Below, piece after piece: positions 1 through 29,361 of a DNA stretch of 29,361 nt. Each line of letters starts with the position of its first letter. The stretch's first letter is position 1. The notes beneath the pieces were generated by a model. It worked only from the letters and a program-made list of their open reading frames with translations. It was not told the origin of the DNA and made no database searches. The position numbers and the translations under genes were made by a program. The stretch is from a virus, in the IMG/VR virus record IMGVR_UViG_3300042485_000982, positions 1 to 29,361 of that record; one strand, 5' to 3'.

Positions 1-11
1 ACTCGACAAAT

Positions 12-254
12 ATGAAACATTACAACTTAAAAGAACTGCGAGATAATCTCAAGTTCGGGGATGCTAAGGCAATCTCAGAAGAATGCGGAGTAAGTACTAC
101 CACATTCCAGAAAGCACTAAGAGGAGAAATAGATACTCCTGCAGCTAAAATGATTATTGCAATCACTACTAAATTAGTAGAGCAAAGATTAGAAAGAATT
201 GAATATCTAAAAAAAGTAGTAAAACCTTTATATATTAGCAAACATGAAGCGTAA
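12..254 (+). CDS. Small helix-turn-helix DNA-binding protein (candidate regulator)
   Basis: 80 residues. Residues about 18-45 (AISEECGVSTTTFQKALRGE) read as a helix-turn-helix: helix, a GVS turn, then a recognition helix of the 'TTFQKALRG' kind seen in Cro/XRE-like and other small phage regulators. The rest is a helical tail rich in Lys and Glu that could dimerise. It is the first complete gene of the window and overlaps the next small gene by 11 bases, so it is probably translated with it. It could regulate early transcription, possibly at the operator-like sites near 3350-3590, but that link is inference. It is too short for a full CI-type repressor and no cleavage domain is present. Fairly sure of the HTH, unsure of the role. 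Confidence 0.6.
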   Translation: MKHYNLKELRDNLKFGDAKAISEECGVSTTTFQKALRGEIDTPAAKMIIAITTKLVEQRLERIEYLKKVVKPLYISKHEA

Positions 255-411
255 GCTATTTACAACAGATGTTAACCTATGGATGTATTGGTGCTCACAA
301 TTCGACCATCATCCTTCAATCTCTAAAGTATATGTTACACGAAAAGGACAGCTACTATATGAATTTGACAAAGAAGCAGCTCGAGCTCTTATGTCAAGTG
401 ATCCGAATTGA
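244..411 (+). CDS. Small hypothetical protein, 55 residues
   Basis: The gene starts at an ATG 11 bases before the end of the HTH gene (reading MKRKLFTTDVN) and ends in TGA at 409-411. The product is a small, mixed alpha/beta-looking protein with the segment 'SKVYVTRKGQLLYEFDKEAA', which resembles a short beta hairpin followed by a helix. I do not recognise a family. The start overlap with the upstream stop is the same coupling seen throughout the window and is the main support. Its 3' half overlaps the next small frame by 53 bases, so one of the two could be spurious or could start further downstream. Confidence 0.45.
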   Translation: MKRKLFTTDVNLWMYWCSQFDHHPSISKVYVTRKGQLLYEFDKEAARALMSSDPN

Positions 412-523
412 GTTCGATTGCACTCAATCAGATAAGAGAGCAGAGCAACTAATTGAACTTGCCTTATCTCTTGAACTCTACGAGTTAGTAATCGAAATGA
501 AAAAAGACTTAATATTTAAATAG
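359..523 (+). CDS. Small hypothetical helical protein, 54 residues
   Basis: The frame is open from 269, but the most sensible start is the ATG at 359 (MNLTKKQLELLCQ), which has an AAAGGA purine run about 15 bases upstream; another ATG lies at 332. The product is almost entirely helical and amphipathic (KQLELLCQVIRIEF, then RAEQLIELALSLELYELVIEM), like many small phage proteins that act in complexes. It ends 7 bases before the ERF gene, so it belongs to the same transcription unit. The family is not recognised. Confidence 0.5.
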   Translation: MNLTKKQLELLCQVIRIEFDCTQSDKRAEQLIELALSLELYELVIEMKKDLIFK

Positions 524-530
524 AAAAAAA

Positions 531-1103
531 ATGACTGAAATCGCAAACATCATTTATCACACTGATTCTTATTGGACCAGTGCTGATCAGGACAAGATTG
601 TCCAAGCTCTGCTCAACTTTCATAAGGCAGACATTAAAATCACCAAAGATAGAACAGTACCGGTAGGTGGAGGTAAGACTCGAAGCTATACAACGCTTGA
701 TGAAATCTTACTAAAGGTAAAGCCAGTGCTTACAGAGAATGGTTTGATAATCCATCAGCACTTAGCAGGCGGAGAGTTAATCACAATGCTTATGCATAGT
801 TCAGGTCAGTTCATTGCATCTAAATTCACTTTTGTAGCTATGCAAGGCAACAACACTAACAACTTACAGAACGCTGGTGGAGGACTTACTTACTTGAAGC
901 GTTACACTATCTCTGCATTACTTCAAATTAACTCTGATGATGATGACGATGGAGCTTCATCTGATGCGTTAGTAAAGCAGAAGTTTCCTGATAACAAGAT
1001 CAACGAAACAAAGGCTTGGCTTGCCAATGGAGGCGATATTAATATCGTGAAGCAGAAGTATCAATTAACCGAATCTCAACTTAAACAACTAACAGAGCAA
1101 TGA
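531..1103 (+). CDS. erf: ERF-family single-strand annealing protein
   Basis: 190 residues. The protein shows the usual ERF core: 'YTTLDEILLKVKPVLTENGL' near residues 50-70, a segment about the mutant or variant state of the DNA-binding sheet (LITMLMHSSGQFIASKF), and the 'GGGLTYLKRYTISALLQI' block followed by an Asp run (DDDDDG, about 136-141). ERF proteins bind single-stranded DNA and promote annealing, and phages use them for recombination, circularisation or repair during replication. The C-terminal 40 residues are a separate helical tail, where such proteins often bind partners. It overlaps the next gene by an ATGA junction, and the VRR-NUC nuclease at 4874 could act in the same recombination pathway. 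High confidence in the family. Confidence 0.9.
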   Translation: MTEIANIIYHTDSYWTSADQDKIVQALLNFHKADIKITKDRTVPVGGGKTRSYTTLDEILLKVKPVLTENGLIIHQHLAGGELITMLMHSSGQFIASKFTFVAMQGNNTNNLQNAGGGLTYLKRYTISALLQINSDDDDDGASSDALVKQKFPDNKINETKAWLANGGDINIVKQKYQLTESQLKQLTEQ

Positions 1104-1588
1104 GAAACAAACCAGACATCAGAGATGTAGTTTACTACGGTAATGAAGTAAACAAAGAGATAATTAAAGAAACATCATTAGCATTACTTAATGACATCGA
1201 TGAAGGATTTATGCATCCTTTACAAGTGGCTGCTCAGTTCAAATTTGTTGAAGATGTAATCAATAATGTTAAGGAAGAACTTCGCCAAAGAGTTATTGCA
1301 GAGCAAACCAAGTACGGCAAGGAAAGAATGACATTTCATGGTGCTACATTCGACATCAAAGAGGCTGGCATCAAGTATGACTTCAGCCATTGCGAAGATG
1401 CAATATGGAATGACATCGATAAGAAGATGCAGATGCTGACTGAAAGAAGAAAAGAGCGTGAAGCATTCCTTAAGACTCTTAAAGAGCGATTCACATATGT
1501 CGATGAAAGCACAGGAGAAATCATCACAATTTATCCTCCACAAAAGAAATCAACTACAACCTACGCAATCACATGGAGCAAAGAATGA
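1100..1588 (+). CDS. Conserved phage protein next to ERF, probable recombination accessory
   Basis: 162 residues, starting at the ATGA overlap with the ERF stop. It is a long helical N-terminal half (EDVINNVKEELRQRVIAEQ), a beta-like middle with 'HGATFDIKEAGIKYDFSHCED', a second coiled-coil-like helix (MQMLTERRKEREAFLKTLKER) and a C-terminal strand region 'TYVDESTGEIITIYPPQKKS'. This order, including the 'GIKYDFS' and 'DESTGEIITI.PP' blocks, matches my memory of a family found beside recombinases in Bacteroidota phages and prophages. It is somewhat like the siphovirus Gp157 layout (helical body plus a small beta unit). The function is unknown; its placement suggests a partner or helper of the annealing protein. 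Confidence 0.7.
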   Translation: MRNKPDIRDVVYYGNEVNKEIIKETSLALLNDIDEGFMHPLQVAAQFKFVEDVINNVKEELRQRVIAEQTKYGKERMTFHGATFDIKEAGIKYDFSHCEDAIWNDIDKKMQMLTERRKEREAFLKTLKERFTYVDESTGEIITIYPPQKKSTTTYAITWSKE

Positions 1589-1995
1589 CAAAGGAGCAAT
1601 GGGCATTATTCATGTTCATCTCACTAACTCAGCAAGCAGAGGCCTGGAGTTATGCTCTGAAAGGCACTCTCGAAAAGAAAACCAAAATGATGCTTAATGA
1701 CTACATGGTCCAAGCAACAAGATTCAGCAAGCACATATCCAAGTACTATGATCTTGATGAACTGCACGAGCAGTCAGTAGTATGGAGTGATTTGATGGAT
1801 TACATCCGCACTAAATCTCACACTGATCAAGAAAGGCTTTACTGGGGCCTGAGAGAATTCTTCCACAAGCTTGAAAACAATCACGAAGCATGGCACAAAT
1901 GCGAAAAATGCGAAACTAACTATGACCTCAGAATTGATGATTACTGTCCAAACTGCAATCAAAATGAATCATCTCAAGATATCCTTAATCAATAG
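1585..1995 (+). CDS. Hypothetical protein with C-terminal zinc ribbon
   Basis: The chosen start is the ATG at 1585, which overlaps the upstream TGA in an ATGA junction; another ATG lies four codons upstream at 1573. The protein is about 136 residues: a helical body, then 'CEKCETNYDLRIDDYCPNCNQ' near the C-terminus. That is two CxxC pairs 11 residues apart, a typical zinc-ribbon spacing. Such ribbons in phage early genes often bind nucleic acid or protein partners. No catalytic motif was seen. Its last 32 bases overlap the start of the next gene. Confidence 0.65.
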   Translation: MTKEQWALFMFISLTQQAEAWSYALKGTLEKKTKMMLNDYMVQATRFSKHISKYYDLDELHEQSVVWSDLMDYIRTKSHTDQERLYWGLREFFHKLENNHEAWHKCEKCETNYDLRIDDYCPNCNQNESSQDILNQ

Positions 1996-2236
1996 AAGAG
2001 ATTTACTCTTCGAAGAATACTTGGATACACTTAGCAAGTATGAAAGTTGGAGAGATAATATCAAAGATAAAGTTATATGTCATGGCAAGGCGAATAAAGG
2101 TGGCGAGCAAATGCTCAAGATACTTCGAGATAATCTACGCAACACATCCAGGAAGCTCAGGATCCTGGATGCACAGATAACAGGAATCAAGAAACCTTAT
2201 CCCGATAATTTACACACAATTTTAGAAATTAACTAA
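1964..2236 (+). CDS. Hypothetical helical protein, 90 residues
   Basis: The frame is open from further upstream, but the ATG at 1964 (MNHLKISLINRRDLLFEEYLDTL) avoids a long overlap with the zinc-ribbon gene and gives a protein of normal character. It is Lys/Arg rich and largely helical (RDLLFEEYLDTLSKYESWRDNIKD, then GGEQMLKILRDNLRNTSRKLRILDAQI), so a coiled-coil or DNA-associated role is possible. The family is not recognised. It is the last gene before a 37-base gap and the compositionally different ParB-like gene. Confidence 0.55.
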   Translation: MNHLKISLINRRDLLFEEYLDTLSKYESWRDNIKDKVICHGKANKGGEQMLKILRDNLRNTSRKLRILDAQITGIKKPYPDNLHTILEIN

Positions 2237-2273
2237 CACTTCTGGGCGGAGTTATAAAACCCATATAAAACAA

Positions 2274-3020
2274 ATGTATTATTCAAAATCAGAACCAATG
2301 GTGAAAAATAGTAACCAAGTTCACACAACTAATGATTACTTTTTATTTAAAGGAATAGAAGGTAATAGAAACAAAAATCTTTTGCATTTAGCAAGATTAA
2401 AAAAATCAATGAGTGAAAATTATTTATTTACTATTATTACTGTAAATGAAAATTATGAAATTATTGATGGACATCACAGATTTGAAGTAATTAAAACTTT
2501 AGGACTTCCATTAAACTATGTAATTTGCAAAGGTTATGGATTAAAAGAAGTTCATGTATTAAATGCAGTTTCTAAAACTTGGAATGCTGAAGATTACTTA
2601 AATGGTTATTGTAATTTAGGTTATAAAGATTATCTATATTATAAAGAATTTAAAGAAAAATATGGTTTTGATCATAATTCTAATTTGGCAATGTTATCAG
2701 GTATGGCAATGAGTGGTGGTAGTATAACTCAAGATTTTCATAATGGTGATTTTAAAATAAAAAATTATCAAGATGCAGAACATAAAGCTGATATGATATG
2801 TCTTTTCAAAGATTTGTATCCTGGATATAAAAGAAGAAGTTTTGTATATGCTATGCTGACTTTATTCAATAAACCACAATTTGAATTAACTGAATTTCTT
2901 CAAAAAGTAAAATTGCAACCTACTGCAATGGTTGATTGTACTGATTATAAACAATACATTTCGTTAATTGAAGAAATTTATAATTATCGTAGAAGAGAAA
3001 AAGTTGCATTAAGATTCTAA
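2274..3020 (+). CDS. ParB/Srx-fold nuclease-like protein
   Basis: 248 residues. The N-terminal third carries the ParB N-terminal (ParB/sulfiredoxin) signature: a segment listing sites (NLLHLARLKKSMSENYLFTIITVNENYEIIDGHHRFEVIKTLGLPLNYVI) with 'IIDGHHRFEVIKTLG' at about residues 62-77, the CTP/nucleotide-binding GxxR-type loop. The rest lacks a clear ParB HTH and instead has a long helical region ending 'YNYRRREKVALRF'. Stand-alone ParB-like proteins are common phage and mobile-element genes and may act as nucleases or DNA binders. The gene is much richer in A/T-ending codons than its neighbours and has short gaps on both sides, so it looks like a recent insertion. The fold assignment is good; the activity is inferred. 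Confidence 0.7.
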   Translation: MYYSKSEPMVKNSNQVHTTNDYFLFKGIEGNRNKNLLHLARLKKSMSENYLFTIITVNENYEIIDGHHRFEVIKTLGLPLNYVICKGYGLKEVHVLNAVSKTWNAEDYLNGYCNLGYKDYLYYKEFKEKYGFDHNSNLAMLSGMAMSGGSITQDFHNGDFKIKNYQDAEHKADMICLFKDLYPGYKRRSFVYAMLTLFNKPQFELTEFLQKVKLQPTAMVDCTDYKQYISLIEEIYNYRRREKVALRF

Positions 3021-3023
3021 GCC

Positions 3024-3347
3024 ATGAAACTACTAACCGAAATAATCAAAAATAAGCTAATAGAAGAGCAAACTAACTTCGAGTGGAATAAGTACACTCA
3101 CAATATGATTAACGACCTTATAGAGCTTTGCAATGAGCTTAAAGGCCAAGAACTCCGAAACATTGACCAAGCCTTTCGCTCAGGATACATGACTGAAGAT
3201 AAATGGGCATTAGACCTGGAAGTGTATGATCACATACTCATCCATTACAACGAGGAGATATTGACTTTCGATGAGTTTGAGCAGGAGAAGAAGCGAGTAG
3301 CATTCTTTAAGAAGAACTTTGCAGATGAAGGAGGTAACAAATGCTAA
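3024..3347 (+). CDS. Hypothetical protein, 107 residues
   Basis: An acidic, helical protein (MKLLTEIIKNKLIEEQTNFEWNK at the start) that begins 3 bases after the ParB-like gene but has the normal codon use of the phage. The region 'LIELCNELKGQELRNIDQAFRSGYMTEDKW' and the C-terminal 'FDEFEQEKKRVAFFKKNF' look like amphipathic helices. There are no catalytic or metal motifs and no membrane segments. The family is not recognised. It is the last gene before the 279-base operator-like gap. Confidence 0.55.
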   Translation: MKLLTEIIKNKLIEEQTNFEWNKYTHNMINDLIELCNELKGQELRNIDQAFRSGYMTEDKWALDLEVYDHILIHYNEEILTFDEFEQEKKRVAFFKKNFADEGGNKC

Positions 3348-3349
3348 CC

Positions 3350-3364
3350 GTTACAATTTGTAAC
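3350..3364. promoter_or_regulatory. Perfect 15 bp palindrome (candidate operator)
   Basis: GTTACAA-T-TTGTAAC: seven-base arms around one base, starting 3 bases after the stop codon at 3345-3347. A perfect dyad of this size suits a homodimeric HTH protein. It lies at the left edge of the largest early intergenic gap. There is no T-run after it, so it is not a standard terminator. Confidence 0.4.
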
Positions 3365-3492
3365 CATCTGAAATAGTGCAAGGAGAAGCACTGCATAGAT
3401 AAAAAATCCTGACAGCTTGGAAAGACAAGCATTTATTTAAGTAGTACTAAAACATCGGACATCTGATAAGTTTTAGGAATGATACTGAGTAG

Positions 3493-3590
3493 TATAATAC
3501 CAGGTAGTATAAAGTTTATACCCAATAAGGTATGATATAGTCAATACTTAATTAATTATACCTGATAAGGTACTAATAGTTCAATTATTA
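3493..3590. promoter_or_regulatory. Intergenic operator-like array (40 bp repeat of TATACC-N6-GGTA)
   Basis: The gap 3348-3626 has no gene. It holds two copies of a dyad, TATACC-N6-GGTA, at 3517-3532 and 3557-3572, exactly 40 bp apart. The surrounding 35 bases are also similar between copies (ATAAGGTA, then TAG and TCAAT). A related half site, ATACCAGGTAGTAT, lies at 3497-3510. The spacing of about four helical turns would put bound proteins on the same face of the DNA. A TATAAT occurs at 3493-3498 but lacks a -35 partner. Two weak hairpins (AGTGC/GCACT near 3377-3394, GCTTG/CAAGC near 3415-3430) lie to the left. The likely role is control of the gene run starting at 3627. Confidence 0.5.
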
Positions 3591-3626
3591 ACAAAAATAC
3601 AAACCAAAGAGCAATATAATACACTT

Positions 3627-3851
3627 ATGAAAGCTAGACTCGAATTCGACCTAAATGAGCCTGATGATATCAAGAATCATCTGAGATGCATCAAAGCATT
3701 AGACATGGCATTGGTGCTGTGGGAACTGAGAAACATCCGCAAGGAATTAGAATGGATGGAGGAGCAAGGAGAATTATCATCAGAAACAGTGATGACTAAG
3801 ATACTTGAACACTTCGACAATCATAATATTAACGCTGATGAACTCATATGA
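3627..3851 (+). CDS. Conserved small phage protein (KARLEFDLNEPDD type)
   Basis: 74 residues. The start 'MKARLEFDLNEPDDIKNHLRCIKALDMALVLWEL' follows a pattern I know from many phage early regions (a short beta strand, an acidic loop, then a helix containing 'ALDMALVLWE'), though its function is unknown. The C-terminal half is a second acidic helix pair. It is the first gene behind the operator-like gap and so the first of the next transcription unit; it overlaps the next gene through ATGA. Confidence 0.65.
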   Translation: MKARLEFDLNEPDDIKNHLRCIKALDMALVLWELRNIRKELEWMEEQGELSSETVMTKILEHFDNHNINADELI

Positions 3852-4039
3852 GAAAATTATTCAACCTTCACAATATAGAGATGGGATTTTGCTTAGCAGT
3901 TATGATAGCTCTACCATTCAGTATATCTTATGCATTATTCAAAATGCTTGGAGTTTACATATTTGTAATACCAGCAAGTATAATACTCTTTAGTATTATT
4001 GGATTTGCATATAACTTTTTTAGAAGTGTTAAGAAGTAA
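3848..4039 (+). CDS. Small membrane protein with two transmembrane segments
   Basis: 63 residues. Two hydrophobic stretches, about residues 11-33 (EMGFCLAVMIALPFSISYALF) and 35-57 (LGVYIFVIPASIILFSIIGFAY), are separated by a tight turn, with a basic C-terminal tail FFRSVKK. The likely topology is both ends in the cytoplasm. It begins at an ATGA overlap. It has the size and shape of a class II holin but lies 1.3 kb upstream of the lysis genes in an early cluster, so superinfection exclusion or another membrane role is equally possible. Confidence 0.55.
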   Translation: MRKLFNLHNIEMGFCLAVMIALPFSISYALFKMLGVYIFVIPASIILFSIIGFAYNFFRSVKK

Positions 4040-4112
4040 CATAAATTGTTCAAATCCATTAAATAAAACATTCGTAATATTGTACCGAATTCGCAACTCA
4101 AAAACTAACAAT

Positions 4113-4343
4113 ATGTCAAAAACACTCTGGAGATTAGAATTCTCCGAAAATCAGCAATGCTTCCATCAGGATTCATATCCTTGCAGACACGAGGCAAACT
4201 CAAACGGCTATTTTACTTTATTAGAAAATGCCACATTACAACAGTGCCAGGACTTTATCAGGTCCATTAGAGCACATGAATTAGAATATATCTCAAAAAA
4301 TGAGATACTTTTTTGGAGAGATAAGTTTATAACCAAAAATTAA
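4113..4343 (+). CDS. Hypothetical protein, 76 residues
   Basis: The frame is open from 3999, but the ATG at 4113 (MSKTLWRLEFSENQQCFHQD) avoids overlap with the membrane-protein gene and leaves a 73-base leader (4040-4112). Two strands and a helix are likely; Cys and His residues are near the N-terminus (QQCFHQDSYPCRHEA), a possible but unproven metal site. The family is not recognised. Confidence 0.5.
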   Translation: MSKTLWRLEFSENQQCFHQDSYPCRHEANSNGYFTLLENATLQQCQDFIRSIRAHELEYISKNEILFWRDKFITKN

Positions 4344-4348
4344 TTAAT

Positions 4349-4588
4349 ATGTCAAAACAACTGAAACTAATGATGCTGATTGGAAAATCAGTATCGACTG
4401 GAGAGCCTGTGTACGAACTTGTAGGCTTTGATCCTGAAAACATTCACTCTATTGCACCTGCAATATTTGAGTATGCATCGAGAAAACTAAATCTTATCAA
4501 GATTGAATTCATCAATTCTGATGTGGTTTATGTGAAAGAAAAAATGCAAAAGTTTAAAATCTTTAAACAAATTAAAAATGGAAAGTAA
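4349..4588 (+). CDS. Hypothetical protein, 79 residues
   Basis: The protein starts MSKQLKLMMLIGKSVSTGEPVYELVGFDPENIHSIAP and looks like a small alpha/beta unit with a basic C-terminal helix. It begins 6 bases after the previous gene, whose product also starts MSK. It overlaps the next gene by 11 bases. No motif or family is recognised. Confidence 0.5.
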   Translation: MSKQLKLMMLIGKSVSTGEPVYELVGFDPENIHSIAPAIFEYASRKLNLIKIEFINSDVVYVKEKMQKFKIFKQIKNGK

Positions 4589-4862
4589 GTTTATCAAACT
4601 AAATCACATGTATGCTTCCACAAGAGATAATCAAATCACTTATTATGAAGCTGGGCGAATAGTAATTAATATAAATCATATTATTTCTTTAGTGCCTCAT
4701 AAATCACTTGCAGGATATTGGACATTAACAATGAGAGATGATATTACTTATGTAGTGGACCATAACATCACTAAAATATTCGGAGAAGATTACTACACAT
4801 TTGAAGAGCAAAGTATCTTTGTCTGTGATACCTGTGGTGGTAACTACGATAAAAATCAGTAA
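4578..4862 (+). CDS. Hypothetical protein with C-terminal CxxC
   Basis: 94 residues, predominantly beta-strand in character (ITYYEAGRIVININHIISLVPH, WTLTMRDDITYVVDHNI), ending in 'CDTCGGNYDKNQ'. One CxxC pair at the end could form half of a metal site in a dimer. The start at 4578 overlaps the upstream stop. The family is not recognised. Confidence 0.5.
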   Translation: MESKFIKLNHMYASTRDNQITYYEAGRIVININHIISLVPHKSLAGYWTLTMRDDITYVVDHNITKIFGEDYYTFEEQSIFVCDTCGGNYDKNQ

Positions 4863-4873
4863 TTTAGCACCTT

Positions 4874-5314
4874 ATGACTCTACTACAACTAACTCAAGCA
4901 ATCCATGATGCAAAGTTCAAAGATATGCCTAATTGTGAGGCTCGTAAAGACCTCTTTCCAACTCGACCTTTCACAGAGAAAGGAGCTAATGAGCTCACGA
5001 GGTCTATTGAAGCTTTCATTAGATATACTGGTAACTATGCTGATCGCATTAATAATACAGGTATTTACGATACGAAACTAAAACGCTTCAGGAAGTCAAA
5101 TACGCGTAGAGGCATAGCTGATATCATGGCAAGTAAACGAGTGCAGCATCAAGGTAAATTCTTTGCAATAACAGTAGCAATAGAGATTAAGTATGGTAAC
5201 GACAAGCTCTCCGAATTCCAGCTTAGGATGAAGGATGATATTGAGAAGGCAGGCGGAATCTACCTTGTGGCTCGCACTTGGGATCAATTTATAAACGATT
5301 GGAATCAAATATGA
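4874..5314 (+). CDS. VRR-NUC/PD-(D/E)XK nuclease
   Basis: 146 residues. The catalytic pattern of the PD-(D/E)XK superfamily is visible in order: 'RRGIADIM' with Asp83, 'VAIEIKYG' with Glu104 and Lys106, and a helix 'LSEFQLRMKDDIEKAGG' with Gln116, then 'YLVARTWDQF'. The 'G.aDi...EiKyG.dkls..Q......ie.aGg.Y.va....f' layout is that of small phage VRR-NUC proteins, which act as Holliday-junction or flap-type DNA nucleases. This fits the ERF annealing protein in the same gene run. It overlaps the next gene by ATGA. Which DNA structure is cut cannot be said. Confidence 0.8.
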   Translation: MTLLQLTQAIHDAKFKDMPNCEARKDLFPTRPFTEKGANELTRSIEAFIRYTGNYADRINNTGIYDTKLKRFRKSNTRRGIADIMASKRVQHQGKFFAITVAIEIKYGNDKLSEFQLRMKDDIEKAGGIYLVARTWDQFINDWNQI

Positions 5315-5667
5315 AAAAACCATTAATGATTGTGCTACTCGCTTTCGGGATGAAGGCCAGTGCACAGCAGGAGCAATCCTACGAACAGATGAGTAAAATG
5401 CAACTCACGAAAATCTATCTTGAACAAGTGCAACAGCTTGCATTGGCTGTGCCTTACTCATCATTCACAATGACTGATACTACAGGAGCAGTCGATATGC
5501 CTTCCAGCAAGTATCTAAAGAACAAGCGTGATGCAGTCAGCAAGATAACGGCTAACTTCAACAAGACTGTCAATGTCGAGTTGTATGAGATCATACCTTA
5601 TGCTGATAAGGCTCAGATTATTCAAGCAATATTATTCTTAGAAAACATCAATTCAGTTATCAAATGA
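5311..5667 (+). CDS. Secreted hypothetical protein, first gene of lysis region
   Basis: The frame is open from 5278, but the ATG at 5311 forms an ATGA overlap and gives a clean signal peptide: MKKPLMIVLLAFGMKASAQQ, with likely cleavage after ASA. The mature part (about 98 residues) is helical, with no catalytic motif. The product is probably exported to the periplasm. Position directly before the spanin-like pair suggests a lysis or envelope role, but the family is not recognised. Confidence 0.6.
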   Translation: MKKPLMIVLLAFGMKASAQQEQSYEQMSKMQLTKIYLEQVQQLALAVPYSSFTMTDTTGAVDMPSSKYLKNKRDAVSKITANFNKTVNVELYEIIPYADKAQIIQAILFLENINSVIK

Positions 5668-5999
5668 AAAAGTGGTTATACATTACAATGGCTTTCGCAT
5701 TCTTGTTCATTGTGCTTATCATAGCAAAATGCAATCAGGATGCAGAGGTAGTCATCGAGGATGATTACAAGCCTAAAAAAGAGCAGACTATTGAAGTGGC
5801 TAAACGCAATACACTTGATAGCATCGCACTTGAGAGAGCAAAAGATTCAATTGAAATATTGAATAATATGATTCAAAACAATGTTCAAAAAGTTAAATAC
5901 ATAAAAGTAAAATCAAATGAAAAAGCTAATACTGTTAGTACCTGGTCTTCTGATCAGTTCAATAGCTATCTGTCAGACCGCTACAAAGACCGCAAGTGA
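5664..5999 (+). CDS. Membrane-anchored periplasmic protein, spanin-like (i-spanin layout)
   Basis: 111 residues. One N-terminal membrane segment (about 4-22: WLYITMAFAFLFIVLIIAKC) is followed by a charged helical region (IALERAKDSIEILNNMIQNNVQKV) with coiled-coil character, and a C-terminal 'WSSDQFNSYLSDRYKD'. This is the topology of an Rz-type inner-membrane spanin: N-in, coiled coil in the periplasm. Its last 83 bases overlap the start of the next gene in another frame, as in Rz/Rz1 pairs. Confidence in the membrane topology is good, in the spanin role moderate. Confidence 0.6.
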   Translation: MKKWLYITMAFAFLFIVLIIAKCNQDAEVVIEDDYKPKKEQTIEVAKRNTLDSIALERAKDSIEILNNMIQNNVQKVKYIKVKSNEKANTVSTWSSDQFNSYLSDRYKDRK

Positions 6000-6360
6000 T
6001 CAAGATAGTACCGTAGTAATGAGCAAGAAGCTTGTTGGCTACATGATTGAGGACCTTATCAAATCCGATGCTGATAAACAAGCAATTGTTTTACTTGAGC
6101 AAAACTTAACTTTCAAGGATGGAATTATCGCACAGAAGGATGATATAATCGGCAGACACGATGCTCAGATGAAGGCAAAGAACGACCTTATCCAGGAGTA
6201 CGAGAGTAACGAGAAGGATATGACTATTGCAATGGATAAGCTGAAGTCTGACTTAAATAAGAAGAAACAAGGTAATATGTTTTGGAAGTCAGCAGCAGCA
6301 GGCCTACTTGTCGGACTCGTAGTGAATCACTATGCATGGAAGTACGGAGGTAAGCAATGA
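5917..6360 (+). CDS. Exported coiled-coil protein with C-terminal membrane anchor (u-spanin-like)
   Basis: 147 residues. The N-terminus (MKKLILLVPGLLISSIAICQ) is a signal peptide with a Cys at 19 or so that makes a poor lipobox (Ile at -1). The body (about 45-125) is a long charged coiled coil (IVLLEQNLTFKDGIIAQKDD and on). Near the C-terminus a membrane segment (FWKSAAAGLLVGLVVNHY) is followed by a basic tail (AWKYGGKQ). A lipid- or signal-anchored N-terminus plus a C-terminal inner-membrane helix is the layout of unimolecular spanins such as T1 gp11, of similar length. It begins inside the previous gene and ends in an ATGA overlap with the next. The role is inferred. Confidence 0.55.
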   Translation: MKKLILLVPGLLISSIAICQTATKTASDQDSTVVMSKKLVGYMIEDLIKSDADKQAIVLLEQNLTFKDGIIAQKDDIIGRHDAQMKAKNDLIQEYESNEKDMTIAMDKLKSDLNKKKQGNMFWKSAAAGLLVGLVVNHYAWKYGGKQ

Positions 6361-6563
6361 TCAAGATACTTATCCCACTAATTAGCTTAGCCATTGGATT
6401 CTACTTCCAGTGGCAGGCTAAAAGGCTTCGCAGAAAGCAATGGCAAGCACCTAACTCATATGCCTTAGGAAGAATGTATAAACAGATTAACCGATACGAA
6501 ACTATCGCAAAAGTTATTTACATTTCATCACTCATAATCACATGTGCTACTTATTTATACTAA
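6357..6563 (+). CDS. Small membrane protein, holin candidate
   Basis: 68 residues with a hydrophobic N-terminal segment (about 2-16: IKILIPLISLAIGFYF) and a second near the C-terminus (about 50-67: IAKVIYISSLIITCATYLY), separated by a strongly basic cytoplasm-type loop (KRLRRKQWQ...). Small size, two membrane segments and position three genes after the secreted lysis-region proteins and just before the endolysin fit a holin. Holins share little sequence, so this is judged by context only. Confidence 0.5.
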   Translation: MIKILIPLISLAIGFYFQWQAKRLRRKQWQAPNSYALGRMYKQINRYETIAKVIYISSLIITCATYLY

Positions 6564-6568
6564 CCAAT

Positions 6569-6640
6569 ATGTATGTAGTTTTTATGCTGTGCTTATTTAT
6601 AGTACTGATAATCTACGAACATAAAAAACCTAAACTATAA
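6569..6640 (+). CDS. 23-residue transmembrane peptide
   Basis: The frame MYVVFMLCLFIVLIIYEHKK plus three residues runs from an ATG at 6569 to a stop at 6638-6640, 2 bases before the endolysin ATG. It is one hydrophobic helix with a basic tail, 5 bases behind the holin-candidate stop. Tight fit between two genes and a clear membrane character argue that it is translated; it could be a holin partner, an antiholin-like peptide or only a translational coupler. The length leaves real doubt. Confidence 0.4.
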   Translation: MYVVFMLCLFIVLIIYEHKKPKL

Positions 6641-6642
6641 CA

Positions 6643-7110
6643 ATGGTAATCGGAAAGTACCTAACTCTCGAAGAATGCTGCAAGTCAGCAACAGCCATCA
6701 GGCTTGGCATCGACAATAAGCCTAACCAACAGCAAATAATGGCACTCCAGGCCTTAGCTACTAACATCTATGATAAGTGCTGTGAGAAATTTCTCGTAAA
6801 GATTCCTATCACATCAGGATTCCGTAGCAAAGAACTAAATGCAGCGATATCAGGCTCATCAGGAAGCTCGCAACACATGCGAGGCGAAGCATTCGACTTG
6901 GACCTTGATGGAACAATGAATGGAGTAACCAACGCTCAATTGTTTAACTACATTAAACAGCACCTTAACTTTGATCAGTTAATATGGGAGTTCGGAACGG
7001 ATACCAATCCTGATTGGGTGCATGTTAGTTATGATGTAGCTGGGAAGAATCGTAAGAATGTTTTTAAAGGATTCAGAGCAAATGGGAAGGTACACTACAA
7101 ACCTTATTGA
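6643..7110 (+). CDS. M15-family peptidase endolysin
   Basis: 155 residues. Zinc ligands and catalytic residue are in place: 'ITSGFRSKELNAAISGSSGS' leads to 'SQHMRGEAFDLDLDG' (His78, Asp85), then 'LIWEFG' (Glu116) and 'DWVHVSY' (His127). This is the VanY/L-alanyl-D-glutamate or D-Ala-D-Ala carboxypeptidase type (M15_3-like) that cuts the peptide cross-links of peptidoglycan. It has no signal peptide, so it needs a holin to reach the wall. It lies behind the spanin-like and holin candidates and overlaps the HNH gene by 29 bases. Its C-terminus (FRANGKVHYKPY) is a short tail. High confidence. Confidence 0.88.
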   Translation: MVIGKYLTLEECCKSATAIRLGIDNKPNQQQIMALQALATNIYDKCCEKFLVKIPITSGFRSKELNAAISGSSGSSQHMRGEAFDLDLDGTMNGVTNAQLFNYIKQHLNFDQLIWEFGTDTNPDWVHVSYDVAGKNRKNVFKGFRANGKVHYKPY

Positions 7111-7732
7111 TGAAGTCATCAGAAGATATCCTAACGAAGATACCAAAGTAATAGCTGCCGATTTAAACACAACTGTTGAGATTGTATATCGTATAGTATC
7201 TCGATTCAATGTCAAAAAGACTAAAGAATATCTTAACAATTGGAAGCTATCAGGTAGAGGTAGGATGATTGAAGCTGGCAAGGCTCATCGATTCACGAAA
7301 GGACATAAGTCCTGGAATAAAGACAAAAGTCCAAAGGATTACATGGATGCTGAAAGCTATGATAAAATAGCTAAAACGCAATTTAAAAAAGGTGGCCTAC
7401 CTCCAAACACTAAACACGATGGAGCAATCACACTTCGACATGATAAGTCAAAGAAAAATTATTACTACATCAGACTGTCTAAAGCTAAATGGATGCCGCT
7501 TCATGTAAAAATTTATCAAGATGCATATGGTCCTATCCCAAAAAATCATATCATTGTATTTAAGGATCGCAACACATTAAATGTAACACTCGAAAATCTT
7601 GAGTGCATTACCAGGCAAGAAAATATGCAACGAAATACCTTGCATAGACTTGATCCTGAAATAAAACAAACCATTAGAGTACTAACCAAACTTAAAAAAA
7701 CTATCAAAAATGGCAAGAAACAAGATCAATGA
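7082..7732 (+). CDS. HNH homing-type endonuclease
   Basis: The start at ATG 7082 (MGRYTTNLIDEVIRRYP) is preferred over an upstream ATG at 7058 because it shortens the overlap with the endolysin. The N-terminal 45 residues form an HTH-like unit (NEDTKVIAADLNTTVEIVYRIVSRF). The middle is basic (KGHKSWNKDKSPKDY), and the C-terminal half has the HNH_3 pattern: 'MPLHVKIYQDAYGPIPKNHIIVFKDRNTLNVTLENLECIT'. Such free-standing HNH enzymes cut DNA and spread by homing, or assist packaging; this one is not next to the terminase. It is inserted between the lysis genes and replication genes. Confidence 0.85.
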   Translation: MGRYTTNLIDEVIRRYPNEDTKVIAADLNTTVEIVYRIVSRFNVKKTKEYLNNWKLSGRGRMIEAGKAHRFTKGHKSWNKDKSPKDYMDAESYDKIAKTQFKKGGLPPNTKHDGAITLRHDKSKKNYYYIRLSKAKWMPLHVKIYQDAYGPIPKNHIIVFKDRNTLNVTLENLECITRQENMQRNTLHRLDPEIKQTIRVLTKLKKTIKNGKKQDQ

Positions 7733-7955
7733 CCTAAGGAATCATCTGTTTGAAGTAATCGAAATGCTCAAGGATGAAGAGCCTAACTCAATGACTATCG
7801 AGAAGGCTGAAACAATCGCTCAAGTAGCACAGGTAATTATTAACACCGGTAAGCTTGAAACTGACTACATCAGAGCAACTGATGGAGTGAGAAGAACTAA
7901 TTACGAAACTCAATTTCTTAACCAAAACCTACTTGACAATGAGAATGAGAATTAA
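7710..7955 (+). CDS. Conserved small phage protein
   Basis: 81 residues, overlapping the HNH gene by 23 bases. A helix 'INDLRNHLFEVIEMLKDEE' is followed by 'SMTIEKAETIAQVAQVIINTGKLETDYIRA', which resembles the 'A..i..vAqvii.tak.EvdyI' pattern of a small family frequent in phage early regions. The function is unknown. The C-terminus is Asn/Glu rich. Confidence 0.6.
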   Translation: MARNKINDLRNHLFEVIEMLKDEEPNSMTIEKAETIAQVAQVIINTGKLETDYIRATDGVRRTNYETQFLNQNLLDNENEN

Positions 7956-8085
7956 TTACAATCTTTTCTGCGAGTTCATTCGTAGAAGAAGCATCTTGGG
8001 AATACCGACTCAAATCGATATCTTGGCATCAGTCCAAAGAACTAAAACTCGTACCTTTTATCCTGAAGGCTGGGAATGGAAGTAA
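7939..8085 (+). CDS. Small hypothetical protein, 48 residues
   Basis: An ATG at 7939 inside the end of the previous gene opens a frame reading MRMRINYNLFCEFIRRRSIL and ending 'FYPEGWEWK', with TAA at 8083-8085. It fills the otherwise empty 120 bases before the primase-helicase gene and overlaps its start by 10 bases, which is why I call it. It is strongly basic; its DNA-related placement is suggestive only. Confidence 0.5.
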   Translation: MRMRINYNLFCEFIRRRSILGIPTQIDILASVQRTKTRTFYPEGWEWK

Positions 8086-10475
8086 GTGTTTATAAAACTC
8101 ACTACGAGGTAGAGCATGGATGGACTATGTCTGTGGAGGATATGCTTAATCGCATCAAGAATCAAGAGCAAAACAAGCATCTTGATATCATATCCAAACT
8201 GCGAAGCCTACCTACTGAAGCTGAAGAGAAGGAACTAAAGAAGCATCTACCTCTTATCTGCTGGTCAGGTACATTCCTAAAGCGTACCGATAAGGACTGC
8301 ATCAAGCATTCAGGACTAATCTGCTTGGACTTCGATGATGAATCATTTGATAGTATCATGCAGAAGAAGGAATACATCTACGCTGCATTCATCTCTCCAA
8401 CCGCAACAGGAGTAAAGGTCCTTGTCCGTATTCCTGAGAACATCAAGGATCATGGCGAGTACTACCTTTCACTATCTGACTACTTCGGACTTGAAACCAT
8501 TGATGAGAAGTGCAAGAACATATCTCGTGGATGCTACCTTTCATTTGATCCTAACATGTACTTCAATCCTGATGCTCCAATCTTCTACAAGCTTCTTCCA
8601 AAGAAGGAAGTCAAGTATGAGAAGCAACAGGCCAGGAATCCATACTATGTCAATTCAGAAGATAAGATCATCGAGCGATTACTCAAGCAACATTCAGCAG
8701 AGTTCAGCAAAGGCAACCGTAACAATGCTTGCTACATCTTAGCATGTGAGTTCAATCGATTTGGAATTGGAGAATCTCAGGCAGTATATCAAACGCTCCA
8801 GTTCGCTGATGAAGGCTTCAATGAGTCTGAAATCCGCAGGACTATTAAATCAGCGTATGCAGCCAATGCTCACGAGTTCAAGACCAAATCCTTTACTGAT
8901 TCAACCATAGTCAACAAAGCTGAGAATCTTTTTAGGAATAAATTTACTCGTGATGAAGTAATTGAAACTCTGCAAAAAGAAGATAATGTATCTCAAGAAG
9001 TAGCCAATGAAGCAGCCAACGAAGCAAAGAATAAAATTGATGAATCTTTGTTTTGGAAGGTTAACGCAAGAGGTCAGGTGTCTATTGATAATACTATTTT
9101 AGAGCAATGGTATGAGAAGAACTTTATCTATCGATTCATGATAACTGATAAGGATTGGATCATGATTCACGATGATAATTGTCATATCTCCGAAATATCA
9201 ATTGCTGATATTAAAGGCAAAATAAAGCAATACATGAAGGATAATATGTGCGAAGAATTTATCAAATCACAAGTTATCCGTAAACTAAACAATGAATATC
9301 TTAGAGATAGTCAGCTTGAATGGATTACTCCAAAAACTATTAAGTGGCTTCGTGATGAGCGTACTACTGCCTACTTCTTCTATCAAAATTATTGGGTAGT
9401 AATTGATAAAGATTCAATTAAAACAGTTGATAAGAGCCTTACACTACCAGGATATATTTGGGAAGATCAAGTAATCAAAAGAAGTATCGAACTTATCGGA
9501 AATCCCGATGAGTTGGTTAAATCAGAGTTCTGTAGATTTATTTGGAACATCACAACAGGTACTACTCCTGAGAAATATGAATTGCTTGATGATGATATCA
9601 AAGAAAACATTAATCAGCGATTTCATGCCATGTGCCGTACTATCGGATATATCCTCCACAACTTCAAAGATCCTGCAGTTCCTCGTGCTGTAATCCTTAC
9701 CGATGAGGTAATATCAGATAATCCTGAAGGCGGAGTAGGTAAAGGAGTATTCCTTAAAGGTTTATCCAAAATCAAGAACATGGTTACTATGGATGGCAAA
9801 GCATTCAATCCTAATAAGTCTTTTGTTTGGCAGCGAGTAACACTGTCAACGCAAGTCATAGCACTGGAAGATGTTAATCGAATGTTTGACTTTGAGAAGC
9901 AGTTCTCAATGGTTAGTGAAGGTATTGAGGTAGAAAAGAAGAACAAGGATTCATTCTATATTCATTATCCTGAATCGCCTAAGCTTATCATTACTTCCAA
10001 CTATATTATTCAAGGATCAGGTGCATCGCATGAGCGTAGAAGAATCGAAATCGAACTGAAGCAATACTACAAGCCTAACTTCTCGCCTCGTGATGAGTTT
10101 GGCCATAACCTATACGATGATTGGTCCGATACTGAGTGGAATCTATTTGATAACTTTATGATGTGGTGCGTGCAACAGTACTTACTTCATGGAGTAGCAA
10201 AGCCAGTAAACAAGAACTTAAGCCTTAAGAAACTCAAGAATGCTGTGCCTGATACCTTTATTGAATGGTTTAAGCTAAAAGAGTATGAGCATGGAGTTTA
10301 TCATGAACTTGGAACACTTGCAAATGAATTCAGAGCCATTGATCATGACTGTGCTAAAGTTACAAATCGCAAGATTAGCGGTTGGATTAAGGCTTATTGC
10401 GAATATTGGAAGTGGGAATACTTTACTAAAACTACCAGCAATGGAGCTCACTTCATCCTAAATCCCGAAAAATAA
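8076..10475 (+). CDS. Primase-helicase (BT4734/VirE_N-type primase with SF3-like helicase)
   Basis: 799 residues. Residues about 55-180 match the BT4734-like/VirE_N primase domain: 'GLICLDFDDE' (acidic, about 80-89), 'ISPTATGVKVLVRI' (106-119) and 'ISRGCYLSFDPN' (149-160). A PriCT-like helical unit follows (about 205-270: FSKGNRNNACYILACEFNRF...). The C-terminal half is an ATPase of the phage primase-helicase kind (DUF5906-like) with a Walker A 'EGGVGKGVF' at about 551-559, an Asp-rich Walker B-like 'VIALEDVNRMFDF', and a sensor 'PKLIITSNY' near 640. The single protein would prime and unwind DNA at the phage origin. It ends right before the repeat-rich gap at 10476, which is consistent with that origin lying next to it. 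Confidence 0.85.
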   Translation: MEVSVYKTHYEVEHGWTMSVEDMLNRIKNQEQNKHLDIISKLRSLPTEAEEKELKKHLPLICWSGTFLKRTDKDCIKHSGLICLDFDDESFDSIMQKKEYIYAAFISPTATGVKVLVRIPENIKDHGEYYLSLSDYFGLETIDEKCKNISRGCYLSFDPNMYFNPDAPIFYKLLPKKEVKYEKQQARNPYYVNSEDKIIERLLKQHSAEFSKGNRNNACYILACEFNRFGIGESQAVYQTLQFADEGFNESEIRRTIKSAYAANAHEFKTKSFTDSTIVNKAENLFRNKFTRDEVIETLQKEDNVSQEVANEAANEAKNKIDESLFWKVNARGQVSIDNTILEQWYEKNFIYRFMITDKDWIMIHDDNCHISEISIADIKGKIKQYMKDNMCEEFIKSQVIRKLNNEYLRDSQLEWITPKTIKWLRDERTTAYFFYQNYWVVIDKDSIKTVDKSLTLPGYIWEDQVIKRSIELIGNPDELVKSEFCRFIWNITTGTTPEKYELLDDDIKENINQRFHAMCRTIGYILHNFKDPAVPRAVILTDEVISDNPEGGVGKGVFLKGLSKIKNMVTMDGKAFNPNKSFVWQRVTLSTQVIALEDVNRMFDFEKQFSMVSEGIEVEKKNKDSFYIHYPESPKLIITSNYIIQGSGASHERRRIEIELKQYYKPNFSPRDEFGHNLYDDWSDTEWNLFDNFMMWCVQQYLLHGVAKPVNKNLSLKKLKNAVPDTFIEWFKLKEYEHGVYHELGTLANEFRAIDHDCAKVTNRKISGWIKAYCEYWKWEYFTKTTSNGAHFILNPEK

Positions 10476-10724
10476 TGAGGAATTGGCAAAAATAGTGAGG
10501 AATTGGATGATGCATAAGTCATTGATTCTCTAAAGAAAATGATGAATTGCAAAAAAAAAACCTCAAAAAAACCGTTCCAAAATTCTTCTATCTTTTTTAT
10601 TATACTATTATTTTATATGATTCTAAGAAATATTCATCATAAAAAGAGATAAAGAACTAATAATCAGTAAGAAATTCATCATTAAATTCATCATTAATTC
10701 TTAACTTTACAAAAACCTAAAAAA
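10476..10724. repeat. Repeat-rich A/T intergenic gap, candidate replication origin
   Basis: No gene fits in these 249 bases. TGAGGAATTGG occurs at 10476-10486 and again at 10496-10506 (20 bp apart), and a relative, TGATGAATTGC, at 10540-10550. The opposite orientation occurs as ATTCATCA three times: 10632-10639, 10674-10681 and 10686-10693, the last two forming a 12 bp tandem repeat AAATTCATCATT. Between the two groups lies an A tract (10551-10560) and a very A/T-rich core (about 10577-10630). Direct and inverted copies of a short word on either side of an A/T core, right behind the primase-helicase gene, is the layout of an iteron-type origin. An operator for the next gene is the main alternative. 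Confidence 0.5.
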
Positions 10725-10973
10725 ATGGCTTACGAACTAAAAGAAATGCAAGGCTCGTTGTTCAAGAACAACAAAAAGACAACAGAACTCCATCCTGATT
10801 ACACAGGCAAGATCAAGGTAAATGGCGTTGAACTCCAGCTGAGTGCTTGGGTTGCGAAAACAAAGGCAGGCGAAACCTACCTAAACATAAAGGCAAAGGA
10901 ACTTACTCCCACCTTTAATCCAAGCTCTCAGGATAACTTTGGAGCACAAGGTGGCACTGACCTACCTTTTTAA
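10725..10973 (+). CDS. Small protein with SSB-like C-terminal tip
   Basis: 82 residues. The pattern 'GSLFKNNKKTTELHPDYTGKIKVNGVELQLSAWVAKTKAGETYLNIKAKEL' is a beta-rich core of a family widespread in phages and mobile elements and usually called hypothetical; the strand-turn-strand layout suits a small OB-like fold. The C-terminus, 'QGGTDLPF', resembles the acidic-hydrophobic tip (DDDLPF) by which bacterial SSB recruits partners. With the primase-helicase upstream and the origin-like gap before it, a single-strand DNA-binding or replication-accessory role is plausible. Its leader has an imperfect TAnnTTTG element (TAACTTTA). Confidence 0.6.
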   Translation: MAYELKEMQGSLFKNNKKTTELHPDYTGKIKVNGVELQLSAWVAKTKAGETYLNIKAKELTPTFNPSSQDNFGAQGGTDLPF

Positions 10974-11000
10974 TAAGTTAATCGCTTAAAACGCTTTAAA

Positions 11001-11648
11001 ATGCTTATTTCACTAATTCATCCGAGCTTGGGCAGACCTGTTCAGGCTCGGAAGTGTTATGATCACTGGATGAAAACTGCTTCAGGAGATCATGAGTATG
11101 AGTGGATAGTTAGCTTATCGATTAAGGATGCATCGCTTGAGCAGTACCATCAGACCTTTACTAATTCAAATGCTGTGCTTATTACAGCCAACACAAGGAA
11201 TATGGTTGAGGCATCGAATGAAGGTGCTAAGGTTAGTGCTGGTCAGATAATGATCCTGGTATCGGATGATATGTGGAGTCCTCAACTTTGGGATGAAAGA
11301 ATCCTCCACAAGTTCGAGATGATAGATGGACCAGGACTGCTTCAAGTGGATGATGGCATAACTTCCAAGAAAATGACCATTCCAATAATGAATCGAGAAG
11401 CTTATGCGAAGTTGGGATACATGTATCATCCTGACTACATCAGTATGTTTGCTGATGATGATTTGCGAGCAACGGCCTTGAGTAATGGCATGTACTACAA
11501 CGGAACGGATATACTGATTGAGCATAGGCACTATTCAGTGAATAAGTCAAAATACGATAAGACCTACCAATCTGAGAATAGCAGAACAGCGTGGAGGATA
11601 GGCGAGAAGATATTCTTTGAACGAGCAAAACATAAGTTCCCAATATGA
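11001..11648 (+). CDS. GT-A-fold glycosyltransferase (family 2-like)
   Basis: 215 residues. The N-terminus 'MLISLIHPSLGRPVQARKCYDHW' starts a Rossmann-like strand typical of GT2 enzymes; 'IMILVSDDMWSPQLWDERI' (about 87-105) carries the DxD-type metal/sugar-nucleotide motif, and 'FADDDLRATALSNGMYY' (about 151-167) is a second acidic motif at the acceptor side. Phage enzymes of this kind modify phage DNA, virion proteins or host surface sugars. It has no signal or membrane segment, so it acts in the cytoplasm. It overlaps the next glycosyltransferase by ATGA, so the two are probably made together just before the packaging genes. Confidence 0.7.
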   Translation: MLISLIHPSLGRPVQARKCYDHWMKTASGDHEYEWIVSLSIKDASLEQYHQTFTNSNAVLITANTRNMVEASNEGAKVSAGQIMILVSDDMWSPQLWDERILHKFEMIDGPGLLQVDDGITSKKMTIPIMNREAYAKLGYMYHPDYISMFADDDLRATALSNGMYYNGTDILIEHRHYSVNKSKYDKTYQSENSRTAWRIGEKIFFERAKHKFPI

Positions 11649-12217
11649 AGAAACTGTGGACAATTGCAGTGTTAACTATACCAAGTAGGAAGCCATTCCT
11701 GGATAGGTTAATGGCTCGATTGAAACCACAGCTTAATGATCAGGTGCGAGTCAAGGTATTCAATCATCCAACGAATAGCATCGGCAACAAGAGGCAACGA
11801 GCTCTTGATGATTGTAAGACTACTTACATCAGCTTTATTGATGATGATGATCTTGTGCCTTCTCATTATGTAAACGCTATCTTAAGCAAGATGAAGTATC
11901 TGCCTGATGGCATTGGCTTTCGTGGAATCATCACGAGCAATAACATCAAGCCTGTTGAGTTCGTGCATCGTGCTGGGTTAAGATATATCGACAAAGTATT
12001 TAGGTCATCGGATTGTTATATCTTCCATCGACCACTTAACCATCTTAATCCTGTTAAGGTAGAGATTGCAAGGAAGATAGGCTACAAGGATTCTAACTTT
12101 GAAGAGGACAAAGATTATGCACTGCGATTAGCTGAGAGTGGTTTGATTACTGATGATGTATTCATAGATGAATTCTTATACTTCTATCAGTATAGGAGTA
12201 AAAATGTAAAAGTGTAG
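11645..12217 (+). CDS. GT-A-fold glycosyltransferase (family 2-like)
   Basis: 190 residues. Key features are an N-terminal strand 'LWTIAVLTIPSRKPFLDRLMARL', 'NSIGNKRQRALDDCKTTYISFIDDDDLVPSHYV' with the DDDD metal motif at about 66-70 behind the 'G.KRQ.al' helix of GT2 enzymes, and a later acidic 'FEEDKDYALRLAESGL' (about 152-167). No membrane anchor is present. The pair with the previous gene suggests sequential sugar transfer to one acceptor. The acceptor is unknown; a virion protein is possible given a third enzyme (25063) in the structural module. Confidence 0.75.
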   Translation: MKKLWTIAVLTIPSRKPFLDRLMARLKPQLNDQVRVKVFNHPTNSIGNKRQRALDDCKTTYISFIDDDDLVPSHYVNAILSKMKYLPDGIGFRGIITSNNIKPVEFVHRAGLRYIDKVFRSSDCYIFHRPLNHLNPVKVEIARKIGYKDSNFEEDKDYALRLAESGLITDDVFIDEFLYFYQYRSKNVKV

Positions 12218-12225
12218 TATCTTTG
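12218..12225 (+). promoter_or_regulatory. Bacteroidota-type -7 promoter element TATCTTTG
   Basis: TATCTTTG matches TAnnTTTG exactly, begins one base after the stop of the glycosyltransferase gene and lies 19-26 bases before the ATG at 12244. No clear TTTG/TTG is found at the -33 distance. Probably drives the terminase genes. Confidence 0.5.
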
Positions 12226-12243
12226 TATTTAAACTAATAAACA

Positions 12244-12456
12244 ATGATTGGAGATAAGAACTGGATTAAGGATATCTTCAAGGAGTACCTTGATGAGTAC
12301 GATCTTTACAAGTTCGCTGCTGATATGAATGCTTTACAGCCTAAGGATAGGCTCAAGGCTATTACTGATATCTTGCCTTATCTACATCCGAAGATGAGCA
12401 GTCAAGAGATTAAGACCGATGATAATAACATTACAATCAGAGTAGTGCGTGAGTGA
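12244..12456 (+). CDS. Candidate terminase small subunit
   Basis: 70 residues, directly before the large terminase and overlapping it by 8 bases. The segment 'LDEYDLYKFAADMNALQPKDRLKAITDILPYLHPKM' resembles the C-terminal part of small-terminase-like proteins from Bacteroidota phages ('aL.pkdRL..i..llPyl.PK'). It lacks the N-terminal HTH of a typical small subunit, so the DNA-recognition part may be missing or carried by another protein. Placement is the strongest evidence. Confidence 0.5.
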   Translation: MIGDKNWIKDIFKEYLDEYDLYKFAADMNALQPKDRLKAITDILPYLHPKMSSQEIKTDDNNITIRVVRE

Positions 12457-13675
12457 GATAACAGTAACTCTTAAGGAGCTTCATTCAGGACAGACTAAAG
12501 TACTTGGCGATAAGTCCAGGTACAATGTATTGAAGATTGGTAGGCGATGGGGCAAGACTACACTGGCAGTAAACGAACTGCTTCCGCAGATTGCTCTTGA
12601 TGGCTTACCATGTGCTTACTATGCACCTACTTATAAGGACTTGAATGATGTGTGGATTGAGTTAAAGACAGCACTTAAGAGCGTGATTGAATCTAAGAAT
12701 GAGCAGACAAAGCAGATGCGATTAATCACTGGAGGAGTGATTGACTTCTGGAGTATGGATGAGCCTGATAGTGGGAGAGGAAGGAAGTATGCAAGAGTAG
12801 TTATTGATGAGGCTGAGAAGGCTAAGAAGTTTCGAGAGGCTTGGAATCAGACTATCATGGCAACACTGATAGACTACAAAGGAGATGCGTGGATTCTATC
12901 TACTCCGAAGTTTGGGCAGACATACTTTAAAGAACTATTCAAACGAGATGAAGATGCAAGCTGGAGTTCATTCAACCTTAGCACTTATGATAATCCTCAC
13001 ATTGATCCTATGGAAGTGGATCACTTGCGTGAGCAGTTGGATGAGCTTACTTTCCGATGTGAGATACTTGCAGAGGATGTCGATGTTACGAATAATCCTT
13101 TCGCTTATGCCTTCGACACTAAACATATCCATCCTGTATCATACGATTCAAGTCAGCATCTATACTTATCTTTCGACTTCAATGTGGATCCTATCACATG
13201 CATAGCGGTCCAACAGATTAACGGTTGCATCCATGTGGTTAAGGAGTTCTATCTGAAGAACTCTGACATCTATCAGCTATGTGATCAGATCATAGTGGCC
13301 TTTCCTAAAGCATCCTTCATTATCACTGGAGATAGTACCGGTGCAAATAGATCAGCATTAACTCAAGGTAACTTAGGATACTATGATGTAGTGGCTACGA
13401 AGTTGAGGTTAGGAAGAGCACAGATGAAACAGCCATCAGTTAATCCATCCATCCGAGATACGAGAGTGCTCGTGAATAGTTTGCTTCAGAACTATTGTAT
13501 CAAGATAGATCCTTCATGTGAGTGGCTGATTAAGGACTTGAAGTATGTGGAGGTAGATGGCGATGGAGATATCATCAAGGATAGGCAAAGTGATTTAAGG
13601 AAGGCGGATTTGCTTGACTGCTTCAGATATTATTGCAATTCATTCCATCGTGATTGGATTCGCTTCTTTAATTAG
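12449..13675 (+). CDS. terL: Terminase large subunit
   Basis: 408 residues, from a GTG start that overlaps the previous stop (GTGAGTGA). ATPase: Walker A 'GRRWGKTT' at 31-38, Walker B 'ARVVIDEAE' with Asp120-Glu121, coupling motif 'STPK' at 151-154. Nuclease (RNase H-like): 'LSFDFNVDP' with Asp243, 'IITGDSTGA' with Asp295, and 'LRKADLLDCF' with Asp387. All expected catalytic residues are present. The protein pumps DNA into the procapsid through the portal (25890) and cuts concatemers. It is short but within the normal range for this type. A canonical promoter for the next gene overlaps its 3' end. Confidence 0.92.
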   Translation: MSEITVTLKELHSGQTKVLGDKSRYNVLKIGRRWGKTTLAVNELLPQIALDGLPCAYYAPTYKDLNDVWIELKTALKSVIESKNEQTKQMRLITGGVIDFWSMDEPDSGRGRKYARVVIDEAEKAKKFREAWNQTIMATLIDYKGDAWILSTPKFGQTYFKELFKRDEDASWSSFNLSTYDNPHIDPMEVDHLREQLDELTFRCEILAEDVDVTNNPFAYAFDTKHIHPVSYDSSQHLYLSFDFNVDPITCIAVQQINGCIHVVKEFYLKNSDIYQLCDQIIVAFPKASFIITGDSTGANRSALTQGNLGYYDVVATKLRLGRAQMKQPSVNPSIRDTRVLVNSLLQNYCIKIDPSCEWLIKDLKYVEVDGDGDIIKDRQSDLRKADLLDCFRYYCNSFHRDWIRFFN

Positions 13676-13683
13676 TATATTTG
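13654..13683 (+). promoter_or_regulatory. Bacteroidota-type promoter, TTG-N19-TATATTTG
   Basis: TTG at 13654-13656, a 19-base spacer and TATATTTG at 13676-13683 match the TTTG/TAnnTTTG consensus and spacing well. The element ends only 4 bases before the ATG at 13688, so transcription would start at or next to the start codon. Either the next gene's message is leaderless or this match is incidental. Confidence 0.55.
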
Positions 13684-13687
13684 TAAC

Positions 13688-14347
13688 ATGGCAACATATA
13701 CAGCAACATTCACAATTGATGCTTCAGACAATGGTAACTTGTCAAGCTATAACATGTTCACTAATAATTCTTATTCAATCAGCAATGGTATGAATAACGG
13801 AAGTTTAACTGATGATATGGATTCTATGCAATTTGGTTTGCAATCTTTTTATGGAGGAACTGTTTCATATTCATTTAGTGGAGGAAGTACATGGTTAGAT
13901 ACTACAACTATAACTTGGACTATTGTAGATCCTACATTTGTGCCATACTTTATTTATGTTACAACTGAGAACTTTTATTATCCGATGCAGTTCGAAGCTG
14001 CTACAACTGCTTCCACAATCTGCAACACTTGCCAACTCATTCAGCTTACTCAGTGTGGCGATGATAGCTTTTATCTTGATCTTGGTTTGGCTGATGGCAG
14101 TTATACAGCTTACTACACTGATAACACTTCAGGAGTAGTTTGGGAGCAAGGCACATATTCAAGTAGTGAGTCAGGAGGTTTAGCCATGTATCAATGGAGT
14201 GCAACAGAAGGAATGTTTAATCAGTACAGCTTCTATACTTTGACTATTGTTGATTCCGATGGAGATGCTGTGAGCTGGGTAGTTAATGATGTGGAGTACA
14301 CTTGTGCAACGCTAACATTCAAAGTAACTGTAAATGTAACTGACTAA
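13688..14347 (+). CDS. Hypothetical virion-associated protein
   Basis: 219 residues, rich in Ser, Thr, Tyr, Asn and beta-strand-like (MATYTATFTIDASDNGN... VTYS...). It has 'TICNTCQLIQLTQCGDDSFYLDLG' near the middle, a Cys-rich turn, then a strand-rich half ending 'TFKVTVNVTD'. No signal peptide. Composition resembles the tail and fibre genes that follow (15575-18894), so I read it as structural, probably a tail or decoration component. The family is not recognised. Confidence 0.5.
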   Translation: MATYTATFTIDASDNGNLSSYNMFTNNSYSISNGMNNGSLTDDMDSMQFGLQSFYGGTVSYSFSGGSTWLDTTTITWTIVDPTFVPYFIYVTTENFYYPMQFEAATTASTICNTCQLIQLTQCGDDSFYLDLGLADGSYTAYYTDNTSGVVWEQGTYSSSESGGLAMYQWSATEGMFNQYSFYTLTIVDSDGDAVSWVVNDVEYTCATLTFKVTVNVTD

Positions 14348-14658
14348 TGCTAATGCAAGAAACATTATTATTCTTATTACTCAATTCACTTTATATAAAT
14401 GGATTGAGATTAGCCTTTGAAGAAGGAATGATCTTCGAGAAGTTGAATGATTTAGGCGAGGAATATATGGGCAAGATGTGGATGCCTATTGCAGGTTGTG
14501 TAACTTGCATGGCTTCTGTGCATTCATGGCCATACCTGGTTAGTGTTATTGATTGGACTGATTTGAAGTCAGCTATATTGGAAGCAGTTCTTTATATTTG
14601 TGCATTGGCAGCAGTGAACACAATCATATATAAGAAGCTAATCGATGACGGATATTAA
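14347..14658 (+). CDS. Membrane protein with 'GCVTCMAS' motif
   Basis: 103 residues with a hydrophobic N-terminus (about 3-20: MQETLLFLLLNSLYINGLRL), a segment 'MPIAGCVTCMASVHSWPYL' (about 46-64) and a hydrophobic C-terminal helix (about 72-92). I recall a family with a similar 'GC.tCMAS.wg' block in the structural modules of Bacteroidota phages, function unknown. It overlaps the previous stop (TAATG) and the next gene's start. It could be a holin-like or assembly-site membrane protein. Confidence 0.55.
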   Translation: MLMQETLLFLLLNSLYINGLRLAFEEGMIFEKLNDLGEEYMGKMWMPIAGCVTCMASVHSWPYLVSVIDWTDLKSAILEAVLYICALAAVNTIIYKKLIDDGY

Positions 14659-14866
14659 TGATTACCTATTAAGCATAGGTTACAAAGCACGAGGCAGATG
14701 TGCTTGTATGAGCAGAGCCTACAGATGGAAGCATCCTGATGGGCATGAGTTCAAGCTTGACAAGTGGAATAGATGGGAATTGATTTACAATGGAATAAAA
14801 AGATATGGAAAGATTGAAACAGCGATTCAAGAAGTTAAAGATTACTACGAAAAACGCATGGCTTAA
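14645..14866 (+). CDS. Small hypothetical protein, 73 residues
   Basis: A small basic protein with strand-like 'RAYRWKHPDGHEFKLDKWNRWELIYNGIKRYGK' followed by a helix. Starts with a 14-base overlap with the membrane-protein gene and overlaps the next gene by 62 bases. The family is not recognised; the layout (two CxC-like Cys near residue 20, then WxxxxPDGHEF) resembles small phage proteins of unknown role. Confidence 0.5.
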   Translation: MTDINDYLLSIGYKARGRCACMSRAYRWKHPDGHEFKLDKWNRWELIYNGIKRYGKIETAIQEVKDYYEKRMA

Positions 14867-15428
14867 GTTATCTACGAAGGTAACAGGCAAAACAGTATGG
14901 CAGTTAGAAGAAGGACATGTGATTGAGCCTGCCTTTATTAGTAACGGAGTACAGTACTATCGATTGAAGGATTACTTTAATACCTTCTCAAGTCGAGGAC
15001 TGACAGCACTCCAGGTGTACGAAGAGTGGAACATGAGGCTTCAGAAGGAACACTTACAAACATTCATTGAGCGATTCGATGAGATTGTGAATGATCCGAA
15101 GCAGATTAAGGTTAGTGAGTTGTGGAAGATAGTGTCGATGCTTAAGGAGAGATTGGATTTCGTAGTACCTACTACGGACCTAATCTATAAGTTTGCATCG
15201 GTTGCATTCTTCGATAAGAATGAGAGTCCATACAGTTATGATCCTGAGTATGCGAAAGAGAAAATCAAACGCTGGAAGGAGGCAGGAGATGTCAATGATT
15301 TTTTTATCGTGATGCAGCTAAAGGATATAGTGCCGTTGCCAACGCTATCAGAGCAAGATTTAGCGATATGTTTGTCAGTGATAGACAAGGTGGCGGGGCA
15401 TCAATTGATGAAGCTGCAGGATATGTAA
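14805..15428 (+). CDS. Tail assembly chaperone candidate, zero-frame product
   Basis: 207 residues. Body: 'VQYYRLKDYFNTFSSRGLTALQVYEEWNMRLQKEHLQTFIERFDEIVNDPKQIKVSELWKIVSMLKERLDFVVPTTDLIYKFASVAFFDKNESPYSYD' is an all-helical unit with the pattern (R..tAl.vyeE.nMr...e.L, then ..LK.R..f...td.iy..aSv.fFd) that I associate with a conserved Bacteroidota-phage protein. The frame continues past a T TTT TTT heptamer at 15299-15305 to a stop at 15428, while a second open frame starts at that heptamer (see the next entries). This is the G/GT design of tail assembly chaperones, which bind the tape measure (19031) during tail assembly. The first 30 residues overlap the previous gene and the true start may be later. 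Confidence 0.5.
   Translation: MERLKQRFKKLKITTKNAWLKLSTKVTGKTVWQLEEGHVIEPAFISNGVQYYRLKDYFNTFSSRGLTALQVYEEWNMRLQKEHLQTFIERFDEIVNDPKQIKVSELWKIVSMLKERLDFVVPTTDLIYKFASVAFFDKNESPYSYDPEYAKEKIKRWKEAGDVNDFFIVMQLKDIVPLPTLSEQDLAICLSVIDKVAGHQLMKLQDM
15276..15305 (+). promoter_or_regulatory. Programmed -1 ribosomal frameshift site (T TTT TTT) with upstream SD-like elements
   Basis: Seven T residues at 15299-15305 lie in zero-frame phase as T TTT TTT (Phe166-Phe167), the classical X XXY YYZ form. The -1 frame has a TGA at 15296-15298, immediately before the heptamer, and is open from there to 15559. Two SD-like elements lie upstream, AAGGAGG at 15276-15282 and AGGAG at 15284-15288; the second leaves 10 bases to the heptamer, the spacing used in dnaX. 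No strong downstream stem was found by eye. A homopolymer sequencing error is the alternative. Confidence 0.6.
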
Positions 15429-15559
15429 TGGCTAAGAATGCGGAGAATGGATTCATTCAAAGGACCATACTGAATCAGAGGTATGGAGTAAATTGTAACA
15501 AATTAACGCTGTGGGAGTACATGCTCCTATTAGAACACACATATAAACAAGACAAATAA
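15305..15559 (+). CDS. C-terminal -1 frame extension of the tail assembly chaperone (GT-like)
   Basis: This frame is one base back from the 14805 gene. If ribosomes slip at 15299-15305 it adds 84 residues (YRDAAKGYSAVANAIRARF...) to residue 167, giving a 251-residue product; an in-frame ATG at 15368 would give only 63 residues. Codons from 15305 to 15428 are of the type preferred elsewhere in the phage (GAT, GCA, GCT, GGA, AGA), while the zero frame there uses more rare-looking CTG, TTG, GCG and GTG, so both frames may be coding but this one more clearly so. The end 'LNQRYGVNCNKLTLWEYMLLLEHTYKQ' looks like the tape-measure-binding T parts of other phages, which is judged by layout only. Confidence 0.5.
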   Translation, partial: YRDAAKGYSAVANAIRARFSDMFVSDRQGGGASIDEAAGYVMAKNAENGFIQRTILNQRYGVNCNKLTLWEYMLLLEHTYKQDK

Positions 15560-15574
15560 ATTAAAAACAACACA

Positions 15575-15910
15575 ATGCCAGCATCAATAACATACGCAAA
15601 AGGAGCTCAAAACTTTACAGCAACAGTAGTAAACGGATTTTTAAATTTTAGTTATGAAGTAGTAGATAATTATAACACTGATACATCAACAGGAGATAGT
15701 ACTACTGCATATAGTTATTACCTTCCAGCAGATGCAGTTAGCTTAACTTTAATCAATAATCAAGATTCAGGCTCTGCAGAATTATTTGAATTATCATATC
15801 AGAATGTACAGATATCATTTTCAGCAGGAGAATATTTTGATATCATTAATGGAACTCTATTAGATGTAGGAGCAGTTTATTCATTAGTTTCTGGAGCTTT
15901 AGCAATATAA
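15575..15910 (+). CDS. Hypothetical structural protein, 111 residues
   Basis: A small beta-rich protein (MPASITYAKGAQNFTATVVNG, then LPADAVSLTLINNQDSGSAELFELSYQNVQISFSAGEYFDI) rich in Ser/Thr/Tyr, without signal peptide. It looks like a virion component or a fibre attachment domain. A 15-base gap separates it from the chaperone pair, and it is followed immediately by the fibre-like gene. The family is not recognised. Confidence 0.5.
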   Translation: MPASITYAKGAQNFTATVVNGFLNFSYEVVDNYNTDTSTGDSTTAYSYYLPADAVSLTLINNQDSGSAELFELSYQNVQISFSAGEYFDIINGTLLDVGAVYSLVSGALAI

Positions 15911-15911
15911 T

Positions 15912-17417
15912 ATGAGCTACTCACTAACTGACTATAGTGCTACGGAAGTAGAATTGAATGATGGCTTGCGTAGTTATTATTACAAGAAATGCTATTGCTC
16001 AGTAGAGTTGCAAGGTGAGTACATTGTATTTACATCTCACAAGGTTGAGAACAATGCTTACCGCCAATCATGGACCATTGCATATACTGACTTCACTACT
16101 CCAACAGGATCAGCGGCCACAGTACTTGCAGCCATTAAGACTATCATCGAGAACTATGCAGGAGGAGGTACTCCAACTCCAACAGGTTACTATGGAATGT
16201 GGCAAGACAATGTTACGCAAACAGCTCCTTCAAGTAATGTAGGATTAGCAATGATTTTTAGAGAAACTGACTTATCTAATGGAGTTTCAGTTGTTACTAA
16301 TGGCACTAACCTTACTCGAATAACCTTTGCTAACACTGGTATCTATAATCTTCAGTTTAGTTCGCAGTTTCAGAATACAGACAATGCGTTACACGATGTA
16401 ACTATTTGGTTGAGATTGAATGGAAGTGATGTAGCAGGCTCTTCAGGATTTGTATCTGTACCACAGAGAAAGAATCCATCTGAGCCTGGTCATATAATTA
16501 CAAGTTGGAACTATCTTCTTGATGTAGTTGCAGGTCAGTATTATGAGTTATACTGGAGTACTACTAATCATACATTCGTATCAATGGAGTATTATCCTGC
16601 AGGCAGTCCTCCTCCATCAACAGCATCAGTAATCTTAACTGTTACTCAGCAAAGTGGAATCATGGCAGGCACAGGTATCACTGCTATAAATTCATTAACA
16701 GGCTCTGCTCAGACATTAGGAGTAGGTACAAGTGGAACTGACTTTGCAGTTAGTTCTTCAGGCACAGCTCATACACTAAATCTTCCAACAGCATCAGCAA
16801 CTAATAGAGGAGCTTTATCATCATCTGATTACACTACATTCAATAATGCTACAATTGATAGAAGAAGCGGTAACTATTATCGCAAGAGTCAGCGTTGGTA
16901 TGTGCCAAGTGATAACACAAACACTCTAACAGCTACCAATCACTCGACTCCTTCAGTATTCTTAGTGCCATTACCTATTCACAAGACTATTGTTATTGAT
17001 CAGATAGCAGTGGAGGTTACATCAGCAGGAGCGGTAGGTAGTACATTAAGGTTTGGAATTTACAATGGAGATGCTACTACGGTAGTGCCTACTACTTTAG
17101 TTGTGGATAGCGGAGATATATCTGCTGCTACGATTGGAGTAAAGACATTCACTCCAGGTACTGCAATCACATTAACTCCTGGCTTATACTTCACAGCGTT
17201 TACTACATCAAGTGCATCGGCTCATGGTATTAGAAGTTTGACTACTACTAACTTTGCTCAAGTGATTGGATTGACTGCTGCAGGAGGTACATCTTTGGGA
17301 ACTTATATTAATGGAACAAGAGCAGCTTATGGAGCATTACCTGCTAATGCATCTTCACTAACTGCATTGAATCCAACAATCGGAAACATTTACGCATTAT
17401 TTCATAGGATACAATGA
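15912..17417 (+). CDS. Tail fibre-like protein
   Basis: 501 residues in three parts. About 1-90 is a small N-terminal unit ending 'GSAATVLAAIKTIIENYAGGG', which looks like an attachment domain followed by a Gly linker. About 100-240 reads as a C1q/TNF-like jelly roll ('ITFANTGIYNLQFSSQFQNTDN', 'DVTIWLRLNGSDVAGSSGFV', 'YYELYWSTTNHTFVSMEYY'). About 255-310 has fibre-shaft phrases ('GTGITAINSLTGSAQTLGVGTSGTDF', 'TNRGALSSSDYTTFNNA'). The last 190 residues are a beta-rich head (SVFLVPLPIHKTIVIDQIAVEV...) that likely binds a surface sugar or protein. It is probably the receptor-binding fibre or part of it. ATGA coupling to the next gene. Confidence 0.65.
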   Translation: MSYSLTDYSATEVELNDGLRSYYYKKCYCSVELQGEYIVFTSHKVENNAYRQSWTIAYTDFTTPTGSAATVLAAIKTIIENYAGGGTPTPTGYYGMWQDNVTQTAPSSNVGLAMIFRETDLSNGVSVVTNGTNLTRITFANTGIYNLQFSSQFQNTDNALHDVTIWLRLNGSDVAGSSGFVSVPQRKNPSEPGHIITSWNYLLDVVAGQYYELYWSTTNHTFVSMEYYPAGSPPPSTASVILTVTQQSGIMAGTGITAINSLTGSAQTLGVGTSGTDFAVSSSGTAHTLNLPTASATNRGALSSSDYTTFNNATIDRRSGNYYRKSQRWYVPSDNTNTLTATNHSTPSVFLVPLPIHKTIVIDQIAVEVTSAGAVGSTLRFGIYNGDATTVVPTTLVVDSGDISAATIGVKTFTPGTAITLTPGLYFTAFTTSSASAHGIRSLTTTNFAQVIGLTAAGGTSLGTYINGTRAAYGALPANASSLTALNPTIGNIYALFHRIQ

Positions 17418-17710
17418 GAACTGAAAACTACGGCCTTGATGCTGATGGAAACACTGTCCTTCTTTCTGTGGAGGATGATGGCCTATTACCTGAGGCTAAT
17501 TCAGGTTATGCTGATTTATCTTTAGGCAGAGTAACCGTTACTACTCCTTATGCTGGTAAGTCAGTAATATTAACGAGGAATCAAGATAACACTACTGCTA
17601 TCGGCAATGTGTATATCTATGCTCCTAACACAATAGAAGGAGTTAGTTTTGAAATCAGAAGTACAAATGCTAACGATAATGGAACGGTCTTCTGGCAAAT
17701 TGTAGAATAA
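17414..17710 (+). CDS. Small beta-rich virion-associated protein
   Basis: 98 residues with strands 'GYADLSLGRVTVTTPYAGKSVILTRNQDNTTAIGNVYIYAP' and a C-terminal 'NGTVFWQIVE'. The layout of a compact single beta domain, joined to the fibre-like gene by ATGA and to the secreted protein by TAATG, suggests a fibre accessory or cap. The family is not recognised. Confidence 0.5.
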   Translation: MRTENYGLDADGNTVLLSVEDDGLLPEANSGYADLSLGRVTVTTPYAGKSVILTRNQDNTTAIGNVYIYAPNTIEGVSFEIRSTNANDNGTVFWQIVE

Positions 17711-18894
17711 TGAAAAACACACTTACATTTATTGCAATCATCCTATTCACTTTAGGATTAACTCACAGCGTTATTAGTTATCCAGAAGGTGCTCCTTCAG
17801 GCTATGCTTATGATAAGGCATCTAACTATCGCTCATGTGCTTATTCAGGATGTCATTCAGGAACAGCAGTCTTTGCAGATACAACTATTGCGAAGATCAC
17901 GAGTAACATTCCAAGCACTGGCTATATTCCTGGACAGACTTACACATTCACTGCAACGGTAACTAAACCTGGATATTCACGCTTTGGATTCCAAGCTTCT
18001 CCACAGGATAGCTTAGGTAACTACAAAGGAACAATGATAGTTACTAACACAACTAAGACTAAGATAACAGGCACGAAATACATCACTCATACGCAGAGTG
18101 GGAATACTCAATCATCATGGTCATGGAATTGGGTAGCTCCTGCGTTTGGATCAGGACAAGTCAAGATGAGCGGTGCTCTGATGGCTGCTAATAATAACGG
18201 AGGTACATCAGGAGATAGCACTTATAAGGTTTCAGTATTGATCAATGAGTGCTTCAAAGCTCCATCTAATATAGTGGCAACTCCTAAAGGTACATCAGTA
18301 ACTATTACATGGAGTAAGAATAATTGTGCTAATGGTTACAAGATTATGTATCGTGCAGTGGGTGCATCGACTTGGAAGTATATCACTCTGCCTGATACGG
18401 CAAGCAAGATAATCTATGCATTGACTCCTTTCACTAATTACGAGTATGCAATAGCATCCATTTCAAATACTACGCTTTCTACATATACTACAACGAAATA
18501 CTTCACAACTTTATGTCAGTGTGATCTTCCTATTATGGTAGTGGATAGCATTGGAAGCACAGCACTTAAGTTCTTGTGGGTAGATGATAACTGCGGACTA
18601 AGATATAAGATTCAATATCGTAAGTCAGGAGTAACTTTTTGGACTAATAAAATAGTAGGAGATACAACTGATAATTGGATTGCTACCAATTTAAAGGCGA
18701 ACACTAACTATGAATGGAGATACAGAAGAGAATGCAACGCTACAGGCACTTATGGAAGTGTTTACAGCACTATCTACTCAACAACTACTGCTCCATCCAT
18801 TCAAGTACCTGACTTAATTAAAATCACTGTAATAGGAGATATGAAGATATTCCAATACTCCGATGGATCAGTTAAAAAAGTGATTGAGAGATAA
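17710..18894 (+). CDS. Secreted Reeler/choice-of-anchor V-like protein with FN3 repeats
   Basis: 394 residues. A signal peptide (MKNTLTFIAIILFTLGLTHS) is followed by 'GYAYDKASNYRSCAYSGCHSG' with C43-x4-C48-H49, then 'YIPGQTYTFTATVTKPGYSRFGFQA', 'YITHTQSG', 'WSWNWVAPAFGSGQVKMSGALMAANNNGGTSGDSTY' to about 175. This is the order of the Reeler-like/choice-of-anchor V domain of Bacteroidota exported proteins. Two FN3-like domains follow (about 183-270 and 271-362), each with strand patterns such as 'SVTITWSKNNCANGYKIMYRA'. A short C-terminal tail (LIKITVIGDMKIFQYSDG) looks like the remnant of a sorting domain. Phage tail proteins do not normally carry a signal peptide, so this looks acquired from a host. 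It may be displayed on the host or become part of the virion; neither is shown. Confidence 0.65.
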   Translation: MKNTLTFIAIILFTLGLTHSVISYPEGAPSGYAYDKASNYRSCAYSGCHSGTAVFADTTIAKITSNIPSTGYIPGQTYTFTATVTKPGYSRFGFQASPQDSLGNYKGTMIVTNTTKTKITGTKYITHTQSGNTQSSWSWNWVAPAFGSGQVKMSGALMAANNNGGTSGDSTYKVSVLINECFKAPSNIVATPKGTSVTITWSKNNCANGYKIMYRAVGASTWKYITLPDTASKIIYALTPFTNYEYAIASISNTTLSTYTTTKYFTTLCQCDLPIMVVDSIGSTALKFLWVDDNCGLRYKIQYRKSGVTFWTNKIVGDTTDNWIATNLKANTNYEWRYRRECNATGTYGSVYSTIYSTTTAPSIQVPDLIKITVIGDMKIFQYSDGSVKKVIER

Positions 18895-19031
18895 TGGCAA
18901 AGGCGATTAAGGTTGTATCTTTATACAGGAAGAAAGGCAAGGTCAGCAGACCAGGAAAGCATTCCAAAAAAAGGAGCAGTAAGCTCAAAACAAGTAAGCA
19001 TTATGTGAAACTCTCAAGAGGTCAAGGTTAA
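18894..19031 (+). CDS. Very basic 45-residue peptide upstream of the tape measure
   Basis: The frame starts with ATG at 18894, overlapping the previous stop, and ends with TAA at 19029-19031, overlapping the tape-measure ATG (TAATG). It encodes 12 Lys and 4 Arg in 45 residues, no Asp or Glu, and ends 'KHYVKLSRGQG'. I recall similar short Lys/Arg-rich proteins ending 'K.y.k..RGQG' in Bacteroidota phages. Perfect fit on both sides supports translation. A role in DNA or RNA contact, or as a tail component, cannot be distinguished. Confidence 0.6.
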   Translation: MAKAIKVVSLYRKKGKVSRPGKHSKKRSSKLKTSKHYVKLSRGQG

Positions 19032-21517
19032 TGGAAACAGTTAAGATAGTATTCGACATTGATAGTAAGGATGTCAAGACTACAACCGAAGAGTTAAAAG
19101 CTCTCAATAAAGTTACTAATGATGAAGTAAAAGCACTCGATAATCTATCCACTGCAGCAGAAGATGCTGGAGATGGCTTTGTTAGTTTGCGTAGTCAAGT
19201 AAGACAAGCAAAAGAAGAGGCTCAGAAGGCAGCAGAGAAGTACGGAGAATTCAGTAAGGAAGCCAATGCAGCGAGAGTTAAAGCTGGAGCACTTGCTGAT
19301 CAGATGGGCGATTTGAATCGCCAAGTTGGTTTATTGAATCCTGAGGCAAAAGCTAAAGCATTTAGCAACCTTGCACAAGGAGTAGTAGGTGCGTTTAGTA
19401 TTGCAACTGGAGCAGTTCAAGCTTTTGGAATTAAGAATAAAGAAGTAGAACAAGCCGCTCAAAAGTTACAAGCAGCCTTGAATATTACTCAAGGTATAGC
19501 TTCATTAGGTCAGTTAAAAGAGGCTTATCAGGATGTAAAAGTAGTACTTGGATTTACAACTGTAGCACAGGAAGCAATGACTGTAGCAACAGAAGCTGAA
19601 GCAGTAGCATCAACTCAAGCAGCAGTAGCAACGAAAGGATTTACAGCGGCTTTATTAACTAATCCTATCTTCTTAGCAGTTGCAGCCATTGCAGCATTGG
19701 CAGGTGCGATGATAGCAATGAGCGATGATACGGAAGAAGCTGAATCTAAGATTAAGTTAATGACTGAATCGCAAAAGGCATTAAGACAAGCAACAAATGA
19801 TGCAGCAGATGCAGCTGATAGATTAGCCTTAGCACAAGGAAAGTTAAGTAGTTTACAAGCTCAAATAAATAAAACTTATCGAGATAATGCAGCGGATGTT
19901 CAAGATGTAAATGAAAAGTTAAAAGAAAATAATCTTGCCATTGAAAAAAATAATAAAGTTATTCGTGAAGTAAATAAAGCTTATGCTGAAGCACAAGATA
20001 GAAATGCAAGAAGAAGAGCTGATTTAAGAGAGGAGGTTGTATTTCAAAATTATGTTAATGATGAATATGTAGAAGCTGTTAAAAAGAATAAGGAACTTGA
20101 TCAGGCAAATAAAGATTTAACTAAATCAATAAAAATAAAAAATGAAGCTGTTAAAACTACTGTCGATGCATTAAAAGCAGAAGATGCAGCACAACAAGCT
20201 GAAAAGAAAAAACAAGATGCTAAAGAAGCTGCTTCTCAAGCAAAACAAAATGCAAAAGAAAGAGAGGCACAAGCAAAAGAAGAATTAAGATTAGCAGATG
20301 CATTAAGAAAAAAATTACAAGAAAATGCATTGGCTGAAATATCTGATCCTAATGAAAGGATTAAAATGGCAAGAAAGTTTGCCGATGAAAATTACGCAAT
20401 TGAATTAGAGCGATTACAAAATGCTAAAGCATCACAAGATGAAATTGATTTATTAGCTGCTGGTCATACCGATTTAATTAATAAATTAAATACTGAAGAA
20501 GTTAATTCAAATAAAAGTAAAAATGATAAATTACTTGCAGCAGAAAAGAAATATCAGGATGCACTTTTAGCATTAGCATTAGCTGAAGAAACTGATCCAA
20601 TAAAGCGTGCTCAAATTATAAATGATGCAAAGGAAAAAGAAATAGATAATCAAATAGCATTAGCTGAAAAAGGAAGTAAAGAAGAAGCAGCATTATTAGC
20701 AGATAAGCAAAGACTTGAAATTGAAGCACAAAAAAGAATAGAAGGTGCTCAAAAGGAAGTAAAAGCTCAAGATGATAAGAATAAGCAAGAGCAAAAGAAA
20801 TCTGATGAGCAAGCTGCTCAAGATAAAATAGCTACTGCTCAATTTGCATTCAATGCAATATCTGAATTAAGTAATTCATTAGCTGCATTACAAAAGGCTC
20901 AGACTGATCAGGAGATTGCTAACTTACAAGCACAGTATGATAAGAAATTAATTACTGAGAAGCAATATAATCTCAAGCTTAAAGAACTAAAGCGTAAGCA
21001 ATGGGAAGCAGATAAGCGTGCTCGTATTATTGAGGCAACGATGGGAATTGCTAATGGTATCATCAATGCGTTATCAATTAGACCAACTGAATTAGTACCT
21101 TATGCAATTGGATTAGCAGGTACGGTAGGAGCATTAAACTTAGCTACTATCATTGCACAGAAACCTCCACAATTCGCTAAAGGAACTCTATCAGTACCTG
21201 GTATTGACATGGGCCGAGATAGTGTTCATGCAATCCTTCAGCCAGGAGAGGCAGTGATTCCGACTAAGACCAACAAAGCATATCATCCAACTATCAAAGC
21301 CATCTATGAGAAGAAGATTAGTCCATCAGAAATCAATAACTTTGTGATGAGCAGAACTTCATCAGGTGGATCATCAAGCATTAAAGCTTCCGTTGATACC
21401 TATGCATTAACAAGAGCATTAAGCAAGAATAAGACAGTTGAGGTAGGTAATGCTAACATAATTGGTAGAGCGATGGCTAAAGAATTATTAAGAGGTCAAA
21501 ACCTTAGAAGATCATGA
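19031..21517 (+). CDS. Tail tape measure protein
   Basis: 828 residues. Layout: an N-terminal unit with coiled coils (about 50-110), two hydrophobic segments (about 113-140, FSNLAQGVVGAFSIATGAVQA; about 205-230, LTNPIFLAVAAIAALAGAMIAM), a long Lys/Glu/Ala coiled-coil rod (about 235-640), a hydrophobic helical segment near 670-715, and a C-terminal 'QFAKGTLSVPGIDMGRDSVHAILQPGEAVIPT' block that is typical of tape measures in this phage group. At about 0.15 nm per residue the tail would be near 125 nm, in the siphovirus range. The middle stretch (about 19870-20870) uses more A/T-ending codons than the ends. The protein sets tail length and is ejected through the envelope with DNA. Confidence 0.85.
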   Translation: METVKIVFDIDSKDVKTTTEELKALNKVTNDEVKALDNLSTAAEDAGDGFVSLRSQVRQAKEEAQKAAEKYGEFSKEANAARVKAGALADQMGDLNRQVGLLNPEAKAKAFSNLAQGVVGAFSIATGAVQAFGIKNKEVEQAAQKLQAALNITQGIASLGQLKEAYQDVKVVLGFTTVAQEAMTVATEAEAVASTQAAVATKGFTAALLTNPIFLAVAAIAALAGAMIAMSDDTEEAESKIKLMTESQKALRQATNDAADAADRLALAQGKLSSLQAQINKTYRDNAADVQDVNEKLKENNLAIEKNNKVIREVNKAYAEAQDRNARRRADLREEVVFQNYVNDEYVEAVKKNKELDQANKDLTKSIKIKNEAVKTTVDALKAEDAAQQAEKKKQDAKEAASQAKQNAKEREAQAKEELRLADALRKKLQENALAEISDPNERIKMARKFADENYAIELERLQNAKASQDEIDLLAAGHTDLINKLNTEEVNSNKSKNDKLLAAEKKYQDALLALALAEETDPIKRAQIINDAKEKEIDNQIALAEKGSKEEAALLADKQRLEIEAQKRIEGAQKEVKAQDDKNKQEQKKSDEQAAQDKIATAQFAFNAISELSNSLAALQKAQTDQEIANLQAQYDKKLITEKQYNLKLKELKRKQWEADKRARIIEATMGIANGIINALSIRPTELVPYAIGLAGTVGALNLATIIAQKPPQFAKGTLSVPGIDMGRDSVHAILQPGEAVIPTKTNKAYHPTIKAIYEKKISPSEINNFVMSRTSSGGSSSIKASVDTYALTRALSKNKTVEVGNANIIGRAMAKELLRGQNLRRS

Positions 21518-23442
21518 TGCAGTTTCTTTTAGATGATGTAATATACGATGCTCCCAAAGGTTGGGAAGATATTGAAACAACTATCAAGCGAGATTATGAG
21601 TATAACTCAGTACTTGCGAATCAAGATACTGATGTCGATTTCACTGGAGAAGCTTATAATTATTTATACACAAAGCTTCGTACTGATGGCTATTGCACTA
21701 AGATTAAGTTTGAAGTAAGAATAAGTGCTGATGGAATTACTTACCGCACATTATTGCGTGGTAACTTATTCATGTCAGACATCCAATTTAATGAGAGGAC
21801 TTGCACTGCTACAGTAAAGATTGAAGATAACTCTTATTATGCGATGATAAATAACAATAAGAGCATCAGCACTACATTAGATTCAGGCAGAAGTAAGAAT
21901 GGAGTAGCTATTTCAGTACCTCCAGTGTATGAAGTTGACTTCTTAGATATCTTAACTTTAGGAGTATCAAGAACAGTCAATTGTTATCGTATTTATGATG
22001 CCTTTGAATACATAATTAAATTTATGAGTGATGGAAGGCTTCAGTTTACATCTGATTATTTACAGACAACTGCCTTTACTGATGAGATGGAAGGCTCACT
22101 ATTAGGTTATGGATGGAAAGGATTGGCACTTACAACAGGTATTAATATCAGGAATGGTAACGCAACTAATGACTACACTCAATCGCAGTTTAGTTTTGAT
22201 GATTTGTGGAATGAAGTTAATCGCAGAATACCATTAGTGCTTATTGTTGAGAATCCATATGGAGAATATCCGACTATCAGAATCGAGAATAGAGATTATC
22301 AATATACAAATGATAATATATTCACTGCAACGGATGTGTATGAAATCATCAGCAAAGTAGATACTAAAAGTATATACGCTAAAGTAAATGTAGGAAGTAG
22401 TGTTACAACTGATCAAGGATTATTTCCAGAGCAAATTCACTTCTTTGGCTTTGGTCCTGAAGAATATATTGTGCAAGGAGAATGTAACATTGATACAACG
22501 CTTGAGTTAGGCACTAATTGGGCCACATCGAGCAATGTAATTTGTCAACAGCTGAATGGATTCCAAGATTATGATAGCAACTTATTCTTAATTGAAACGG
22601 AATATATAACAGCTACATCAGGCCAAACATGGAACTATAACAACTTAGGTTTAATAACTCCTCCAGTGCCTCAGTATTACAATACTAACTTAACTAATAG
22701 CTACATTCTTAACCGCTATCGTGGAGGACTGCCAGGCGATTTAGCTCAGTACACAGGAGTAAAAGGAGAAGGCGAATTTCAAGCTACTGAGTTAACTGCT
22801 TATGCTATTGGAGTATTAACTACGATGAACTTCACTAATGTTATCTTCAATAATGGAGGTCATTACGATGGAGCTAATAAGTTCACGGCACCTATTGCAG
22901 GAGTATTCAATTTTAATATTGCATTAACTGCAACTAGCACAGGATATGCTACAGCTTTAGAAAGTTGCACGATTGGAATCTATGCATTCATATATGATGC
23001 TGGAGGTACATTGCAAAGTAATAATCAATTTGGGAACTTAATCACAATGAGTCAGGCTAATCCTGCTCAAGGATATAATTTCACAGGACCATTGATCCTG
23101 AATGATGGCTGGTATGTAATTTTCAAAGCTCAAAAGACTGCTTCAACGCTTGCAATTACTGCTCAATTTGAGGCTAATTCATCATTAGAATGCGTGGATA
23201 ATTCAATCGGTGGAGGTATCTTTGTAACAGTAGATAATGCTGATATTCCGTTATATCTTTATGAAATGGAGTATCCAATGTGTCAAGATGATTTCGATAT
23301 CATTATGGCAAACACAGTCGGAACAGTGCAATTTAACATGAATGGACAGCCTTACCGTAGAGGATGGATATCGGAACTAACCTATAACCATACAAGAGGA
23401 ATGGCTACTATCAAATTAATAAGTAAGAATAATGGCAATTAG
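21514..23442 (+). CDS. Tail tip/distal tail protein
   Basis: 642 residues. N-terminal part (about 1-150) 'QFLLDDVIYDAPKGWEDIETTIKRDYEYNSVLANQDTDVDFTGEAYNYLYTKLRTDGY' is a pattern I recall in proteins directly behind the tape measure in Bacteroidota siphophages. The middle is beta-rich; the part about 420-560 (GEFQATELTAYAIGVLTTMNF... FTAPIAGVFNFNIALTATSTGY) resembles a C1q/TNF-like jelly roll, and the last 60 residues (MEYPMCQDDFDIIMANTVGTVQFNMNGQPYRRGWISELTYNHT) are a closing domain. It likely forms the tail tip hub or receptor contact. ATGA coupling to the tape measure. Confidence 0.6.
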   Translation: MMQFLLDDVIYDAPKGWEDIETTIKRDYEYNSVLANQDTDVDFTGEAYNYLYTKLRTDGYCTKIKFEVRISADGITYRTLLRGNLFMSDIQFNERTCTATVKIEDNSYYAMINNNKSISTTLDSGRSKNGVAISVPPVYEVDFLDILTLGVSRTVNCYRIYDAFEYIIKFMSDGRLQFTSDYLQTTAFTDEMEGSLLGYGWKGLALTTGINIRNGNATNDYTQSQFSFDDLWNEVNRRIPLVLIVENPYGEYPTIRIENRDYQYTNDNIFTATDVYEIISKVDTKSIYAKVNVGSSVTTDQGLFPEQIHFFGFGPEEYIVQGECNIDTTLELGTNWATSSNVICQQLNGFQDYDSNLFLIETEYITATSGQTWNYNNLGLITPPVPQYYNTNLTNSYILNRYRGGLPGDLAQYTGVKGEGEFQATELTAYAIGVLTTMNFTNVIFNNGGHYDGANKFTAPIAGVFNFNIALTATSTGYATALESCTIGIYAFIYDAGGTLQSNNQFGNLITMSQANPAQGYNFTGPLILNDGWYVIFKAQKTASTLAITAQFEANSSLECVDNSIGGGIFVTVDNADIPLYLYEMEYPMCQDDFDIIMANTVGTVQFNMNGQPYRRGWISELTYNHTRGMATIKLISKNNGN

Positions 23443-25066
23443 TTTTATACCTAACCAACCAATATTATTTGAAGATCCTTTATTTGCAGGTCAGCCTTGT
23501 TTAAACAATGATACGAGAGCATATGCACAGCTTGCACAAGCTGGAGATACTACTTGCATTCAGTTTATGAATGAGCCTGTATCAACAGCTTATTCATGTG
23601 ATATGACTACATTTAATGATGTAGTAAATAATGGAAGCTTTGCATCTGACTTAAGCAATTGGGATGAGTATGATTTTGCAACAGGAACTAATACAGGAGC
23701 ACCTACTACATGGACTTGGACAGTTAATGGAGCAACATCAGATCCTACTGCATCACAGATTGGATTAATACAATCTATTCCTGGTGCTATTAGTAACATC
23801 TTTTTAATTAGTTTAGAATTTACTTATGACAATGGAGGAGATTTCAAGATTGGATTTGGTAATGCCACAACAAATAGTTGGAACTGGGTTAACTTATTAA
23901 ACAATTTTGAAACTAATATTGATGGCAGAAGATGTTTGATAGTTAGTTCTTATATCAATTTAGATTTCGCTTTTTATTGTAGTACTTCAGCAGTTACAAT
24001 TAAGAATTTAGTAATTAGAGATGTAACAGCAGGACAATGCGTAGTGCCTAATGGCAGTGTTAATGCACATTGGACTTATGTCGAGTCAGTAAACGGATGG
24101 CAAAAGATAGATGGCTCAGCAGCTACTGCAAATCCTTTAACGATATTCAACAATATTTTTAGTGGAACTGACTATAAGTTAAGTTACAAAGTAATGAATA
24201 TGCCAGAAGATACAATTGCTTACATGGAGATTCAAGATTACACTAATGCTACATTAGCAAAGACTTATTTTAATGGAGAATTTGCGGAATACTTTACATA
24301 TACAGGACCAATAGCACAGCCTTATATTTTAGCTAATCCTGAAGCACAGAATGGAGTTATCTATGACATCAAGTTTGAAGAGATGTGCTATGATCAGCGC
24401 ATATCAGTTACTTATCCTGATGGCTCTCCAGTTTCAATTTGGTATGATTCAAGTAGTGCTACTAATCCAATCACATACTATGCAGATAGAATGATATGGT
24501 GCTTTGATTGGGAAACTTTAGAGAGTTCTGAAACACCAGGAGCTCCATTAAGTAGTGGTTGCTACACTATCACTGTTGATGATCAGTGCACAGGTATCAC
24601 TACGCAATCTTATACGATTGTAAATTATAATGCAACAGGATCTCATGACTGCTCGGTAATGGTACAAGGAACTAATCAAGGTTATGCTTTTGGATTTTTC
24701 TTTAACGCTATAGGATCAAATGTAACTTTCCGATTAAGACAGCGATTGCGATTGCTTCAATTCAATCCAATGTATCCTGTGAAAACAGAGCAGTACTTAT
24801 ATTCAGATGGAACAATGAGCAGACCATTTGCTCAGAGTGGTAAGGTAAGAACTGCATGGTTTGACTATGTTGATGAGCCAACACATGATGTTATCAGACT
24901 TCAATTATTATCAGATACATTATTAATAGGCACTCAACCTTTCTTCTGCATTGCAGAGGATTACGAGCCTGAATGGGGCGAGAATGGTAAGTATAACCTT
25001 GCTCAATCGAAAGTGGCTCTAATGGCACAGAATGAGCCTACATTGTATAACAAAAATTGTATATGA
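23432..25066 (+). CDS. Tail tip-associated protein with carbohydrate-binding-like domains
   Basis: 544 residues, overlapping the previous gene by 11 bases. At about 67-200 'NNGSFASDLSNWDEYDF...FLISLEFTYDNGGDFKIGFGN' reads as a galactose-binding-like jelly roll, the sort that opens with 'NGsF...l.gW'. A second similar unit follows (about 205-320). Then 'ISVTYPDGSPVSIWYD' and 'SGCYTITVDDQC' look like beta-sandwich units, and the end (about 400-540, 'VRTAWFDYVDEPTHDVIRLQL...') is a separate closing domain. The likely role is a baseplate or receptor-binding component. It is placed by position and composition. Confidence 0.55.
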   Translation: MAISFIPNQPILFEDPLFAGQPCLNNDTRAYAQLAQAGDTTCIQFMNEPVSTAYSCDMTTFNDVVNNGSFASDLSNWDEYDFATGTNTGAPTTWTWTVNGATSDPTASQIGLIQSIPGAISNIFLISLEFTYDNGGDFKIGFGNATTNSWNWVNLLNNFETNIDGRRCLIVSSYINLDFAFYCSTSAVTIKNLVIRDVTAGQCVVPNGSVNAHWTYVESVNGWQKIDGSAATANPLTIFNNIFSGTDYKLSYKVMNMPEDTIAYMEIQDYTNATLAKTYFNGEFAEYFTYTGPIAQPYILANPEAQNGVIYDIKFEEMCYDQRISVTYPDGSPVSIWYDSSSATNPITYYADRMIWCFDWETLESSETPGAPLSSGCYTITVDDQCTGITTQSYTIVNYNATGSHDCSVMVQGTNQGYAFGFFFNAIGSNVTFRLRQRLRLLQFNPMYPVKTEQYLYSDGTMSRPFAQSGKVRTAWFDYVDEPTHDVIRLQLLSDTLLIGTQPFFCIAEDYEPEWGENGKYNLAQSKVALMAQNEPTLYNKNCI

Positions 25067-25890
25067 GAGGAATAGTAACAATAGCAATGAAGCATCCATT
25101 GTATGGCAAGTATGCCTACAATCTTGCTTTATCAGCTAAGTCAGCGGATATGAATGTGCAAGTAGCAGTGATTGCTGATGCAGAAGGATTAAGACATCTT
25201 CATCCTGGACAAAGAATGATATTTGATTACATCATCGAGCCTAAGTCAGAGAAGCCATTAGTGAATAAGTTCTACCTTGCGGAGTTAAGTCCATTTGAAG
25301 AAACATTATTCGTAGATGCAGACATGATATTTAGTCCGATGGCTGACTTCAACGAGTTTTGGAGGTCTATGAGTACGGTCCAATGGACAATGGCTAATCG
25401 TGGCAAGGATGATATAGTGAAAGGAATTAGCGAATGGACCACAAAAGAAGATATTGCAGAGGCTTATGGAGAAGTAGAGCAGTGGTATGATTTATCATCT
25501 GAATGGATTTACTTCAAGAAAAATGACTTAAGTTATACTATCTTTGCTAATGCTGAGATGTACTACGATGATAACAAGTTAAAGGTAAGAGAATTTGCTG
25601 GAGATAGACCTGATGAGCCTTACTTTAATTTATCACTGATTAGCGTGAATCATCAGCCACATCTTGCACCATATCAGCCAACCTATTGGCAGCCTGCGAT
25701 GAAAGGATTTCCTGGACTCATGGCTATTAAAAAAGGATGGATGGCTTTCAGTGTAGGAGGTAAATTGATTCCTCAACAACAAATGCAAGTTTATGATGAG
25801 CTTGCGAAAAACGCATCCTTCAGGATGAACATGCCGAGCATGAAAATTGCTCAAAAGATAAACCAACTAAGTGAAAGAAAAGTAATTTAA
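25063..25890 (+). CDS. Glycosyltransferase, GT-A fold (GT8-like)
   Basis: 275 residues, from the ATG at 25063 that overlaps the previous stop in ATGA; a TTG at 25057 would add two residues. 'GIVTIAMKHPLYGKYAYNLALSAKSAD' starts the fold, 'KPLVNKFYLAELSPFEETLFVDADMIFSP' carries the 'DADM' metal/sugar-nucleotide motif (about 89-92), and a later 'DRPDEPYFNLSL' and 'HQPHLAPYQPTYW' form the acceptor side. This pattern is of GT8-type or related enzymes. It lies between tail-tip and portal genes, so it may modify virion proteins. It is the third such enzyme of the window. Confidence 0.7.
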   Translation: MRGIVTIAMKHPLYGKYAYNLALSAKSADMNVQVAVIADAEGLRHLHPGQRMIFDYIIEPKSEKPLVNKFYLAELSPFEETLFVDADMIFSPMADFNEFWRSMSTVQWTMANRGKDDIVKGISEWTTKEDIAEAYGEVEQWYDLSSEWIYFKKNDLSYTIFANAEMYYDDNKLKVREFAGDRPDEPYFNLSLISVNHQPHLAPYQPTYWQPAMKGFPGLMAIKKGWMAFSVGGKLIPQQQMQVYDELAKNASFRMNMPSMKIAQKINQLSERKVI

Positions 25891-27833
25891 TGGCAGCAGT
25901 AACACCAGCATTCCTTGAGCCGTATTTAAGTTCTAAATACAGACATTCATACTACCATGATGCAGTAGAATTAGCTGAAGAGTTAGCTATCCATGCGAAT
26001 GGAGAATTTCCTGATGATCTCATATCAGAACGCAGACCAGCGGAGAGTGAAGAAATTAAAAACTATCGTAAAAAGATATTCACTCCAATCACTAAGCCAG
26101 TGTTCACGAAAGTGTACAACAGCTTGATGAAGATCCGTAAATCTTCTGATTGGATGATAAGCTTCCCAACTAATATTCCTGCATTCATTGCGGAGGATGA
26201 AGCACCTGAGAAGTACTTAATGAAGGATTTGCCTCGTAATGGTAGCATCACTAATTGGATGTTTAGCGTGGCATTCAAGCCATATTTGATAGATGCTAAT
26301 GCTGTGGTATTAACTATGCCTATCAATTATGACATCCAAGAGAATGAGTATTTTAAACCATATCCAAAAATATTTACCTCTGCACAGGTCATCGACTATA
26401 GAATCAATGAATTCTATTTGTTGCAAGACGCTGAAATGTTCAGTTATGAAGAGGATGATTATTATTATACAAACGGCAGAAGATTCTATCTTATCCAGCC
26501 TGATATCTTTCAGGTATTTGAGGAGAAGAATGGAAAAGTATCTGAAGTATTCCAATTCCCGAATGTCTTAGGTTATATTCCTATCCGACATATGAACGGA
26601 ATGGTAGTAGAACAAGGCAACCATTGCACACTATATGAATCTCGCATCAGTGGAATCGTGCCAATGCTTAATGAAGCAGTGCGTGAGTACAGTGATTTAC
26701 AAGCAGAGATTGTTCAGCACATTCACTCAACTATGTGGGCCATCCAGCCTCAGCAGTGCGGTAGATGTAAAGGAGTAGGAGAGATTCCAAGAGAGAACTC
26801 AGCACCTATATCATGTCCTTCATGTAGTGGTAAAGGTATCTTACCTCTTAATCCTTTCGAGCATGTAATCATGCCAATGCCAAAAGCTGGAGAAAGCACA
26901 GTTCCTACTCCTCCGATTGGCTATGTTCAGAAGCAGACTGAGATTGCTCGACTACAGGAAGAAAGAATTAGACAGCATATTTACGATGCATTAAGTGCTA
27001 TCAATATGGAGTTCTTAGCTGAAACTCCAATCGCTCAATCAGGAGTTGCTAAGCAAGTAGATAGAGAAGAACTTTACAGCTTTGTTCATTCAATTGCAGA
27101 AGATGTAGTGAGAATTATGGATGAAGTAAGTTATGATGTACTTGCTTGGAGGCACTATGCACAAAATGTAGATGTGAATACTTTACTTCCTTACATTCCA
27201 GTTCCTGAGCGTTATGATATGCTTAGCGGAAAGGTATTGGTAGATGAACTTACTTCTATGGTACAAGCTAAAGTTGATCCTGCAATTATCAATGCAGCAC
27301 AGATTGAATTAGCAGATAAGAAATTTAACGAGTCAAAAGTAAAAGACCTTGTGATATTAAAACTTAAACTTGATCCTTTCGCAGGAGTACCTGAAGAAAA
27401 CATCAGCTTATTAAAAACATTTGATGCAATTAACAAAAGTGATTTAGTAGTACATGCTAACATCAGTAAGTTTGTAACTCGTGCTATGAATGAAATTGAC
27501 TCTTTTGCTGATATGACTTATACTGAGCAAGAGAAAATCATGCAACAATATGCAACTGAATTAACAGCTCCTAAAGTAGTAACAGGTGGAGTGCCAGTGC
27601 AAGGTATGGAAGTTCCTGATTCAGTAGATCAGAAGAGATTAGATGCTCAAGCTACATTGAAAGGAACAGTAGGAGGTGTGCAAGGTATTCTTGAGATTCA
27701 GAAGTCAGTAGCTCAAGGAATCACAGATAGAGATGCAGCGATTGCATTGTTAATTGAGATTTATGGCTTCACTGAAGAGCAAGCGGTTAATGTAGTAGGA
27801 ACTCCAAAAGCAATACCTCCAACAGGATTATAA
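25890..27833 (+). CDS. Portal protein with inserted DnaJ-type zinc motif
   Basis: 647 residues. Overall pattern (N-terminal helical clip 'YHDAVELAEELAIHANGEFPDD', 'SLMKIRKSSDW', beta-rich middle with 'YIPIRHMNGMVV', then a long helix 'LQAEIVQHIHSTMW' and, after residue 340, 'QKQTEIARLQEERIRQHIYDALSAI') is that of a Bacteroidota-phage portal. Residues 290-314 insert 'CGRCKGVGE...CPSCSGKG' with Cys290, 293, 309 and 312, a DnaJ-like CxxCxGxG pair. The long C-terminal helical tail (about 540-640) resembles portal barrels or extensions. It stands directly before MuF, as portals do. The portal forms the DNA channel and binds the terminase. Identity rests on context and layout. Confidence 0.7.
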   Translation: MAAVTPAFLEPYLSSKYRHSYYHDAVELAEELAIHANGEFPDDLISERRPAESEEIKNYRKKIFTPITKPVFTKVYNSLMKIRKSSDWMISFPTNIPAFIAEDEAPEKYLMKDLPRNGSITNWMFSVAFKPYLIDANAVVLTMPINYDIQENEYFKPYPKIFTSAQVIDYRINEFYLLQDAEMFSYEEDDYYYTNGRRFYLIQPDIFQVFEEKNGKVSEVFQFPNVLGYIPIRHMNGMVVEQGNHCTLYESRISGIVPMLNEAVREYSDLQAEIVQHIHSTMWAIQPQQCGRCKGVGEIPRENSAPISCPSCSGKGILPLNPFEHVIMPMPKAGESTVPTPPIGYVQKQTEIARLQEERIRQHIYDALSAINMEFLAETPIAQSGVAKQVDREELYSFVHSIAEDVVRIMDEVSYDVLAWRHYAQNVDVNTLLPYIPVPERYDMLSGKVLVDELTSMVQAKVDPAIINAAQIELADKKFNESKVKDLVILKLKLDPFAGVPEENISLLKTFDAINKSDLVVHANISKFVTRAMNEIDSFADMTYTEQEKIMQQYATELTAPKVVTGGVPVQGMEVPDSVDQKRLDAQATLKGTVGGVQGILEIQKSVAQGITDRDAAIALLIEIYGFTEEQAVNVVGTPKAIPPTGL

Positions 27834-27836
27834 TAG

Positions 27837-28757
27837 ATGGCTAAAGCAGATGCAATAATAAGGCAGATTACAGACCTTATAGAAGCTCGAATTGATGCTT
27901 GGAATACAAAGATGCCAAAGCTTCAAGAAGATGCCTATAAGGTCGTGCTTGAGCTTTCATCTGAACTCGAAACTACTGGAGGACAAATTAAGCCTTCGGT
28001 TAAAAACATTAAGACTATTGCAAAGATTAAAGCAGAGCTTGATAAGACTATCTTCAGCAAGGAGTATCAGGATGATCTTGATGCAATCATTGAAGATTAT
28101 AAAACTATTTCAGCATTACAGCGTGATTACTTTACTGCAGTAGTAGGCAAGTATAAAGTGCCATCAGTACTTGAGCAGATACAACAGCTTGCACAGGATA
28201 GCGTGATTGAGCAGTTAGGCCAGGATGCAATAGGTGCTAACTATACAGGACCAATCAAGGACATACTTGTTAAGAATGTAACTACAGGCGGAAGCAGAGC
28301 AGACTTCATCGAGCAAGCAAGAGAATTCATGCTTAACACTGATACTGGAGATGGAAGATTAGTGAGATATACGAAGCAGATTGTTACAGATAGCTTAAAT
28401 CAGTTTAGTGCTAACTACAATGCAACGCTTACTGATGATTTAGGATTAGAATGGTACAAGTATGATGGCTCACTGAAAGATACTTCAAGGCCGTTTTGCG
28501 ATGCTTTGATAGCAGCAAAGAAATCTTGTATGCCTTATATCCATGTGAGTCAATTGGAAGAGATTGTGAGTGGTAATATTTGCGGAGAGCAAGTTCCTAT
28601 CTATGAGAAAACAGGACTTCCACAAGGAATGATAGCTGGTACTAATGCTTCCAACTTCCGCATAAATCGCGGAGGTTACAATTGCAATCATCAGTTATAT
28701 CCTGTGAGTGCTGCAGTAGTACCTAAAGAATTGAGAGATAAATTCAAAAATGCTTAG
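27837..28757 (+). CDS. MuF-like head morphogenesis protein
   Basis: 306 residues. A helical N-terminal half is followed by 'SRADFIEQAREFMLNTDTGDGRLVRYTKQIVTDSLNQFSANYN', then 'LEWYKYDGSLKDTSRPFCDALIAAKKS' and 'INRGGYNCNHQLYPVSAA'. These are the helix-plus-metal-like blocks of the Mu gpF/SPP1 gp7 family ('W...g..dt.Rp.C......' and 'gg..C.H...pv'), minor head proteins that work beside the portal. Position right after the portal agrees. The role is probably in head assembly or in ejected internal proteins. Confidence 0.8.
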   Translation: MAKADAIIRQITDLIEARIDAWNTKMPKLQEDAYKVVLELSSELETTGGQIKPSVKNIKTIAKIKAELDKTIFSKEYQDDLDAIIEDYKTISALQRDYFTAVVGKYKVPSVLEQIQQLAQDSVIEQLGQDAIGANYTGPIKDILVKNVTTGGSRADFIEQAREFMLNTDTGDGRLVRYTKQIVTDSLNQFSANYNATLTDDLGLEWYKYDGSLKDTSRPFCDALIAAKKSCMPYIHVSQLEEIVSGNICGEQVPIYEKTGLPQGMIAGTNASNFRINRGGYNCNHQLYPVSAAVVPKELRDKFKNA

Positions 28758-28773
28758 CATTATATTATATTTG
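28743..28773 (+). promoter_or_regulatory. Bacteroidota-type promoter before the scaffold/capsid genes
   Basis: TATATTTG at 28766-28773 matches TAnnTTTG exactly; TTC at 28743-28745 stands 20 bases upstream as a weak -33 element. Transcription would start near 28779, giving a leader of about 27 bases with an SD-like AAAGGA before the ATG at 28806. A small dyad AATGC-TTA-GCATT (28749-28761) lies in the spacer, overlapping the stop of the previous gene, and could bind a regulator. Confidence 0.55.
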
Positions 28774-28805
28774 CATAAACATAAAGGTCCGAAAGGAAAA
28801 ACACT

Positions 28806-29361
28806 ATGACATTAGCTGAATTTATTCAAGAATTATCAGACAGAGTACAAATCGATGCTGCCGATGAGCAGTTAAAGCAATTAGTAATGAATCCTGCACT
28901 TTCTAATGTGCAAGTTCCTGCTAATATTATGGCTTCAGTTCAATCTAAATTAATGACTGAGAATGAAGCAAAGACTAACTTCAACATTAAGAAGCACTTC
29001 ACTGGCACTGCTTTAAGCACAGTGGATAGTAAGATTAAAGATTTATTAGATGAGTTTGCATTTGATGATGAAATCAAATCAAGCATTCTTACTGAGCAAT
29101 CTACTTACAATCGCATTCCTATGTTAGCTAAAGCTATTGCTGATGCAAAGGAGAAGTCAATCAATGCAACAGGCGGAGAGAAGAAGGCGTTAGTAGATAA
29201 GATTGGAGAACTACAAAACTTATTGAATGCAGAAAAGGAAGCACGCAAGTCTGACATCGATAGAGTGAATTCACAATGGCAAAGTCAGTTGACTGAAAAG
29301 GAGCTTTATGCTATGTTCAGCCAATATAACTACGCACTTGATCTTGATAAAGATGTAACTA
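28806..29361 (+). CDS. Scaffold-like structural protein (5' part, cut by window end)
   Basis: An ATG at 28806 with an SD-like AAAGGA upstream opens a frame with no stop to the end of the window, at least 185 residues: MTLAEFIQELSDRVQIDAAD to '...YALDLDKDVT'. It is helical and Glu/Lys rich, with a coiled coil (KKALVDKIGELQNLLNAEKEARKSDIDRVNSQWQ). Its place behind MuF, and the 'L.ek.Lya.f..ynya.dld' type segment, suit a scaffolding protein or a capsid-maturation partner upstream of the major capsid gene. The rest of the gene, and the capsid gene expected behind it, are outside the window. Confidence 0.65.
   Translation, partial: MTLAEFIQELSDRVQIDAADEQLKQLVMNPALSNVQVPANIMASVQSKLMTENEAKTNFNIKKHFTGTALSTVDSKIKDLLDEFAFDDEIKSSILTEQSTYNRIPMLAKAIADAKEKSINATGGEKKALVDKIGELQNLLNAEKEARKSDIDRVNSQWQSQLTEKELYAMFSQYNYALDLDKDVT

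Follow-up and report, generated by a model that had tools for sequence, protein, structure and literature searches.

A Reeler-fold protein with a putative haem c motif, apparently captured from Bacteroidota, is shared by unrelated phages

The window analysed here is the whole 29,361 nt stretch of virus record IMGVR_UViG_3300042485_000982. On its plus strand, at positions 17710–18894, lies a gene for a 394 aa protein, identified as a phage choice-of-anchor V/Reeler-fold protein by its match to profile NF041895, its predicted fold and its purifying selection. The gene overlaps each of its neighbours by one base, exactly as the earlier note had described. The upstream neighbour (17414–17710, plus strand, 98 aa) is of interest as context only; it is a stand-alone K1-lyase C-terminal domain of the tail-spike type (PF24146, E 2.6e-13), present as a separate gene after a fibre-like gene. 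The downstream neighbour (18894–19031, plus strand) is a basic 45 aa ORF. Two unrelated phage types have a basic ORF of 45–50 aa directly 3′ of the gene; this one recurs beside the homologues of viral contigs L002 (11185–11322, 100% identity) and L004 (11182–11334, 60% identity), and in the window and L004 it has the same one-base overlap with the gene. Scanning the window region for promoters and terminators yielded no more sites than shuffled sequences did, and no match to Rfam was found.

Residues 1–23 (17710–17778, plus strand) form a putative signal peptide, with cleavage probably occurring near VIS/YP, as judged by reading the sequence and by the hydropathy peak. The same kind of N-terminus, Lys2 followed by a strongly hydrophobic stretch, is present in all seven phage copies of the protein, where the strongest 12 residues have a hydropathy of 2.5–3.0 at the N-terminus compared to no more than 1.6 in the mature part. 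The signal peptide first proposed for the window protein is thus predicted throughout the phage set, and we infer that the protein is exported by Sec.

Residues 24–180 (17779–18249, plus strand) make up the Reeler-like choice-of-anchor V domain. NF041895 (NCBIfam, cut-off 42) is matched by residues 14–173 with 82.6 bits (E 3e-23), and the phage copies score 78–84 bits, while the Pfam Reeler profile gave no match to the window protein at E values up to 1. The AlphaFold2 model of residues 24–182 is essentially all-beta (pLDDT 94.2, pTM 0.89). A full-length Foldseek search was swamped by FN3 matches, so it was redone with the Reeler-like domain only, and the best eight PDB matches were then all to F-spondin Reeler (2zot/3coo/2zou; E 7e-8 to 3e-6), with 2zot/3coo at the top (E 7e-8, TM by target 0.70–0.72). 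The Reeler-like domain of the earlier note is therefore recovered by profile as well as by structure prediction, the check that had been suggested for it. The domain carries a C43-AYSG-C48-H49 motif (17836–17856, plus strand), with all three residues at the positions first given for them, which is a putative haem c attachment site, and H127 (18088–18090, plus strand), a candidate distal haem ligand.

Two FN3 repeats follow, at about residues 184–268 (18259–18513) and 275–360 (18532–18789), both on the plus strand and both anticipated from the letters alone. PF00041 detects two stretches in the window protein at 24.9 bits, just under its gathering score of 25, which is exceeded in the homologues of L003, L004 and L006 (25.1, 25.5 and 28.2), and the repeats of the window protein also match FN3 chains in the PDB. 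The protein ends in a short C-terminal tail (18790–18891, plus strand), where cellular relatives have a T9SS sorting domain. One of these, L138, has a TIGR04183 sorting domain at E 2e-12, and the C-termini of many other close cellular relatives look similar by eye; neither TIGR04183 nor PF18962 was found in the phage copies at E values up to 10. A degenerate T9SS-like C-terminus suspected by eye in L005 and L006 was unsupported by the same search. The phage copies appear to have shed the T9SS sorting tail of their cellular relatives and to have acquired FN3 repeats. As the NF041895 model covers the domain only, the missing tail lowers the analogy with the cellular proteins but not domain membership. 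Surface display seems less likely given the absence of the sorting domain seen in L138, and the phage protein would be expected to be periplasmic or held by a partner.

A scan of 2.9 million viral contigs using several independent patterns located the gene in six contigs besides the window. No credible homologue was found in a collection of 50,697 phage records (tblastn, E up to 10; one match at E 7), and none among 72,556 plasmids (E up to 1). The phage copies share 66–93% protein identity, but their carriers otherwise share almost nothing and span at least three unrelated phage backgrounds, some of them crAss-like. The window and L002 represent one phage type, in which the gene is flanked by tail fibre-like genes on one side and a tape-measure-like gene on the other. 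In L003 the homologue follows a helicase gene in the replication module, and in L004, a 69.6-kb contig, it adjoins a capsid virion protein gene (phrog_1645). In L005, L006 and L015 it occupies its own short transcription unit, with a terminator, upstream of the head genes. The portal protein of L005 shows 32–34% identity to those of crAss-like phages, and by this protein, examined in L005, the three contigs are classed as crAss-like.

A further member of the last group, L169, lacks the homologue, and the cytochrome gene that precedes it in the other three (see below) runs directly into the same terminator, leaving an exact empty site. In this record (960–1320) the cytochrome gene is kept, with its frame broken, and the choice-of-anchor V gene is missing. 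The earlier note had reasoned that the tight overlaps left no room for independent insertion, a view contradicted by the empty site and by the junctions between gene and neighbours, which vary from phage to phage. The tight junctions in the window are merely how that copy is set in, and the gene is a mobile accessory gene.

Other features of the window were noted in passing. The portal-like protein encoded at 25890–27833 has a zinc-binding cysteine cluster of the DnaJ or anti-TRAP type at about residues 279–319. Genes within the structural region (11001–12217 and 25057–25890) look glycosyltransferase-like by eye, the one at 25057–25890 having no Pfam, NCBIfam or PHROG match. Overlapping genes for a small membrane protein and a small secreted protein, spanin-like in arrangement, occur in three unrelated phages (window 5664–5999 and 5917–6360; L003 4198–4945; L015 1361–2099).

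A maximum-likelihood tree of 102 cellular and seven phage choice-of-anchor V domains gathers the phage copies, on a long stem, into a single clade (100/100; 100% of bootstrap trees) nested among cellular Bacteroidota sequences. A first scan of cellular contigs with phage-derived patterns gave no match, and the cellular homologues were then fetched with a hand-written, family-like probe. The nearest cellular proteins, such as L138 (56% identity over 147 aa), also carry a CX4CH motif. Another close relative, L139 (G409 C8:169723-173132), is a cellular locus at which three choice-of-anchor V genes lie in tandem. In the order to which genome G013 belongs, a genome reached via a Bacteroidota locus whose close homologues are from Chitinophagaceae, the family is common (173 of 299 genomes); across the phylum it is rarer (32 of 395), and a Chitinophagales host is suspected from this frequency only. 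The gene is nested within cellular sequences, optional (absent from L169) and set in a phage context, as is expected of auxiliary genes. The host-like character ascribed to the protein in the earlier note is upheld by this search of phage and host genomes, and the gene appears to have been captured from a Bacteroidota bacterium and to be passed now among unrelated phages. L006 shares its neighbours with L005 and L015, yet it branches separately in the phage clade, a pattern consistent with exchange among phages. The DNA of the signal peptide is 93% identical between the window (17710–17778) and L005 (2475–2543), compared to 72% in the next domain, a mosaic patch between unrelated phages.

The reading frame is intact in all seven phage copies, and the Reeler domain is under strong purifying selection, with dN/dS of about 0.06–0.14 over large synonymous distances. 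The second FN3 repeat behaves differently; it has been exchanged for other types between phage lineages, and its dN reaches about 0.5 between types, compared to 0.04–0.16 in the Reeler domain.

If the C43-x4-C48-H49 motif is functionally important, then it might be expected to be conserved throughout the family. C43, C48 and H49 are invariant in 102 of 102 cellular relatives and 7 of 7 phage copies, together with a few glycines, one tryptophan and one aspartate, which makes C-Xn-C-H a family-wide trait rather than a phage peculiarity. The spacing between the cysteines varies, being 2 in 54, 4 in 41, 3 in three, 5 in two and 6 in two of the 102 cellular sequences, a tally ranked by the phage profile that is less biased but pools loci from both searches; the family-like probe contained CTSCH, which biases a motif tally made from it towards CXXCH. 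The second cysteine and the histidine are always adjacent, and CX4CH is the commonest form in the cellular sequences nearest the phage copies. Among the cellular relatives, 77% have His at the H127 position and 19% have Gln, making this residue the obvious candidate for a distal ligand. Cytochrome f provides a precedent for haem c on a beta-sandwich. No demonstration of haem binding was found for any member of the NF041895 family, and the choice-of-anchor V domain is named in no paper of the literature searched. In the archaeal cytochrome MmcA, CXXCH, CXXXCH and CXXXXCH all bear covalent haem by mass spectrometry (PMC11024163), and CXXXXCH is present in cytochrome c3 (PMC10454114). Since the motif is invariant and such spacings are carried by MmcA and cytochrome c3, a haem site at C43-x4-C48-H49 is a reasonable proposal.

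Directly upstream of the homologue in L005 (2138–2467), L006 (57–374) and L015 (7108–7425) is a gene for a lipobox protein of 105–109 aa, with the sequence DIKPIISKNC-xx-CH (a CXXCH motif) and a conserved MPP. Pfam cytochrome matches to it are weak only, and by its pattern it is probably a small His/Met cytochrome c. When the three phage proteins are aligned with seven cellular cytochromes, the invariant positions are limited to the lipobox Cys, C-Xn-CH, MP, one Trp and one Gly. A profile built from the three phage cytochromes alone picked out, in 0.83 Mb of sequence, 13 ORFs neighbouring cellular choice-of-anchor V genes, compared to none in 0.40 Mb of control stretches from family-carrying genomes. 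At least two of cytochrome, YceI and DUF5777 occur at 11 cellular loci out of a non-redundant set of 137; the loci themselves supplied the seeds for the YceI and DUF5777 profiles, and the cytochrome count is therefore the only independent one. Redox neighbours, a cytochrome of this kind often accompanied by YceI and DUF5777, lie within the fetched flanks of only about 10% of the sampled cellular homologues, and some cellular operons add genes for a cupredoxin with a T9SS tail and a Mo-cofactor oxidoreductase. No cytochrome gene was found in the available sequence of the window, L003 or L004. The family-wide motif with its variable spacing, the adjoining cytochrome c in three phages and the cellular redox neighbourhoods all strengthen the idea, first raised from the window alone, that C43-x4-C48-H49 is a variant haem site.

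The best explanation of these observations is an exported haem-c redox protein that is used during infection, as this brings together the motif, the family setting and the pairing with a phage cytochrome; these phages would thereby provide the infected cell with a piece of an extracytoplasmic electron-transfer chain. Following its capture from a Bacteroidota host, the gene would have become an accessory gene that moves between unrelated phages. The protein would leave the cytoplasm by Sec, and a c-type haem would be attached to C43-x4-C48-H49 in the periplasm by the cytochrome c maturation machinery of the host. It may then act as a small electron carrier, or as a docking partner of a membrane-bound (lipoprotein) cytochrome c, which would be phage-encoded in the crAss-like phages and the host's own in the others. 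The FN3 repeats, in place of a T9SS tail, might confine the protein to the periplasm or tether it to a partner. A likely benefit would be that extracytoplasmic electron flow is kept or diverted while the host is converted. Haem attachment and the redox role are read from sequence patterns and gene context, and our confidence in this explanation is about evenly balanced, because no haem binding has been demonstrated in the family in the literature found and the window has no cytochrome gene. A point against it is that phage proteins with an adhesive or structural role typically carry FN3 repeats as well.

Chief among the rivals is a role as an exported adhesin or receptor mask. The Reeler and FN3 domains would then attach to a receptor or glycan at the surface, and either block superinfection or help released virions to stick. 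Both domains are frequent in adhesive proteins, and the swapping of the second FN3 repeat next to a conserved first domain is as expected of a variable target-binding part. However, what is conserved is the Reeler domain with its C-Xn-CH motif and not the variable FN3, the phage protein has neither T9SS sorting domain nor lipobox with which to reach the surface, and the cytochrome neighbours are left unexplained, so that we regard this function as rather unlikely. Somewhat less probable again is that the domain binds metal or haem for trafficking or scavenging, or simply forms a C43–C48 disulfide, serving envelope protection or iron and copper supply without electron transfer. A Cys-Cys-His set could bind metal, and the cupredoxin and YceI neighbours of the cellular genes fit metal or lipophilic-cofactor handling, but a Cys-Cys spacing of 2–6 with Cys and His always adjacent is what haem c sites show, and would be uncommon in a fixed metal site or disulfide.

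A tail function, as the gene order in the window had originally suggested, fares worse. FN3-bearing tail proteins are common, and in the window and L002 the gene does sit between tail fibre-like and tape measure genes; a virion component that is exported and later assembled into the tail is nevertheless quite improbable, as the gene lies outside tail modules in L003, L005, L006 and L015, is missing from L169, a close relative of the last three, and encodes a signal peptide that is unexpected in a part assembled in the cytoplasm. With four different contexts and an empty site, no conserved tail position exists and the tail-module reading was rejected. Neutral passenger DNA is the least credible alternative, and hardly so at all. 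The rarity of the gene, with six copies besides the window in a search of 2.9 million viral contigs, would suit it, but it is contradicted by the intact frames and by the selection on the Reeler domain.

The exported haem-c redox protein can be extended, more tentatively and with somewhat less than even confidence, to a movable module common to unrelated Bacteroidota phages, including crAss-like phages, in which a lipoprotein cytochrome c and a Reeler-fold haem-c protein, representing a new structural class of c-type cytochrome, sustain an envelope redox chain during infection. Were this so, the manipulation of extracytoplasmic electron transfer in the host, which the literature found describes mainly for photosynthesis and respiration genes of marine viruses, would extend to phages of heterotrophic Bacteroidota, and haem c binding would become a biochemical role for a large and apparently unstudied family of secreted proteins in Bacteroidota and Acidobacteriota.

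Compared to known systems, the phage proteins share with the cellular NF041895 proteins (Bacteroidota, Acidobacteriota and Poribacteria) the domain, the signal peptide and the invariant C-Xn-CH, but they stand apart in the tree as a clade on a long branch, have no T9SS tail and bear two FN3 repeats. The eukaryotic Reeler of F-spondin shares the predicted fold of the phage domain at only about 15% identity and with no Pfam Reeler sequence match. The phage-borne cytochrome resembles Bacteroidota lipoprotein cytochromes c encoded beside choice-of-anchor V genes (L037, L064, L019, L020, L082, L094 and others), which have the same lipobox Cys, C-Xn-CH, MP, W and G; these are 21–33% identical to the L005 protein, and several belong to larger operons with YceI and DUF5777. 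The literature searched yielded no report of a Reeler-type or choice-of-anchor V phage protein, nor of crAss-like phages encoding a c-type cytochrome. Viruses are reported to carry genes for NADH dehydrogenase and cbb3 oxidase (PMC3474794), and cyanophages to carry electron-transfer genes (PMC11480375), and such auxiliary electron-transport genes are likewise host-derived, optional cargo. Host-derived viral electron transport genes are therefore known in general, and the Reeler/choice-of-anchor V version is, by the literature searched, new among them.
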